Below, in pieces: positions 1 to 64,000 of a stretch of DNA of 64,000 nucleotides. Positions within the stretch are counted from its first letter, which is position 1. Every line of letters starts with the position of its first letter. The translations under genes and the position numbers were made by a program. Where the stretch lies: assembly GCF_003286915.1 (NCBI RefSeq), contig NZ_QMFY01000001.1, forward strand, positions 62,001 to 126,000. Reading direction: 5' to 3'. This DNA is from Pseudochryseolinea flava. GTDB lineage: Bacteria > Bacteroidota > Bacteroidia > Cytophagales > Cyclobacteriaceae. The notes beneath the pieces were generated by a model that was not told the DNA's origin, ran no database searches, and worked only from the letters and a program-made list of their open reading frames with translations.

Positions 1-90
1 ATTTTTCACAGTATTCTTTCGATGGAATAGCCACACCGTTTCCCCAATTCCACTGACTATTATCCGACGTTAATTTTCTTTTTCAAATCC

Positions 91-614
91 CTAAACATAT
101 CCGGTATAGGAGAATTTAATCGACTTTCCGTCTTCGGTGGTACCTTCGAACGAGTAGTCGAGGCTTGCGCCGTTATCCACGGTAGATTTCAGAACACCGC
201 TGGTGATTTTATAAACTGTTCCATCGCTGGTGCCAGGTTTAACACCTATTCTAACGGAGGCATCATGAAAGGTGAACACTGCAGCTTCGCCTTCAACCGC
301 ATCGGTTGCCACGTTACTAACAGCTTTGAACGTGATGAGATCACCAGCGCCTGATACTGTTGGCGGATTCGTTTCAATATCATATTGAAGACCTTCACCG
401 TAGGACGTGATGTCCTGATCGTGTACAGTTGTTTCTCCTACTGCTCTTCCGAAATAGTCGTACATCGGCAGTGATCCTGTAAGCGTAATTTTTGATCCAT
501 TGAACTCCGCTTGATTGTTGAGTTTATTTCCATCGTCGTCATCATCTTTGCAAGCTGTAGTTAGTGCTACGATCACTGTGAGAGTATTAGTTTAAGAGGA
601 AATTTTGGTTTCAT
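91..614 (-). pseudogene. small lipoprotein with frameshifted signal peptide
   Basis: The main frame (from a GTG at 576) starts inside a lipoprotein signal: VIVALTTAC, then an acid-rich KDDDDDG stretch typical of Bacteroidota surface-lipoprotein export signals. About 150 beta-rich residues follow. An in-frame stop lies just upstream of the GTG. In a neighbouring frame an ATG at 614 encodes MKPKFPLKLILS, exactly the missing n- and h-region, so one base appears lost near 577-590. Without it the protein could not be exported. The mature part matches no family I can name. Either real decay or a one-base sequence error; other genes close by are also broken. Confidence 0.55.
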
Positions 615-660
615 AGTTTGTTGTTTAAATCGTTTTAAAAAATACATTTTCGTCTGCCTG

Positions 661-1350
661 CTATTCCTCAATCACAATCTCATAGGGTAATGGTTTGAAT
701 TCCAGTCCTTCAATATTTGCTGACTCAATGGAAAGCTTGAGTTTTTCTGATACTAATTCTCCGCTTTGGTTTATACCGAACATCGTAATAAAATCAACCG
801 TATTTTTCAACACTATTCTCTGAGTGATCAGATCCTTCGATATCCCAACTTTTATTTTTTTTCGTTCCTTTTTATACTCTGCGAAATTCGAAACAACGAG
901 AGGTTGATTTTTGTCTTAAAGGAAAATAGATCTATTAAAATCTATCATTGTGTTAGGATCGAAGGAATGCCCGAGGATTCCGTAGTGGAACATCCAATAA
1001 GCAAGTTTCTCATCTTTGAATTTCAGCTTGGTTGCATAAAAATGGAATGCTTTTGCAATGTTGTGACGTGTGATGAGTTCCTTAAATCTGTCAGACACAT
1101 ACCATGCAGATACAGCTGGATATTCGCCGGAAAATCCGTGTACGTCCTGCAGTCGCCACTCGGCATCTTCTTTCGGATCATAGGTTTGCAAATAAAAATA
1201 GTCGAACACAGGAGCATCGTAAATCACCTCACTGTTTGAGATTCTCGGAAAATACAATTCACGATTTTCCACCAACACGCCATTGGCATAGCCTAGAATT
1301 TTGTCGACTTCGGGGAAGCTGCTTTTGATCTTAGTTTGGTAGTATTTCAT
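661..1350 (-). pseudogene. immunity-type protein interrupted by in-frame TAA
   Basis: The frame runs 230 codons from ATG at 1350 to TAG at 661, but codon 145 (918-916) is TAA. Both halves read as good protein. The N-terminal half has aromatic-rich stretches (FDYFYLQTYDP, YWMFHY), and the C-terminal half ends in LEFKPLPYEIVIEE. The style resembles immunity proteins of polymorphic toxins (Imm11/DUF1629-like or Imm43-like; family uncertain). It starts 3 nt after the stop of an AHH-type toxin remnant, the usual toxin-immunity order. The toxin is also broken, so loss of selection on the immunity gene is plausible. Confidence 0.5.
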
Positions 1351-1353
1351 AAA

Positions 1354-1881
1354 TTAAAAGTCAACAATTTCATTTACATTTTTACTACCCATGATTGCTT
1401 CATCCGTTAATGTTCCCTTCACCTGAGAAATCAAATCTCTAACGTTTTCAAACGCCTCGTCAAGATCGCCTCCCGCGTCGTTAATCACCTGAGTGATTTT
1501 ATCATCGAGTGCTCTGGTGTACTGAGGGTGGCTGCCGTGACCTACCTGATCCATCTTCAAACTTTTCTTTTGGACCATTATCGATCCCATTGAAATCGAG
1601 ATCCTTTCCTTTTTTATGCATTTCAAAAAGCTAGTGCTTGAGTCGTGCATTGCTTTCTAACGCTTCAATCGGTATGACGCGGTGCGCTTCAAAATTGAGC
1701 GTTCCTTTTCTGTGTAGTTATTGTTCTGATCGCGTTTCTAAAAAGAAACAATTGCAGCCTGCTGTTGTTCTACTGCAGTAGTAGTTGTGCTGGCACCGTC
1801 AGTCTGCGCGTGCGAGGTAGAAGCAGCGATTAACACAAACAGAAATGACAACATCACCACACGACTTGCCAATGAGCGCAT
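1354..1881 (-). pseudogene. decayed secreted AHH/HNH-type nuclease toxin
   Basis: An ATG at 1881 opens a signal peptide (hydrophobic run ending AASTSHAQT), but the frame stops after about 45 codons. Further down, three frames carry pieces of one toxin: MHDSSTSF, then HKKGKDLDFNGIDNG, then a clean 73-residue tail with VGHGSHPQYT. The DFNGIDNG and H-G-x-HPxY blocks are the hallmarks of AHH/HNH-like nuclease toxin tips that cut nucleic acid in competitor cells. At least two frameshifts and two stops separate the pieces, so no full toxin can be made. The immunity-like gene follows 3 nt downstream. Confidence 0.5.
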
Positions 1882-2167
1882 CACGCCTATGAAAAAAATT
1901 TACAATCGTAATGATTACAATTATGGTGTGCAGCAACGGTGAAGGAGATCGTCGCGGTATAAGAATATCGAAACCGTGTAATGAACCGAATGAACTCGCG
2001 CGTAGGAGCGGCACGTTAATCAAAAAGATGGGATTGGGGTTGTCCAGGTGAATGGATCACATGTATAATCCTGAACAAAATTATGATGAATTGAAAATAC
2101 AATTCAAATTCCCGACAACGCCTTACCAGGAGATGAAACAGTGGGGCCATCTGTTACATACGCGCGC
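1882..2167. other. intergenic, nothing recognised
   Basis: About 290 bp between the toxin remnant and the end of the next decayed lipoprotein. Short open frames exist on both strands, but none has a signal peptide, family motif or convincing composition. It probably holds the toxin promoter and degraded sequence. Confidence 0.4.
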
Positions 2168-2930
2168 CTACTCCACCATAAATTCATTACCAATAGCATG
2201 GTCATCTTTTGTTTTACCTTGCGAGATCGATATTGGCCCATGCAGGTTATACTTTCCTTTTTCTCTGGGAACAAAAATGAAGATGTAATGTAATCCTGTT
2301 TTTACGATGCGTGGTGAGATGCTATTTCCTGTTACACTATTCTTGCAGGCTACACGTTTGAAATCAATGTTCCATTTTTCAAGACCCCTTGCACCTTCAA
2401 CAAACACGAATACCGTATCACCGAGCGCGACCGAACTATCCGATACAATCGTGGAAAATAAAGGCCAAAGGGATCTCCAACAATACCCAAGCGATAACGA
2501 TAATCGGCAAGTACAACTTGCTCCGCATACAGCGTGTACCAGGTGAGATTTAAAATGCTTATTGAATCTCTGGCCTCAAGAACATTCCGCTTATAATAGT
2601 TGAGACCCTTCAGAATAAATGTCTCTTGACGATCAAGCAATTGATATCGGCTAAAAATTGAATCCGCATAAGCGACGAGACTTGGAATATCTTTTTGTTC
2701 ATTGTAACGTGCCCGAAACGAGGACAATTTTTTATTTCCTGTAACAGTCGCATTACAGATTTCCTGGTACTTCTACTTCCATCCACTTCCAATTGGAGCG
2801 ATGCCCGATCATTATCCAGCATTCGATCCGCGATTGCACGTCTTTTCATGTCGATGTCAGATTCATCAACCTTAGGTGCGCAACTTGTCAATGCAAGTGC
2901 AAAGACTAAAATGGTCAAAACACGCTTCAT
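2168..2930 (-). pseudogene. lipoprotein gene split over three frames
   Basis: ATG at 2930 starts MKRVLTILVFALALTSC, a classical lipoprotein signal with lipobox LTSC. The reading frame then shifts twice. Near 2728 an A-run (ataaaaaattg) is one A short: adding one A joins LLQEIK to KLSSFRARYNEQKD. Near 2460 the frame changes again to PLFSTIVSDSSVALGDTVFVFVEG, an Ig-like tail ending at 2168. The rebuilt protein would be roughly 250 residues, with a helical middle and a beta-sandwich end. Family not recognised. Either a pseudogene or homopolymer sequencing errors. Confidence 0.5.
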
Positions 2931-3056
2931 AGGATTTTCGGGGTAACGAATTGTCCGACATACTAAATGTCGGCACTGCACAAGGATTGTATGGTGATTG
3001 GCATTCCTGGGATGCCGTCGAAGGGTTAATGGGCACTAGGATGGCTGGGTAAGTAG

Positions 3057-3080
3057 AAAAGCCCGAGCTAGTATCTCAGG
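3057..3080 (-). terminator. terminator beyond the tRNA-Lys 3' fragment
   Basis: On the minus strand the stem CCTGAG / CTCGGG (3080-3075 with 3067-3062) closes a 7-nt loop and is followed by CTTTTC. It lies 11 bases after the tRNA-Lys 3'-end fragment. That is where a tRNA terminator would sit if this were the ancestral downstream flank of tRNA-Lys. Confidence 0.45.
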
Positions 3081-3091
3081 TTTTCCTTCGC

Positions 3092-3104
3092 GATCCCGCT
3101 GGGA
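3092..3104 (-). repeat. candidate attL: copy of tRNA-Lys 3' end
   Basis: The 13 bases are identical to 31266-31278, which form the 3' acceptor strand and part of the T-stem of tRNA-Lys. Orientation matches that expected for the distal attachment site of an element integrated at the tRNA 3' end. A given 13-mer is expected only about 0.002 times in 64 kb on two strands, although a few possible cores could have been chosen. Confidence 0.4.
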
Positions 3105-3285
3105 GCAGTACAACTTAGTTTGATTGTAACTGCGTATTGTAAATCAATAACTTACAAGCGAATTTTCACAGAGTTAAAAACAGCGTACCTAAATCCTCAA
3201 CCATCAAATCATTCATCCAGACGCAAACTCTATTAATGATTAAAAATAATGATTCTTCTCTATTTATTATAGAGAAAAAGGGCCC

Positions 3286-3753
3286 TTAAAGCACCCCTTC
3301 GTCAGCAAAAGAATAATAACCTTCGCTGGTGATGATGATGTGATCGAGCAGTTGAAGCTCTAGAAGTTTACCTCCTTCTCTTAGCTCTCTCGTTAAGTCA
3401 AGATCTGCCTGACTCGGTGTTAGATTTCCGGAAGGATGATTGTGCGATAGAATAAATCCAGACGCTGCACATTTGAGAGCAGCTACAAAGATCAACTTTG
3501 GATCTGCAACTGTTCCGGCAATTCCACCTGTTGAGAGTTCATAGATACCAAGTACTTTGTTTGCTCTGTTGGTAAACATCACCTTGAACTGTTCCTGAAG
3601 TTCTAGTTTGTTCTTGTCCCAAGTTTCGTAAAGCAAATGATGCACGTCTTTTGAACACGTGATCTTTGGACGTAAAGAAGGTTTCACGTTTGGCTTGTAG
3701 GAGAGCTCAATCTCGGCTACCTGATACTGTGTTGTTTCTTTTTTGTTTTCCAT
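3286..3753 (-). CDS. radC: RadC-like JAB/MPN domain protein
   Basis: 155 residues. The JAMM motif is complete: H104-N-H106, ten residues, then D117 (SHNHPSGNLTPSQAD), with a candidate upstream Glu near residue 54. The N-terminal helix-hairpin-helix region of housekeeping RadC (about 220 aa) is absent. Short versions like this are common on Bacteroidota mobile elements and next to restriction or anti-restriction genes. The JAB fold suggests metalloprotease-like chemistry, but the substrate of RadC proteins is unknown. It is the first gene inside the candidate left attachment site, which fits a mobile-element origin. Confidence 0.85.
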   Translation of the reverse strand: MENKKETTQYQVAEIELSYKPNVKPSLRPKITCSKDVHHLLYETWDKNKLELQEQFKVMFTNRANKVLGIYELSTGGIAGTVADPKLIFVAALKCAASGFILSHNHPSGNLTPSQADLDLTRELREGGKLLELQLLDHIIITSEGYYSFADEGVL

Positions 3754-3992
3754 AATCGTTAGAATTAATTATGGTGCACACACAGGCTTATGACGGAAGG
3801 CGCGGCGGCAAAGAGAGAAGATCATGCACAAGGAGGAACGGAATAAATGGGGGTTCCTGTAAGCGATAGCTGAAAGGGGGAAACCGTTTATGCCGTAGTT
3901 CCTTGCAAGCATGTTCCGGCATAAGCCTAACTTTGTACAATGATTAATGAAAGAATAGAAGAATATGAATTCCAAAATTATAAGACAAAACA
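3754..3992. other. divergent promoter region with inverted repeat
   Basis: This spacer separates radC (minus) from the SIR2 gene (plus). It holds an 8-bp inverted repeat, TTATGCCG (3888-3895) and CGGCATAA (3917-3924), around a 21-nt loop. It could be an operator or a structured leader. I see no small ORF with support. Confidence 0.35.
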
Positions 3993-5290
3993 ATGAGTAA
4001 ACGAACAGTACTCCTTTTCGGAGCTGGTGCTGCAATTCCGTGGGGTGGGCCAACTACAGCCAGTCTTACTACTATCGTAAGAAATGCAGGTAAATCGTTT
4101 CGAGATAAAACGAATGTACCAATCACTGAACTCGTATTCGAAAACTTGAAGCAGGCACTGCCCGAACCTGAGATCAACTTTGAAACAATCATTAGCGTGA
4201 TCGAGGACCTACTTGCATATTATGCATACTATAATGGAGAGGAACGACTGCCATCTATTACTAACGCTTTTTTTAAATCTGTTTTCGGAGAACACAACTG
4301 GGACTTCACGATCGCAGGTGCAAAAGAAGAACACGGTTATCGCTTAAATATTCCTTCCAATACTGAGTATGCTTTTGGTAAGATTTCCTTGAACTACGAA
4401 AATCCCACACAATTCTATTTTCAACACTTGTTTTTCAACACTTGTTAGCGGAAATTCTAACTGACATTTCAGCAAGAATTTCTAGTTATTCATTCAGAAG
4501 GAAGGGTGACGTAAAAGATGATTTGCGAAACGAATTAAATCAATTGTTTATGGCTTGGTATACAAAGCTCAGCAGTCTAGGGCTGGTGAGAATGTACACC
4601 CTGAATTATGACAGGAATTTCAAAATGCTAGCCAAGGCAACTGGTGTTGATGCTTTTGAGGGGTTCAAGGATCATAAGGATGAACTCGGTGACCGAAAAC
4701 TTGATCTGCATAGGATTTTAACAGATATAGATTCACCGGTACATTACAATCTCCACGGGTCTACCCATTGGCAAGTTCATCCCCGCGATGAATATACCCA
4801 ACTAATTAATCCGTGGATTTCACTGACACCATTCCACTCGTTTGAGATGAACTCTTCCGAGAGCACTGTGGCACAAGTAGATCGAGGACGAAGCTTTCAA
4901 GTGTCGAACATCATTTCCGGGTATCAGAAATCGCACAAATCATTAATAAGTCCGTTCAGGCAGATGCAAGCAGCATTTGATAGAGATTGTATGGTCGCAG
5001 ATGAAATCATTGTTATCGGTTACTCGCTGGGTGATTATCACATCAACAGCAGTATTATCAATGCATTAAAAGCAAATCAGAAAGTCAAGATTCATTTAAT
5101 TGATCCCATCTACAGCGGAAAGCAAGGTTACGACATATTAGTACAACGGAAGATTAAGATTCTATCTGATTTGTTTCATTTTAAGAGAACGGAGCTTGTT
5201 TATTCCGATGACAACCATACTTGCTCATATTTTGAAGACAGGCTGTGTGTCACAAGTACAGGTTTTGCAGAATTTCTTCGGTATGTGTAA
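3993..5290 (+). pseudogene. SIR2-family NADase-like defence gene, frameshifted
   Basis: Two open frames (3993-4448 and 4442-5290) together make one SIR2-like protein of about 426 aa. The N-terminus has the NAD-binding LFGAGAAIPWGGPTT. Later come YTLNYD, the YNLHGSTHW block with the candidate catalytic His, and IVIGYSLGDYHIN. The break is a perfect 14-bp tandem duplication (4418-4431 = 4432-4445). Removing one copy restores QFYFQHLLAEILTD with no other change. Stand-alone SIR2 proteins often act in anti-phage defence by depleting NAD+. The rest of the frame is intact, which suggests recent or reversible inactivation. Confidence 0.75.
4418..4445 (+). repeat. 14-bp perfect tandem duplication
   Basis: TTTTCAACACTTGT occurs twice in direct succession. 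Fourteen bases shift the frame by two and end the first SIR2 reading frame at a TAG directly after copy two. Loss of one copy by strand slippage would restore the gene. Confidence 0.9.
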
Positions 5291-5369
5291 CATCTGATTT
5301 CTATAGTTCAAAGCAGCTATTCCGAATTAGTTTCTTAGTACTAAATTATTTACCGCGCGAAAATTCTTA

Positions 5370-5684
5370 TCACTTTAGTTTTGGTGCTCGCTTTTTCACC
5401 GTCAATCCTAAGTCTTGAAGTTTCCGGCCCAGCTGATCATCGCTTGCAACCTTAAGCATATCCTTCTCCAGGCCGAGAACAAAAAGTACTTGGAGTATGG
5501 CTCCAATTGAAACGCCAGTAGAACCTGACTCAATCGCTAACAATGTAGGTCTACTAATGTTAGCGCGCTCCGCTACTATTGCCGAAGTGAATTTTCTCCG
5601 GAGTCTAGCCAACCGTATGTTCTCTCCAACTGTTACTAAGATCTTTTGGTTACGAGGTAAGAGCAAGACCCTATCGCGTCCCAT
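5370..5684 (-). CDS. XRE/HipB-type helix-turn-helix regulator
   Basis: 104 residues. A helix-turn-helix spans about residues 18-70 (IRLARLRRKFTSAIVAERANI, then SRPTLLAIESG). The C-terminal tail GRKLQDLGLTVKKRAPK is typical of HipB antitoxins. HipB represses its own operon and neutralises the HipA kinase, normally encoded just downstream. Here nothing HipA-like follows on the minus strand. A frameshifted HipN relic lies 0.9 kb away on the plus strand. It is therefore an orphan antitoxin or a stand-alone repressor. Confidence 0.7.
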   Translation of the reverse strand: MGRDRVLLLPRNQKILVTVGENIRLARLRRKFTSAIVAERANISRPTLLAIESGSTGVSIGAILQVLFVLGLEKDMLKVASDDQLGRKLQDLGLTVKKRAPKLK

Positions 5685-5838
5685 AACATAAAATAGTTTT
5701 GACCAAGGTGAACACGGTGTAAAAAGTATTTGCCCTTATTATCCCCAAGTGGTTCAAGGCATGGACATCTTGAGTGAGGCTCATTGTCATAGTACATTTA
5801 TTATACTAATCGCTTAGCATCATTTAAACTACCGGTCT

Positions 5839-6420
5839 ATGAATAAAATAGTCACGTACCTGGAAAGTAAGGAGGTAGTATTTCATGCCGCGCTCGCACT
5901 GATCATCCTTTATATTCCACATGCCGGTCACCTGTTCAAACAGATTGAACATATTGACATGACCATCTATGGATTCACGGTCATGAACTGGATCTATGGT
6001 ATTGCACTCGCCGCAGTGATCGAAATTTTGATTCTTGTATTCATCATCAATGGATATCAACGCGCGGGAAAGGCATATGCATTGGTAAGCTTCTTTATTA
6101 ATGCACTCTATTATGATTACTGGTTCATCACACTTCAAGAACCGACAATCCTTAATATCAAGTGGACCGCTACAAGCTTACTGATATGCTTCATGCATTC
6201 ACTCGCGATCTGGCAACTGAGTGATCTGTTCTTCAGACGTGTGAGAGCGGATAAGGAAAAAGTCGTTGAGCATTGGTGCACCGAATGTGATATGGGTCCA
6301 TTTCCGAGCAAACGTTCTTTGGATGGCCATATAGCTAAAGCTCATAGGTATGTAAAAAAAGATTTTCGGCAAGCCGAGGCATCTGGTGACGTTGATCTTA
6401 AGCATAAGACTCAGGCTTGA
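5839..6420 (+). CDS. four-TM membrane protein with C2H2 zinc finger
   Basis: 193 residues. Four hydrophobic segments occupy about residues 15-32, 50-70, 80-100 and 110-130. After a basic stretch comes a single C2H2-like finger: CTEC, 13 residues, then HIAKAH, followed by a charged cytoplasmic tail. Fingers of this kind usually bind nucleic acid or protein and are rare in bacteria, and rarer fused to a membrane domain. No family is recognised. It lies among toxin-antitoxin genes, so a role in conjugation, defence or mobile-element biology is possible but unproven. Confidence 0.6.
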   Translation: MNKIVTYLESKEVVFHAALALIILYIPHAGHLFKQIEHIDMTIYGFTVMNWIYGIALAAVIEILILVFIINGYQRAGKAYALVSFFINALYYDYWFITLQEPTILNIKWTATSLLICFMHSLAIWQLSDLFFRRVRADKEKVVEHWCTECDMGPFPSKRSLDGHIAKAHRYVKKDFRQAEASGDVDLKHKTQA

Positions 6421-6517
6421 CCACCTTCGCGTTTCGCGAAATGCGAAAAGACAAATGACTGTAGGCTATTTGGGATAAATCCCGCCAATCAATATGGGTT
6501 TTTAATCTTTCATGGGC

Positions 6518-6545
6518 ATATATCTAGCATATATGCTGGATATAT
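6518..6545. promoter_or_regulatory. 28-bp inverted repeat, likely HipB operator
   Basis: ATATATCTAGC and GCTGGATATAT flank ATATAT; the arms match at 10 of 11 positions. It sits 15 bp before the HipN start. E. coli HipB binds TATCC-N8-GGATA; here TATCT and GGATA have a longer spacer. Probable hip operon operator. Confidence 0.5.
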
Positions 6546-6559
6546 AGAATCGTATAAAC

Positions 6560-6903
6560 ATGAAAGAAGCTGAGGTATATGTAAATAAAGAGCCTGCGGG
6601 GGTCTTGACAAAAATGAGTGATAAGACATTCCTCTTTCGTTACTATGACGACTATTTTGTCAACCCTAAAAAGAAGCAATCAGCCTTACCTTACCTAAAA
6701 CGCAGCAGGAGTATCGAAGCAATTTCCTGTTCCCGTTCTTCTTTAACATGCTTTCAGAGGGATCGAATAAAGAATTACAATGTCGGTTATTACGAATCGA
6801 TGAGACCGATCATTTTGCTCTGTTGCTGGCGATAGCGAATTTTGATACAATTGGAGCGGTGACAGTTAAGCCTTTACAGCCGCAAGAACAGCCACAAACC
6901 TGA
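6560..6903 (+). pseudogene. HipN/HipS (HipA N-terminal subdomain) with 1-base deletion
   Basis: Starts MKEAEVYVNKEPAGVLTK, the N-terminal subdomain of HipA-type kinases. After NPKK the frame is lost in the run aaaaagaag. One base later the other frame continues AISLTLPKTQQ, SNFLFPFFFNMLSEG, LLRIDETDHFALLLAI and ends at TGA 6901. Restored length is 114 aa, matching the small HipN/HipS subunit of split HipBST-type systems rather than full HipA. The kinase gene that should follow is absent; AbiE starts instead. A relic of a persister-type toxin-antitoxin module. Confidence 0.75.
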
Positions 6904-6906
6904 TTT

Positions 6907-7018
6907 ATTTCATTAAAAATGTAATATTTTAGGTATTACTAATACCTTTATAACAACATTTTCAATGAATTTAGAACCATTTCATTAAAAATATTGTATT
7001 ATTGGTACTATGAATACC
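6907..7018 (+). promoter_or_regulatory. AbiEi operator: two 40-bp direct repeats
   Basis: 6907-6946 and 6979-7018 match at 32 of 40 positions. Both start ATTTCATTAAAAAT and end in a palindromic box: GGTATTACTAATACC in the first (perfect), GGTACTATGAATACC in the second. The second overlaps the abiEi start codon. AbiEi antitoxins are known to bind paired repeats and repress their own promoter. Confidence 0.6.
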
Positions 7019-7774
7019 CAAAATAGATCAAAATTAAAGAATCTATTAGCCCTCCATAAGCCCGGAACCGTCGTGTTACCAAAATGGCTGGAGGAAATTG
7101 GAATATCACGCGACCTTCAAAAGGTATATAAACGAAACGGATGGTTGGCTTCGCTAGGTACAGGTGCGTTCATAAAACCTGACGATGATGTATCCTGGCG
7201 CGGTGCATTATTTACAATCCAAAAACAGGCCGGGCTGTCCGTGCATGTTGGTGCGGTTTCGTCACTTTCCCTACAAGGCTTAAGCCACTATGTGCGTTTC
7301 TCTCAGGAACAAATACTGCTCTTCTCTCCGCGCGGCGTAAAACTTCCCAGATGGTTCGTCGAGTACTCATGGAGTCAATCATTACTTCATGTGAGAACAA
7401 CGCTCTTCCCCGAGAACATGGCACTCACCGAATATCTAGACAAAGGTTTTTCGATAACGGTATCAACTCCTGAACGAGCAATCATGGAGTGCTTGTATCT
7501 TACACCGAAGAAGATGGATATCATAGAGTGTTATCATTTGATGGAAGGGCTTTCAAATCTTCGCCCAAAGGTAGTGCAGGAACTTCTTGAGAAATGTACA
7601 TCGGTAAAAGTCAAGAGGCTATTCCTCTTCATGGCTACGAAGGCAAAGCACCAGTGGTTAAACTATGTCGACCACACCAAAATAGACTTGGGAAAAGGTG
7701 ACCGCAGCATCCTGCCTGGAGGAGTATTCAACGCGACGTTTCATATCAGCGTACCAAAAGAACTGGCAGAATGA
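7010..7774 (+). CDS. abiEi: type IV TA antitoxin AbiEi
   Basis: 254 residues. The N-terminal winged-helix region (about 1-95) contains PKWLEEIGISRDLQKVYKRNGW and a VHVGAVSSLSLQG block, and the AbiEi C-terminal domain (residues 100-250) carries STPERAIMECLYL. It ends 4 nt into the next gene (ATGA overlap), the usual abiE layout. AbiEi represses the operon and opposes the toxic action of AbiEii without binding it. Such pairs stop phage spread and stabilise mobile elements. It is intact, unlike the neighbouring hip and SIR2 genes. Confidence 0.85.
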   Translation: MNTQNRSKLKNLLALHKPGTVVLPKWLEEIGISRDLQKVYKRNGWLASLGTGAFIKPDDDVSWRGALFTIQKQAGLSVHVGAVSSLSLQGLSHYVRFSQEQILLFSPRGVKLPRWFVEYSWSQSLLHVRTTLFPENMALTEYLDKGFSITVSTPERAIMECLYLTPKKMDIIECYHLMEGLSNLRPKVVQELLEKCTSVKVKRLFLFMATKAKHQWLNYVDHTKIDLGKGDRSILPGGVFNATFHISVPKELAE

Positions 7775-8691
7775 TCGATGAAAAATACCGCTCTCAAGTA
7801 GATCTTCTGTTATCAATTCTTCCTGTAGTAGCTCAGGAAAAAATATTCGCGCTCAAAGGTGGGACTGCAATCAACTTGTTTGTGCACGACATGCCCAGGT
7901 TATCCGTTGATATTGATTTAACATATGTCACCGTGGACGATGATCGCGCAACTGCTCTCGCGAAAATTTCAGATGCGCTTGATAGAATTGAAACAGGTAT
8001 CAAGAAGGCGGTGCCCGGTATTTCGATCACGCGTGTGCCTGAGGGCCAAGGCGAAGATGTAAAATTGAACTGCCAGACAAATTCCGCGCATATCAAAATT
8101 GAAGTCAACACAACAACGCGTGGTTTACTGCTTCCTGTTCGTGAACTGCCCGTAACTGATGCCGTTCAAACTGAGTTTAAGAAATTCGCTGCGATGAACG
8201 TTGCCTCGCATGCTGAACTTTATGGAGGTAAGATCTGTGCTGCGCTGGACCGGCAACATCCACGCGACATTTTTGATATGCATGTATTTTACTTGTCTGA
8301 CTCCATATCGGAAGAAATCAAGCAAGGCTTTCTCATGTTCCTCTTAAGTCATGCGCGACCGATGCATGAACTTATTTCGCCTCACTTGTTGGATCAAAGA
8401 GAAACGTTTGAGAAACAATTCGCCGGGATGACAGCAATTCCATTTTCATATGAGATGTTCGAACAAACGAGACTTAAATTGGTCGACGACATTCAGAAAA
8501 CTCTGACTCCACAAGACAGGGAATTCCTGATTTCTTTCATGACTGGTGAACCGGATTGGAGTTTGTTTCCATTACCCGTTCAGCACCTGCCTGCGATAAA
8601 ATGGAAACTGCAGAACATTAACGCTCTTAAAGAAAAGAATCCGGACAAGCACAAAAAAATGTCGGATGCCTTGGCTTCTGCAATTGGTTAA
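7771..8691 (+). CDS. abiEii: type IV TA toxin AbiEii nucleotidyltransferase
   Basis: 306 residues of the DUF1814/AbiEii family. The nucleotidyltransferase signature is clear: KGGTAINLF near residues 28-36 and RLSVDIDLTY near 43-52 (the D-x-D metal ligands). Further family marks are HAELYGGKICAALDRQHPRDIFD near residues 148-172. Related toxins transfer nucleotides to tRNA 3' ends and block growth. It is translated from an ATGA overlap with abiEi. Full length, so the pair is probably active. Confidence 0.88.
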   Translation: MIDEKYRSQVDLLLSILPVVAQEKIFALKGGTAINLFVHDMPRLSVDIDLTYVTVDDDRATALAKISDALDRIETGIKKAVPGISITRVPEGQGEDVKLNCQTNSAHIKIEVNTTTRGLLLPVRELPVTDAVQTEFKKFAAMNVASHAELYGGKICAALDRQHPRDIFDMHVFYLSDSISEEIKQGFLMFLLSHARPMHELISPHLLDQRETFEKQFAGMTAIPFSYEMFEQTRLKLVDDIQKTLTPQDREFLISFMTGEPDWSLFPLPVQHLPAIKWKLQNINALKEKNPDKHKKMSDALASAIG

Positions 8692-8826
8692 ATAAGTTGG
8701 TTTACATGCAATCGTCTATTGTACATATTCAGCGTTCGACCTATCAAACCTTGAAGTTGTCACTGTATGCACTCGCGGAAAATATAGATCAAATTTTTTC
8801 ACATAAAGCGCCCTGCAAATAAAGAC

Positions 8827-9606
8827 ATGGAAATATTGGGATCTGCCTTGCAAGTTGGCTACGAACTAATGTACGGCCAAAAGTTTTCTGGTGATCGTAA
8901 AACTTTATTGCAAGGGCTTCCCAAGCGGAACCTAGTTTACGAATTAGCTGGCCTTAACAATATGCTCAAGAGTGCAATTGAAAAGGAGTTTAAGATAGAT
9001 CCAGAAGAGCAGATGAAAATCCTGATGTATTTCTGCAACGGGAATTATAATGCTTCCTTACCCTATCGACAAAGACTGCAGTTAATTTATAATTACCTGC
9101 AGCAGAAACCTGGTGGTGGAATGCCTGTTCTTTTTAGTAGAGCGACGATTTTAGTCTGCTTGAATGAAATCTTGGCAGAAACAGAATTAGATGTTGATGA
9201 TTCATACGGGTGGACAATTGAGGCAAGGAAGAAATTTCTGGACTATTTTCTATGCGTTACTGACTTGGTCTCGTCTTACCAAGTGCAGGATGATTCAGAT
9301 AAGTTCCGACCGATCGAAAATCTTGCTGCAGGAAGCGGATTTTTAAACGAGCTTAATGTCGTTAACGACCCATTTTTTACTGTGTATCGTTTCGTGTGTT
9401 TGTCAGAATTCATGGAGAGTGATGATGCATTGTCATCGTCATTTGACCAGCATTTCAAGAACATGAATATTGAACACTTGAACTTTGCACGTCACGTTAT
9501 GTCGATGTGCATGTTCTCAAAAACAACGGATCATGACAATAGATTGGCGGAAAGCAATGTTGTTTCCAACGCTGTCGGATTTTGTATTGAGATCAAACGA
9601 TCCTGA
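8827..9606 (+). CDS. unknown protein beside AbiE
   Basis: 259 residues, mostly helical, no signal peptide or membrane segment. Visible points are an ELAGLNNMLKSAIEKEF helix near residue 40, a YRQRLQLIYNYLQQK helix near 85, and a Cys-rich end (HVMSMCMFS, VGFCIEIK). I recognise no family. It lies 135 bp after the AbiE pair and before the stress zone, on its own transcript as far as can be seen. The context suggests mobile-element cargo. The frame is clean with good codon use, so it is likely real. Confidence 0.5.
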   Translation: MEILGSALQVGYELMYGQKFSGDRKTLLQGLPKRNLVYELAGLNNMLKSAIEKEFKIDPEEQMKILMYFCNGNYNASLPYRQRLQLIYNYLQQKPGGGMPVLFSRATILVCLNEILAETELDVDDSYGWTIEARKKFLDYFLCVTDLVSSYQVQDDSDKFRPIENLAAGSGFLNELNVVNDPFFTVYRFVCLSEFMESDDALSSSFDQHFKNMNIEHLNFARHVMSMCMFSKTTDHDNRLAESNVVSNAVGFCIEIKRS

Positions 9607-9710
9607 GTGAGGTTATCGCCATATGCAGTGTCCGGAGGTTTTCTGCCGCAGGTTAAAACTCGAGTACGTTCATTTTTACTATTAACTAACTTTATAATAA
9701 AAGCTGTTAC

Positions 9711-10085
9711 ATGTTGGTGCTTGCAGTAGACGATGACGATGACGATCTCGACATGCTTAGGGAAACTTTGTCGCAGATTGATGAGTCCATTGTGTATATA
9801 ACAGCGCGCAATGGACTGAACGCGATTGATTATCTAAAAAATGATGTGATCGCCATACCGGATGTTATTTTTCTGGATATCAATATGCCCTTGCTAAACG
9901 GCAGGGAAATGCTCCTTGCTATCCATGAACTCCCTGAAATGAGCGATACGAAGGTCGTGATGTTCTCGACAAATATCAGTCCTTCTGACAGGGCATTTTT
10001 CCAACAGCATAATGCAGCGTGTGAAATAAAACCAAGTTCGATGGCTAAATGGACGGATGTGATCCGGAATGTGATCGGGTGCTGA
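9711..10085 (+). CDS. single-domain response regulator
   Basis: 124 residues, a bare CheY-type receiver. The acidic pocket is VDDDDDD at 6-12. The phospho-acceptor is D56 (FLDINMP), the Thr/Ser position is in VVMFSTN, and the conserved Lys is K107 (EIKPSS). No output domain. Such proteins relay phosphate or bind partners. The nearest kinase is the soluble histidine kinase at 14336. The 3' end overlaps the convergent antiporter gene by 41 bp. Confidence 0.85.
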   Translation: MLVLAVDDDDDDLDMLRETLSQIDESIVYITARNGLNAIDYLKNDVIAIPDVIFLDINMPLLNGREMLLAIHELPEMSDTKVVMFSTNISPSDRAFFQQHNAACEIKPSSMAKWTDVIRNVIGC

Positions 10086-11337
10086 CTTTCGAAGTGATCA
10101 GCCTCTTATCTTCATCGGTGACAATTCCTGTTTCAGGTTTTCGTGGTGCATAGACATTGCCTGGCCCCGTCGACTCCGGGGCACGAAACAAGGCATTCCT
10201 AATAATGGATATCCATCCCGATGATAATAGCATCGTCACGGAAATTACCGCTAGCGTCAACTGAAATGAAAAGTCGTCAACCAATCCTAAACTTTTGGCT
10301 ACTGTGCAAAGAACCAGACTGAACTCTCCGATTTGCGAAAGCAAGGCGCCGGCGTAAACGCTGTTTTTCCACGTCTCCTTAAACAATCTGAACACACATG
10401 CATTGATGAGACTATTAATTCCAAAGATTAATATCACCAGGGTGGTGATAAGTGCGATGTGTTCCATCACAAAGCCCCAGTCCAACTGCAGGCCTATAGA
10501 AAAGAAGAATAACGACAGGAAAAATACACGAAAAGGAACGAGGGTGTGGTCCAGCCATTTCATTGACTGATTCTGCGAGATGATGACGCCAGCGAACATG
10601 GCTCCCATAGCGGCGGAAAGGTTCAGCAAACTGGTGATCCAGGCAAACCCGAAGCACATCAATAGTCCGATGAAGACCTGCATTTCGTGATCCGGTTGGA
10701 AATTGATAACGCCTGTTGGAAACAATTTTCTTTTAAGCACAAGCATCCGGAGCAACAATATAAAAACGACGGTTACCACCAGACCAAGCACGAGTTGTCC
10801 CGTGTTTACATCACCGTTTGTCAGGAAGTTCAATATCATGATCATCGGTACGATCAGGAAATCCTGCAGTATCAATATACCCGTAGTGAGATTGCCAAGC
10901 CGCGAATTGATCTGACCATTCTTATGCAGGTACTCCAGGATAATCGCAGAACTACTCAGGCTGATAATGAAACTGAATAAAACGATCTGCTCGGTGGACC
11001 AGTCCAATTGATGACCGATGACAGCGATGAAAATGAAGCTCAGAATCAATTGAACAAATACACCGATCGCTGACGTATTTAAATTTTTAACCAGCGCGGG
11101 TATCTCAATTTCTGCCCCGATGAAAAACATTTGTATGATCAGACCAAAAGACCCAATCTGGGCGATGGTCGTTACATCGGTAAAAAGTTTCAGACCATGG
11201 GGCCCGAGCAAGATTCCAGCGATAATATACGCGCTGAAATACGGTTGACGGAAACGCTTCAATAGCCAGCTCAGCAAGAGGATGCTGAGCAACATGCCTA
11301 CAATACCTTTCAATAAATGTTCACCTGGTTCGAGCAC
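10045..11337 (-). CDS. KefB-type cation:proton antiporter (CPA2)
   Basis: 430 residues with about 12-13 membrane segments. Sodium/hydrogen exchanger-domain marks include the YIIAGILLGPHGL segment near residue 40 and MFFIGAEIEI near 72. The cytoplasmic TrkA-N/RCK domain of true KefB/KefC (about 600 aa) is missing, so ligand gating must differ. It would exchange K+ or Na+ for protons at the inner membrane, protecting against pH or electrophile stress. Hsp20 lies directly upstream on the same strand, a pairing also found in stress-tolerance islands of other bacteria. Confidence 0.8.
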   Translation of the reverse strand: MLEPGEHLLKGIVGMLLSILLLSWLLKRFRQPYFSAYIIAGILLGPHGLKLFTDVTTIAQIGSFGLIIQMFFIGAEIEIPALVKNLNTSAIGVFVQLILSFIFIAVIGHQLDWSTEQIVLFSFIISLSSSAIILEYLHKNGQINSRLGNLTTGILILQDFLIVPMIMILNFLTNGDVNTGQLVLGLVVTVVFILLLRMLVLKRKLFPTGVINFQPDHEMQVFIGLLMCFGFAWITSLLNLSAAMGAMFAGVIISQNQSMKWLDHTLVPFRVFFLSLFFFSIGLQLDWGFVMEHIALITTLVILIFGINSLINACVFRLFKETWKNSVYAGALLSQIGEFSLVLCTVAKSLGLVDDFSFQLTLAVISVTMLLSSGWISIIRNALFRAPESTGPGNVYAPRKPETGIVTDEDKRLITSKVSTRSHSGSHPSI

Positions 11338-11373
11338 AAATAAGACGCGTTAGAAGGGACCGTTTACTGGTTT

Positions 11374-11865
11374 TCAGAAGGATGCAAGAATGATACTGTT
11401 CATTCTTTCCTTTAAGTTCTTCCACCATCCATTAACCCCGCCAGTATTCTTGTCGGTATCGCCGCCGAGAACTTTGATGGAATGCTTTTTACCGTTCCTT
11501 ATTTTTTCAACCGTAATGGTCAGCAATCCCTCACGGCATTTTGCCTCAACGCGTTCAGGGTCGGCACCTTCGGGCAGAAGACATCTGTATTGAAACCTTC
11601 CGGTACTGAAGCCTGAGGTTTGTCGAAACCATGCGGGCCGTGTCTTCTCTGATACAGAAAGCACTCGTCCCTCGATATTGAGATGCAGATCGTTTCTTGT
11701 CAATCCGGGCACGGCGAGGTAAAGCACAAATTTATTTTCTTCCTCATGCCATGGAGAATTTAACGAATTATAGGAAACGTTAAAAGCTCGGCGCGGTAAC
11801 GTTGAAGATGGTGCAGCGTGCAGCGCGATTGAGAACGGATCGATAGCTTGAATGCGTGTTTTCAT
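11374..11865 (-). CDS. small heat-shock protein, Hsp20 family
   Basis: 163 residues. The alpha-crystallin domain covers about 40-140: EEENKFVLYLAVPGLTRNDLHLNIEGRVLSV, then CREGLLTITVEK, the A/GxLxIxI-type strand. The N-terminus is short and the tail after GGDTDKNTGGVNGWW is atypical. ATP-independent holdase. More divergent than the second Hsp20 at 12029, so the two are old paralogues rather than a recent duplication. Lies 37 bp upstream of the antiporter and may be co-transcribed. Confidence 0.85.
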   Translation of the reverse strand: MKTRIQAIDPFSIALHAAPSSTLPRRAFNVSYNSLNSPWHEEENKFVLYLAVPGLTRNDLHLNIEGRVLSVSEKTRPAWFRQTSGFSTGRFQYRCLLPEGADPERVEAKCREGLLTITVEKIRNGKKHSIKVLGGDTDKNTGGVNGWWKNLKERMNSIILASF

Positions 11866-12028
11866 AAGAGGTCATGTTAGAATGAGTTTAAGAAAACATT
11901 AATCCTAAAAAACGATAGTGTGGCCGGACGAAAAGGAGATATAATTGGACCGTTGCAATTTGTCAGACCACCACTATCGATATGAATACTATCCCAGAGA
12001 TATTTGATGAATTGGTTGATGCGACAGA

Positions 12029-12484
12029 TTAACCGATAGTGATTTGCTTGATCGGTTTTACTTTCGCTTCATCCTTCTTGGGCACGGTGATATGAAGAAT
12101 ACCGTCGGCATAACGCGCAGCGATTTTTTCGCCTTCTACTTTATTCTCCGGCAGTGTAAAGCTACGCTGGAAAGACTGGTAGTTGAATTCGCGGCGTGTG
12201 TATGTTCCGTCCTCATCGTGTTGCTCCTGTTTTTCTTCGCGTTGTGAAGAAATGGTGAGCACGTTGTTGTCAAGTTCCACTTTGAATTCATCGCGCTTCA
12301 TACCCGGAGCGGCAACCTCGATGATGTAGTCTTCATTGGTCTCCCTGACATTCACGGCAGGAAGTGTTGCTGAATAATTTCTGTTGGCCAATGTTGAATC
12401 CGCCCAGTCCCGGCTAAAGAAATCCTCGATCAGTGAAGGAAGGGATGGAAACAAAGTAGCATTTTGTCTTACTAAGGTTTTCAT
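12029..12484 (-). CDS. small heat-shock protein, Hsp20 family
   Basis: 151 residues, canonical Hsp20. N-terminus FPSLPSLIEDFFSRDW; alpha-crystallin domain from PAVNVRETNEDYIIEVAAPGM to ADGILHITVPKK; C-terminal IxI-like KPIKQITIG. Binds unfolding proteins under heat. An AAAGGAG Shine-Dalgarno sits 8 nt before ATG, unusual for this phylum. Upstream (12689-12717) lies the AAAATGTCA inverted repeat that also appears before groES, suggesting shared heat control. Confidence 0.92.
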   Translation of the reverse strand: MKTLVRQNATLFPSLPSLIEDFFSRDWADSTLANRNYSATLPAVNVRETNEDYIIEVAAPGMKRDEFKVELDNNVLTISSQREEKQEQHDEDGTYTRREFNYQSFQRSFTLPENKVEGEKIAARYADGILHITVPKKDEAKVKPIKQITIG

Positions 12485-12688
12485 AACTTGATTCTCCTTT
12501 CAAGATTTAGTTAAACATGTTGATTTAAGAAACTGAATTTTGAAATCGCGACTTCGCTGATCCCTTTTCCAAAAGTTATGCCCTCTCTGTAATCACCTCT
12601 CAGTCGGACAAAAATCCTGTCAAAAATTCCGCGTTCCTTTTTTTGATACCTGGAGAGTGACGAAAATTCTTTTGATTCAGCGGACGCA

Positions 12689-12717
12689 AAAATGTCAGAA
12701 AGTCATCATGACATTTT
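12689..12717. promoter_or_regulatory. AAAATGTCA inverted repeat, candidate heat-shock operator
   Basis: AAAATGTCA (12689-12697) and TGACATTTT (12709-12717) are perfect 9-bp arms 11 bp apart. They lie in the divergent spacer between hsp20 and the lipoprotein gene. The same AAAATGTCA word occurs three times before groES. No other feature was recognised in the 337-bp spacer 12485-12821. Confidence 0.5.
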
Positions 12718-12821
12718 CCTCAGGCACGCCGACTCCTTAATTTATTGCGTCACGCAAACGCACCCGGGTTGCACGGGAATTGCTGGCGGGGTTTACGTCA
12801 GAGAATGTAAAATGTAAGGCT

Positions 12822-13376
12822 ATGAAATCACTTTTTAAAATGGGTGCGCTTTCTGCCAGGCGGGGAGCCATCAATCGTAACACTTCACAACTTTTTCGCG
12901 CGGGGGCATTGGCAATGATGATGACCCTATTAGCCCTTTTGGTTTCCTCTTGCGACAAGGATTCCCGTAGTCAAATCGCGCAGCTAAAAAAGAATTCGGC
13001 CGACAGTGTGATGAAACCCAAAATTGATATCAAGGTGAACAGGCGCTTTGATGAAAAAGGGAACATGATTGGCTTTGATTCAACCTATACTTCCTATTAT
13101 TCCAATATGAGCGGGGACACCGCCGGAATGGATAGCCTGATGGGAAGTTTCGACCGGTACTTCAAAAAGGATCACCCTTTGTTCTTCAAGAACCAGTTCG
13201 ATCCATTATTTTTCAATGATTCAACGCGATATCCTGATTTTTTTCATAACGATTATTTCATGAGGCGTTATGAGCTCAATGACCAGTATATGCGCGGCAT
13301 GATGCAGCAAATGGATTCGATCAAGAATAAGTTTTATCGCGAACACCGGCGCGTTGACAACAAACCGAAAACATGA
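12822..13376 (+). CDS. lipoprotein of unknown function
   Basis: 184 residues from ATG 12822, preferred over 12780 because it puts the signal peptide near the start. A long basic n-region (SARRGAINRN) precedes the hydrophobic run LAMMMTLLALLVSSC with a lipobox. The mature part is charged, full of Asp, Phe, Tyr and Met (FDRYFKKDHPLFFKNQFDPLFF), and repeats FF-D/N motifs, but fits no known family. Divergent from hsp20 across the candidate heat-shock operator, so possibly an envelope stress protein. A strong terminator follows. Confidence 0.65.
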   Translation: MKSLFKMGALSARRGAINRNTSQLFRAGALAMMMTLLALLVSSCDKDSRSQIAQLKKNSADSVMKPKIDIKVNRRFDEKGNMIGFDSTYTSYYSNMSGDTAGMDSLMGSFDRYFKKDHPLFFKNQFDPLFFNDSTRYPDFFHNDYFMRRYELNDQYMRGMMQQMDSIKNKFYREHRRVDNKPKT

Positions 13377-13413
13377 TCGGATTGAATGCAGCCGGAGTAA
13401 ATGTCATGAGACG

Positions 13414-13440
13414 GAAGGAGGTTCGCGCCTCCTTCTTTTT
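13414..13440 (+). terminator. intrinsic terminator after lipoprotein gene
   Basis: GAAGGAGG (13414-13421), 6-nt loop, CCTCCTTC (13428-13435), then TTTTT. Good rho-independent form, 38 bp after the stop codon. Confidence 0.85.
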
Positions 13441-13514
13441 ATTGACCCCTGAGCATTTTAACATCGGCGTTCCAGGCCATGCTTTTCAGTAATTAGTTCC
13501 AAATAATCTGCATC

Positions 13515-14192
13515 TCATATTTCCCTCGGCGGGAGATCTGGTTTTGCATACCGCAGCCGGGCAACTTCTTTTGTGATGTGATAACTATCCAAACCACTGC
13601 ATGTCATGGTACCGGCATGCTGCAGGTTGATAAACCCATCGCCATTCAGGTATTCGTCAGGAAGAATTATCCGCATGATCCGTCCAATGATGATGAAGGT
13701 GCCATTCACGTCGATGTCGATTTTTCGCTCGAGCTTACAGGCGAATTTGATGTTGCTTTCTGCGACAAACGGCGCGGGGATCCCATCGAAGTATTCCGGG
13801 GTTAGTCCGACTTCTTTGAACTCGCTGCGACCGTGTTCGTAGCTCGCACTGCACTGGTGCGCCTGCCGATAGAATTCCGGGCGCACATGATTTAGCGTGT
13901 AGTACCGGGTATTGATGATGTTGCCAAGCGTATTTTCTTTTTCCTCATTGGGACGCACGACTATCCCGCACAAGGCTGGATTTGCGCCAAGGTGAAACAA
14001 GCTGTTGAACGTTGCAAGGTTCTCGTTGCCGTTGCAGCTTTTGGTGCCAATCAATACCAGACCCTTGAATCCTCCCAAAGAATTAATCAGGTTCGCCCGG
14101 TAGCGTGTCTCCATTTGGACGAGGTGATCGTTGCTTAAAACCATTGAAACAGTTGATGATAAAACACGATTTGTTAACAGGGTATCTTTCAA
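13515..14192 (-). CDS. flavin reductase-like (FMN-binding split barrel) protein
   Basis: 225 residues. Domain marks of the flavin-reductase/DIM6 family: NLATFNSLFHLGANPALCGIVVRP (residues 57-80) for flavin binding and GRIMRIILPDEYLNGDG near 168-185, where related proteins continue the barrel. ESNIKFACKLERKIDI lies between them. It would bind FMN and either reduce free flavin or act as a redox sensor. Monocistronic. Neighbouring kinase, BLUF and stress genes make a redox or light-linked role plausible. Confidence 0.75.
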   Translation of the reverse strand: MKDTLLTNRVLSSTVSMVLSNDHLVQMETRYRANLINSLGGFKGLVLIGTKSCNGNENLATFNSLFHLGANPALCGIVVRPNEEKENTLGNIINTRYYTLNHVRPEFYRQAHQCSASYEHGRSEFKEVGLTPEYFDGIPAPFVAESNIKFACKLERKIDIDVNGTFIIIGRIMRIILPDEYLNGDGFINLQHAGTMTCSGLDSYHITKEVARLRYAKPDLPPREI

Positions 14193-14335
14193 ATTGTTAT
14201 AAGTAAACCTTGTGACGAGCCTGCGCTAAAGCGATAAATCACTCTCCCGGAACGGTGCGCTTTGTTGCTCGTCAACGGGGTTGCTTCGGATAGTCTGTTT
14301 CCATTAATTTCGCTTCGTATACTGTTGGAATTGCA

Positions 14336-15253
14336 ATGAAAAGTCCGGACGAGCATAACATGAATCAGCTTAACGGGAGTAGCAGAGAAGAGATTGCCGC
14401 CCTCCTTGCACAGTTAAATGATGAAACAACGAAACTCAGAGATCGTGAGCAGCAACTCGACGATCAGGCTGAGGAGTTGTCATCACAAAAGGAAGAACTT
14501 ACCGCTGCCATTGAGGAATTAATGTCCAAGAACGCCTCCCTTGAGCGTACTCTTGTTCAACTGCGAGACCGCAGCTTCGAACTGGACCAGATACTTTACC
14601 GGACCTCGCATGATCTCCGCAGTCCGTTATCTTCCATCAAAGGAATTCTTTCTCTGCTTCAACTCGAGCCGCAGTCAGACATCATCAGGAGCTACGCAAG
14701 GCACATTGAGGATAAAGCCGTTCAGATGGATAATCTCCTGCGTTCGCTGGCATCGTTTTCCAAATCGGTGCTGGAGGAACCACGACTTGAAACGATTGAT
14801 CTCAACAAAATTATCTGGCAGGTTGTTGGCGAGTTCCGGCATCTTCCCGGCTGGCATCTCGTCGACGTGACAGTAGAACTTGGCGAACCCAAGGTATACA
14901 CCGATCCTGCATTGGTAGTGATCATTTTCCAATCGTTGTTTTCCAATGCTTTTGTCTTTCGCGACCCGTCGAAAAAGGGTACCCTCGTTATCCGTACACA
15001 ACAACAGAACGGAAAATGGACGCTGGATGTGATCGACGATGGCGATGGTATCGATCCATCGATAAGCCAGCATATCTTCGGGATGTTCTATCGCGGCTCG
15101 GAACGTTCGATGGGCAATGGACTTGGACTTTATGTGTGCAGGAAAGCGGTTGAGCAACTGAAGGGCAGTATCTCGTTTCGGCTTGAACCCGCGGGCACAC
15201 ATTTCACTGTGACGCTGCCTTTACAGACTAATCCAGCGAACGGGTCGCGATGA
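14336..15253 (+). CDS. cytoplasmic sensor histidine kinase
   Basis: 305 residues, no membrane segment. Residues 15-85 form a coiled coil rich in Glu/Gln/Leu. HisKA follows with phospho-acceptor H92 (YRTSHDLRSPLSSIKG), then HATPase_c with the N-box near 203 (SLFSNAFVF), G1 VIDDGDGID and G2 GNGLGLYV. There is no receiver or sensor domain, so the signal must come through the coiled coil or a partner such as the BLUF or coiled-coil proteins nearby. Candidate partner of the orphan response regulator at 9711. The 3' end overlaps the convergent gene by 26 bp. Confidence 0.88.
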   Translation: MKSPDEHNMNQLNGSSREEIAALLAQLNDETTKLRDREQQLDDQAEELSSQKEELTAAIEELMSKNASLERTLVQLRDRSFELDQILYRTSHDLRSPLSSIKGILSLLQLEPQSDIIRSYARHIEDKAVQMDNLLRSLASFSKSVLEEPRLETIDLNKIIWQVVGEFRHLPGWHLVDVTVELGEPKVYTDPALVVIIFQSLFSNAFVFRDPSKKGTLVIRTQQQNGKWTLDVIDDGDGIDPSISQHIFGMFYRGSERSMGNGLGLYVCRKAVEQLKGSISFRLEPAGTHFTVTLPLQTNPANGSR

Positions 15254-15551
15254 GTTTCTCCTCCAGTCGTTTTATATACGCCAGGTTATCTTCCATCATG
15301 ATCCGTTGGGCCACGTTGAGCTCTCTCAGATAGTCGATCTCGTTTTCGAGATCTGAAATCCGTGACTGGTATTGCGCGTTCACGGTCGTGAGAAGCTTAT
15401 CGAAATTATCGGTGAGTGTTTTCAACTCGATGGTATTGTCCTCGCGAATCCGGTCGAGTTCGCTTCGGTGGCAGGAGGAGAGATTACGCACCTCTTCCTC
15501 GAGCTGAGCGATCAACTTCCCGATCTTGGCCTGAAGCGAGTGTTCTTCCAC
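15228..15551 (-). CDS. small coiled-coil protein
   Basis: 107 residues with continuous heptads from about residue 5 to 100 (IGKLIAQLEEEVRNL, LTDNFDKLLTTV, RISDLENEIDYLREL). No signal peptide. It lies 12 bp downstream of the BLUF gene on the same strand, so probably one transcript, and could be the BLUF output partner. The histidine kinase convergent to it also begins with a coiled coil. Confidence 0.55.
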   Translation of the reverse strand: MEEHSLQAKIGKLIAQLEEEVRNLSSCHRSELDRIREDNTIELKTLTDNFDKLLTTVNAQYQSRISDLENEIDYLRELNVAQRIMMEDNLAYIKRLEEKLIATRSLD

Positions 15552-15563
15552 GGATCTACATCC

Positions 15564-15986
15564 TCATTTTTTAAAAAACTTCAATAACAAGTCCTGTACT
15601 TTTGCTCCATCGGCCTGATTGCCGTTGACTATCTTTTTAAAAATTTCCTTGTCACCCGGGGTGATATCGGTCACAAAGTCGATATCGTTGGAGGCTAGTT
15701 TGCGACTGCCCATTTGCCAGCTCGGGAATATTCTGGACTGAATTGGATTGTAGGAGATCATCACTGCTTTTTCATGACGAGCGTCCTTCTTGATCTTGTC
15801 GTAAAGGGCCATCAGGGATGTCGACTCTCCCTCGACGTACTGTATAAACTTGGTTTCTGAATAAAGAAGGACCCCTGTAATATCGAGCGGGGCATTATTG
15901 ATCTTGCAGGCCGCAAGGATTTTTTCAATCTCTTCTTCGGTACAATTTTTTTTTCTTACGCTTACGTAAGCCAGATGTGCTAGCAT
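15564..15986 (-). CDS. BLUF blue-light photoreceptor
   Basis: 140 residues, one BLUF domain. The flavin-contact residues are present: Y7 (LAYVS), N30/N31 (KINNAPLDITGVLLY) and Q49 (FIQYVEGE). W near 105 (FPSWQMG) fills the semi-conserved Trp position. The short C-terminal helix (residues 115-140, ending LLLKFFKK) has no enzymatic output, so it should signal through protein contacts. BLUF proteins bind FAD non-covalently and sense blue light. The likely partner is the coiled-coil protein encoded just downstream. Confidence 0.9.
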   Translation of the reverse strand: MLAHLAYVSVRKKNCTEEEIEKILAACKINNAPLDITGVLLYSETKFIQYVEGESTSLMALYDKIKKDARHEKAVMISYNPIQSRIFPSWQMGSRKLASNDIDFVTDITPGDKEIFKKIVNGNQADGAKVQDLLLKFFKK

Positions 15987-16029
15987 TATAATTATGGTTT
16001 ACTATTAGAGTGATAATTCAAATGATGCT

Positions 16030-16455
16030 TCAGAGTGCGACAGCTTCCTCCAGCGTCTCGGCATATAAAATCTCCATCGTGTGAAATTTGCCGTTGGGAT
16101 AAGCTTCATTGATCTTGTTACGCCCGATCCTCACGCTCTGGCGAAAGACTTCGTCCTGCGGCAGGATCTTCACATGCCTGGTCAGCCCGGCAGCGTACAT
16201 TCTTTCTTTCCAGTCAACAAAATACCACTCCATGGAAGGCTGGTGGAATACTGTAAGTTGGCGTTTATCAAAAATGAGTTTTTGAATACTGTACTTTTCC
16301 ACCCAATGCGCGATCTCGTTGAAAATCGATTTGAACTGATCAATGGGAATGTACGTAGCGGTGGCAGTCACCAGCAGGGTGCCCTGATGTGCATCCGCCA
16401 GCGCTATGGACGCGTGTTTGAAATCTTTTCTTCGTTCTTGGTAATCCTTTACCAT
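16030..16455 (-). CDS. STAS/SpoIIAA-like protein of unknown role
   Basis: 141 residues from the ATG at 16455; a longer start at 16527 would add 24 residues with a less typical composition. Alternating alpha/beta (GTLLVTATATYIPIDQFKSIFNEIAHWV, then SIQKLIFDKRQLTVF) fits the SpoIIAA/STAS-like fold seen in Bacteroidota regulatory proteins. No catalytic residues. It stands between the BLUF gene and a methyltransferase relic on the same strand. Family assignment is tentative. Confidence 0.45.
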   Translation of the reverse strand: MVKDYQERRKDFKHASIALADAHQGTLLVTATATYIPIDQFKSIFNEIAHWVEKYSIQKLIFDKRQLTVFHQPSMEWYFVDWKERMYAAGLTRHVKILPQDEVFRQSVRIGRNKINEAYPNGKFHTMEILYAETLEEAVAL

Positions 16456-16566
16456 GTTGTCAATCGTTATATATGTTATAACATGGATCAGGAATGAATG
16501 TTTAATCTTTTCGACATTTTTATCCACAAATTCACAAAAACGACGCTAATGCACTGTTTCAGAGGG

Positions 16567-17127
16567 TTATAGACGGGCTTCCGGCTTCTGTAGCACGTAC
16601 CGGTGGTAGACGCCCGAGCCATCTCTCAGGCTTTGGTGCACCCTTGATCCAACAACGGCGGCCACCTCGAAAAACACTTTTTGATAGCTCTTAGGGACGA
16701 GTGATTCGATTGTTTTTCTTTTAGCAGCATCGTCGGATTCGATGGCTGAGAGCACGTTGACTGTGATGTCTTCGTGGTTGATCATGAGCAGCCCTGAAGC
16801 CATTAATTCTTCCCGGAAGGATTCCATCTCTTCCAGCGAGTCCCTTAAATCAGTCAGCAGAAGGTGCCCGCCGGGTTTGAGTACACGGAGAACTTCGCTC
16901 AGGAATTTTTTCACATTTCCGAGCGCATGGGAAGACTCCACGGCGAGGACCACGTCAATCGAGTTATCGAGTACCATAAGGGATTCGGCCGTGCCATGAA
17001 CAAATGAAAGGTTTGGGAGGTCATACTCTTTGCGCGACAGGTGAACTGCGTGTTCTGCTACATCTACGCCTGTGCACCAGACGCGATGGAAGTTGCGCGC
17101 GATGTAAGCCGCTCCGCAAAGTAATTT
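16567..17127 (-). pseudogene. SAM methyltransferase lacking its N-terminus
   Basis: The frame opens after a TGA at 17128-17130. It reads CGAAYIARNFHRVWCTGVDVAEHAVHL, later SIDVVLAVESSHAL and VLRVLKPGGHLLLTDLRD: motifs I-end, II/III and post-motifs of a class I (UbiE-like) methyltransferase. The first 50 or so residues, including most of the glycine-rich SAM loop, are missing, and the first ATG (16977) lies past that loop. Probably inactive. The break point is 190 bp from the patatin gene end, consistent with a deletion. Confidence 0.7.
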
Positions 17128-17315
17128 TCAAACCAATGTGAGGATGTTGACCGCGATAATCCGGCGTGACGAAGGGGTTAATGTTCGTCAATGATAATAA
17201 CTCATCTATTTCTTGGTGGCTTGATTAACAGAGGAGTAACGAGACAGCAAAGCGTATAAAAACCTAATCGCTGTATATCGTACCAACAATATCACCAAGC
17301 GCCTTATTCACGCTG

Positions 17316-18230
17316 CTAGGAAGCTCTTTGAACTGTTTCTTTCCGGCTTCCGACTATCGCGCTGTCCAGCGCTCTCCTTCCACATTCGATAATTTCAACG
17401 GCCCGATAAAATTCGAACACGCCGCATGCATCGCGTGATACATTGACCACGATGTCGGGCTGATGAATCTGAATCATCAACTCGGTGAGTCGATCTTGTG
17501 TGAGTTCGTATGATTTTGTTAGAAGATCAAACCACCCGAGGCGTTCGATGTTATCTTCTGCGGCACTGTCGATTCGAAGGATCTGTGATCGAAACGTATT
17601 GAGCATTCGCAGATATGCTGCTTTTTCCTTGTTCTCTTCAAGACGCGGGCTCGGCCCAGAAGCGATATTGCTGTTCAAGTTCACTGCTACAATGAGTTCA
17701 TCGTCCTTTTTTGACACCGCGTTTAACGGCAATGGATTGAGCACGCCCCCATCAACGATTTGTGACTGACCGATATTCACGGGCTTGAATACCGTGGGGA
17801 TTGCCATTGACGATCGCAGTGCTTTGAATAAGCTGCCGCTTTTATAATGCATTTCTTTTCTCTGCGTGATATCGGAAGCGACGGCGGTAAACGGTATGGT
17901 GAAGTTTTCGATCGCACTGTCTCCGACGAAAGCCTCCATGGCTCTAAAGACACGTTCTCCCTTGACGAACCCTTGAGATGACAATGTAAAATCAAGGAGA
18001 CGAAACACGTCCAACTTGCTAAGCGTTTGAAGCCAATGCTTATACTCTGTCATATAGCCAGCACAGAAGATACCACCAACGACGGCACCCATCGAGCTAC
18101 CTGCAACTTCTTTGATGGTGTAACCCCGCGCAATCAGTTCTTCGATAACGCCAATATGGGCCATTCCCCGCGCGCCACCGCTGCCCAGCACCAGCCTTAC
18201 GTTTTTCACAGTGTATTGTCCTTTATCCAT
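17316..18230 (-). CDS. patatin-like phospholipase (RssA family)
   Basis: 304 residues from MDKGQYTVKN (18230), chosen because the longer frame only adds a non-conserved tail. Oxyanion loop GSGGARG (residues 16-22), nucleophile Ser46 in GSSMG, dyad Asp in VDGG near 165. Small cytoplasmic patatins like RssA hydrolyse acyl esters of membrane lipids. Ends 85 bp before groEL's terminator region begins, reading the same way. The downstream end is not clearly terminated. Confidence 0.88.
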   Translation of the reverse strand: MDKGQYTVKNVRLVLGSGGARGMAHIGVIEELIARGYTIKEVAGSSMGAVVGGIFCAGYMTEYKHWLQTLSKLDVFRLLDFTLSSQGFVKGERVFRAMEAFVGDSAIENFTIPFTAVASDITQRKEMHYKSGSLFKALRSSMAIPTVFKPVNIGQSQIVDGGVLNPLPLNAVSKKDDELIVAVNLNSNIASGPSPRLEENKEKAAYLRMLNTFRSQILRIDSAAEDNIERLGWFDLLTKSYELTQDRLTELMIQIHQPDIVVNVSRDACGVFEFYRAVEIIECGRRALDSAIVGSRKETVQRAS

Positions 18231-18284
18231 TAACCCGCAATTTAGTTTCAAAAGAACTAACTGAAACGTTAACAACATTAAACG

Positions 18285-18318
18285 TAAAAGAAAAGCCGTC
18301 CCATGTTTGAGACGGCTT
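18285..18318 (-). terminator. groEL terminator
   Basis: On the minus strand AAGCCGTC (18318-18311), 10-nt loop, GACGGCTT (18300-18293), then TTCTTTT. It lies 26 bp after the groEL stop. Confidence 0.9.
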
Positions 18319-18343
18319 AGTTAGCACGCTATGGCGTTATGAA

Positions 18344-19996
<1,653 letters not shown>

Positions 19997-20008
19997 TTAA
20001 ACGATTAG

Positions 20009-20284
20009 TTAGATGATACCCAGCACATCGGAGTTGCGCATGATGAGATATTCTTTACCGTCAATGGTGATCTCTGTCCCTGCATATTTTCCGTAACATA
20101 TCTGATCACCTTTTTTCACCGTGACGGGTTTATCTTTCAACCCTTCCCCCACAGCAACAACTTTTCCGGATTGAGGTTTTTCTTTGGCAGTATCCGGAAT
20201 GTAAATACCGGAAGCCGTTTTGCTTTCAGCCGCTATTGGCTCGACTAGAATCCTGTCTTCGTTTGGTTTAAAATTAATGTTCAT
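20009..20284 (-). CDS. groS: co-chaperonin GroES (Hsp10)
   Basis: 91 residues from MNINFKPNEDRILVEP (ATG 20284); the longer frame to 20377 runs through promoter sequence. Mobile loop region ESKTASGIYIPDTAKEKPQSG, roof GEGLKDKPVTVKKGD, end EYLIMRNSDVLGII. Caps GroEL. First gene of the groESL operon, preceded by three AAAATGTCA words at 20363-20407. Confidence 0.97.
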   Translation of the reverse strand: MNINFKPNEDRILVEPIAAESKTASGIYIPDTAKEKPQSGKVVAVGEGLKDKPVTVKKGDQICYGKYAGTEITIDGKEYLIMRNSDVLGII

Positions 20285-20362
20285 AGATTTTAAATTTAAA
20301 GACGACATGTTTTTTCGGCTAGCGACTTTTGTGCCATTCAAACTTTCAGGGCACGGCACTTT

Positions 20363-20407
20363 AAAAATGTCACACAAAAAGTCAAAATGTCATTTGTAAA
20401 AATGTCA
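20363..20407 (-). promoter_or_regulatory. three AAAATGTCA repeats before groES
   Basis: AAAATGTCA ends at 20372, 20392 and 20407 on the plus strand, 80-125 bp before the groES start. The same word forms a perfect inverted repeat before hsp20 (12689-12717). Candidate binding sites for a shared heat-shock regulator; alternatively a curved AT-rich promoter. Confidence 0.45.
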
Positions 20408-20501
20408 CTCTCCGTCTATTGAGTGCGAGCACGCGTAACGATTAGCATAGTTCGATCGGCAGGGAACCATCCGTGGGCGCTAAAATATTTTAAAAACCAT
20501 T

Positions 20502-20530
20502 TTTGATTTTTTATCTCGTTTTTATTTTTG
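20502..20530 (+). promoter_or_regulatory. Bacteroidota-type promoter for NEW3-ABC operon
   Basis: TTTG (20502-20505), 17 bp, TATTTTTG (20523-20530) fits the TTTG / TAnnTTTG consensus. It is 30 bp before the start codon at 20560. Confidence 0.5.
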
Positions 20531-20559
20531 CCGCATGTACAAAAAGTCATTAAAAATTT

Positions 20560-21717
20560 ATGAAACAGTTTTTACTGCCAAGGCGTACATTGTTCATCGT
20601 TCTGTTGTTCACCTCGTGGATGACAACATTCAGTTACGTTGCAGTCGCCGAAACTGCCGTGACACTCTACACGCCTTTCACCAAGATTTCGGTACCACCA
20701 GGACAGTCAATTGATTATACCATTGACGTCATTAACAATTCCGTAAGCGTAAAGAATGCTACTATTCAAGTCGTTGGACTTCCCGGCGAATGGTCTTACA
20801 GTTTGAAATCCGGTGGATGGACCATCGGGGAACTTTCGGTCTTACCCAAGGAGCGAAAGAATCTGACCTTGCACATTGACGTGCCTCAAAAAGTAAACAA
20901 GGGTAGCTATAGTTTTCGTGTTGTAGCTCCGGGTATGGGCGACCTTCGGCTCATCATTGTGGTATCAGAGCAGGGAACATTCAAGACAGAGCTCTCTACT
21001 CGCCAGCCGAACATGGAGGGGAATGCCACGGCATTGTTTACCTACAACGCAGAATTGAGAAACCGTACCGGTGACAAGCAACTCTATGGACTAAGGGCGC
21101 AGGCACTTCCTGGATGGAACGTAGCTTTTAAATGGTCAGGGAAACAGGTCACGGCTGTACCCGTTGAGGCAAATCAGGCTGAAAATATTACGGTTGAGAT
21201 TGATCCTCCTGACGGAATTGAAGCGGGAACTTATCGCATACCAGTGGAGGGAGTAACCAGCGCATCCTCCGCCCGAATGGAATTGGAAGTAGTCATTACT
21301 GGTTCTTATCAATTAGAACTAACGACACCGAGCGGATTATTAAGTGCCAGTATAACGGCTGGGGATGAAAAACGCATAGAGCTCGAAGTTCGAAATACCG
21401 GATCAACCGAACTCAGAAATATCAAATTTTCGCACGCTGCACCTGCTAATTGGGAGGTCACCTTTCAACCCACCAGCATCGACAAATTGGAGGCTGGTAG
21501 ATCAAGCGTTGTTTATGCGACCATCAAGGCAGATCGGAATGCGATCCCTGGTGATTATGTAACCACACTTGAAGGTAAATGTCCGGAGGCCTCGTCGAAA
21601 AGTTCATTCCGGATTTCAGTAAAGACATCTATGCTATACGGGTGGATTGGCGTATTGATTATTGCAGCGGTCGCCGGAGGCATCTATTACCTGTTTAAGA
21701 AATATGGAAGGAGGTGA
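20560..21717 (+). CDS. exported NEW3/COG1470-type beta-sandwich membrane protein
   Basis: 385 residues. Signal peptide about 1-30, then at least three Ig-like NEW3-type repeats (VPPGQSIDYTIDVINNS; NITVEIDPPDGIEAGTYRIPVEG; ITAGDEKRIELEVRNTGSTELRNI), and a C-terminal membrane anchor (WIGVLIIAAVAGGIYYLF) with basic end KKYGRR. Faces the periplasm. It heads a three-gene operon with an ABC ATPase and permease, so it probably acts as the extracytoplasmic part of that transporter, such as a binding or scaffold protein. Ligand unknown. Confidence 0.75.
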   Translation: MKQFLLPRRTLFIVLLFTSWMTTFSYVAVAETAVTLYTPFTKISVPPGQSIDYTIDVINNSVSVKNATIQVVGLPGEWSYSLKSGGWTIGELSVLPKERKNLTLHIDVPQKVNKGSYSFRVVAPGMGDLRLIIVVSEQGTFKTELSTRQPNMEGNATALFTYNAELRNRTGDKQLYGLRAQALPGWNVAFKWSGKQVTAVPVEANQAENITVEIDPPDGIEAGTYRIPVEGVTSASSARMELEVVITGSYQLELTTPSGLLSASITAGDEKRIELEVRNTGSTELRNIKFSHAAPANWEVTFQPTSIDKLEAGRSSVVYATIKADRNAIPGDYVTTLEGKCPEASSKSSFRISVKTSMLYGWIGVLIIAAVAGGIYYLFKKYGRR

Positions 21718-21719
21718 TC
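21708..21719 (+). promoter_or_regulatory. perfect extended Shine-Dalgarno of the ABC ATPase gene
   Basis: AAGGAGGTGATC, complementary over 12 nt to the usual 16S rRNA 3' tail, overlaps the stop codon of the NEW3 gene (21715-21717) and abuts the ATG at 21720. Very unusual for Bacteroidota, where Shine-Dalgarno use is rare. Confidence 0.7.
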
Positions 21720-22682
21720 ATGGACCAGCGCATTATCGAACTGACTGGCTTAACCAAAAAGTATGGGCAGTTTACTGCGGTCGATCATTTAACGCTCTCC
21801 ATCAGCAAAGGTGAAATATTTGGATTGCTTGGTCCAAATGGCGCGGGCAAATCAACCACTATCCTGATGATGCTGGGTTTAACCGAACCTACTTCAGGTG
21901 TTGTAAAAGTTTGCGGCAAGGACCCGGTTCGCCAACCCGTCGAAGTTAAGCGCAAGGTAGGCTACCTTCCGGACAGCGTAGGATTTTATGATGACTACAG
22001 CGGCCTTGAAAATCTTATCTATACAGCGCAACTCAATGGAATCAACAGGACCCGAGCCGCCGATCTTGCCGAATCATTATTGAAACGCGTGGGGCTTTCT
22101 CATGACGCGCATAAAAAAGCAGGCACATACTCAAGGGGTATGCGTCAGCGGTTGGGACTTGCCGATGTGTTGATCAAGCGCCCTGAGGTGATCATCCTGG
22201 ATGAGCCAACGCTTGGAATCGATCCGGAAGGTATCGTCGAGTTGCTCACCCTGATACGAGAACTGAGTAAGGAGCAAGGCATCACCATTCTGCTGTCCTC
22301 CCATCACCTCCACCAGGTACAGGAAGTATGCGACCGCATCGGACTATTTGTAAAAGGAAAACTACTCGCGGAAGGAAATATCACGGCGCTGGCGCAACAA
22401 CTGTTTTCACACCAGCCGTATAGCATCGAAGCCAGTGTTGTATTCCCGGACTCCAATGGTATGGCCAAGCAAAAATTAACGGACACCATCTCACGGATCG
22501 AAGGGGTATTGAGCGTTGAACTAGACGATAATAAATATCGTATCGGTTGCTCTAGAAATGTGGCGCCTGCCATCGCCAGATCCATTACTGCGCAAGGTGC
22601 CGATCTGATGCATCTACATAACGTAGAGTACGGTCTATCCGACATCTACCATCATTACTTCAAAGAAACCGCAACACCATGA
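21720..22682 (+). CDS. ABC transporter ATP-binding protein (ABC-2 type)
   Basis: 320 residues from ATG 21720; a GTG at 21714 would place the start inside the Shine-Dalgarno. Walker A GPNGAGKST (38-46), signature YSRGMRQRLG, Walker B VIILDEPTLGIDPEG, H-loop SSHH. The C-terminal 90 residues form the extra domain of CcmA/NatA-type exporters. It powers the permease encoded next (ATGA overlap at 22679). Likely an exporter or membrane-maintenance transporter of unknown cargo. Confidence 0.92.
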   Translation: MDQRIIELTGLTKKYGQFTAVDHLTLSISKGEIFGLLGPNGAGKSTTILMMLGLTEPTSGVVKVCGKDPVRQPVEVKRKVGYLPDSVGFYDDYSGLENLIYTAQLNGINRTRAADLAESLLKRVGLSHDAHKKAGTYSRGMRQRLGLADVLIKRPEVIILDEPTLGIDPEGIVELLTLIRELSKEQGITILLSSHHLHQVQEVCDRIGLFVKGKLLAEGNITALAQQLFSHQPYSIEASVVFPDSNGMAKQKLTDTISRIEGVLSVELDDNKYRIGCSRNVAPAIARSITAQGADLMHLHNVEYGLSDIYHHYFKETATP

Positions 22683-23707
22683 ACAAGATAAACAGCATGA
22701 TCTTGCCCTTGTTGAACCAGGTGAAATATTCGCTTACCAATCCGGGACGTGATCACTCCTCGAGAAGCAATCATCCCTTCTGGCTCATTGTCCGCAAAGA
22801 AGTATCGGATCATATTCGCAGCTGGAGATTTATTATTCTGCTCATCCTCATTGTACTGACATGCATCGGATCGCTTTACACTGCGCTAAAAAATTTGCCT
22901 GACGCTATGGCGGGTGCGCAGGATGATACGTTTCTATTTCTAAAATTATTTACGGTCACCGATGGTTCACTTCCATCGTTTGTTGTGTTCGTGGGTTTCC
23001 TTGGGCCTCTTCTTGGCATCAGCCTGGGATTCGACGCAATCAATTCCGAGCAGAACAACAATACATTGGTACGACTCATGGCCCAACCGATCCATCGCGA
23101 TTACGTGATCAATGCCAAATTCACGGCCGCGCTGACCGTGATCAGCATTATGCTTTTTTCGCTCTGTATTTTAATGACAGGTTTAGGTTTGATTCGAATC
23201 GGAATTCCGCCCAGCGCTGAAGAATTCTGGAGAATAATTTTCTTTGGCTTCATTACAATCTGCTATGTCGCCTTCTGGCTAAATCTTTCTATCCTTTTTT
23301 CGATACGGTTTAAACAGCCCTCTACTTCAGCCTTGTCTGCGATCGCTGTATGGATTTTCTTCAGTGTATTTTATCCCTTGATCGTGAAGGTGATCGCAAA
23401 AGCGATGGAGCCGTCTGCTTTGGCATCCCCTGATCAGATTATTAACTATCAGGGATTCGTTAACAATTTACTGAGATTAATTCCCAGCCAATTATTCAGC
23501 GATGCGACGACAACGCTGATGATGCCTTCCGTAAGAACCCTGGGTCTGTTGAGAATGGAACAGTTAGTGGGTACCGTGCCTGGCTCGCTGCCTCTCGGAC
23601 AGAGCCTGCTTCTGGCGTGGCCGCAACTGACAGGACTCATTGGAACAACGATGCTTTGTTTTGGTTTGTCATACTATTCGTTCATGCGCCGCGAGATCAG
23701 ATCATAA
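22679..23707 (+). CDS. ABC-2 type permease
   Basis: 342 residues, about six membrane segments. First near residues 50-70 (FIILLILIVLTCIGSLY), then a large periplasmic loop, LGPLLGISLGFDAINSEQNNNTLVRLMAQP (typical cytoplasmic coupling region of NosY/NatB-like permeases), and further helices to LSYYSFMRREIRS. Third gene of the NEW3-ATPase-permease operon, translated from an ATGA overlap. Confidence 0.88.
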   Translation: MNKINSMILPLLNQVKYSLTNPGRDHSSRSNHPFWLIVRKEVSDHIRSWRFIILLILIVLTCIGSLYTALKNLPDAMAGAQDDTFLFLKLFTVTDGSLPSFVVFVGFLGPLLGISLGFDAINSEQNNNTLVRLMAQPIHRDYVINAKFTAALTVISIMLFSLCILMTGLGLIRIGIPPSAEEFWRIIFFGFITICYVAFWLNLSILFSIRFKQPSTSALSAIAVWIFFSVFYPLIVKVIAKAMEPSALASPDQIINYQGFVNNLLRLIPSQLFSDATTTLMMPSVRTLGLLRMEQLVGTVPGSLPLGQSLLLAWPQLTGLIGTTMLCFGLSYYSFMRREIRS

Positions 23708-23790
23708 TGTCAAGCAGACTTTCACTGCCAAAACGCCCGGACAAAACCAGGGCCTCAACTTCTTAGTCCATAGATGTCCATGGCATAACT

Positions 23791-23811
23791 ATTTAAGCAT
23801 AGTGCTTAAAT
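23791..23811. promoter_or_regulatory. 21-bp perfect palindrome before DUF892 gene
   Basis: ATTTAAGCA-TAG-TGCTTAAAT, 9-bp arms, ending 13 bp before the start at 23825. Position and symmetry suggest an operator for a dimeric regulator or a 5' hairpin in the message. Confidence 0.45.
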
Positions 23812-23824
23812 TAAACTTACTGGT

Positions 23825-24394
23825 ATGGCAACAAAAGCACCCGCGAAGAAAGGCACGAAGAAGGCTTCTGCTCCTAAGCAATCCACCGAAGAAATTCAGT
23901 CCGCTCTGTTAGAACTCTTCGTTGATGAAATCAAGGACATCTATTGGGCGGAAAAACATCTTACAAAGGCACTTCCCAAAATGCACAAGGCTGCATCGTC
24001 GCAGGAATTAAAGGATGCATTTGCAACCCATCTGGAACAAACGCAGGTGCATGTGGAAAGGCTTGAACAGGTTTTTGAGCTTTTAGACAAAAAGGCACAG
24101 GGCAAAAAGTGTGATGCAATGGAGGGTTTGGTCCAAGAAGGGGAGGGAATCATTGAAGACACCGATGCGGGTACGGCGACGCGCGATGTTGGATTGATCC
24201 TGGCGGCACAGAAAGTAGAACATTATGAGATCGCCACTTATGGTGGTCTTGCGCAACTCGCCAAGACCTTGGGACGTGAGGATATCGCGGATATTCTGGC
24301 AGAAACATTGGCCGAAGAAAAGGAGACGGATGAATTATTGACCGAAATCGCGGAGAGCGATATTAACTATGAAGCAAGCGAAGAAGAGGCTTAA
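23825..24394 (+). CDS. DUF892/YciF-type ferritin-like stress protein
   Basis: 189 residues. A Lys/Ala-rich N-terminus (1-20) precedes a four-helix DUF892 domain: LLELFVDEIKDIYWAEKHL, then LKDAFATHLEQTQVHVERLEQVF, AAQKVEHYEIATYGGL and LAETLAEEKETDELL. The E/H residues fit a di-iron site. YciF-family proteins are induced by osmotic and general stress; enzymatic role unclear. Monocistronic, with the palindrome upstream. Confidence 0.88.
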   Translation: MATKAPAKKGTKKASAPKQSTEEIQSALLELFVDEIKDIYWAEKHLTKALPKMHKAASSQELKDAFATHLEQTQVHVERLEQVFELLDKKAQGKKCDAMEGLVQEGEGIIEDTDAGTATRDVGLILAAQKVEHYEIATYGGLAQLAKTLGREDIADILAETLAEEKETDELLTEIAESDINYEASEEEA

Positions 24395-24462
24395 GCTTCT
24401 TCTTCCATTCGGCAGTTAACCTCGTATCTGAATTAAGAAATCAATGGAGCACATTTCGATAG

Positions 24463-25155
24463 ATGATTCCAATGTTTGACTGGAACCGAATATTATTTAA
24501 TGATGCACCCGGCAGCTTTCTACTCGAAGTTGCTGTCAGATCGACGATCATGTTCCTGGGCCTGCTACTGGTGTTAAAGATTGCCGGTAAAAGAGGTATT
24601 AAGCAGTTGTCTATTTTTGAAATGGTCATCATCATCTCGTTGGGTTCAGCAGCAGGCGATCCAATGTTTTACGACGACGTTGGTATCTTTCATGCCTTTA
24701 TTGTTTTCGTTGTTGTGATGCTTCTCTATCGTCTCATCACATGGCTTACAGGTAAGAGCCCGTTTGTGGAAAAGCTGTTTGAGGGTAAAACAGAGTGTTT
24801 AATAGACGAGGGGAAATTTTCCATGAAAAAGTTCAGACGCGAAAGCCTGGCGCAGGATGAATTCTTCGCCGAACTCAGGCTACGGAATGTCGAACACCTC
24901 GGACAAGTGAGGAAAGCTTATCTGGAGACATCCGGCGACATCAGTGTATTTTTCTATCCCGATGACGCGGTAAAAGAGGGGCTGTCTATATTACCTGAAT
25001 TATTTCAAAAACAAGTTTCCTATATTTCCGCCTCCGGCACCTATTGCTGCTGTAGGTGTGGTGAGGTGAAACAACTCACTACAGGCGCGCATTCTTGTTT
25101 CATCTGCCAGGGAACCAATTGGGTTGTACCGATTTATACAAAACGGACAACGTAA
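24463..25155 (+). CDS. DUF421 (YetF/YcaP-like) membrane protein with zinc ribbon
   Basis: 230 residues. Three membrane helices (about 20-40, 52-66, 75-95: FLGLLLVLKIAGKRGIKQLS, VIIISLGSAAGDP, VFVVVMLLYRLI) and the YetF beta domain (GKTECLIDEGKFSMKKFRRE, LGQVRKAYLETSGDISVF). Odd addition: a C-terminal CCCRCG plus CFIC pair, likely a zinc ribbon. The function of the family is poorly known. The last gene of the stress zone before the mobile-element zone. Confidence 0.85.
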   Translation: MIPMFDWNRILFNDAPGSFLLEVAVRSTIMFLGLLLVLKIAGKRGIKQLSIFEMVIIISLGSAAGDPMFYDDVGIFHAFIVFVVVMLLYRLITWLTGKSPFVEKLFEGKTECLIDEGKFSMKKFRRESLAQDEFFAELRLRNVEHLGQVRKAYLETSGDISVFFYPDDAVKEGLSILPELFQKQVSYISASGTYCCCRCGEVKQLTTGAHSCFICQGTNWVVPIYTKRTT

Positions 25156-25369
25156 ATCTCAGGTTAATTTCTTGCAGCCTCACAAGCAAACTGCATACGC
25201 ACTATCAATCATGAGATCAACCTTTCTTTTGACATTATCATTGGCATCTTAACTGTTTTGAAAAGGTATGAAGACCGACCCTCCGTTTACCGAAGAGCCG
25301 AGTTGGCCGGGTTGCGTGGTTTTTACAATATTCGAATTGGATACATTTTCTCCGTTTGGGCTGTGAGTT

Positions 25370-26005
25370 TTGACTCCACTGCGTCATTATATATTGCGAG
25401 CAATTTTTATCGTAACAAAGCCGGCTCGTAAACCTAGTTTGTTCGACCTTCAATTGAATCTCTTAGAAAAGATTTTATCTGATGACCGCATCGGTCCTTC
25501 ACATGTAAGCATGTATATCGCACTAGTTCTGGCTAAGCGATGTAATCCGTCCGTTGCAAAATTTCGGGTGACCCGCCGAAGGATCATGGATCATTCACGT
25601 ATCAGTTCAATTGCGACGTACCATAAAAAAATAAAAGAGCTCAAGGCGTGGGGATACATCGAATACATTCCATCCTTTCATCCAACCAGAGGAATTACAA
25701 TTATGCTATTATCCAAAACACCGACGAATATGCCTGCTTCAATCATTACTCCTGACGATCTTCAAACATTCAAGCGTGAACTCCTTGAGGACATCAGGAA
25801 AATGCTGACACAACAAAATCCCTCAGCCGATCGCAAGTGGTTGAAATCGCATGAGGTTAGAAAGTTACTTTCATTATCACACGGCACACTCCAGAACCTG
25901 CGAACCAAAGGTGTCATTCCATCCACAAAGGTAGGCGGTGTATTTTACTATAATCATGATGATATAAAAAAGGTTCTCGAAAACCACCAGCCAAATCTGA
26001 AGTGA
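25370..26005 (+). CDS. fused RepA-like / excisionase-type HTH protein
   Basis: 211 residues. Residues about 25-105 resemble the small winged-helix protein encoded at 26461 (LLEKILSDDRIGPSHVSMYIAL, ISSIATYHKKIKELKAWGYIEY). The C-terminus (about 150-205) is a MerR/excisionase-type HTH_17: WLKSHEVRKLLSLSHGTLQNLRTKGVIPSTKVGGVFYY. Such proteins steer excision or replication of Bacteroidota mobile elements. The start is uncertain: the first 25 residues lack a counterpart. The same two modules occur as separate genes 0.5 kb away. Confidence 0.65.
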   Translation: MTPLRHYILRAIFIVTKPARKPSLFDLQLNLLEKILSDDRIGPSHVSMYIALVLAKRCNPSVAKFRVTRRRIMDHSRISSIATYHKKIKELKAWGYIEYIPSFHPTRGITIMLLSKTPTNMPASIITPDDLQTFKRELLEDIRKMLTQQNPSADRKWLKSHEVRKLLSLSHGTLQNLRTKGVIPSTKVGGVFYYNHDDIKKVLENHQPNLK

Positions 26006-26014
26006 TCTAATGCT

Positions 26015-26455
26015 ATGGAATTTCACAAGCGCTATAATCATCTCGGCTATTCATTTCCATCCGTGCCCGAAGGTTGGATGCCGATCGTTACGAAAGCGGT
26101 CGCCGACATTGAAAAACACATGTGGCCTCAATGGCTTCCTTGGTATGTGTGCAACCTCATTCACTGGCTTGCAACGGGGAATTCAGTCGTAAGGATCAAA
26201 TACCGGTGGGCCTTTAACCTTCGGCAGCGACTGACAAAGGGACAAATGATCACCGATATCAAAGAGAAGTATGCTACGCTTCGGATATATGGTTCTTTCT
26301 GTAGTGAAATCGATGAGATTATAAAACAGGCGGTAAGGGCATGTAACGAAACGTGCCAGGAGTGTGGTTGTAAGGGAGCAGTTGATCGAGTCTATGCCGG
26401 GTGGGTCTACAATCTTTGCGCACGATGTTCCAGGAAAATCTCGGATGACGAATAA
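26015..26455 (+). CDS. small zinc-ribbon protein
   Basis: 146 residues. N-terminal two-thirds is Trp/Tyr-rich (EGWMPIV, MWPQWLPWYVCNLIHWLATG). The C-terminus carries CQECGCKG, 14 residues, then NLCARCSR: two CxxC knuckles. Ends 6 bp before the convergent gene. It is seen here with mobile-element regulators 10 bp downstream of the fused HTH gene, likely co-transcribed. Role unknown; metal-bound DNA or protein adaptor is a guess. Confidence 0.55.
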   Translation: MEFHKRYNHLGYSFPSVPEGWMPIVTKAVADIEKHMWPQWLPWYVCNLIHWLATGNSVVRIKYRWAFNLRQRLTKGQMITDIKEKYATLRIYGSFCSEIDEIIKQAVRACNETCQECGCKGAVDRVYAGWVYNLCARCSRKISDDE

Positions 26456-26460
26456 GACAC

Positions 26461-26745
26461 TCAAAGATTCAAAGCGATGGTGCTTCCTTTTTTCGGATGA
26501 TAGGACGGTTTGTAGGTGATATAACCAAGGGAGGTCAATTCCGAAATGATCTTGTGATAGGTAGCCTTCGAACGTATGCGTGACGCTTTCATTAACACTC
26601 TTCTGGACACTCGATACGGATTATCAAATTGATTTACAATCCACAGATGACACAACGCCGTGGCCAGCGCAATGTGGACCGGTTTGATCCTATCGTCGAC
26701 CAATATCCTATCCACGTATGAACTAAGTTGATCGAGCCTATCCAT
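26461..26745 (-). CDS. small winged-helix (RepA-like) protein
   Basis: 94 residues, aligned by eye to the N-terminal half of the fused protein at 25370: VDRILVDDRIKPVHIALATAL versus LEKILSDDRIGPSHVSMYIAL, and RIRSKATYHKIISELTSLGYITY versus RISSIATYHKKIKELKAWGYIEY. Wing-helix composition suggests DNA binding. Its ATG overlaps the end of the upstream HTH_17 gene by 8 bp, so the two are translated together. Confidence 0.6.
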   Translation of the reverse strand: MDRLDQLSSYVDRILVDDRIKPVHIALATALCHLWIVNQFDNPYRVSRRVLMKASRIRSKATYHKIISELTSLGYITYKPSYHPKKGSTIALNL

Positions 26746-27088
26746 GCCTTAAGGAGTTTGATATCTCGTTTTCCTCAAGCACTCTGATGATGTCATCGCG
26801 CTTATAAAGAATGATTCCGCCAACCTTGGTATACGACAGGGTTCCATTGATGCGTAGATTCTGCAACGTGCCAGCGGAGACGCTGAGCATTTTGCGAACT
26901 TCATTTGAACGCACCCATTGTTTTGGTTGAAGCTTCCCGCTGTCGTTCAGCAACGATTTTATTTCAGAAAGCAATTCGATTTTAAATCGCTGTAAGTCGC
27001 CGACGGTTAATAACTGGTCGCGATTGATTCCGGCTGAACTGTCCAAGCTCATAAAATTGTCCTCTTCAGCAACTTGGGAAACATTCAC
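26738..27088 (-). CDS. excisionase-type HTH_17 protein
   Basis: 116 residues. Helical N-terminus (DLQRFKIELLSEIKSLL) and C-terminal HTH_17: QWVRSNEVRKMLSVSAGTLQNLRINGTLSYTKVGGIILYKRDDI. Nearly the same sequence as the C-terminal module of the fused protein at 25370. First gene of a two-gene operon with the winged-helix protein. Likely controls excision or transcription of the element. Confidence 0.75.
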   Translation of the reverse strand: MNVSQVAEEDNFMSLDSSAGINRDQLLTVGDLQRFKIELLSEIKSLLNDSGKLQPKQWVRSNEVRKMLSVSAGTLQNLRINGTLSYTKVGGIILYKRDDIIRVLEENEISNSLRHG

Positions 27089-27208
27089 TAACTTATTTCA
27101 CAAGATGGTACCAACTTGGTATAGAAATCTGATACAAACCAGTATAAAAAATAAACATCTTGAAGTGAAGCAATCATTTGTAAATCTTTGGCCCAAACAA
27201 AAATTACC

Positions 27209-27970
27209 ATGACCTTTCAAATCTGCTCCGATCTTCATCTCGAATTTGACCTTAACAATAGATTCATTCACAGAAATCCGATAATACCAAAGGGTGATGT
27301 ACTCTTATTGGCAGGAGATATTATGCCATTTACAGCCATGAACCGGCATGAGGATTTTTTTGATTTCGTTTCAAATAATTTTGAGGTGACATACTGGATT
27401 CCAGGTAATCATGAATATTATCACTCTGACATAGCAGAAAGGTTTGACCCATTAAATGAGAAAATACGAAGCAACGTAGTGTTGGTCAACAACCAGTCAG
27501 TAATTCACGGGAACACCAAGTTGATCCTATCGACCCTGTGGTCATCGATAAGTATTGACAATGCGCCAGAGATTGCACGAAGGATGAATGACTTCCACGT
27601 CATACGAAACAATGGGAAAATCTTTACACCAGCGGATGCGACTCGATTGCATGAAACTTGCAAAGCATTTATCACCAGCGCCCTCGCTGAGAAAGAATCT
27701 GAAAGAACTGTTATTGTCACTCATCATTTACCGACATTTCTCAATTACCCTGAGCGGTATATAGGTGATATACTAAACGAGGGATTCGCTACAGAGCTTC
27801 GCGATTTTATCGAGCGTTCGCATGTCGACTATTGGATCTTTGGCCATCATCACCACAATTCGCGTGAGTTTAAAATTGGTGCAACAAGACTGACCACAAA
27901 TCAGCTAGGCTATGTTCACCGCAACGAGCATTTGGAATTTCGTTCTGACTATGTGATTGAAATTCATTGA
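27209..27970 (+). CDS. calcineurin-like metallophosphoesterase
   Basis: 253 residues from ATG 27209. All metal-binding blocks are present: SDLHLEF (7-13), LLAGDIM (near 34), PGNHEYY (near 70), VTHHLPT (near 172) and GHHHHN (near 215). Cytoplasmic, no signal peptide. Substrate unknown; such enzymes split phosphodiesters, including nucleotides. Inside the mobile zone between DNA-binding genes, and overlaps the next reading frame only outside its real start. Confidence 0.88.
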   Translation: MTFQICSDLHLEFDLNNRFIHRNPIIPKGDVLLLAGDIMPFTAMNRHEDFFDFVSNNFEVTYWIPGNHEYYHSDIAERFDPLNEKIRSNVVLVNNQSVIHGNTKLILSTLWSSISIDNAPEIARRMNDFHVIRNNGKIFTPADATRLHETCKAFITSALAEKESERTVIVTHHLPTFLNYPERYIGDILNEGFATELRDFIERSHVDYWIFGHHHHNSREFKIGATRLTTNQLGYVHRNEHLEFRSDYVIEIH

Positions 27971-28013
27971 ATCAACGAACTCCTACATTGTTTATAAAAA
28001 ATGCTTTCTTGGT

Positions 28014-28340
28014 ATGGAACCAAAACTGGTCGTCACAATGACCGTGACAGAACTTAAGAGCCTGATTAACGAAACCATCAGCACGCTTCTTGATGAGAGG
28101 GGCCTAAATAAAAATGGTAGCGAGACATTGCTGAATGTTCAGGAGGCAGCTGCTCTGCTAAGTTTAGCTGTGCCGACGCTCTACGAAAAGACTTCGACGC
28201 GAATTATTCCACATTATAAGCATGGCAAGAAATTACTTTTTAAAAAATCAGAACTGTTGGCGTGGGTCGAGTCGACAAAAAGAAAAACGGTTCACGAATT
28301 AAAGCAGGAGGCACTCAGACGCACATTAAAACAAACGTAG
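28014..28340 (+). CDS. excisionase-type HTH_17 protein
   Basis: 108 residues from ATG 28014. N-terminal helix (VTELKSLINETISTLLDERGL), then HTH_17: [47 protein letters not shown]. Basic tail. Typical accessory factor encoded near integrases of Bacteroidota elements, guiding excision. Third HTH_17 protein within 3 kb. Confidence 0.75.
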   Translation: MEPKLVVTMTVTELKSLINETISTLLDERGLNKNGSETLLNVQEAAALLSLAVPTLYEKTSTRIIPHYKHGKKLLFKKSELLAWVESTKRKTVHELKQEALRRTLKQT

Positions 28341-28376
28341 ACTTCTGCTGATGCAGATCGCTGCAACTAATGCTTA

Positions 28377-29417
28377 TCATGATTTTGTCTTCAGTATCTT
28401 TACGACACGTTTATAAATAATGTCCGATTTTCCCCAATTGTTTCCCCCACTTGTGTTCACGAACTGGACAACTACCGCATCAATGTCTTTATGATAGCGT
28501 GCAATGCTCATGTACCCAGGTAGCAAACCAGTATGGCCATACTCGTAAACAGCTGAATAAATTTTCTGCTCTTCATCATTGAGCAATGAGCCATCGTTCA
28601 ATGCGCGTAAAAATATTCCAACATCTTCAGCGGTCGCAACCATCGCTCCACTTGGCGATACAAAATCGAGCATCTTAACATCTCCTTGGTAATGTGAGTC
28701 ATATCCACACATAACCTGTTTGGGATCAACCTCGCTCAGTGATCCAAACGTATGTACTAATCCAAGGGGAGCCAAAATTTCCTTTTTTATATACTGCTGA
28801 TGGCTGTAACCAAGTGTTTTGTCTAAAATATTTCCTATTAAGAGGTAGTTGGTGTTGGAGTATTGATAGCGTGTGTTCGGTTTGAAGTTTGCATCATCAT
28901 CCAACACCAAGCTCAGAACTTTGTTAACATCCGTTGGTGGACTGCCCCAGGGAAACGCTTTGTCATTAATCCAATCCGGGATACCACTTCGATGTGTTAG
29001 CAGCATCCTCAACGTAATTTGATCAGCATTTTCAATTCTACCTGCGATCTCTGGCAAGAGTTTCGACAAGGTGTCGTCAAGAGCCAAACTTTTGTTGTTG
29101 ACTAATTTAACAGTAGCAACAGCGAGGTACAACTTACTTATACTTGCGATTTTGAATAACGCATCCGGTTCGGTCTTAACGTTGTTCTCCTTGTTCATCA
29201 ATCCACTTGCATAAGACGCAGGTGGTTTGCCGCGTTGATTCACATACACAATAATTCCATCGAATCCCAGACCAGTTGCGTCGTTGACTTGTTCTTGTAT
29301 GGATTCAGGAAGGGGTGTTATCCATATCCATAGAGTTTGCCAGGGAGTAAAAATGAAAGTACAAACTAGCGCTAATGCAGCCATGATAAGTTTTATAAGT
29401 TTTTTTATACGTTGCAT
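28377..29417 (-). CDS. class C beta-lactamase-like serine hydrolase
   Basis: 346 residues with an N-terminal membrane/signal segment (IMAALALVCTFIF). Catalytic SxxK is S92-ISK95, YxN is YSN in YQYSNTNYLL (near 205), and the third motif HTG lies near 298 (YGHTGLLPG). This is the penicillin-binding-protein/LACTB-like serine hydrolase family, which includes D-aminopeptidases and esterases; activity on beta-lactams cannot be inferred. Cargo of the mobile zone, next to the integrase. Confidence 0.85.
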   Translation of the reverse strand: MQRIKKLIKLIMAALALVCTFIFTPWQTLWIWITPLPESIQEQVNDATGLGFDGIIVYVNQRGKPPASYASGLMNKENNVKTEPDALFKIASISKLYLAVATVKLVNNKSLALDDTLSKLLPEIAGRIENADQITLRMLLTHRSGIPDWINDKAFPWGSPPTDVNKVLSLVLDDDANFKPNTRYQYSNTNYLLIGNILDKTLGYSHQQYIKKEILAPLGLVHTFGSLSEVDPKQVMCGYDSHYQGDVKMLDFVSPSGAMVATAEDVGIFLRALNDGSLLNDEEQKIYSAVYEYGHTGLLPGYMSIARYHKDIDAVVVQFVNTSGGNNWGKSDIIYKRVVKILKTKS

Positions 29418-29761
29418 TTTAACATGACTGTCTCCTTCAAACGTTGACCGGATCTGTTTTCCAAATATATTAAAGTGATCTGATCAGTAAACAACTTATG
29501 TCAGAAAACGGTATTATCACAATGATTCCCGCAGTAGTAGTCTTCGCAGGTTATTTCCTGCCAAAGAAAAGGCGGCAACTTTGATGTTGATTGCGCTTGT
29601 CGTGAAGATGCTACAATTTCCACAAGGAGTCGTAAAGCAGACGAGACTTGGTAGCCTTTTATAACGCGAAGTTGGAAGCAGCAAGAAGAAAAGATGATCC
29701 ACGAACGATTCAAGATGCATTTCGATGTCTCTTGACGCATCGCGGACCATGCTTTATAAAT
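29418..29761. other. 344-bp spacer, nothing firm
   Basis: Between the hydrolase and integrase. Short frames occur on both strands, including a 28-codon plus-strand frame at 29499 with a hydrophobic middle, but none has support. It may contain the integrase terminator and recombination sites. Confidence 0.3.
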
Positions 29762-31015
29762 TTAGCTTTCCTTCGCTTTTTCTGAATTTGAAGGCAGCTG
29801 AAATTTCGACCTCAGTTTCAACATATCGTCACTAACCTTGCGGTCCAGAATTTTTGCATACTGCTGTGTTGTTCTCAAACTTTTGTGACCTAACATTTTT
29901 CCGACAGTTTCAATTGGTACACCATTAGTTAGAGTAACAGTTGTGGCAAAGGTATGTCTGGCACAGTGGAACGTGAGTAGTTTTTGAATTCCACATTGGT
30001 CAGCAAGTTCCTTGAGGTAGCCGTTCATTCTTTGATTACTGACTACAGGTAAAAGTCTTCCTGAATAAAGAAGATCTGGTCGTCCTTCGTACTTGGCCAG
30101 GATCGCAAGCGAAGGCGGAAGCAAAGGAACTCGTGTTGCTGTATCCGTTTTTGTTCGGGTTGTCATTATCCATTTCTCTCCATCAATGCCCGTGCTTATC
30201 TCAGCTGCTGTTAGTTTCTCAACGTCGCTGTACGCAAGTCCTGTGTAGCAACTGAATAAGAAGATATCGCGGATCTGGTCCATCCGTCCGATCAGTGTCT
30301 TCTCACTCATGATCTTCAGCTCTTCTTCATTGAGAACCGTTCGATGTGTCTCGCGAAGGGTAACTTTGTAAGCCATGAAGGGATCTTTGTCAAGCCAGTC
30401 TTTGGCAACACACTGACGGACGATTTTCTTGAGTTTCTTGACATAACCCATGACCGTGTTGTGGCTGCAATTGCGAACTGACTTCAAATAAAATTCAAAG
30501 TCATTGATGAATTCGAAGTTGAGCTTCTTTATGCTGATGTCTGTTATTTGGAATTTCCATTGAAGAAATTCTTCCAATGCTTTTACCACAACCTTAAAGC
30601 GTTTCAAGCTTCCTTTAGAAAAGTCTTTTCCGACCAACTCACCGAACTGTTTGTTGTGCTCTTCGAAGATCTCCAATAGCATCCGCGGCTTATCGATATC
30701 AACTCCATGAAATTTTGCTTTGATAATGTCGCCGGTAATTTGCTCACCATTTGCGACTAGCTCTTTATAGATTTCATAGATTCTGAATTCAACGGCATCG
30801 AGATATGAGTTGAACTCTTTCGCCTTTGGAGTTTTTCCATTCATGCGACGAGATTGATCATTCCAGTCTTTCAATTCAATTTCACGATTGATAGTGAACT
30901 CCGAACGCTCACCATTTACAGTGAGACGTAGATACATGAGAGCGTAACTCAGCGTGGCTTTTGATTTCTTCGGATAGAAAATCTGATTGAATGTTCTTCT
31001 TGTGTTTGTGGTCAT
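29762..31015 (-). CDS. tyrosine site-specific integrase
   Basis: 417 residues. Arm-binding/SAM-like N-terminal part (about 1-190) and catalytic domain: LFSCYTGLAYSDVEKL near 245, HCARHTFATTV (His-xx-Arg) near 350, LGHKSLRTTQQYAKI with nucleophile Tyr near 386. In the first block the usual Arg of TGLR is Ala, as in the IntDOT-like Bacteroidota group, which works without Arg I. It integrates DNA at a short core. The gene lies 250 bp from tRNA-Lys, a standard integrase position. Confidence 0.93.
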   Translation of the reverse strand: MTTNTRRTFNQIFYPKKSKATLSYALMYLRLTVNGERSEFTINREIELKDWNDQSRRMNGKTPKAKEFNSYLDAVEFRIYEIYKELVANGEQITGDIIKAKFHGVDIDKPRMLLEIFEEHNKQFGELVGKDFSKGSLKRFKVVVKALEEFLQWKFQITDISIKKLNFEFINDFEFYLKSVRNCSHNTVMGYVKKLKKIVRQCVAKDWLDKDPFMAYKVTLRETHRTVLNEEELKIMSEKTLIGRMDQIRDIFLFSCYTGLAYSDVEKLTAAEISTGIDGEKWIMTTRTKTDTATRVPLLPPSLAILAKYEGRPDLLYSGRLLPVVSNQRMNGYLKELADQCGIQKLLTFHCARHTFATTVTLTNGVPIETVGKMLGHKSLRTTQQYAKILDRKVSDDMLKLRSKFQLPSNSEKAKES

Positions 31016-31210
31016 AACGTACCGGGTTTAATTGTTGTAAAACTTCGGTTTGCGTCAGACAAAATCAAGATGTTCATTATCTGAACTACTTGACTTACTG
31101 TCAGTTATAGCTTATTAGGAGCGTTCTGTTTTGAATAATTTGGTAACGCACCTAAACACTCACCTGACAATTGAACTTTATGAATGAAATGAGGTGGTGT
31201 AAAAAGAAAA

Positions 31211-31240
31211 AACCCTCAAAACAATTTGCTTTGAGGGTTC
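31211..31240 (-). terminator. terminator after tRNA-Lys
   Basis: Minus strand: AACCCTCAA, 11-nt loop, TTGAGGGTT and a T-run (TTTTTCTTTTT). Ends tRNA-Lys transcription 25 bp downstream of the tRNA; may also limit read-through from the integrase side. Confidence 0.85.
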
Positions 31241-31264
31241 TTAAGTTTTGTGTTTTAAACACTG

Positions 31265-31337
31265 TGATCCCGCTGGGATTCGAACCCAGGACCCATACAT
31301 TAAAAGTGTATTGCTCTACCAGCTGAGCTACGGAATC
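31265..31337 (-). tRNA. tRNA-Lys (TTT)
   Basis: 73 nt. Acceptor GATTCCG pairs with CGGGATC (one G-T pair). The D-arm is GCTC-AGCTGGTAGA-GC. Anticodon arm ATACA-CTTTTAA-TGTAT has anticodon TTT. T-arm CTGGG-TTCGAAT-CCCAG. The 3' CCA is not encoded, as usual in the phylum. Its 3' end faces the integrase, and 13 bases of it recur at 3092. Confidence 0.97.
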
Positions 31338-31381
31338 TTATGTCCCCGATTTTGTTTTGCTTATGCTCCTAGCTATCGGGA

Positions 31382-31395
31382 AGCTACGGAATCTT
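31382..31395 (-). repeat. tRNA-Lys 5'-end fragment
   Basis: AGCTACGGAATCTT repeats 31327-31340, i.e. the first 12 bases of tRNA-Lys plus flank on the minus strand. It lies between the promoter and the tRNA gene, so it is transcribed. Probably a remnant of a second tRNA copy or of an earlier integration event. Confidence 0.6.
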
Positions 31396-31482
31396 CAATT
31401 TTTTCACCACTTCTATCGACCGTTGCCGTACTTCGGTGGCGTTTCCTTGTCAATTTTCGGGTTATTCCCGTAATTGAGGGCA

Positions 31483-31513
31483 CAAAGGTAATAGGATAAA
31501 AAACATATGCAAA
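31483..31513 (-). promoter_or_regulatory. tRNA-Lys promoter, Bacteroidota type
   Basis: Minus strand TTTG (31513-31510), 19 bp, TACCTTTG (31490-31483): exact TTTG-N19-TAnnTTTG. Overlaps the start codon region of the divergent TPR gene. Confidence 0.75.
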
Positions 31514-32238
31514 GGGTGATTCTAAAAATTCTTTATACATTTTTCTTTTCAGCAATTATTTTTTCCTCGGCCCTAAATGCCCAGGACTCTTCCTTCCGTC
31601 TCCAACAAGCTGATTCGCTTTTCAAAACCAAACAATACACGCAAGCATTGGATCTCTATAAAACAATGTTTGAGCAAAATAAATATACACCAGCCATGCT
31701 ACTCAAGATGGCCTATATCGAAGAAGGTCTTGCTGAGACTGGTCAAGCACTATATCACCTCAACCTCTATTATAATGTGTCGCACGATCCAAGTGCGCTC
31801 GATAAAATGCAAGAACTCGCCAGCAAATATGGTCTGCAAGGATATGATGTTGAACAAAGCATCCTCCTCTCCTATTTCCATGAGTATCATCGCTATGTAT
31901 CACTCGCACTCGCTGCGCTTGTATTTCTTTTGTTTGCTATCGCGGTGTTCTTGAAAATCAGGAAGTCGAATCCAATCGGTCCGGTAATCGCTGCGATCAT
32001 TTTTATGATTCCACTCGCGCTTAACGTAAACGTTTCCGAACAAATCTCGACGGGCATTATCACCGAATCAAAAACATATTTGATGGAAGGACCTTCTGCA
32101 GGTGCACCTGTTGCCGGCATCATCGGCGGTGGACATCGTGTGATCATCGTAAAACAAACCGATGTATGGCTGCAGGTTTATCTCAACCAAAAATATTACT
32201 ACATCAAACAAGGAAGTATACTACCGATCACGATTTGA
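31507..32238 (+). CDS. TPR-SH3 membrane protein (BatE-like layout)
   Basis: 243 residues. Signal peptide 1-25 (SSALNAQ), TPR repeats about 30-100 (LQQADSLFKTKQYTQALDLYKTMF, PAMLLKMAYIEEGL), two membrane helices about 130-175, and a C-terminal SH3b domain (VIIVKQTDVWLQVYLNQKYYYIKQGSIL). This order matches BatE/TPR-SH3 proteins of Bacteroidota, but the other bat genes are not adjacent. Likely a cell-envelope adaptor. Confidence 0.75.
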   Translation: MQRVILKILYTFFFSAIIFSSALNAQDSSFRLQQADSLFKTKQYTQALDLYKTMFEQNKYTPAMLLKMAYIEEGLAETGQALYHLNLYYNVSHDPSALDKMQELASKYGLQGYDVEQSILLSYFHEYHRYVSLALAALVFLLFAIAVFLKIRKSNPIGPVIAAIIFMIPLALNVNVSEQISTGIITESKTYLMEGPSAGAPVAGIIGGGHRVIIVKQTDVWLQVYLNQKYYYIKQGSILPITI

Positions 32239-32249
32239 GTTGGTGACCA

Positions 32250-34934
32250 TCAAAAGGTTAGCACAATCGTTCCTTTGTAGTCGAACGTCGAATACTTGAG
32301 CGTATAGAAGTAAACACCACCGTGATCATCTTCCGGCGACCATTTGAAATCTCTATCGTTCGTTTCAAAAACTTTCGTTCCCCATCGGTTATAGATGATG
32401 AACTTCACGAAAGTGCCCGTGCAATTATCATTTGGCAAAATGCTAATGAGGTTGCCGCTGTCATCGCGTCGCGCCATAGCAAAGAAATCATTCTTACCAT
32501 CATTATTGGGTGAAATCACATTGGGTGGTAAAAAGCTAACCGTCTCGCGTTCAACATCCTTAATGGAAAATGTAACATCGAGCGCAGTATCTTTTTCATT
32601 GTAGCATCGGTCGTCGAGTACGCGAAAAGTAAAAGTATAGTCGTTGGTGTAGACATCGTTAGCGAAGATTTCGCATCCAGGGGTCCACGAGAACTTTGCA
32701 TTGGGGCCAAAAGGCGCATCGGCCTCGAGCGTGTAGCCCTGGGGTGGTGTCGTACCATCTGCGTTAGCCAATTCTATTTTTAGTTTATCCGTAGGCGAAA
32801 CGTCGACATCAGATCCTACTAGTTCAAAAGAAATTGTTTCACCCAAAGTATAAGCGTCTTTGTTTCCGGTGACTACCAATTCCGGATTTTTATTACTAGG
32901 CTTCGATACCTTCACCTTTACATTGATCGAATCGGCGAGATAATAGTGACAGCGATTTTCTTCATCGACTACAATAAACTGCATGCGGAATTCTTGCTGA
33001 TCATCCAACGGGATGTTATCACAATTTAGCATCCACACTGCAGGTGATACGACGTTTCCCAATGCACTACGCTCAGTGAAGGAAATACCACTGGTAGCAA
33101 AATCAAAATCAAGACCACGGGCAATTAATTTCACTTTGTCGTTGTCTTGATCTTTCCCGATCACATCGAAGTCAATCGTTTCGAAAAGCTTCGCGTTGAT
33201 GATACTATCCGGTGAAATTTCTGTTGAGATTGTTGGGGAATGGAAGTCGTACAAGTCGATTGCCAAATCAAACTTCATGGTATCCGCTGGCGTGTAATCA
33301 CAGAAGTCGTTGTCATTTGCTAAGAAGTAAAAATCAAAATTCGTCCGATCACTAAAGTCAACAACATCGCAGCGCGTATCCCAGCGAAGAAGACCTTCTA
33401 CTAACCCGAGCTGGTCTTTGGTTTGTTCAAATGTAAATCCGTAATCGAAAATATCGTAAGGGTCTGTTGCAGGTGTTCTTAATCGAATGCTGTCGAGGTT
33501 TGCATCCGTAGCTTTCACCAACCAAGTCGGCGTTGCTTGCCCTTCAAGGTACGTTGCGGTAACTTGATCGTTTTGAAAGATCGCTGGATTGTTATTTGGA
33601 ATATTGATATCCACATCAACAAAAATCGTATCCAGTCGCGGCAATGGACACGCATTATCTTGAGCAATGATACCAAGCTTAAACGGTCCACCGAGGTATG
33701 GACATTCCGGAAAACAGATTTCGAAGATGGCGGTGCTGCCATCTTTTAAAACGGCAGTCGTATCTATTGGGAGAACTTCTTTCACGGCTGGATCTTTGAA
33801 GCCGATCGGTATTACGCGAATGGATATATTTTCTTCTTTATTGTCATTAGGGTTTTGTGAATCTGCATCGGACACACGCACTTGAATACACCGATTTTCA
33901 TCTGATACATCGTGCGCATAGTTTACTTGAATATTGTTTGCTACGAAAGCATTGTCGGGCGCGTCTTTCGGTTTTGCTTCAATAACAGGAGGCTTTGGCG
34001 TTGGGCATTCGAGTCCATCGAGTACAAACATCTGAAAGTCGCGACGTACTTCTCCAATCTTCACACCGTCTCTATACTCGACGCAGCGTACACCAAATAC
34101 AAATAATCCTGACCGTGTTGGTGTAACGGTCAGTAGACCATCTTGTGTAATGCGTAAATCAGGATTGCCCATCATTACATTCGTTCTGCTGAAGCCAGGT
34201 TTCCATCGCACGGAATCAAATGGCGCAGGACCACTTTGCGGAAATGCGACGGTTTGATGTGTATTCATCGGCGTCACGATAGAGTATGCTAACGAATCGC
34301 CATCATCATCTTTGCCTGCAAAGTCAATGTAGTAGTATTGATTAGGGCAACCATAGTCGCTCAAAGGAGGAAACAAACGAGGTGACGAATTGATGAAGGG
34401 CTTGCCATCTTTCACTACCGGCGGAAACTCGAGGTAAAATGATTGTCCAGCAGCTTCGGGATCTTTGTCTGATCCATCTTCAGGTTGTTGGCTGTAGATG
34501 TTGGTGATTTGATAATTACGGCAGCAACGTTCCCATACAATGTAATAGCCTTCGGGATGATTATACGTTGCGCTACTCATTACCTTCGACGATGGAACAC
34601 CACCTGATAATGGCAAGGTGTAAATAAGTTTTAGCGTGACAACGGAACCATTGCTACAGTCTTTTTGAAAATACTCCACGTTGACGGTGTCATACAGATG
34701 CAACTGAACATTTTCCATCAGTTGGTTATCGTGCTTTCTGAAAATTCGCGCGTTGATGATCTGGTCCATTGCATTGGGTTCGCCAAAAAGCCCGTCGAAA
34801 TAGAGGATCAGCCGCACGTCATAACGAAAGTTCGATCCAGGAATGTACCGGATCTCGAATTCGCCACCAACAATGTGGGAGGCGCTGACTTCGAAAGCAA
34901 TCACACAAAACAACAAGAGAATCAGTTTTTTCAT
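32250..34934 (-). CDS. large surface protein with gliding/T9SS type B C-terminal domain
   Basis: 894 residues. Signal peptide 1-18 (ILLLFCVIAFEVSA). About eight cadherin/Ig-like stretches rich in Asp, such as DDDGDSLAYSI and DADSQNPNDNKEE, probably calcium-binding. The last 90 residues form the CHU_C/gliding-associated domain: PNVISPNNDGKNDFF, FIIYNRWGTKVFET, DDHGGVYFYTLKY. Type IX secretion substrate anchored at the surface. Monocistronic; 5' end is divergent from rlmD. Possible adhesin. Confidence 0.88.
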   Translation of the reverse strand: MKKLILLLFCVIAFEVSASHIVGGEFEIRYIPGSNFRYDVRLILYFDGLFGEPNAMDQIINARIFRKHDNQLMENVQLHLYDTVNVEYFQKDCSNGSVVTLKLIYTLPLSGGVPSSKVMSSATYNHPEGYYIVWERCCRNYQITNIYSQQPEDGSDKDPEAAGQSFYLEFPPVVKDGKPFINSSPRLFPPLSDYGCPNQYYYIDFAGKDDDGDSLAYSIVTPMNTHQTVAFPQSGPAPFDSVRWKPGFSRTNVMMGNPDLRITQDGLLTVTPTRSGLFVFGVRCVEYRDGVKIGEVRRDFQMFVLDGLECPTPKPPVIEAKPKDAPDNAFVANNIQVNYAHDVSDENRCIQVRVSDADSQNPNDNKEENISIRVIPIGFKDPAVKEVLPIDTTAVLKDGSTAIFEICFPECPYLGGPFKLGIIAQDNACPLPRLDTIFVDVDINIPNNNPAIFQNDQVTATYLEGQATPTWLVKATDANLDSIRLRTPATDPYDIFDYGFTFEQTKDQLGLVEGLLRWDTRCDVVDFSDRTNFDFYFLANDNDFCDYTPADTMKFDLAIDLYDFHSPTISTEISPDSIINAKLFETIDFDVIGKDQDNDKVKLIARGLDFDFATSGISFTERSALGNVVSPAVWMLNCDNIPLDDQQEFRMQFIVVDEENRCHYYLADSINVKVKVSKPSNKNPELVVTGNKDAYTLGETISFELVGSDVDVSPTDKLKIELANADGTTPPQGYTLEADAPFGPNAKFSWTPGCEIFANDVYTNDYTFTFRVLDDRCYNEKDTALDVTFSIKDVERETVSFLPPNVISPNNDGKNDFFAMARRDDSGNLISILPNDNCTGTFVKFIIYNRWGTKVFETNDRDFKWSPEDDHGGVYFYTLKYSTFDYKGTIVLTF

Positions 34935-35012
34935 ACGTCTAGGCGGCGAATACTAAATATAGAGAATCGCGTGGAGGAGAGAAACCCTGAAATGTGTATT
35001 TTTGCGCGCTTT

Positions 35013-36434
35013 ATGCGTAAAGGAGATATCATCGAAAACATTGTGGTGGAAACCATGGCAGCCGAGGGCAAATGCGTTTCCCGTATTGATGGAAAAGTAA
35101 TTTTTCTTGAGGGTGGTGCACCTGGCGATACCGTCGATGCGCAACTCACGAAAATTAAAAGCAGCTTTCTTGAAGCCCGCGTTACAGCCATCAAAAAATT
35201 CTCACCCGATCGCGCAACGCCTTTCTGCACACACTTTGGTACGTGTGGTGGTTGCTCATGGCAACACATCCAATATGAAACACAACTTCTTTACAAACAC
35301 AAACAAGTTGTAGACAACCTCGAACGTATCGGCGGCTTAGTACTTCCCACGATCAAACCTATTGTTGCCTCTGAGAAAACGAGATTCTATCGCAACAAAC
35401 TTGATTATACTTTTTCGGCACAACGCTGGTTAACGAAAGCAGAGTTGCACGATGAAAATAAACCTGGTCAAGGTGAAGTTGCTTTGGGATATCACATCCC
35501 TAGGAAATACGATCTCGTATTTGATGTGAAGGAATGTCATTTGCAACCTGATCCCTCAAATGCAATTCGCCTGGCTGTTCGCGATGAAGCTGTTAAAGAA
35601 GCAATTCCTTTTTTCGACCTCAGAAAACAAGTTGGTTTCTTACGAACGATTACGATCCGTACTGCCATTACAGGAGAAACGATGGTGATCCTGCAGGTGA
35701 CGTACGACAAGATGGAGTGGATTGAAAAAATTCTTCTTCGTCTTGAACGCGACTTCCCACAGATCACTTCTTTTCAATTTGTGATTAACGGAAAGAAGAA
35801 CGATACTTTCGCCGACTTGAATATTCAAACATGGAAGGGCAACCCATACATTACGGAGACAATGCAGAAGCCCGATGGAAGTGGTGTGCTGAGCTTCCGT
35901 GTCGGACCTAAGTCTTTTTATCAAACCAATTCACAGCAGGCATACGAACTCTATCGCATTACGTGGGAGATGGCTGGTTTGAAAGGCGACGAGCTTGTGT
36001 ACGATTTATACACTGGAACAGGAACGATCGCGAACTTTGTTGCAGGGCAAGCCAAGAAAGTAGTTGGCCTCGAGTACGTGGGCGCTGCTATCGATGATGC
36101 AAAGGTGAACTCACAGATTAACGGTATTACCAACACCGACTTTTATGCTGGCGATATCAAGAATCTACTCGACGATAATTTCTTAAACGTTCATGGGCGT
36201 CCGGATGTGGTGATCACCGATCCTCCACGCGCCGGTATGCACGAAGATGTTTGCCGTATGCTGCTTAAAGCCGAACCGAAAAAGATTGTGTATGTAAGCT
36301 GCAATCCAGCAACGCAAGCGCGCGACCTGAGTATTCTTTCCGAAAAATACGACATCATCGCCGTTCAACCTGTCGATATGTTCCCGCATACGATGCACGT
36401 TGAGAATGTAGCTTTGTTAAAGCTTAAAGCGTAA
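35013..36434 (+). CDS. rlmD: 23S rRNA (uracil-C5)-methyltransferase RlmD
   Basis: 473 residues from MRKGDIIENIVVETMAAEGK (ATG 35013); the longer frame runs back into the antisense of the surface-protein gene. TRAM domain 1-60, [4Fe-4S] Cys 72, 78, 81 (FCTHFGTCGGC) plus VKECHL, SAM motif LVYDLYTGTGTIANF, DPPRAGMH, catalytic Cys in YVSCNPATQARDL. Methylates U1939-type positions in 23S rRNA, RumA family. Confidence 0.93.
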   Translation: MRKGDIIENIVVETMAAEGKCVSRIDGKVIFLEGGAPGDTVDAQLTKIKSSFLEARVTAIKKFSPDRATPFCTHFGTCGGCSWQHIQYETQLLYKHKQVVDNLERIGGLVLPTIKPIVASEKTRFYRNKLDYTFSAQRWLTKAELHDENKPGQGEVALGYHIPRKYDLVFDVKECHLQPDPSNAIRLAVRDEAVKEAIPFFDLRKQVGFLRTITIRTAITGETMVILQVTYDKMEWIEKILLRLERDFPQITSFQFVINGKKNDTFADLNIQTWKGNPYITETMQKPDGSGVLSFRVGPKSFYQTNSQQAYELYRITWEMAGLKGDELVYDLYTGTGTIANFVAGQAKKVVGLEYVGAAIDDAKVNSQINGITNTDFYAGDIKNLLDDNFLNVHGRPDVVITDPPRAGMHEDVCRMLLKAEPKKIVYVSCNPATQARDLSILSEKYDIIAVQPVDMFPHTMHVENVALLKLKA

Positions 36435-36650
36435 AGCAGAAAGCGCAAAGCTTAAATGCAGAAAGGGAAACTGCACCGCATTCTTTGCTAACTGATCCGA
36501 TCGTTAAAATAAAAAGTGATCTGCATCGCTTCGTCGAGAAGGTTTTCAGGTTGATGGTGGTGCGCAGATAAGTCGTGCTGCATTCCTTCTCAAAATAACT
36601 TTCAGCTTTAAGCTTTCTGCTTTCTGCTTTTCAAGAACTAACAGTTGTTC
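36421..36650. repeat. AAAGCAGAAAGC-type repeats and CTAACAGTTGT element
   Basis: The spacer before the aminotransferase gene. 36421-36465 holds AAAGC/GCAGAAAGC words; 36604-36632 holds their complement (GCTTTAAGCTTTCTGC), so a long hairpin is possible. 36635-36650 is GAACTAACAGTTGTTC, shared with the ilvE and leuC leaders. No gene seen in 36435-36730. Confidence 0.6.
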
Positions 36651-36730
36651 ACGAAAAATATTTTCGCGCTTCTACTTGAATCCTTCCTACAAAACTCTCA
36701 ACATCGCTTTTTGAAATTTTTTATAAGACC

Positions 36731-38035
36731 ATGCGACAGAGATTACTCAGTGAAGGCGCTAAAGAATTAAGCTACGAGATCCGCGAAATTGTAAAGAAAG
36801 CAGATCAACTCAAGAAGCTTGGCCTCGCCATATCCTGGGAAAACATTGGTGATCCAATACAGAAGCATCACAAGATGCCAAGCTGGATCAAAGACATCAT
36901 CAGCGACCTGATGAAGATCGACGATACGTACAGCTATTGTCCTTCGAAAGGAATGCTGGAAACAAGAGAGTTCCTCGCGAAGCAAACCAATGCCATGGGC
37001 GGCGTTCAAATTACTGCCGACGACATTTGTTTTTTCAACGGACTGGGAGACGCCATTTCTAAAGCCTACCAGTTTATTTCACGTACATCTCGCGTAATCG
37101 GTCCATCGCCTGCATACTCAACACACAGTAGCGCCGAGGCGGCACACGCTGCTCACGAACCGCTCACCTATAAACTCGATCCGAATAACAAATGGTATCC
37201 GGATCTCGATGATTTATACAATAAGGTAAAATACAATCCCAACGTAGTGGGTATCCTCATTATCAATCCCGATAACCCAACGGGAATGGTATACCCACTC
37301 GAAACACTCAAGCGCATTGTACAAATCGCGAAAGAGTTTGATCTCTTCTTGATTGCCGATGAAATCTATTTGAACATCACCTACAACGGCGCACGCGCAT
37401 ATTCATTAGCAGAGATTATTGAAGATGTTCCGGGCATTTCTATGAAAGGTATTTCAAAAGAACTGCCTTGGCCAGGTTCTCGCTGTGGCTGGATGGAATA
37501 TTACAACCGCGATAAAGATGTTGAGTTCGGCAGACTCTGCGCAGCACTCGACAACGCTAAGATGATTGAAGTTTGTTCGACAAAGCTTCCGCAAGTTGCT
37601 ATTCCGAAAATTCTCGGTGATCCACGATTCAAAACCTATCGCGATCAAACCAATACCAATATCGGAAGACGAAGCAAAATCATCTCCGACATCCTGGGTA
37701 CCGTTCCCCAACTCACGTTCAATCCAACATACGGTGCGTTCTACAACACCATCATCTTCCGCGATGGTACCTTGAAGCCTCACCAAAAAATGAACATCAA
37801 GGACACCAAAATCAAAGACCTTGTTGAAGGATGGGTGAATGGTCAAGACATTCAACTTGATAAACGTTTTGTATACTATCTACTTGGCGCCAAAGGAATT
37901 TGCGTCGTGCCGATTTCTTCGTTCTGCTCCGAACTGCAAGGCTTCCGCGTAACACTGCTCGAAGAAGATGAAGAAACGCTCGTGAAGACGTTCACAGCTA
38001 TCAGAGATGGCATTGTAGAGTATTTGGAAAGCTGA
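36731..38035 (+). CDS. PLP-dependent class I/II aminotransferase
   Basis: 434 residues. Fold type I aminotransferase: YCPSKGMLETREFLA, INPDNPTGMVYP (near 178), DEIYLNITYNG (near 215), Schiff-base Lys in GISKELPWPGSRCGWMEYY (near 240). Substrate not clear from sequence; such proteins usually act on alanine, aspartate or aromatic amino acids. Carries the same upstream CTAACAGTTGT element as ilvE and leuC, hinting at a role in amino-acid metabolism. Confidence 0.85.
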   Translation: MRQRLLSEGAKELSYEIREIVKKADQLKKLGLAISWENIGDPIQKHHKMPSWIKDIISDLMKIDDTYSYCPSKGMLETREFLAKQTNAMGGVQITADDICFFNGLGDAISKAYQFISRTSRVIGPSPAYSTHSSAEAAHAAHEPLTYKLDPNNKWYPDLDDLYNKVKYNPNVVGILIINPDNPTGMVYPLETLKRIVQIAKEFDLFLIADEIYLNITYNGARAYSLAEIIEDVPGISMKGISKELPWPGSRCGWMEYYNRDKDVEFGRLCAALDNAKMIEVCSTKLPQVAIPKILGDPRFKTYRDQTNTNIGRRSKIISDILGTVPQLTFNPTYGAFYNTIIFRDGTLKPHQKMNIKDTKIKDLVEGWVNGQDIQLDKRFVYYLLGAKGICVVPISSFCSELQGFRVTLLEEDEETLVKTFTAIRDGIVEYLES

Positions 38036-38360
38036 TTGGAAAGCTGCAAGCCTCAGGTTACAAGCCACAAGCTACAGGTCTCAACGCTACAATTTGTTTA
38101 TTGGTTAGCGTTAGTGGCCAGTAGCCAGCTGCACCTTTGTAGAACAATCTATGAACCAATAGAGCACCATACGTTTTATACTGTTTCTGCACTCTTCGTG
38201 CACTCCCAGGGTGTAGCTCACGCGTTTTAAATTCGGTCGATTTCGGACATCATGTTCTATATACGAACGAATTCTATTTCAAAAATCCCTCATTCTACGT
38301 CAAAAAACGCGATCTTGTGCTGGTACGCCGTTTGTCATAACGCCCTCAAACAACATCACT
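38036..38360. other. 325-bp spacer with ACAAGCC words
   Basis: 38032-38090 holds near-repeats of TACAAGCC / AAGCTACAGG. The rest is AT-rich with no ORF or clear promoter. Confidence 0.5.
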
Positions 38361-40820
38361 ATGTTCCGGTACTTTGCTGTTCTTTTCTTCAGAAACCTCC
38401 GCCGTCAGAAGTTATTTTCGACCATCAACATCCTTGGACTTACGGCCGGGATTGTGAGCACGATCATGATCTATCTTTATGTGCAGTTCGAAAAAAGCTA
38501 CGACCGGTTTCACACCCATGCTGACAACATCTATCGTGTAAACCAGACTTTCATCTGGGGCGAGAACGACGACAATCAATTTGCATCACTTGGCCCCGGT
38601 GTGGCCACGGCGCTGAAGATCGAACTTCCGGAAGCGAAAGAAGTAACACGTCTGCACCCTCCCGGAAATTTTCTGGTGAGCAACGCTGAAAACAAAAATG
38701 ACATCCGCACTTTCGATGAAGACAAAATTCTCTGTGCCGATTCAAACTTCTTCAGCGTATTCGCATTTCCCTTGCTAAAAGGAAATGCTAAAACAGCACT
38801 GAAGCATCCGAATACGGTAGTGTTAACGGCTTCCGCAGCGAAAAAATATTTCGACGATAACAATCCCATCGGAAAACTTTTGATCTTCGAAGCAAAGGGT
38901 CAGAAAACTACTGTAGAAGTTACGGGTGTGGTCGCCGATGGACCCGCGAATTCATACATCGAATTCGACATGCTCTTCTCGATGATGAGCTTGCCACGCA
39001 TCCAGTTCTCAAACGATCATTGGCTCTGGACAACTTTCGAAACATTTGTATTACTCGACGAAAAAGCAAACATCGCCAGCATCGAAGAACGCCTGCTGAA
39101 AATGCCGCGCAAATATGCCGAAGCAACCTTGAAGAACGGCATGCACCAAACCTTCGATGAGTATGAACAAAGCGGCAAGAAGTGGGAGCTATTCCTCCAG
39201 CCTTTCACTGCCATCCATTTGTATTCCAATAATGTTTACAACAGGCTTAACGAAGTAGGCAACATCACGACAGTAAATGTGCTCAACGGTGTGGAGATCT
39301 TTATCATCCTTTTGTCATGCATTAACTTCATGAACCTCTCGACGGCGCAATACACCAAGCGCATCAAAGAGTCGAGCATTCGTAAAGTATTGGGCTCCGA
39401 CAAATTTCAGTTGTCGTTACATTTCTTTGCAGAAGCACTGATGTACTGTCTGATCTCTGCACTGATTGCCATGTGCGTGGTGCAGCTTTTACTACCCATC
39501 TTCAACTTCATGAGTGGTGTTCAATTGTCATTTGATGTATTTGAAAATCCGCAGATGCTATTGCTCGTCGCAGTTTTAGTAGTGATCATGAGCTTATTGT
39601 CCGGAAGCTATCCTGCAATATTCCTGAGTAAATTCTCTGCAGTTGAAACGATGAAAGGAAAACTACGCACCGGTAAAGGAGGGCAGAGCATCCGTAATGG
39701 ACTGGTGATTCTTCAGTTTGTGATTTCTATGGTGATGATTGTTTTCACCGTCGTTGTTTTTGATCAGATCAAATTCCTCGGCCAAAAAGATATCGGTTTC
39801 AAACGCGAAAACCTGATGGTGATCAACAACGCAGAATGGGCTACCAACAATGAAAGTTTCGTGAATGAGTTAGCAAACATCCCGGGTGTTGTTGATGTAT
39901 CGTATAACACATCGGTTCCGCCTAACTTGTATGATGGCGATCAGTTCGGTGCCGTGGGAAGTGATAAATACATTCCTATCAATTACACAAAAGCCGATGA
40001 AGACTATGTGCCTACGCTGGGATTGAAAATGTTATACGGTCGTAATTTCTCCAAAGACATGCCTGCGGATTCGAGCCGCGTGATCCTCAATGAAAATGCC
40101 ATCAGTGCCCTAGGATGGGCATTGGATGAAAGTGTTCTCGGGAAGAAGATCGACTACGTGGGAAAACATTTTGAAGTCGTTGGCATCATCAAAGATTTCA
40201 ACTACTGGTCATTGGAAGTTCCGATTCAACCGATGGCGATTTTCCACAGCAAATCTTCATTGTATGCAACACACAAACGCTTTATTGCCATCAGAACAAA
40301 ATCGGCACAGGAAGTAAACCTTCAAGAAATCGTCGCGGCAACACAAACGAAGTGGGAGAAATTTTCAGGAACAAATCCCTTCCGTTACAGCTTCGTAGAC
40401 GACGATTTTGCGGCGGATTATCTTTCGCAAAAAAGATTCGGTGGTGTGCTGAGCATCTTCGCGGGCCTTGCTATTCTGATTGCCAGTTTAGGATTGTTAG
40501 GAATGATCATTTACAACTTGGAACAACGTACCAAAGAGATTGGTATTCGTAAAGTGGTAGGCGCATCAACCATTAACATCTGGGCGCTGATGATCAAAAA
40601 CTATTTATACTTGATGCTCGCTGCTTTCGCGTTGAGTGTTCCATTCTGCGTATGGTTGCTGAACAAATGGCTGTCGAACTTCTATCATCGTATTGATATC
40701 ACCGCGTGGCCGTTCATTGTCGCGATGGGAAGTATCCTGATCACGGCACTAGTGATTACATCATATCATGTTGCCAAAGCAGCACAGATGAATCCGGTGA
40801 ATGTGTTGAAAGACGAGTAA
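38361..40820 (+). CDS. MacB-type FtsX permease
   Basis: 819 residues. N-terminal helix (FFRNLRRQKLFSTINILGLTAGI), MacB periplasmic core (about 40-280), two FtsX domains (near 300-430 with LSTAQYTKRIKESSIRKVLGS; near 690-815 with LEQRTKEIGIRKVVGAS). No ATPase is encoded beside it, as often in Bacteroidota. Mechanotransmission-type ABC export of an unknown molecule. Confidence 0.9.
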   Translation: MFRYFAVLFFRNLRRQKLFSTINILGLTAGIVSTIMIYLYVQFEKSYDRFHTHADNIYRVNQTFIWGENDDNQFASLGPGVATALKIELPEAKEVTRLHPPGNFLVSNAENKNDIRTFDEDKILCADSNFFSVFAFPLLKGNAKTALKHPNTVVLTASAAKKYFDDNNPIGKLLIFEAKGQKTTVEVTGVVADGPANSYIEFDMLFSMMSLPRIQFSNDHWLWTTFETFVLLDEKANIASIEERLLKMPRKYAEATLKNGMHQTFDEYEQSGKKWELFLQPFTAIHLYSNNVYNRLNEVGNITTVNVLNGVEIFIILLSCINFMNLSTAQYTKRIKESSIRKVLGSDKFQLSLHFFAEALMYCLISALIAMCVVQLLLPIFNFMSGVQLSFDVFENPQMLLLVAVLVVIMSLLSGSYPAIFLSKFSAVETMKGKLRTGKGGQSIRNGLVILQFVISMVMIVFTVVVFDQIKFLGQKDIGFKRENLMVINNAEWATNNESFVNELANIPGVVDVSYNTSVPPNLYDGDQFGAVGSDKYIPINYTKADEDYVPTLGLKMLYGRNFSKDMPADSSRVILNENAISALGWALDESVLGKKIDYVGKHFEVVGIIKDFNYWSLEVPIQPMAIFHSKSSLYATHKRFIAIRTKSAQEVNLQEIVAATQTKWEKFSGTNPFRYSFVDDDFAADYLSQKRFGGVLSIFAGLAILIASLGLLGMIIYNLEQRTKEIGIRKVVGASTINIWALMIKNYLYLMLAAFALSVPFCVWLLNKWLSNFYHRIDITAWPFIVAMGSILITALVITSYHVAKAAQMNPVNVLKDE

Positions 40821-40822
40821 TG

Positions 40823-40922
40823 CAGGAGTGTTCAAGTGCGCAAGTGTTCACGTGTTCAAGTGATTTTCATCGGTTTAACCACCACAACCTGAACACTTGA
40901 ACACACGAACACTTGAACACTT
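40823..40922. repeat. GTGTTCAAGTG inverted repeats
   Basis: Several copies of TGTTCAAGTG (40828-40862) face copies of CACTTGAACA (40892-40921). They can fold into a long imperfect hairpin after the permease gene, perhaps stabilising the transcript end. Ordinary poly-T terminator not visible. Confidence 0.6.
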
Positions 40923-41025
40923 TCTCCGTCCTAACATTCGTTTTTAGCGAAATTTCGAAATATTTTCTCCAAATCACTTGAACGGTAAACGATAATTTGT
41001 GACAATTGTATTCGCACAGAATAAA

Positions 41026-41145
41026 ATGATTAACAAATTGAAAATCACCGAACGCTTGTTCAACCTCAACCGGTTGCAGAACGTTACTGTGCTCGTCATT
41101 ATCGTCATTCTACTCGTCAAACCCGCGGGAGCGATAGTGATTTAA
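41026..41145 (+). CDS. ilv leader peptide (attenuator peptide)
   Basis: 39 codons from ATG 41026 to TAA 41143-41145. Residues 22-31 are VLVIIVILLV, ten regulated amino acids in a row, and the last three are IVI; 20 of 39 residues are Ile, Leu or Val. It precedes the ilv-leu operon and is followed 25 nt later by a strong terminator. This is the classic ilv-leader design known from enteric bacteria: charged Ile/Val/Leu tRNA shortage stalls the ribosome here. Confidence 0.85.
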   Translation: MINKLKITERLFNLNRLQNVTVLVIIVILLVKPAGAIVI

Positions 41146-41202
41146 ATTTTAAAAAGAAATGATCATGAACCGCCCCGACAAACTTCGGGGCGGTTTTGTT
41201 TT
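41126..41202 (+). promoter_or_regulatory. ilv attenuator: terminator and candidate antiterminator
   Basis: Terminator CCGCCCCG (41170-41177), 8-nt loop, CGGGGCGG (41186-41193), then TTTTGTTTT. Competing pair: CGGG-A-GCG at 41126-41133, inside the last leader codons, can pair with CGCCCCG (41171-41177) with one bulged A. A ribosome stalled in the Val/Ile run leaves this segment free to form the antiterminator. Confidence 0.75.
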
Positions 41203-41233
41203 ATACAGATCAGAACAAACTAACAGTTGTAAA

Positions 41234-42124
41234 ATGTACTACACGAAAGACACGATCTTGTTTTTGAATGGTAAGTTCATCAAGGCAGTCGACGCGCACA
41301 CTGACCTCTACAGCCAAACGCTGCACTATGGTTTCGGTGCGTTCGAAGGTATCCGCGCTTACCAGACGATGAATGGCGTGAAGATCTTCAAGGCGTACGA
41401 ACACTTCGAACGTCTAAAGAAAAGCTGCGCACTTGTAGGCATTCCTTTCAACTACGAAACTGAAGAGCTTGTACAAATCGCGTATCAACTTCTTGAGAAA
41501 AATGAATTAAGCGACGCATACATTCGCCCGCTTGTGTATTGTGCGCCAAACATGCAGCTTACACAACCAAGCGAAGTGTACTTGATGATGTGTACATGGG
41601 AATGGGAAAAGTATCATGGTGCCGATCGTCAATTGAAAATGTGCATCTCATCTTACCAGCGACCGAATCCAAATTCACTGAAGATGGAAGCCAAAGTAAC
41701 CGGTCACTACGTGAACTCAATTCTCGCGACAAGCGAAGCCAAAGTTCGCGGCTATGATGAAGCCCTCATGCTCGACATGAACAGTAACATCGCAGAAGCT
41801 CCGGGTGCAAATTTCTTCCTCGAAAAAGACGGTGTGCTTCATACGCCTTCTCTCGGACACATCTTACCAGGCATAACACGTCAAACCGTGCTCAACATCT
41901 GCCGCGAGCTTGACATTCCTGTAACAGAAAGACAAATCAAACCTGAAGAATTAGAATCAGCTGATAGCGCTTTCCTCTGCGGAACAGCAGCGGAGATCGT
42001 CGGTATTGAATCCATCGATGCTAAACCTTTTCGTAAACCTTGGTTCGATTCACTTGGCGCTTCTATCCAAGAAGCATACAAGTGCCAAGTTCTCGAAAAG
42101 TCTTTCAGCTACGTCATCATCTAA
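41234..42124 (+). CDS. ilvE: branched-chain amino acid aminotransferase
   Basis: 296 residues from MYYTKDTILFLNGKF (ATG 41234); the frame start at 41159 would lie inside the attenuator. Fold type IV marks: HYGFGAFEGIRAY, Lys in EAKVTGHYVNSILATSEAKVRGYDEALMLD, APGANFFLEKDG. Makes Ile, Val and Leu from their keto acids with glutamate. First gene of the ilv-leu operon; the CTAACAGTTGT element sits immediately before its ATG. Confidence 0.95.
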   Translation: MYYTKDTILFLNGKFIKAVDAHTDLYSQTLHYGFGAFEGIRAYQTMNGVKIFKAYEHFERLKKSCALVGIPFNYETEELVQIAYQLLEKNELSDAYIRPLVYCAPNMQLTQPSEVYLMMCTWEWEKYHGADRQLKMCISSYQRPNPNSLKMEAKVTGHYVNSILATSEAKVRGYDEALMLDMNSNIAEAPGANFFLEKDGVLHTPSLGHILPGITRQTVLNICRELDIPVTERQIKPEELESADSAFLCGTAAEIVGIESIDAKPFRKPWFDSLGASIQEAYKCQVLEKSFSYVII

Positions 42125-42222
42125 CAACCAGATGTTCGGGGACGTGAAGTATCCAAGTGATACTTCACTCCGTCCTCGTTATCAAAATAGATTTTTTAAA
42201 CTACCATCAGAATAACTCAAAC

Positions 42223-43908
42223 GTGAACAAAGAATTAAACAAATACAGCAAGACGCTTACGCAGGATCCTACACTTCCGGCAGCGCAAGCGATGCTTTAC
42301 GGAATAGGTCTGACAGAAGCTGATATGGCAAAAGCGCAAATCGGCATCGCGAGCACAGGCTATGACGGGAACACTTGTAACATGCACCTTAACAAACTCG
42401 CACAAGATGTAAAAACGTCTGTGTGGGGGAATGATCTCGTAGGACTCATCTTCAACACGATCGGCGTGAGCGATGGTATGAGCAACGGGACAGAAGGCAT
42501 GCGTTATTCATTGGTGAGTCGCGAGATTATTGCCGACTCAATCGAAGCTGTATGTGGCGCACAATATTACGACGGTCTCATCGCTGTGGTAGGTTGTGAT
42601 AAAAATATGCCTGGCGCACTCATCGCGATGGGACGTCTCAACCGCCCGTCAATCATGGTGTATGGTGGTTCTATCGCCGGTGGTCACTACAAAGGAAAAG
42701 AACTAAACATCATTTCTTCTTTTGAAGCACTTGGCGAAAAAATCGCCGGTAAACTTTCGCCAGAAGATTTCAAAGGTATCATTCAGAATTCCTGTCCAGG
42801 TGCAGGTGCTTGTGGTGGCATGTATACAGCCAACACCATGTCATCGGCAATCGAAGCGCTTGGTATGTCGTTGCCTTATTCTTCTTCTAACCCAGCGTTG
42901 AGTGCTGAGAAAGTTGCAGAATGTAAAGCAGCTGGCGAAGCGATCAAAAATCTGCTCGCACTCGATCTCAAGCCTCGCGACATCATGACTTTCAAAGCAT
43001 TTGAAAATGCTATTACTGTGGTGATCGCTTTGGGAGGATCAACAAACGCCGTGCTTCACTTAATCGCAATGGCTAAAGCTGCTGGCGTAAAAGTGACGCA
43101 AGAAGACTTCCAACGCATCTCTGATAAAACACCGTTGATTGCCGACCTTAAGCCTAGTGGAAAATATTTGATGGAAGAATTACACCGTCAAGGTGGTGTT
43201 CCTGCCGTAATGAAATATCTCCTTGCAAAAGGATTCCTCCACGGTGACTGCATTACTGTAACAGGTAAAACGATCGCAGAAAACGTGAAAGATGCGAAGA
43301 CGCTCGACTTCACACAACAAGATGTAATTGTTCCGATTGAAAAGCCGATCAAGATTACTGGTCACTTACAAATCATTTACGGAAATCTTGCAGAGAAAGG
43401 ATCTGTCGCGAAGATCACTGGCAAAGAAGGTGAGATGTTCAAAGGTCCGGCACGCGTCTTCAATGGTGAATTCGAAGTAGTACAAGGTGTACAATCAGGC
43501 AGAATCAAAGCTGGTGATGTGGTGGTGATCCGCTACGTTGGACCGAAAGGCGCACCGGGTATGCCTGAGATGTTAAAGCCTACAAGTCTTATCATGGGCG
43601 CTGGTCTTGGTAAGAGCGTAGCGTTGGTAACAGACGGAAGATTCTCCGGAGGCTCTCACGGATTTGTAATTGGTCACATTGCACCTGAAGCTTTCGAGGG
43701 TGGTATGATCGCCCTCGTAGAAGACGATGATCTTATCGAGATTGACATCAGAAATCACACCATCAATTTGATGGTTGATGCACAGACAATAGCGAAGCGC
43801 AAAGCAGCGTGGAAAGCTCCAAAGCTGAAAGCGACGAATGGAATTTTATTGAAGTATGCAAAACAAGTAAAAACTGCCGCCGATGGATGCGTTACTGACG
43901 AAGACTAA
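42223..43908 (+). CDS. ilvD: dihydroxy-acid dehydratase
   Basis: 561 residues from GTG 42223 ([12 protein letters not shown]); no ATG in a suitable place. The three cluster cysteines are in [16 protein letters not shown] and [17 protein letters not shown]. Converts dihydroxy-isovalerate and dihydroxy-methylvalerate to keto acids. Its 3' end overlaps ilvB by 26 bp. Confidence 0.95.
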
Positions 43909-45640
43909 ACCTGCTGATGACAAGAAGGAAGAGCCTAAGAAGATGATTACAGGTTCGGAAGTGTTGCTCAATTCTCTTGTTGCAGAAGGTGTTGACATTA
44001 TTTTTGGATACCCTGGCGGTGCGATCATGCCTGTATATGATGCACTGTATTCTTACGCTGACAGACTCAATCACATTCTTGTTCGTCATGAGCAAGGTGC
44101 GATACATGCAGCACAAGGATTTGCACGTGTATCTGGAAGAACAGGCGTTGTGTTTGCAACGTCTGGGCCAGGCGCCACCAACCTTGTAACGGGTCTTGCC
44201 GATGCATTGATCGACTCTACTCCCTTGGTTTGTATCACAGGACAAGTATTCGCGCACCTCTTAGGAACAGACGCGTTCCAGGAATGTGATGTCATCAATA
44301 CAACAATCCCGGTTACAAAATGGAATGTTCAAGTAGCCGAAGCGAAAGACATCGCCCCTGCTGTCGCCAAAGCATTCTACATCGCCTCTACAGGAAGACA
44401 AGGTCCTGTGTTGATTGATATCACGAAAAATGCACAGAATGAACTGATCGAAATGGTGGAGCACAAAAAATGCTCAGAGATCAGAACGTATAAACCAAAG
44501 CCGGTACTCCAGCCAACACAAATTGAAAAAGCTGCCGAGCTGATCAATTCAGCAAAACGTCCTTACATCCTCGCGGGTCAAGGCATTTTGCTTGGCGACG
44601 CCACACAGGAACTGATTGCGTTCTCTGAAAAAAGTGGAATTCCAGTAGCCAGTACGTTACTTGGTTTGGGCGCGTTCCCAACAAACCATCCAAACTATGT
44701 CGGCTACTTGGGGATGCACGGGAACTATGGCCCAAATGTAAACACCAACGAATGTGATGTATTGATCGCCGTGGGCATGCGTTTCGACGATCGTGTTACG
44801 GGGAATGTGAACAAGTATGCAAAGCAAGCGAAAGTAGTTCATATCGACATCGATAAAGCCGAGATCAACAAGATCATTAAGGCAGATGCTGCGGTTCATG
44901 CCGACGCCAAAGAAGCACTTGTGGCCCTAACCGATAAAGTTAAAGCAGGGGCGTTTACCGAGTGGGTAGCCAGCTTCCACAAGTTGAACAACATCGAGTT
45001 CGAGAAGATTATCAAGCGTGAGCACAACCCATCGGAGATGATCACTATGGGCGAAGTAATCAATCACTTGTCGAATCAATCAAAAGGTGAAGCTGTCGTT
45101 GTTACTGACGTTGGTCAACATCAGATGGTAACATCGCGATACTACAAATACAGAAACCCACGCACGAACGTAACTTCAGGTGGTGCAGGCACAATGGGTT
45201 TTGCATTACCAGCAGCGATGGGTGCTAAACTTGGTGTTCCGCAGAAACAAGTCGTCGCTGTTATCGGCGATGGTGGTTACCAAATGACGGTGCAAGAACT
45301 AGGAACGATCATGCAATACAAAATACCTGTAAAGATTCTTGTGTTGAATAACAACTTCCTTGGCATGGTGCGCCAGTGGCAACAGCTTTTCCATGGAAAG
45401 CGCTATTCATTCACTGAAATGACGAATCCAAATTTTTGCAAGATTGCCGAAGCGTACAGCATTCCATCACGCAAAGTTGAAGACCGCAAAGATCTTCAAG
45501 CTGCGCTGCAAGAAATGCTAGACTCACCAACATCATTCTTCTTGGAAGTTATCGTTGGAAAAGAAGACAACGTATTTCCAATGGTACCAGCGGGTGCAGG
45601 TGTTGCAGAGGTGATGCTCGAACCGCCAGCGGGACTTTAG
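43883..45640 (+). CDS. ilvB: acetolactate synthase large subunit
   Basis: 585 residues. TPP enzyme: [15 protein letters not shown] with the catalytic Glu region [14 protein letters not shown] (near 71), middle FAD-type domain, C-terminal [17 protein letters not shown] binding ThDP-Mg. Condenses pyruvate to acetolactate or acetohydroxybutyrate. Needs IlvN for full activity and feedback control. Confidence 0.96.
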
Positions 45641-45780
45641 GGATTGGGGAATTGGGCATTTGGAATTGGTGAATGTGCAAATGTCGAAGATTTGAACAAC
45701 GAATATTGAACAACGAAGTAACGGCTAAGAGCCGACAGCTAACGGCCATTTCTCGCGGCTCGAAGCTCGAACTCGAAGCT
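45641..45780. repeat. intergenic word repeats between ilvB and ilvN
   Basis: Short near-repeats: GAATTGG, GAACAACGAA, AGCCGACAGC / AGCTAACGGC, CTCGAAGCT. No ORF. One of several such spacer arrays in the right half of the window. Confidence 0.6.
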
Positions 45781-45795
45781 TAAAAGAATAGAACG

Positions 45796-46089
45796 ATGAA
45801 AGAAGATTTCACACTAGAGATACATTCAGATAACAACTTTTCGGTTTTAAATCGGATCGTTAACATTCTGAACAGAAGAAGGGTACGCATCAAGAAATTG
45901 GTGGCACATGAAAATGAAGATGACTTCAAGAGAGGTATTGCTGTACTGCTTCTTCATACAACAGAAGATATGATGGAAAAAGTAAAGCATCAATTGGAAA
46001 AACTTATTGAAGTCGAACAAGCACTATACTACAAGGGAACTGAATTGTATTGTGAGCTTAGTGTTCGCGCTACCGTCGTAACAGAATAA
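45796..46089 (+). CDS. ilvN: acetolactate synthase small (ACT) subunit
   Basis: 97 residues, essentially one ACT domain (FTLEIHSDNNFSVLNRIVNILNRRRVRI). This is the short IlvN/IlvM-like type, without the C-terminal domain of about 160-residue IlvH proteins. Binds valine and tunes IlvB. Confidence 0.88.
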   Translation: MKEDFTLEIHSDNNFSVLNRIVNILNRRRVRIKKLVAHENEDDFKRGIAVLLLHTTEDMMEKVKHQLEKLIEVEQALYYKGTELYCELSVRATVVTE

Positions 46090-46156
46090 ATGAAAACCGG
46101 ACACATTTGTGTCACTGCATAAACAAACCAAAAACAAAAATTAAACAGTAAATAAA

Positions 46157-47227
46157 ATGGCAAAGATCAATTTCGGAGGTACCATTGAAGAAGTAGTAAC
46201 TCGTGAAGAATTCCCGATGGAGAAAGCCCTCGAGGTTCTTAAAAACGATACCATCGCGATTATCGGATATGGTGTACAAGGTCCTGCTCAGGCTTTGAAC
46301 CTTCGCGATAACGGATTTAAAGTAATCGTAGGTCAACGTAAAGGTTCTAAGACTTGGGATAAAGCTGTAGAACACGGATGGGTTCCTGGCGAAACTTTAT
46401 TTGAAATTGAAGAAGCTGCAAAACGCGGAACAGTAGTTCAATTCTTATTGTCTGATGCAGGTCAGATCGCACTGTGGCCAACATTGAAACCATACCTCAC
46501 AAAAGGTAAAACGTTATATTTCTCTCACGGCTTCGGCATCACGTTCAAAGAACAAACTGGCATCATTCCGCCAGCAGACATAGATGTAGTATTGGCTGCA
46601 CCTAAAGGTTCTGGTACATCTGTTCGCAGATTGTTCCTCCAAGGTAAAGGTATCAACTCCAGCTACGCTGTATTCCAGGATGCAACAGGCAAAGCAAAAA
46701 ATACTGCCATCGCCCTTGGTATCGGTGTAGGTTCAGGATATCTCTTCGAAACAGATTTCAAAAAAGAAGTATACTCTGACCTTAGCGGTGAGCGTGGTAC
46801 TTTGATGGGTGCTATCGCCGGTATCTTCGAAGCACAATATCAGGTACTCCGTGAAAACGGTCACTCACCTTCTGAAGCATTCAATGAAACCGTTGAAGAA
46901 CTTACACAAAGCCTCATGCCACTCGTTGCTGAGAACGGTATGGACTGGATGTATGCTAACTGCTCTACAACAGCACAACGCGGTGCACTCGACTGGAAAA
47001 AGAAATTCAAAGAAGCTACACTTCCGGTGTTCAAAGATCTTTACAAGTCTGTAGCAACAGGTGAGGAAGCAAGACGTACAATTGAAACTTGCTCTAAGCC
47101 TGATTACCGTGAGAAACTTGCAGAAGAGTTGAAAGAACTCCGCGAAAGCGAACTCTGGCAAGCTGGCGCTGCAGTACGCTCTCTCAGACCTGAGAAGCAA
47201 ACTGTTGAAGCGAGCATGATCAACTAA
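46157..47227 (+). CDS. ilvC: ketol-acid reductoisomerase
   Basis: 356 residues. Rossmann motif IIGYGVQGPAQALNLRDNG (34-52), NADPH-selecting QRKGSKTW, knotted C-terminal domain with ERGTLMGAIAGIFEAQY. Mg-dependent isomerisation and reduction of acetolactate. Followed by a terminator, so ilvA may have a separate transcript. Confidence 0.96.
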   Translation: MAKINFGGTIEEVVTREEFPMEKALEVLKNDTIAIIGYGVQGPAQALNLRDNGFKVIVGQRKGSKTWDKAVEHGWVPGETLFEIEEAAKRGTVVQFLLSDAGQIALWPTLKPYLTKGKTLYFSHGFGITFKEQTGIIPPADIDVVLAAPKGSGTSVRRLFLQGKGINSSYAVFQDATGKAKNTAIALGIGVGSGYLFETDFKKEVYSDLSGERGTLMGAIAGIFEAQYQVLRENGHSPSEAFNETVEELTQSLMPLVAENGMDWMYANCSTTAQRGALDWKKKFKEATLPVFKDLYKSVATGEEARRTIETCSKPDYREKLAEELKELRESELWQAGAAVRSLRPEKQTVEASMIN

Positions 47228-47296
47228 AAAAGTTACAAGCTTCAAGCCACAAGCTTTAAGTTAAAACTTTCGTTAGAATTTATAGTGTTAATAATG

Positions 47297-47329
47297 ATCC
47301 CTCTTCGTTACTGGAGAGGGATTTTGTTT
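47297..47329 (+). terminator. terminator after ilvC
   Basis: ATCCCTCT (47297-47304), 9-nt loop, AGAGGGAT (47314-47321), TTTGTTT. Between ilvC and ilvA; may lower downstream expression rather than end the operon. The flanks (47227-47270, 47330-47365) hold ACAAGCC words. Confidence 0.75.
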
Positions 47330-47365
47330 AAAAAGCTTGTGGCAACAAGCCAATAGCCAATAAAT

Positions 47366-48619
47366 ATGAGTCAAGTCGGGAAAGAATTTAATATAGATAT
47401 CAATGCGGCGGCCGATGCATTGAAGTCGGTGGTGTTGAAGACTCCATTGCAGTATCATCGGAAGCTTTCTGAAAAATTTAAGGCAGAGATTTATTTGAAG
47501 CGCGAAGATTTACAAGTTGTACGCTCCTACAAACTTCGTGGTGCTTATAATTTGATTAACAGTCTTACGGAAGCGCAACGCAAAGTTGGCGTTGTTTGTG
47601 CAAGCGCTGGAAACCACGCGCAAGGTGTAGCGTTCGCGTGCAAATACCTCGACATCAAAGGCGTGATCTACATGCCGGCAATCACACCGAAACAAAAGAT
47701 CAATCAAGTTAAAATGTTCGGCGGCGAAAACATCGAAATCGTTTTGACTGGCGACACATTCGATGATTGCCAAGCGCATGCTTTAGCGTTCACCAAGCAA
47801 AAACAAATGACATTCATCCCTCCTTTCGATCATCCGAAAGTAATTGAAGGACAAGGAACTGTTGGAAAAGAAATTCTTGATGAGGTGGCGGACCTAAACT
47901 ACATCTTCATTCCAATTGGCGGAGGAGGATTGTGCGCAGGTATCGGCGAATATTTTAAGACCTACGCCCCTACAACAAAAATTATTGGCGTTGAACCTGC
48001 CGGTGCACCTTCCATGAAAGAAGCACTTGCTGCGGGTAAGCCTGTAAAACTTGATAAGATTCAACGCTTTGTCGATGGTGCTTCTGTACAGAAAGTTGGC
48101 GAAGTAACTTTTGAAATTTGTAAAGATGTTCTATCGGATATGCTTCTCGTTCCCGAAGGAAAAGTAAGCTCAACGATTCTTCAGCTGTACAACGAAGATG
48201 CGATTGTTGCCGAACCGGCTGGAGCACTTTCGATTGCGGCACTCGATCAATACGCCGACCAAATTAAAGGTAAGAAAGTTGTCTGCATTGTAAGTGGTGG
48301 AAATAACGACATTGATCGCATGCAAGAGATCAAAGAGCGTTCACTCCTCTTCGAAGGGTTGAAGCACTACTTCATCGTACGTTTCGCGCAACGTCCTGGA
48401 GCATTAAAAGAATTTGTAAATGAAATACTTGGACCGACAGACGATATCGTTCGTTTCGAGTTCATTCAAAAACATAACAAAGAAACAGGGCCGGCGCTGA
48501 TCGGTATTGAAGTAAAATCAAAAGAAGATTTTAACACGCTGATAGCAAGGATGAATAATCACAAATTGAATTTCACATTGGTAAATCAGCAGGAGAATCT
48601 ATTCGAATATCTTGTTTAA
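47366..48619 (+). CDS. ilvA: threonine dehydratase, biosynthetic
   Basis: 417 residues. PLP Lys in KREDLQVVRSYKLRGAYN (49-66); SGGNNDI phosphate loop; C-terminal ACT-like domain from about 335 (YFIVRFAQRPGALKEFVNEIL). Makes 2-oxobutyrate for isoleucine; the C-domain allows allosteric control by Ile. One regulatory domain instead of two, as in the shorter IlvA class. Confidence 0.93.
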   Translation: MSQVGKEFNIDINAAADALKSVVLKTPLQYHRKLSEKFKAEIYLKREDLQVVRSYKLRGAYNLINSLTEAQRKVGVVCASAGNHAQGVAFACKYLDIKGVIYMPAITPKQKINQVKMFGGENIEIVLTGDTFDDCQAHALAFTKQKQMTFIPPFDHPKVIEGQGTVGKEILDEVADLNYIFIPIGGGGLCAGIGEYFKTYAPTTKIIGVEPAGAPSMKEALAAGKPVKLDKIQRFVDGASVQKVGEVTFEICKDVLSDMLLVPEGKVSSTILQLYNEDAIVAEPAGALSIAALDQYADQIKGKKVVCIVSGGNNDIDRMQEIKERSLLFEGLKHYFIVRFAQRPGALKEFVNEILGPTDDIVRFEFIQKHNKETGPALIGIEVKSKEDFNTLIARMNNHKLNFTLVNQQENLFEYLV

Positions 48620-48959
48620 CAAATTCGTTAATGCAAGCATTACACAGAGATACACAAAGATTAGGAGTCACACAGAGAATGCAAACGGCAACGCATCAAC
48701 ACACTATCACTCGTTAGCGATTGCAAAAATTTATTAACAATTCGTTGATGTAGGGCTTAACTTTTGTGATCTTCGTGGTTGAACTCTCTCTGAAAAAGAC
48801 GTCGAATAAAGAAGTCAAAAGTCATCTCATGAGATGATAAAAATATAACGAAAACAAACGTTGCCGTCCCGCCAAAAAGCGGGACGGTTTCATTTTTTAA
48901 GGGTTTGAACAAACTAACAGTTGTTCAATTTTACACAGAAGCAATAACAAAAAAGGACA
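48620..48959 (+). promoter_or_regulatory. 340-bp leuC leader with strong terminator
   Basis: Contains ACACAGAGATACACAAAG-type words, then terminator CCGTCCCGC (48864-48872), loop, GCGGGACGG (48879-48887), TTTCATTTTTT, then GAACAAACTAACAGTTGTTC (48907-48926) 33 bp before the leuC start. Same order as before ilvE (terminator, then CTAACAGTTGT, then ATG). I see no leucine-rich leader peptide. Likely a second control point for the leu genes. Confidence 0.6.
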
Positions 48960-50366
48960 ATGAGTCAACCGAAAACACTGTTCGACAAAATCTGGGACGC
49001 GCACATCGTGAAGCAAAAAGAAGGTCACCCAGATGTATTTTACATCGACAGACACTTCATTCACGAAGTAACAAGCCCTCAGGCATTTGAAGGTCTCCGT
49101 AAACGCGGTGTTAAAGTTTTTAACCCAGCACGTACTACGGCTGTTCCTGATCACAACGTACCGACGATCGATCAGCATCTTCCTATCAAAGAAGCTTTGT
49201 CACGTCATCAAGTTGAAACGCTTCGTAAAAACACAGAAGAATTCGGCGTTACGCTTTACGATCTCGGTCATCCTTATCAAGGTATCGTACACATCGTTGG
49301 TCCTGAGTTGGGTTTAACACTCCCGGGAATGACTATCGTTTGTGGCGACAGCCATACATCGACACACGGCGCATTCGGAACCATCGCCTTCGGTATCGGA
49401 ACAAGTGAAGTAGAACAAGTGCTTTCTACTCAGTGTATCCTCCAGTACCGCCCGAAAACAATGAAGATTGAAATCAACGGCAAACTCGGAAAGGGCGTCG
49501 TTGCAAAAGATATTATCCTTTACGTGATCAGCAAGATCTCGGCAAGTGGTGCTACAGGATACTTCGTTGAGTATGCCGGTGATGCCATCCGCAATCTTTC
49601 GATGGAAGCACGCATGACCATCTGTAACATGAGCATCGAAATGGGTGCGCGTGGCGGATTGATTGCGCCTGATCAAATCACATTCGATTACATCAAAGGT
49701 AGAAAGTTTGCGCCTCAAGGTGCCGACTACGATAAAAAAGTTGCCGAGTGGAAACAACTCAAGACTGATGAAGGTGCAAAGTACGACGAAGTACTTACGT
49801 TCGACGCCGCCGACATCGCGCCGATGATCACCTACGGAACAAATCCAGGTATGGGCATCAAGGTTACGGATCGCATTCCCACAGCAGCAGAATTAAAAGA
49901 TATCAGCGAGCAAACTTCTTTCAACAAATCACTTGAATACATGGGACTTGAAGAAGGAACACAATTGCTAGGCAAGCCTGTAGATTATGTATTCATCGGA
50001 AGCTGTACCAATGCGCGCATTGAGGATCTCCGATTGGTAGCCGAAATCGTAAAAGGCAAAAAGAAAGCTGAGAATGTAGAAGTTTGGGTGGTACCAGGAT
50101 CCAAGCAAGTAGAAGAACAAGCACGTAAAGAAGGTCTCGATAAGATTTTTGAAGAAGCTGGATTCCAACTTCGTCAGCCAGGATGTTCAGCATGCCTAGC
50201 TATGAATGAAGACAAAATTCCTGCTGGCAAATATTGCATCAGTACATCAAACAGAAACTTCGAAGGACGTCAAGGACCAAAGTCAAGAACATTCTTGGCA
50301 AGTCCACTCAGTGCCGCTGCTGCAGCGATCACTGGAAAAGTAACAGACGTAAGAAGTATCGTTTAA
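48960..50366 (+). CDS. leuC: 3-isopropylmalate dehydratase large subunit
   Basis: 468 residues. Aconitase-type [4Fe-4S] ligands: Cys in [13 protein letters not shown] and the CSAC pair ([13 protein letters not shown]) near 397-400; [12 protein letters not shown] motif near 132. Works with LeuD to isomerise isopropylmalate. First gene of leuCDBA. Confidence 0.96.
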
Positions 50367-50390
50367 TCACGGCCCTTATTTTAAAGTATC

Positions 50391-50975
50391 ATGGCAAAAG
50401 AAAAATTCACAACGTTAAAAAGTCAGGCAGTACCGCTGCCGATTGAAAATATTGACACAGACCAAATTATTCCAGCGCGTTTCTTGAAGGCAACAACACG
50501 CGACGGATTCGGAGAGAATCTCTTCCGGGACTGGCGCTTTAACAACGACGATACACCAAAAGACTTTGTGTTAAATGACAAAAAGTATACTGGTAAGATT
50601 CTTGTAGCGGGCAAAAACTTCGGATGTGGTAGTAGCCGCGAGCACGCCGCATGGGCAATCCACGATTACGGATTCCGTGTGGTGATCTCTAGCTTCTTCG
50701 CCGATATTTTCAAGAACAACGCATTGAACAACGCTACCCTCCCAGTAACAGTATCCGAAGATTTCTTGAAGAAGACCTTTGCTGCGATCGAGAAGAATCC
50801 TGCTACAGTGATCACCGTCGATCTCGAAAATCAAAAGGTGTCACTCGAAGACGGAACTTCTGAATCATTCGACATCAATGCCTACAAGAAAACTTGTCTT
50901 GCAAATGGTTATGACGATATCGATTACTTGCTGAGTCTCCGCGAAGAGATCAAGCAGTTTGAAATAGCGCGATAA
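50391..50975 (+). CDS. leuD: 3-isopropylmalate dehydratase small subunit
   Basis: 194 residues. [15 protein letters not shown] (20-34) and [18 protein letters not shown] are the diagnostic swivel-domain motifs. 24 bp downstream of leuC. Followed by ACAAGCC-type spacer words at 50976-51075. Confidence 0.96.
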
Positions 50976-51093
50976 AAAGCTACAAGCCTCAAGCTACAAG
51001 CTATTGGCTTTAAACAGACCAAAACAAATTCCCATACTAAACCAAAAGCTAGAAGCCAGAGGCCATTAGCCAGCAGCTTTTAGAAGACTCAAG

Positions 51094-52194
51094 ATGAAAA
51101 AGAAGATCGTTATTCTCCCAGGCGATGGAATCGGCAAAGAAGTTACTGCCTGCGGAAAAAAAATTCTCGAACAAGTAGCTGAATGTTTCGGACATCAGTT
51201 CTCATTCGACTATGCTACCATTGGTCACGAGGCTATCGAAGCTACTGGTAATCCATTGCCAGATGAGTCGCTTGCTAAAATGAAGAATTCGGATGCTGTG
51301 CTCTTTGGCGCAGTAGGTCATCCAAAATATGATAACGATCCCACGGCGAAAGTTCGTCCAGAGCAGGGGCTATTGAAAATGCGCAAGGAACTTGGTCTGT
51401 ATGCAAACCTTCGTCCGATCAAGTTATTCGATGAGCTTCTTGGTGCATCGAGCATTAAGCCAGAAATCTTGAAAGGTGCTGATATTCTTTTCTTCCGTGA
51501 GCTTACAGGCGACGTTTACTTCGGCGAACGCGGTCGTAAAGACGCAGGAAGCACCGCATTCGATACGATGATTTACTCACGCTACGAAGTTGAGCGAATT
51601 GCTCACAAAGCATTTAAAGCCGCATTAACGCGTAGCAAGCGTGTAACTTCTGTTGACAAAGCTAACGTACTCGAGAGCTCACGTCTTTGGAGAGAAGTTG
51701 TTCAGGAAGTTGCTAAGCAGTATCCTGATGTAACGGTTGATCATATGTTCGTGGATGCTGCAGCGATGAAGCTTATTCAAAATCCAAAAGCATTTGATGT
51801 AGTGGTAACTGGAAATCTTTTTGGTGACATTCTCACAGATGAAGCATCTCAGATCGCAGGATCTATGGGTATGCTTGCGTCTGCGTCTATCGGTGACACG
51901 GTTGGGCTATACGAACCAATCCACGGTAGTGCACACGACATCACTGGAAAAGGAATTGCAAATCCACTTGCATCAATCTTGTCAGCAGCATTGCTTCTTG
52001 ATATTTCATTCGGACTGAAAGAAGAATCAGAAACGGTGATCAAAGCCGTTGAGCAAACATTGAAAGACGGCTACCGCACACGCGACATCGCAGATGCATC
52101 GACGCCACATGAAAAAATCCTCGGCACTGAAGTAATGGGCAACGTAGTATGTAACAACGCCAGAATGCTCGCCAATTGCTCAGTGGCAGTCTAA
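51094..52194 (+). CDS. leuB: 3-isopropylmalate dehydrogenase
   Basis: 366 residues. [42 protein letters not shown]-type [55 protein letters not shown]- and Mg-dependent oxidative decarboxylation, third step of leucine synthesis. Confidence 0.96.
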
Positions 52195-52241
52195 TCGAAT
52201 TTGATTTTTTTAAACTAGAGACAAAATTTATAAAACAACTT

Positions 52242-53408
52242 ATGAGCCAGAAAATAGAGATCTTCGACACCACGTTACGCGATGGTGAACAAGTACCAGG
52301 CTGTCAGCTTTCAACCGATGAAAAGATTATCGTTGCACGCGAGCTGGAAGCACTCGGTGTAGATGTTATTGAGGCTGGCTTTCCAATCTCCAGCCCTGGA
52401 GATTTCCTTTCTGTAATTGAAATTTCAAAAGCGGTTAAGGATCCAGTTGTTTGCGCTTTGACGCGCGCGAAAAAAGATGACATAGATGTTGCTGCAGAAG
52501 CCCTACGTTACGCAAAACGTGGACGCATTCACACCGGTATCGGATCATCTGATGTTCACATTAAACACAAGTTCAACAGCACACGTGAAAAAATTCTTGA
52601 ACAAGGTGTGTGGGCCGTTGAATACGCAAAGTCAAAAGGTGTACAAGTAGAATTCTTCGCAGAAGACTCTGGACGCGCTGACCTCGCATTTCTCGCGCAG
52701 ATGGTTGAAGCCGTGATTGCCGCGGGTGCAGATGTCGTGAACATTCCTGATACTACTGGCTACTGCCTTCCACACCTGTATGGAAAACGCATTGCTTATT
52801 TGTACGAGAACGTAAAGAATATTCACAAAGCGACGATCTCAGTTCACTGCCACAACGATCTAGGATTAGCAACGGCGAATACAATTTCCGGATTGATGAA
52901 CGGCGCACGTCAAGCAGAAGTAACCATTAACGGCATTGGAGAACGCGCTGGCAATACTTCATTAGAAGAAGTAGCGATGATTGTTCAAGTACACAAAGAC
53001 TTGAATCTTCACACCAACATCAAGTCGGAAAAACTTTATGGTATCAGCACATTGATCTCTGATCTGATGCGCATGCCGGTTCAGCCGAACAAAGCAATTG
53101 TCGGTGCGAATGCTTTTGCTCACTCTTCTGGAATCCATCAGGATGGTTTCTTGAAGAATGCTGAGAACTATGAAATCATCAATCCTTCTGATGTTGGCGT
53201 TCCGTCATCGTCAATTGTATTGACTGCAAGAAGCGGCCGCGCTGCTCTCAAACACAGACTCGAGTTGCTTGGGTACCAACCTAGCAAAACGGATCTAGAC
53301 GTGCTTTATGACAACTTCCTCGTTGTTGCTGATGAGAAGAAAAATGTAAATGATGAAGACCTTGTTGCGCTTGTAGCCAACACACCGATACTCGTTGCTC
53401 AGAAATAA
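52242..53408 (+). CDS. leuA: 2-isopropylmalate synthase, short form
   Basis: 388 residues from ATG 52242 ([17 protein letters not shown]). HMGL-like barrel: [28 protein letters not shown] (metal His), [26 protein letters not shown]. The roughly 120-residue LeuA allosteric C-domain is missing, so leucine feedback may be weak or absent. Alternatives such as citramalate or homocitrate synthase are less likely given the leu operon. Confidence 0.9.
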
Positions 53409-53437
53409 TAACCAAACCAATTAAACCCGTCAATTTT

Positions 53438-53470
53438 CAAAAGTGCCCTCAATCGGGGGTACTTTTGATC
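53438..53470 (+). terminator. probable terminator of ilv-leu operon
   Basis: CAAAAGTGCCC (53438-53448) and GGGGGTACTTTTG (53455-53467) form a stem with one bulge, 30 bp after the leuA stop. A weak T-run only, so termination is tentative. Confidence 0.55.
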
Positions 53471-53568
53471 TTGATGTCGCTCCGACGCTCCTACTTTCTC
53501 CTTATCGAGCGAATTGTTTCTTCAAAGCCTTTAATTATCTTCGGACCAGAGACTAAACGCTCCTGTCT

Positions 53569-54417
53569 ATGCGGCTTTCTACCCCTCTCGTGATCTTGTC
53601 ACTCGTTTTCGCTATTTCCATCCAAACGGTATGCGCGCAAGAAATTGGACTGCAACTCTATAGTCTACGCGAGCAATTCTCGAAAGACGTTACCGGCACC
53701 ATGGCAAAAGTGAAAGCAATGGGTGTGACCGAAATCGAAATGGGCAGCACGTATGGACTATCTTTTCCAGAATTCATCAAGCTCATTGCTTTAAATAATC
53801 TAAAAGTCATCAGCTTTGGAACCAACTTCGAACGCTTAGAAAAATTTCCGCAGGCGGTTGCAGACGAAGCAAGATCTTATGGCGCCAAATATGTCGTTGT
53901 GTTTTGGATTCCCCACGATGGTGACATCTTCACTATCAACGACGTTCAACGGGCAACCGAAGTCTTCAACAAGGCAGGTAAGGTTATGGCACAAAACGGA
54001 CTGCTCCTATGTTATCATCCACACGGTTATGAATTTCAAATTCACGAGAAAGGAACGTTGTTCGATGTGATGATGAAAAGCTTCGACAAGCGATATGTTT
54101 ATTTTGAGATGGACGTGTTTTGGATCAAACAGGCTGGCCAAGATCCATTAGCGCTTCTTAAAAAATACAGTAGTCGATGGATTCTAATGCACTTGAAAGA
54201 TCGCAAGAAAGGCACGCCAGACAGTATGAACGGACAGGTGGATCTCGACAGCAACGTAGTGTTGGGTACTGGTGATGTGGGCATAGAAGCGCTCTACAAG
54301 GAAGCGAGAAAGAATGGCATCCAACACTTTTTTATCGAAGACGAGTCGTCTGTTTCTGAAGAGCAAATCCCAAAAAGTATCGCTTATCTGAAAACGCTCA
54401 ATTCAAAAAGTAATTAG
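53569..54417 (+). CDS. secreted xylose isomerase-like TIM barrel protein
   Basis: 282 residues. Signal peptide 1-23 (ISIQTVCAQE), then AP-endonuclease/sugar-isomerase barrel: IGLQLYSLREQF (N-term), LLCYHPHGYEF, VYFEMDVFWIKQAG, ILMHLKDRKKG, with metal-binding His/Glu/Asp. Periplasmic sugar isomerase/epimerase of unknown substrate. 3' end overlaps the convergent thioesterase by 4 bp. Confidence 0.82.
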   Translation: MRLSTPLVILSLVFAISIQTVCAQEIGLQLYSLREQFSKDVTGTMAKVKAMGVTEIEMGSTYGLSFPEFIKLIALNNLKVISFGTNFERLEKFPQAVADEARSYGAKYVVVFWIPHDGDIFTINDVQRATEVFNKAGKVMAQNGLLLCYHPHGYEFQIHEKGTLFDVMMKSFDKRYVYFEMDVFWIKQAGQDPLALLKKYSSRWILMHLKDRKKGTPDSMNGQVDLDSNVVLGTGDVGIEALYKEARKNGIQHFFIEDESSVSEEQIPKSIAYLKTLNSKSN

Positions 54418-54845
54418 AGCCCAAGCTTTTCTCGAAACGATTCGGGAATCACCGCTACTTTCTTGAGGTCATAATTAAAGCAGACAATGCCCGTCTTACC
54501 ACGCGCCACTTCCTTTCCTGTGGTTTTATTTTCGACTTGATAGAGCATGTCGAATCCATACTTCGTCACATCATCGATAAAAATCTTCACCGTCAATACG
54601 TCGCCTAAAAATGATTCTGATTTGTATTGCAATGCAGCGTCTGCAATAATTTGTCCTACCGCTCCCTCGAAGCTAAGTTCATCTTTAAATCCAACACTGC
54701 GATAAAAGCCGATTCTTGCTTCTTGCATTAACGTGAGAATCGAATCGTGACCAACATGGTTACCGTAATTGAGATCGCTCGCGCGAACGATTATTTCGGT
54801 GATATAAATAAATTTCTCCGGAAGGCTAATATTCATGCGAGGCAT
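54414..54845 (-). CDS. hotdog-fold acyl-CoA thioesterase
   Basis: 143 residues. 4HBT-type: DLNYGNHVGHDSILTLMQEARIGFY (catalytic Asp/Gly region near 23-47) and VARGKTGIVCFNYDLKK. Cleaves acyl-CoAs, substrate unknown. Starts M-P-R-M; ATG 54845 used. Confidence 0.85.
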   Translation of the reverse strand: MPRMNISLPEKFIYITEIIVRASDLNYGNHVGHDSILTLMQEARIGFYRSVGFKDELSFEGAVGQIIADAALQYKSESFLGDVLTVKIFIDDVTKYGFDMLYQVENKTTGKEVARGKTGIVCFNYDLKKVAVIPESFREKLGL

Positions 54846-54909
54846 GATTCAAAAATAAAAAGACAAGCCCGAAAGTCGGTAGTTTTATATATTTATAATA
54901 TTACAGCTT

Positions 54910-55392
54910 ATGGATTTTCCAAAATTTGCTTACGCTGTCGCCCTTGCCGTTTTCATTACACCAGCCATAGTAAGCTACGGCCAATGTGATTCGACTCTTC
55001 AATCACCATTAGCCCGCAAAATAACATTATGGCATTATCAGATCGGCAACGGAACAGATGCCGTTGATGCGCAACATGGGTTAGCCGACGCCAAGAATTT
55101 TAAAGTATTTGGAACCATGAATGGTGACGCGTGTTCGCCAGATAAAATTGCCTCGTTGATTGCGCTTCTCGATGCCGGAGTAAAAAAATTAACGCCTGAG
55201 GAAATTGATAAGTTAAAGAAAAATCAGTCGAGTGTTAGTTGGGGCATTCGCGGCGGCGTGGTTATTAAGTTTCGAACGCCTATTACTACCGCTCACCTTT
55301 TTACTATCCTGAATCAATGTCAGCACCATGAGGTATATGCCGATCTCATCGCCAATGAAATTTTAGTAACGACAAGAATACTTAAACAATGA
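54910..55392 (+). CDS. secreted protein of unknown function
   Basis: 160 residues. Signal peptide 1-25 (VFITPAIVSYGQ), mature start CDSTLQSPLARKITLW. The C-terminal TTAHLFTILNQCQHHEVYADLIANEILV resembles a stretch in the next protein (PLQKFVALVHKIGEHTQTYDIDFSRNEIFV), so the pair shares a domain. ATGA overlap with the WG-repeat gene. No family recognised. Confidence 0.55.
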   Translation: MDFPKFAYAVALAVFITPAIVSYGQCDSTLQSPLARKITLWHYQIGNGTDAVDAQHGLADAKNFKVFGTMNGDACSPDKIASLIALLDAGVKKLTPEEIDKLKKNQSSVSWGIRGGVVIKFRTPITTAHLFTILNQCQHHEVYADLIANEILVTTRILKQ

Positions 55393-57020
55393 AACAGATC
55401 AGTGCACTATTCTTAATCCTGGTATTGGTTGCTGAGTTTGATGCAGGGTTCTGTCAAGAAAAAACATCTGTCATTCAAAGCACCACAATGTACTTGCCTG
55501 GTGCAGATACCCATGGAAGTTTCGAACAGTATACAACAGCAACGCTGAAGGAGAGAAAACGTCGCTCTACAGAGGTTCTTTCAATCGCCTTCACCGTCAA
55601 CTCATCTCCCGATCAAATCGACAAGCTACTGCAGAAGCATAAAACTTTACAGCTTTCAGAAAACAAAAAAGAAAAAGAAGCAAAAATACTCCGAACTAAA
55701 ATCACGCTCCATCCAGCAGTACCATTGCAAAAATTCGTGGCCCTGGTTCATAAAATTGGTGAGCATACACAAACGTATGATATTGATTTCTCACGTAATG
55801 AGATATTCGTATACATTCTAGCGCAAGACGATCCTAAACGTGGGTGGCTATCGGGAAAATTTGAAGTTTTTGACGTTGAGTCTAAAAAGGGCGCACTTGA
55901 CTTTAATGGTGATACGCTCATCCAACCTATCTATGACGAACTCGATTTCCGCGGCGATATTATTATCGCTACACGAGATCAAAAACAAGGAATACTCTCA
56001 ACGACAAACAAAACGATAATTCCCTTGCGCTACGATGCCCTCGAAATTCTAAAAATGAAAGATGCCAGCGAAGTTGTAAAAGTTAGAGAAGGAGAACGAT
56101 GGGGCATTGTTTCGATGCATGATGAGCCTTTACTACCGATCATCTACGATCAATTGGATTATCTTAATATCGACAACTTATTTCTCTTTTCTACAGAAGG
56201 CAAACAAGGGTGGCGGACGCTTCAAAAGGAGTTGACGACGCGGCGATATGATAGCGTAGATCCATTCTTCACGACGGGTTCAGTACTCTTTTTTACGAGC
56301 AATGATGGCTATTTAGATATTCGCGACAAGGATGACAAAGTAAGCCTCGTTCCGATGGGTACTATTATTGTCGAAAGATCAGGAGATCATTTTATTGTTA
56401 AGAAAGACAAAGCGGAAGGCGTGATGGATCTTAATCAGAAAATTGTACTGCCGACCATTTATGAAAACGTTTTTGCCACGCATAGCAATCGTTATTGGTT
56501 TGTGATGAAGAACAAAAAATATGGGCTAGCAGATTTAAAAACTAGTGACAATACGCCATTGATCTACGACGAAAAAGTAGAAAGCTTTGGATCCGAAGAA
56601 CGCGGTATTTTCTGTTTCAAGTTACGAGTTAATAAAGCCAACGAGTTGAAATGTGGCGCGATCGATACAAACGGTAAGATTGTCGTTCCATTTAAGTACG
56701 ATGCTATTGCGTCTCACGATGGTAATTTCATTGTAGTAAATGACAAACAAAAATACGGTGCATTCAATTTGGAACTCGGTGTTACTATAAACTTAGAATA
56801 TGATTATTTGGAATCAGCATCTGACGTTGTCGCACAAGTGTATAAGCGCAATGGAAAATATGGATATCTGTATGAAGACGGACGTAAAATGACAGAGGCT
56901 TTATTTGATGAGCATCAGGCTTTTTCTACATCGGCCATGAACATCAGTGTTTTAAAAAACGGTAACGAAGTTTGTCTTACAGCCGAAGGTCAAATGTCGG
57001 ATGGCGCCTGTGAAGAATAG
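55389..57020 (+). CDS. WG-repeat protein
   Basis: 543 residues. Signal peptide about 1-22. N-terminal domain shared with the upstream protein, then WG/WG-like repeats from about 155 (DTLIQPIYDELDF, KTIIPLRYDALEIL, EPLLPIIYDQLDYL, KKYGLADLKT, GKIVVPFKYDAIA). WG repeats are beta-strand hairpins of unknown role in Bacteroidota envelope proteins. Last residues CEE. Forms an operon with the preceding gene. Confidence 0.75.
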   Translation: MKQISALFLILVLVAEFDAGFCQEKTSVIQSTTMYLPGADTHGSFEQYTTATLKERKRRSTEVLSIAFTVNSSPDQIDKLLQKHKTLQLSENKKEKEAKILRTKITLHPAVPLQKFVALVHKIGEHTQTYDIDFSRNEIFVYILAQDDPKRGWLSGKFEVFDVESKKGALDFNGDTLIQPIYDELDFRGDIIIATRDQKQGILSTTNKTIIPLRYDALEILKMKDASEVVKVREGERWGIVSMHDEPLLPIIYDQLDYLNIDNLFLFSTEGKQGWRTLQKELTTRRYDSVDPFFTTGSVLFFTSNDGYLDIRDKDDKVSLVPMGTIIVERSGDHFIVKKDKAEGVMDLNQKIVLPTIYENVFATHSNRYWFVMKNKKYGLADLKTSDNTPLIYDEKVESFGSEERGIFCFKLRVNKANELKCGAIDTNGKIVVPFKYDAIASHDGNFIVVNDKQKYGAFNLELGVTINLEYDYLESASDVVAQVYKRNGKYGYLYEDGRKMTEALFDEHQAFSTSAMNISVLKNGNEVCLTAEGQMSDGACEE

Positions 57021-58214
57021 TTATTTTCTTTGCTTGGCGTAGCTAAGAAAAAGCGACATCATGTGCGCGACGAGCCCATCCGATCGACCGTACACACTAT
57101 AGCGAAACTCAATTTCTTCAAACGTTCTTCTCTTCTTCACAATAAAAGGCGCATAACGAAATCCCATTCCAACTTTCACACTTTCGAATTGTGAAAGGTC
57201 ATAGTCCGAAGTATAAAAATCTTCGGCAGGAGCATGTGCTTTGTAAGGTTTAAAATAGTCGGAAGCAGACTGTGTATAAAACCTCACGGATGGAAGTAGT
57301 GTCCAAACACGTGACATTTTGTAAGGGGCATCAACGGATAGTGTATGCGCAGAAATACCAAAGTCATCCCAATAGAAACGATAGCTCGCTTTCAAAATAG
57401 TTTTGAATCCCAAAAACGTATTCAATTCAACACCGATCGGAATTTTTATTCTTGTATCCGGTAATACCTCTACCCTTAGGGCATTGTCCTCGAAATACAC
57501 GCGATGAAAAGGTGTAGACAGAAGCCCTTGTTGAAAAACAAACCCCGGATAGAATCCAAGTGTCGTTCTTTTTGATATTGTCTGATGAAAATAGATCTCA
57601 GCATTTACCGAATACCGATTGTGTTCATCGAACCATTCTTTATACCGGAGCTCAGACGGGTAAAGTAATTTCTGAGCGCGTCCATTATCCAATCTACCCC
57701 ACCGTAAATCATCTGCAAAACCTTGTATACTAGCCCCCAAAGATCGCGATTGATCGGCCGATACGTGAGCAACGTTTGCGCCGAGGCCAAACGATGTATA
57801 GTCCGATTCAATCGAAAACGCGCCATTAACACCCGCAGAAAAATTATTTTTTAGAACGCGGTCATACGACAAGTTTACATGTGACCTCACATCTTCGCGA
57901 GAGGCGGAGGAAAAAACGAAATTGATATTGTCCGTAGACGCCGAGGAAATTATATCTGCTCCACCATCAAGTGTAATGGTGTGTACCGAATCTTGTATCC
58001 ACGCCATAGACAACGACGTTGCATAGACTTGGAGATCTTCCGTACCGATACCGCCAGTTACTGCGGAATGATCATTGTCTTGTGTGTAAAACGACATCAG
58101 CAACGATACATCTTTCGATCTTAACGACTGCTTTGTGTAGGGCGCTTCGGTCTGTTGAGCTTTCGCCGACAGAAATGCTGCTAAGAGTCCTACCACGATG
58201 TATCGTTTCTTCAC
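57021..58214 (-). CDS. DUF3570 outer-membrane beta-barrel protein
   Basis: 397 residues. Signal peptide 1-19 (LLAAFLSAKAQQ), then MSFYTQDNDHSAVTGGIGTEDLQVYATSL and alternating amphipathic strands ending FLSYAKQRK: outer-membrane barrel. Last gene of the thioredoxin-ApbE-DUF4266-DUF3570 operon, a combination recurring in other phyla. Function unknown. Confidence 0.85.
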   Translation of the reverse strand: MKKRYIVVGLLAAFLSAKAQQTEAPYTKQSLRSKDVSLLMSFYTQDNDHSAVTGGIGTEDLQVYATSLSMAWIQDSVHTITLDGGADIISSASTDNINFVFSSASREDVRSHVNLSYDRVLKNNFSAGVNGAFSIESDYTSFGLGANVAHVSADQSRSLGASIQGFADDLRWGRLDNGRAQKLLYPSELRYKEWFDEHNRYSVNAEIYFHQTISKRTTLGFYPGFVFQQGLLSTPFHRVYFEDNALRVEVLPDTRIKIPIGVELNTFLGFKTILKASYRFYWDDFGISAHTLSVDAPYKMSRVWTLLPSVRFYTQSASDYFKPYKAHAPAEDFYTSDYDLSQFESVKVGMGFRYAPFIVKKRRTFEEIEFRYSVYGRSDGLVAHMMSLFLSYAKQRK

Positions 58215-58226
58215 AATCGAGGCGAA

Positions 58227-58445
58227 TTAATTACAACCACAACCGCCACTAGTCTTTCCACTGCCGCCGCCCGAGGCACCTTCACGATAGGTGAACGCGT
58301 TTCGTTCCTGCTTTGTCGACGCGCGTTGACCTGGCTTCATCTCATGATCATTCAAATAAACGCGTTGATAAGGTTTCACCGTTTGACATGAAGAGGCGTA
58401 GATCAGTATCCCTAATGATAATATTGAAAACATTCGACGCGTCAC
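58227..58445 (-). CDS. DUF4266 lipoprotein
   Basis: 72 residues. Lipoprotein signal (LSLGILIYASSC), VKPYQRVYLNDHEMK, and a Gly/Ser end finishing GGCGCN. The CGC tail could bind a metal or flavin-linked redox partner. 4-bp overlap with apbE (58442), between ApbE and DUF3570. Confidence 0.85.
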   Translation of the reverse strand: MTRRMFSILSLGILIYASSCQTVKPYQRVYLNDHEMKPGQRASTKQERNAFTYREGASGGGSGKTSGGCGCN

Positions 58446-59380
58446 ATTCCCGTTGTGTTAAACTTCATATGTGACGTTGCTAATATTTTATTCTCCGCTG
58501 TAATCATCAGCGCATGAACTTGTGGAAGTTGCTCAATGAAATTCATACCTACATCAGGTCCCATAACAAACACAGCTGTCGCCAATGCATCAGACAACTC
58601 AGCGCTTGGACTCACAACAGTCACGCTCTTTACGTTGCTCACCGGTATTCCTGTCTTGGGATCTATTGTATGAGAATATCGCTTTCCATTCATTTCGAAA
58701 TATTGTTCATAGTCACCCGAAGTTGCTAACGAAGCATTTTCTAAAGGAATAGACAACAACACTTTTGATTTATTATTAGGATCCGCGATTCCAACTTTCC
58801 AAGGAGAACCATCCGCGCGTTTTCCCCACACTGTTAAATCGCCGCTTGCGTTGATCACACCGCTTTCAACACCTTTTTGCTGCAACAGCGCTTTCACTTT
58901 GTCGGCCGCGTAACCTTTTCCGACACCGGCAAAAGTTAAACGCATGCCTTTATTCTTCAAGAATACATGCTGATCATTATGCATTTCAATCTTGTCGGTG
59001 CCAACAAGCGTTAACGTTCGATTGATATCAGATTGATCTGGAAACTTAAAATCACCGCCCTTAAAATTGTAAAGCTTCTTTAATGGTGCCGCGGTGATAT
59101 CAAAAGCCCCTTGTGAAAGGGAGGAAATTTTCTTACAACGTTGAATGAGGGTAAACACTTCGTCGTCGACACGCACCGGCTTGAGACCGGCGTTGTCATT
59201 GATCATTGCTGTTTGAGACGTCTTCGAGAATTCTGTGAGCAACGCCTCGAGCCGTATTACCTCATCAATAGCATGCGTTAAATATATTTCAGACGAATCA
59301 TCACCAACTACAACAAATTCAAAAGCCGATCCCATAAGGCGAGCTTGCTTTCGAAATTCTGTCTGCAATGTCGCGCTCAT
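58442..59380 (-). CDS. apbE: FAD:protein FMN transferase ApbE
   Basis: 312 residues. Family marks: MGSAFEFVVVG, GAFDITAAPLKKLY, FAGVGKGYAADKVKALL, INASGDLTVWG, YSHTIDPKTGIPV, DALATAVFVMG. Attaches FMN to Ser/Thr of target proteins. No clear signal peptide is visible. Target could be a redox complex of this operon. Confidence 0.9.
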   Translation of the reverse strand: MSATLQTEFRKQARLMGSAFEFVVVGDDSSEIYLTHAIDEVIRLEALLTEFSKTSQTAMINDNAGLKPVRVDDEVFTLIQRCKKISSLSQGAFDITAAPLKKLYNFKGGDFKFPDQSDINRTLTLVGTDKIEMHNDQHVFLKNKGMRLTFAGVGKGYAADKVKALLQQKGVESGVINASGDLTVWGKRADGSPWKVGIADPNNKSKVLLSIPLENASLATSGDYEQYFEMNGKRYSHTIDPKTGIPVSNVKSVTVVSPSAELSDALATAVFVMGPDVGMNFIEQLPQVHALMITAENKILATSHMKFNTTGM

Positions 59381-59814
59381 GGTGTTGAGGAAAGTAAGCG
59401 TTTGACGGAAGTAATAAAACTGTCGGCGTTCTGATGTTTGAAAGGAACGGTGGCTATCAAAGAGCGATCACCACGAACCAGCAACAACAAGGGAAAAATT
59501 CCTTTCGGATTATATTGCGTAGCGAGTTCTTCGTTTTGCGCTTGAAGTTCGGCAGATAATACTTTGCGCTGTGGGAAATCGGCTTTTAAAACGACCAACG
59601 ATTGATCTGCAAAACTGGTAAACGAATCTTGCTGCATCACGTTCTTATCAAACTCAACACAAGGGGCGCACCAATCAGACCCAGAGAATACCAATAGTAC
59701 TGGCTTACCAGTTTCTGCAGAAGTCTTAAAAGCTTCCTTAGCATTCGTAAAAGATTGGGCATTCGCTACTGCACAGACGAAGAGGAACACACACGACAAA
59801 ATATACTTCATCAC
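59377..59814 (-). CDS. periplasmic thioredoxin-like protein
   Basis: 145 residues. Signal peptide 1-19 (CVFLFVCAVANA), active site SDWCAPC near residue 47. ATGA overlap with apbE. Likely keeps disulphides or the CGC motif of the DUF4266 protein reduced. First gene of the operon. Confidence 0.85.
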   Translation of the reverse strand: MMKYILSCVFLFVCAVANAQSFTNAKEAFKTSAETGKPVLLVFSGSDWCAPCVEFDKNVMQQDSFTSFADQSLVVLKADFPQRKVLSAELQAQNEELATQYNPKGIFPLLLLVRGDRSLIATVPFKHQNADSFITSVKRLLSSTP

Positions 59815-59888
59815 AAATCAATTACTCCGAATTTATAAAGGTAATGATTTCAATAAATATCTTACAATAGCTTAGAATACGTGACTGG

Positions 59889-60770
59889 TCAGAGGCTTTT
59901 CCACAGATACAGCGTTGCATACGCCTCCCAGCCTTTGTATTTTTTGAACGCACGTCTTACCTGATCTAAAGTCGGCTTAACTTTCATGTTCTTCAGATTC
60001 TTAATAGCATTATGTACGCCGGCATCTTCCAATGGAAATGCCTCAGGATAATGGAATGTTTTCATCAGCGCATAATTAGCCGTCCAATTACCAATACCCT
60101 TTATTTTCATGAGCGCTGCTTTCGCTTCTTCAAATGGTAATTGTTTGATTTGATCTTTCGATACTTGGCCACTCGCAAAAGCCTCCGCAAGAATTACCAC
60201 GTATTTGCTTTTCTGTCGTGAAAATTGAAGTGGCAGAAGGTGACTATCATTCAACAAGGCAACAACTTCAGGCTTGGGGAACAAATAATAATCTTCATCG
60301 CGCATGACGAGCTTTTCTCCAAATTGTTCTACAAAACGTTGTTTCAATGTATAGGCAAAGGTGAGGTTGATTTGCTGGCCGAGAATAGCCCACGCAAGAG
60401 ATTCAAAAAGATCCGGCTGACCCACGATTCTGTATCCGTAGAATTTTACAACCAAATCCTTCAACAACTTGTCATCGGAAGCCAATTGATAAAACGGTTT
60501 TAAATCCGTTTTCAGATCAAACCATTCACCCACGTAACGCACCACGGCCTGTTTGGTTTCCGGCGTCGCATCAACATTTAACACCTTCGCTTTCATTTTA
60601 TCGCGCTGTCCGGAAAGTTCGAACAAAATCGTATCCTGCCCTTGGCGAATGAGTTTTCGCACTGTCACCTCGTTACAGCGGTGTAACAGTTCGCGAGGAG
60701 ACCGCTTCAAAAAATCAAGACACAATTCGAAATCGAATTCTTGTGGCGTCGGAATATTAAAAGACTTCAT
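59889..60770 (-). CDS. alkA: DNA-3-methyladenine glycosylase (AlkA type)
   Basis: 293 residues. HhH-GPD domain: AWAILGQQINLTFAYTLKQRFVEQFG, then LMKIKGIGNWTANYALMKTFHYPEAFPLEDAG (catalytic Asp in LED). N-terminal AlkA_N-like barrel. Excises alkylated bases. Starts the DNA-alkylation repair cluster with three plus-strand genes. Confidence 0.88.
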   Translation of the reverse strand: MKSFNIPTPQEFDFELCLDFLKRSPRELLHRCNEVTVRKLIRQGQDTILFELSGQRDKMKAKVLNVDATPETKQAVVRYVGEWFDLKTDLKPFYQLASDDKLLKDLVVKFYGYRIVGQPDLFESLAWAILGQQINLTFAYTLKQRFVEQFGEKLVMRDEDYYLFPKPEVVALLNDSHLLPLQFSRQKSKYVVILAEAFASGQVSKDQIKQLPFEEAKAALMKIKGIGNWTANYALMKTFHYPEAFPLEDAGVHNAIKNLKNMKVKPTLDQVRRAFKKYKGWEAYATLYLWKSL

Positions 60771-60916
60771 GCTATCATTTTATCATGTTGTTCATGAGGA
60801 ACGCGATAGCAATTTATAAGTTTTCAATGGTGTATAATGGTGAGGCATCCATAAAAATGATAAGCAAGAATCGGGTTGGCCTGGCTTTAGCTTGTTACGA
60901 TTTTTGCTTGAAAAAA

Positions 60917-61609
60917 ATGGATAACAATATTTCGTGGAAACATGTTTCACGTTCGCTTGATGAAAACGGTTATGCTTTGTTAAAAGGCGTTTTAAATGAA
61001 AGCACTTGCAAAGAATTCATCGCGATGTACAACAACGACACCTTATATCGCAGTGTAATTAAGATGGAGCGTTACCGATTTGGCAAGGGAGAATATAAAT
61101 ATTTTAACTATCCCTTACCTGATGCACTTTCCACGATGCGCGAAAAGTTTTATCATCAGTTGGCGCCGATCGCAAATGGTTGGATGAAAATGCTTTCTAT
61201 CGATACAGAATTTCCGACTAAACATCACATGTTAATTGATTTGTGTAAGACAAATCAACAAATGCGTCCGACACCACTCATCCTTCGTTACGAAGCAGGA
61301 GGCTACAATACGCTACACCAAGATCTTTACGGTGAGGTGTATTTTCCGTTTCAAGTTGTATTCGCGCTTACACAAGCAGGAAAGGACTATACAGGAGGCG
61401 AGTTTGTATTGACCGAACAAGTTCCCCGGGCACAGTCGAAAGCACGTGTGATATCGCTAGACCAAGGAGACGCACTAATTTTTACAACGAACTTTCGTCC
61501 GGCCAAAAGTACACGCGGATATTACCGCGCTACCATGAAACATGGTATCAGTGAAGTAACCGGTGGTGTGCGCTATGCATTGGGACTAATTTTTCATGAC
61601 GCAACTTAA
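60917..61609 (+). CDS. 2OG-Fe(II) oxygenase
   Basis: 230 residues from MDNNISWKHVSRSLDENGY (ATG 60917); an ATG at 60785 would add an unrelated tail. HxD: LHQDLYGEVYFPFQ; distal His in MKHGIS; 2OG Arg in VRYALGL. This group commonly accompanies Ada-like genes in Bacteroidota, suggesting AlkB-like demethylation, though the substrate is not proven. Confidence 0.8.
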   Translation: MDNNISWKHVSRSLDENGYALLKGVLNESTCKEFIAMYNNDTLYRSVIKMERYRFGKGEYKYFNYPLPDALSTMREKFYHQLAPIANGWMKMLSIDTEFPTKHHMLIDLCKTNQQMRPTPLILRYEAGGYNTLHQDLYGEVYFPFQVVFALTQAGKDYTGGEFVLTEQVPRAQSKARVISLDQGDALIFTTNFRPAKSTRGYYRATMKHGISEVTGGVRYALGLIFHDAT

Positions 61610-61662
61610 AAGTATTCAGATGTTATACATCGCATACTGTAGATCACATCAATACCATTCTT

Positions 61663-61923
61663 TTGTTTCTTAATCATACAATATCAAAACGCGATATACT
61701 GCGCGCCATTAGGCGTGGCGATATTGTTTTTGCGGGCCATGCAAAGTTGAAAATTTTTGGACGTTTAAATTGTCGTTCTGGAAAGCGAATGAACAAAGTG
61801 CATCGCGTATTTTTTAGAAGTGAAGGTGAAGCAATTGCTGCGGATTTTCGTCCTTGCGGCCACTGCATGCGACAACAATATCTGCACTGGAAGAACGCAA
61901 GTTCCGGGTTGAAAATAGGATGA
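61663..61923 (+). CDS. Ada-type metal-binding domain protein
   Basis: 86 residues from a TTG start. HAKLKIFGRLNCRSGKRM, FFRSEGEAIAADFRPCGHCM: the Ada N-terminal zinc domain that takes methyl groups from phosphotriesters. Only three Cys are seen (LNC and CGHC); the second Cys of the usual CxxxC is replaced, as in a small stand-alone family. Split from the AraC-MGMT gene 39 bp downstream. Confidence 0.75.
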   Translation: MFLNHTISKRDILRAIRRGDIVFAGHAKLKIFGRLNCRSGKRMNKVHRVFFRSEGEAIAADFRPCGHCMRQQYLHWKNASSGLKIG

Positions 61924-61962
61924 TACAACGCGAAGTTTGAGTCACAAATTGATATTATCTTT

Positions 61963-62826
61963 ATGGCAACAATCATGACTAACGCCGACGGACAATCGAA
62001 CTACAGCCGCATTGAAAAGGCGATTCAATATTTAGAAGAAAACTTTAAGCAACAGCCCGACCTTGACGCTGTGGCTGAAAAGGTTCACCTGAGTCCTTTC
62101 CATTTTCAACGGATATTTAGTGAGTGGGCCGGTATAAGTCCAAAGCGGTTCCTACAATTTCTTACCGTAGATTTCTTAAAAACAAAATTAAGCGAGTCCA
62201 AAAATATCGTAGAACTTGCCGATGCTGCCGGGCTCTCTTCTCAATCACGCGTGTATGATCTTTTCACAACACTTGAAGCCGTAACACCACAAGAATATAA
62301 ACAGCACGGTGCAGGTATTCGCATCAACTATGGGTTTCATGAAACGCCATTTGGTTTGTGTCTTCTAGGCGTCACCGAAAGAGGAATCTGCTGGCTTTCA
62401 TTTTTACAAGCCGATGGAGATCCTAGGAATGAACTTGACAGTATGAAACATCATTGGAACAATTCAGTGTTCTATCAAGATCAACCATTGACCGCATCGT
62501 TTATCGATCAGATTTTTTCAAATCAACGTACCGCCACGAAAAAGCTTCATGCATTTGTAAAAGGTACTAACTTCCAAGTAAAAGTGTGGGAAGCGTTGCT
62601 CAGAATACCCATGGGTAACGTTGTGACATACCAAGACATCGCTGCACAAGTGAACAGTCCGAAAGCCGTACAAGCTGTTGGATCAGCGGTGGGCGCTAAT
62701 CACATTGCGTTTTTAATTCCGTGTCATCGGGTTATCAGAAAGGATGGTATCCTTGGCGAGTACCGTTGGAGTGCAACGCGGAAGAAAGGAATTATCGGCT
62801 GGGAAATGGCAAAGTTTAAAGCTTAA
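61963..62826 (+). CDS. AraC-MGMT fusion (Ada C-terminal part)
   Basis: 287 residues. AraC HTH about 15-105 (VAEKVHLSPFHFQRIFSEWAGISPKRFLQF), then methylguanine-DNA methyltransferase with active Cys in IPCHRVIRKDG and GNVVTYQDIAAQV. Repairs O6-methylguanine and likely regulates the adjacent cluster. With the small Ada gene it makes a split Ada. Confidence 0.92.
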   Translation: MATIMTNADGQSNYSRIEKAIQYLEENFKQQPDLDAVAEKVHLSPFHFQRIFSEWAGISPKRFLQFLTVDFLKTKLSESKNIVELADAAGLSSQSRVYDLFTTLEAVTPQEYKQHGAGIRINYGFHETPFGLCLLGVTERGICWLSFLQADGDPRNELDSMKHHWNNSVFYQDQPLTASFIDQIFSNQRTATKKLHAFVKGTNFQVKVWEALLRIPMGNVVTYQDIAAQVNSPKAVQAVGSAVGANHIAFLIPCHRVIRKDGILGEYRWSATRKKGIIGWEMAKFKA

Positions 62827-62850
62827 AGCAGAAAGCGGAAAGCAGAAAGT
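62817..62850. repeat. GCAGAAAGC repeats after AraC-MGMT gene
   Basis: AAAGCTTAAAGCAGAAAGC, then GGAAAGCAGAAAG: same words as 36421-36465 after rlmD. Confidence 0.6.
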
Positions 62851-62969
62851 CGACGATGGCGCCGTTAGCGACACGCAAGCTTGAAGACAGTACCATCAAG
62901 TTACACGAAGAAATGCAGCGAGTTTCGCGAAGGAATGTTTTAGATGTATTGCATCAACAACACATCACT

Positions 62970-63788
62970 TTAATACTTTTCATCTTGATTGGGAAAGTCT
63001 TTTGCTTTCACATCTGAAACGTACTGCTTTACGGCGCCATTGATAATATTGTTTAAATCGGCATAGCGACGAAGGAAGCGTGGTTTGAATTCTTGTGTAA
63101 TGCCGAGCATATCTTGCATCACAAGCACCTGACCATCCACGTCGGGACCGGCACCGATGCCTATGGTCGGGATACGAATTGATTTGGATACTTCAGCTGC
63201 AAGTTTCGCCGGAATTTTCTCCAGCACCACGCCAAAGCATCCGCACTCTTCTAACATCTTGGCGTCTTCAACTAACTTCTTGGCTTCGGCTTCTTCTTTT
63301 GCGCGTACTGTATACGTTCCGAATTTGTAGATCGACTGTGGTGTAAGTCCAAGATGCCCCATCACAGGAATGCCAGCGCTGAGAATGCGAATCACAGATT
63401 CTTTTACTTCACTACCGCCTTCGAGTTTTACGGCATGAGCGCCTGACTCTTTCATGATGCGAATAGAGGATCGCAATGCTTCACCAGAACTACCTTGGTA
63501 AGTTCCAAAGGGAAGATCAACGACAACCAGCGCTCTCTCTACTGCACGCACAACAGAAGCTGCGTGATAGATCATTTGATCGAGTGTGATCGGCAAAGTA
63601 GTTTCATGTCCTGCCATCACATTCGAAGCAGAATCTCCCACGAGTATAACATCAATACCACCGCTGTCGATAATACGCGCCATGCTGTAATCGTAGGCTG
63701 TAAGCATCGCTATCTTCTCACCGCGATTCTTCATTTCTTGAAGCTGATGCGTGGTGATCTTCTTGATCTCTTGTTTGTGAACAGACAT
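62970..63788 (-). CDS. panB: 3-methyl-2-oxobutanoate hydroxymethyltransferase
   Basis: 272 residues. [41 protein letters not shown] and [21 protein letters not shown] plus KLEGGSEV are PanB signatures. Adds a methyl group from 5,10-methylene-THF to 2-oxoisovalerate, the valine-pathway product, for pantothenate and CoA. Confidence 0.97.
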
Positions 63789-63798
63789 TGGAAAACTT

Positions 63799-64000
63799 TT
63801 AGTGCAAGTATACGGCTGTGTCCTTTCCGAGAACTACTTCGATGTGATCTTTAATTGTAGTCGACAATTCGTATCCGGTATATTGGGCATGGACTGGAAA
63901 AATAGTTAATCCACGGTCTACCAATACTGCCACTTCAATTTTTTTTACTTCCGTATCGAGAAACGGTTTTATGCCATAGGTAAAAGTGCGTCCGGTATTC
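63799..64000 (-). CDS. PyrR-like phosphoribosyltransferase, C-terminal part
   Basis: Runs off the right edge. 66 residues: [58 protein letters not shown], stop TAA at 63799-63801. Matches the C-terminal region of PyrR-type uracil phosphoribosyltransferase/regulator. The active-site part lies outside the window. Confidence 0.75.

Follow-up and report, generated by a model that had tools for sequence, protein, structure and literature searches.

The branched-chain amino acid attenuators of Escherichia coli, ahead of ilvGMEDA, ilvBN and leu, combine a leader peptide rich in the amino acids that the operon produces with alternative 1:2, 2:3 and 3:4 pairings of the transcript and a terminator placed before the first gene. 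Ribosome-mediated attenuation of this kind requires a ribosome close behind the polymerase. The Bacteroid-trp RNA (RF01692) is an attenuator as well. It was reported as a candidate cis-regulatory RNA in Bacteroidetes (PMC2864571), and in 2010 leader-peptide systems were stated to be known only in Proteobacteria and Actinobacteria, with Firmicutes added (PMC2965389). Upstream of the ilvBNC operon of Corynebacterium lie a small ORF, which is conserved, and an attenuator that can fold into alternative hairpins (PMC10272879, PMC11857589). In Flavobacterium psychrophilum, leader-peptide attenuation candidates were noted before amino-acid operons in 2021 (PMC9723704), in a paper which also remarks on the lack of Shine-Dalgarno sequences in flavobacteria.

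In the present study we have analysed a window of 64,000 nucleotides from Pseudochryseolinea flava, whose genome of 6.5 Mb (G000) encodes an IlvD 83% identical to that of Chryseolinea lacunae and 82% to that of Chryseolinea serpens over the best segment. Judged from its sequence, the region ahead of ilvE is with a probability of about 0.92 a ribosome-mediated transcription attenuator of the operon ilvE-ilvD-ilvB-ilvN-ilvC-ilvA. Its leader comprises the following features.

40985 to 41022, plus strand: block immediately ahead of the leader's start codon, conserved in the alignment.
41026 to 41145, plus strand: leader ORF of 39 amino acids plus stop, read directly and recurrent in relatives.
41089 to 41118, plus strand: ten consecutive Val/Leu/Ile codons, the putative stall region, from direct reading and shuffles.

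The leader starts with ATG at 41026, stops with TAA at 41143-41145 and encodes the peptide MINKLKITERLFNLNRLQNVTVLVIIVILLVKPAGAIVI. An earlier note had described a 39-codon leader with the run VLVIIVILLV, and direct reading bears this out, the ten codons being GTG CTC GTC ATT ATC GTC ATT CTA CTC GTC. When the 413-nt intergenic region was shuffled 20,000 times by dinucleotides, an Ile/Leu/Val run of 10 never arose, the longest run being 8 (reached 8 times), and in all six frames of the window this run is the longest, followed by one of 9 codons on the plus strand at 22832. A chance origin of the ten-codon run is excluded. The conserved block at about 40985-41022 is probably the promoter or transcription start region. 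Further upstream, between a permease-like gene and the leader, inspection by eye showed a long imperfect inverted repeat at 40826-40922 with GTTCAAGTG/CACTTGAAC units, which may belong to a dispersed repeat or else form a terminator.

The leader is followed by a set of segments which can pair in alternative ways.

41095 to 41104, plus strand: strand 1 of the 1:2 (pause or protector) hairpin, within the stall codons, from the fold and from pairing in nine sequences including the window.
41126 to 41141, plus strand: strand 2, the last codons of the leader, with strand 1 or strand 3 as alternative partners, from the fold, pairing and a swap test.
41162 to 41178, plus strand: strand 3, the 3' side of the antiterminator, overlapping the 5' arm of the terminator (41167-41178), from the fold and alignment.
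41167 to 41202, plus strand: intrinsic terminator, hairpin 41167-41196 with a T-rich tract to 41202, from the fold and alignment.

The GC-rich terminator that the earlier note placed ahead of ilvE is indeed present, with a stem of 12 bp and zero mismatches whose outermost pair is G-U, a folding energy of -22.5 kcal/mol (z -6.2 against shuffles) and a following TGTTTT. Leader codons 34-39 are able to pair with its 5' side: CGGG-A-GCG (41126-41133) pairs with 41171-41177, just as had been claimed, and the helix can be extended by 41137-41141/41162-41166, giving -13.0 kcal/mol as drawn. Three pairings compete in this way, namely 1:2 (41095-41104/41132-41141 plus inner pairs), 2:3 and 3:4, the last being the terminator. 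Folding of the single sequence finds neither the antiterminator region (z -1.53) nor the leader (z -1.07) unusually stable. At -13.0 kcal/mol, against -22.5 for the terminator, the antiterminator is the weaker helix and would therefore have to act kinetically.

Strand 1 is placed among the stall codons and strand 2 among the final codons of the leader. By established attenuator models, strand 2 would therefore be hidden under a ribosome that has reached the stop and released by one that has stalled. Provided that the leader is translated, we propose that with ample charged Ile-, Val- and Leu-tRNA the ribosome translates all ten codons, reaches the stop at 41143 and masks strand 2 (41126-41141), allowing the terminator at 41167-41196 to form and transcription to end ahead of ilvE. 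Scarcity of any of the three charged tRNAs would stall the ribosome in 41089-41118 and open the 1:2 hairpin, whereupon strand 2, now free, would capture strand 3 (41162-41177) ahead of the synthesis of strand 4, letting RNA polymerase continue into ilvE. Such a response to the amino acids presupposes coupling between ribosome and polymerase.

The genes that this switch would control, presumably on one transcript, are the following.

41234 to 42124, plus strand: ilvE, branched-chain amino acid transaminase (NCBIfam NF005146, 286 bits against a cut-off of 279).
42223 to 43908, plus strand: ilvD, dihydroxy-acid dehydratase, by family search.
43883 to 45640, plus strand: ilvB, acetolactate synthase large subunit, by family search.
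45796 to 46089, plus strand: ilvN-like ACT protein of 97 amino acids (35.6 bits against a curated cut-off of 119).
46157 to 47227, plus strand: ilvC, ketol-acid reductoisomerase, by family search.
47366 to 48619, plus strand: ilvA, threonine ammonia-lyase, by family search.

The longest listed open frame for ilvE begins at 41159, ahead of the terminator stem, and is unlikely to mark the real start. Downstream of ilvA lie leuC, leuD, leuB and leuA, with leuD and leuB named from sequence and context and the others by family search. The ilvE-ilvD interval holds a hairpin at 42138-42177 (GTGAAGTATC...GATACTTCAC) which, by eye, has no long T tract.

Leader and terminator are kept in nine closely related genomes, the window's included. 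The C-terminus of the leader is K-P-A-G-A with three more residues behind it in eight genomes, the ninth (G030) having K-P-I-G-A, and in one genus member (L003, genome G004) the run is interrupted and reaches just 5/8 Ile/Leu/Val. Over nine sequences the terminator stem is paired in 108/108 cells (100%) with zero two-sided changes. The 2:3 helix is paired in 95.4% of cells, a share matched by 108/500 shuffles, and its covariation score by 85/500; for the 1:2 helix 90% of cells are paired and the covariation score is matched by 8/500, but versions of it that have been slid along still show 64-71% pairing. Covariation of the 2:3 and terminator helices within this close clade is not significant, the helices hardly varying there. 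The earlier note had looked to a conserved leader and a covarying stem in other Cytophagales; leader, terminator and pairing do recur, in genomes of Cytophagales type and far outside them, although not in every relative, whereas the covariation did not reach significance within the clade.

Covariation being uninformative among close relatives, we turned to swapping leader tails and terminators across lineages. Terminator stems vary by lineage (CCGCCCCGA, CGCCATTCC, GCCTTTCTC, CCTTCCA, GTGCCTCA, GCCATCTTG and others) and the leader tails change alongside. Over 59 loci the duplex of a leader tail with its own terminator has a mean of -11.39 kcal/mol, compared with -8.14 (sd 0.30) for swapped pairs, a difference reached by 0/5,000 permutations. 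The same count was obtained for the 46 loci without similar tails (-11.36 versus -8.02 kcal/mol), for the 32 loci of a second, named collection (-10.29 versus -8.27) and for its 26 non-redundant loci (-10.69 versus -8.67). The fit of own pairs is uneven, the weakest in the 59-locus set being -3.2 kcal/mol (L097). This swap test is the main evidence for the predicted antiterminator.

Recurrence across Bacteroidota was assessed with a rule applied to 450 nt upstream of the gene, in which an ORF that opens with ATG, spans 12-60 codons and reaches 6/8 Ile/Leu/Val or more had to be followed by a terminator. It was applied to 46 ilvE places, drawn from 45 genomes within the genus, family or order of the window's genome, and to 84 ilvD places picked across the phylum. 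Leader and terminator together were found at 34/46 ilvE places, for which shuffles give 0.05 and the reverse strand 1, and at 25/84 ilvD places, for which the corresponding figures are 0.05 and 0. The second collection, judged by a similar rule which additionally required a gene after the terminator, gave 32/80 loci and 0/80 on the reverse strand; both collections may have species in common. Its passing loci include Chryseolinea serpens, C. lacunae, Chitinophaga, Sediminibacterium, Chryseobacterium, Flavobacterium and Pedobacter, and a metagenome bin labelled Ignavibacteriae. In that bin (L363) an ilv-type leader (MKNFSLINIILLIIVIIIPGYWE) and a terminator stand ahead of ilvD, so that the switch may extend past Bacteroidota. 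Two further bins, labelled Planktophila (L325) and Thalassovita (L335), hold an ilvD 70% and 69% identical to that of the window and are perhaps mis-binned or mislabelled.

The rule failed at 12/46 ilvE places, 59/84 ilvD places and 48/80 loci of the second set, among the last Lutibacter, Polaribacter, Spirosoma and Hymenobacter. Some of these misses are artefacts of the rule, as in L003 with its interrupted run and in at least three ilvD places where ilvE lies between; true absences of leader or terminator are likely among the rest.

Where both parts are present their spacing is narrow. From the leader stop to the terminator the median distance is 22 nt over 59 loci (quartiles 20-25, extremes 15 and 52), while the rule allowed -25 to +120, and in the second set it is 25 (quartiles 21-27, up to 60 allowed). 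Strand 2 overlaps the final 15 nt of the ORF or the 12 nt that follow in 58/59 loci, a count which is partly built in, since the search for the strand began no earlier than 39 nt ahead of the stop codon's last nucleotide.

These data bear on two other explanations. The hairpin could be a constitutive terminator of the upstream transcript, and the small ORF a chance product or an unrelated hydrophobic micropeptide. Hydrophobic short ORFs do arise by chance: the ORF alone occurs at 39/46 ilvE places against 2.95 in shuffles and 9/46 reverse-strand regions at the 6/8 level, and at 31/84 ilvD places against 5.3 and 10. A constitutive terminator would not account for the co-occurrence of leader and terminator, their narrow spacing and the lineage-specific pairing in dozens of genomes, and the upstream gene of the window ends at 40820, 346 nt ahead of the stem. 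We regard this explanation as very improbable, also in view of the codons of the leader discussed below. Alternatively, the leader could control ilvE through translation, by start unmasking or translational coupling, or through Rho, and not by an intrinsic terminator. Leader genes near structural genes have been proposed to help initiation through reinitiation (PMC4833913); here, however, the leader stop lies 88 nt from the ilvE start, more than the 11-14 bp at which the distance peak in Bacteroidetes is placed in that work, the terminator stem is paired throughout the nine sequences, and in half of the 59 loci (the quartiles) it stands about 20-25 nt past the leader stop. Control by translation or Rho is thus hardly to be expected, and transcription attenuation remains our preferred reading.

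The choice of codons in the leaders was compared with that in the neighbouring genes. In a set of 24 loci, from which 8 close kin had been removed and for which the following gene served as background, GTC makes up 0.41 of leader Val codons versus 0.09 (odds ratio 6.8), and in a second set of 32 loci, with ilvD as background, 0.36 versus 0.12 (odds ratio 4.3). ATT is favoured among leader Ile codons in both (0.76 versus 0.52, odds ratio 2.9; 0.70 versus 0.49, odds ratio 2.5). GTA is depleted in both sets, while among Leu codons CTA is in excess in the first (odds ratio 5.4) and not significantly so in the second (1.7, p 0.3). The bias could come in part from RNA pairing, ATT being the codon found most often next after GTC in leaders; the excess of GTC nevertheless persists, with an odds ratio of 4.7, in the 20 leaders that lack AATG/GATG near strand 2, and is 3.4 in the 12 with it. 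Particular codons are preferred, and not just hydrophobic residues, which speaks against the micropeptide explanation: hydrophobicity alone would not call for particular codons, whereas decoding or RNA pairing would. The bias towards GTC and ATT leads to a testable prediction of the codons most sensitive on starvation.

Leaders of a similar kind are found elsewhere in the same genome. A His5 leader (MNNTINKGFHHHHHVTHMMRGIALH) lies upstream of hisG (L183) and a Trp3 leader (MVKYTTTAWWWQGSKLDRCTALLV) upstream of trpE (L201), and both are likely, from their sequences, to be further attenuators. The two leaders occur in 7/7 genus members, the window's genome included (kin L177-L179, L181, L182, L184 and L204-L209); outside the genus a comparable His leader stands at 1/4 hisG loci and a Trp leader at 1/3 trpE loci. 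Around homoserine dehydrogenase an ORF with at least 5/8 Thr was found in 3/14 loci, none of them leader-like, in a survey which was not a fair test of Thr leaders in that the 1,500 nt examined may stop short of the start of the fused genes. Ahead of leuC no Leu leader was seen by eye in 8 loci, and a terminator-like hairpin was seen by eye in 10/10 aligned sequences. In the window this second GC-rich terminator-like hairpin lies at 48864-48895, before leuC and behind a conserved promoter-like block, and is followed at 48909-48924 by an element ACAAACTAACAGTTGT, the same as at ilvE. A hairpin without a Leu-rich peptide would possibly represent a different kind of leader control.

A short motif, CTAACRNTYGT, recurs around these genes.

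36638 to 36648: operator-like CTAACRNTYGT, 93 nt before an aminotransferase gene.
40931 to 40941, plus strand: operator-like CTAACATTCGT from a motif search, tentative, 95 nt before the leader.
41220 to 41230, plus strand: operator-like CTAACAGTTGT from a motif search, tentative, between the terminator and ilvE.
48914 to 48924: operator-like CTAACRNTYGT, before leuC.

The window holds 4 copies against 0.41 expected, a number that 0/100 shuffles reach. The shared motif ACRAACTAACNNTTGT was also considered as an RNA hairpin whose loop is conserved, but comparable sites ahead of promoters and of a TetR gene make a DNA operator more likely. We tentatively assign an operator role to the motif flanking the putative attenuator and preceding leuC. 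This raises the question of whether a TetR/PaaR-like DNA-binding regulator acting at CTAAC-N3-YGT sites mainly governs the ilv genes, leaving a minor part to the attenuator. Besides the enrichment in the window, the upstream copy at the ilv leader is present, with changes, in 12/12 aligned genomes (by eye, the genomes having been picked for the downstream copy). In the genus members searched the motif precedes a TetR-family gene in 6/6, an acyl-CoA dehydrogenase gene in 6/6 and paaA beside a TetR gene in 3/6, and it resembles the Thermus PaaR consensus CNAACGNNCGTTNG (PMC6651687). The element at leuC is also present in G021 and G023, where leuC and ilvE sit on separate contigs. The TetR protein in the relatives passes no curated NCBIfam cut-off, its best match being of FadR type at 56 bits versus 200. 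Genome-wide, however, the motif is not enriched (19 matches in G000 versus 50 for a reversed control pattern), the downstream copy is confined to the 12 closest (L001-L012) of 30 ilvE upstream regions and absent from the 18 more distant ones, and the copies after terminators carry TTGT and not TCGTT, and may be another element. Such a regulator would also leave the leader, the antiterminator and the codon bias unexplained, and a dominant role for it seems unlikely.

A combined arrangement is somewhat less doubtful, if still speculative. In two layers, an attenuator widespread in Bacteroidota and tuned to GTC and ATT would have on either side an operator for a TetR/PaaR-like regulator that senses acyl-CoA and would also govern leuC, acyl-CoA dehydrogenase and phenylacetate catabolism. 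If true, catabolic state and tRNA charging would be integrated at one leader.

The features that define the trp/his/ilv class at the level of sequence, a leader with product codons, an intrinsic terminator, a mutually exclusive antiterminator and the position of strand 2, are all present at this locus. The judgement of the earlier note that the architecture is textbook for enteric ilv operons is upheld in this respect; for Bacteroidota, where it held the architecture to be less documented, there is a brief flavobacterial precedent (PMC9723704). Beyond the sentence in that paper, none of the papers listed by our searches of the open literature dealt with an ilv attenuator of the leader type in this phylum; an earlier description is possible in the survey that PMC4833913 cites as pmid 20198868. 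At Rfam gathering thresholds only a tRNA at 31265-31337 passes in the window, with no T-box or leader family, and at loose thresholds no fitting leader family appears (Phe_leader scores 16.5 bits versus the 55 required). The recurrence of attenuator parts in Bacteroidota, a group noted as lacking Shine-Dalgarno sequences, would imply that ribosome and polymerase are coupled in these bacteria, and the leader could serve as a natural reporter of such coupling. The lineage-matched pairs of terminator and antiterminator provide many ready-made test cases.

Compared with ilvGMEDA, ilvBN and leu of E. coli, the locus is alike in its leader peptide, alternative pairings and intrinsic terminator before the first gene, and differs in matching no Rfam leader family, in an operon which starts with ilvE and in belonging to another phylum. 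With ilvBNC of Corynebacterium it shares a small ORF and an attenuator before an ilv operon, whereas phylum and first gene are different. The Bacteroid-trp RNA is, like the present leader, a candidate cis-regulatory RNA in Bacteroidetes, but concerns trp by its name and not ilv. The candidates of F. psychrophilum come from the same phylum with the same proposed mechanism, the part of PMC9723704 that concerns them being one sentence in which ilv is unnamed and no comparison across the phylum is made. The kind of switch is therefore known and its phylum has a precedent; as far as literature searches could show, the present locus and its relatives add the breadth of occurrence, the matching of pairing to lineage and the preference for particular codons.
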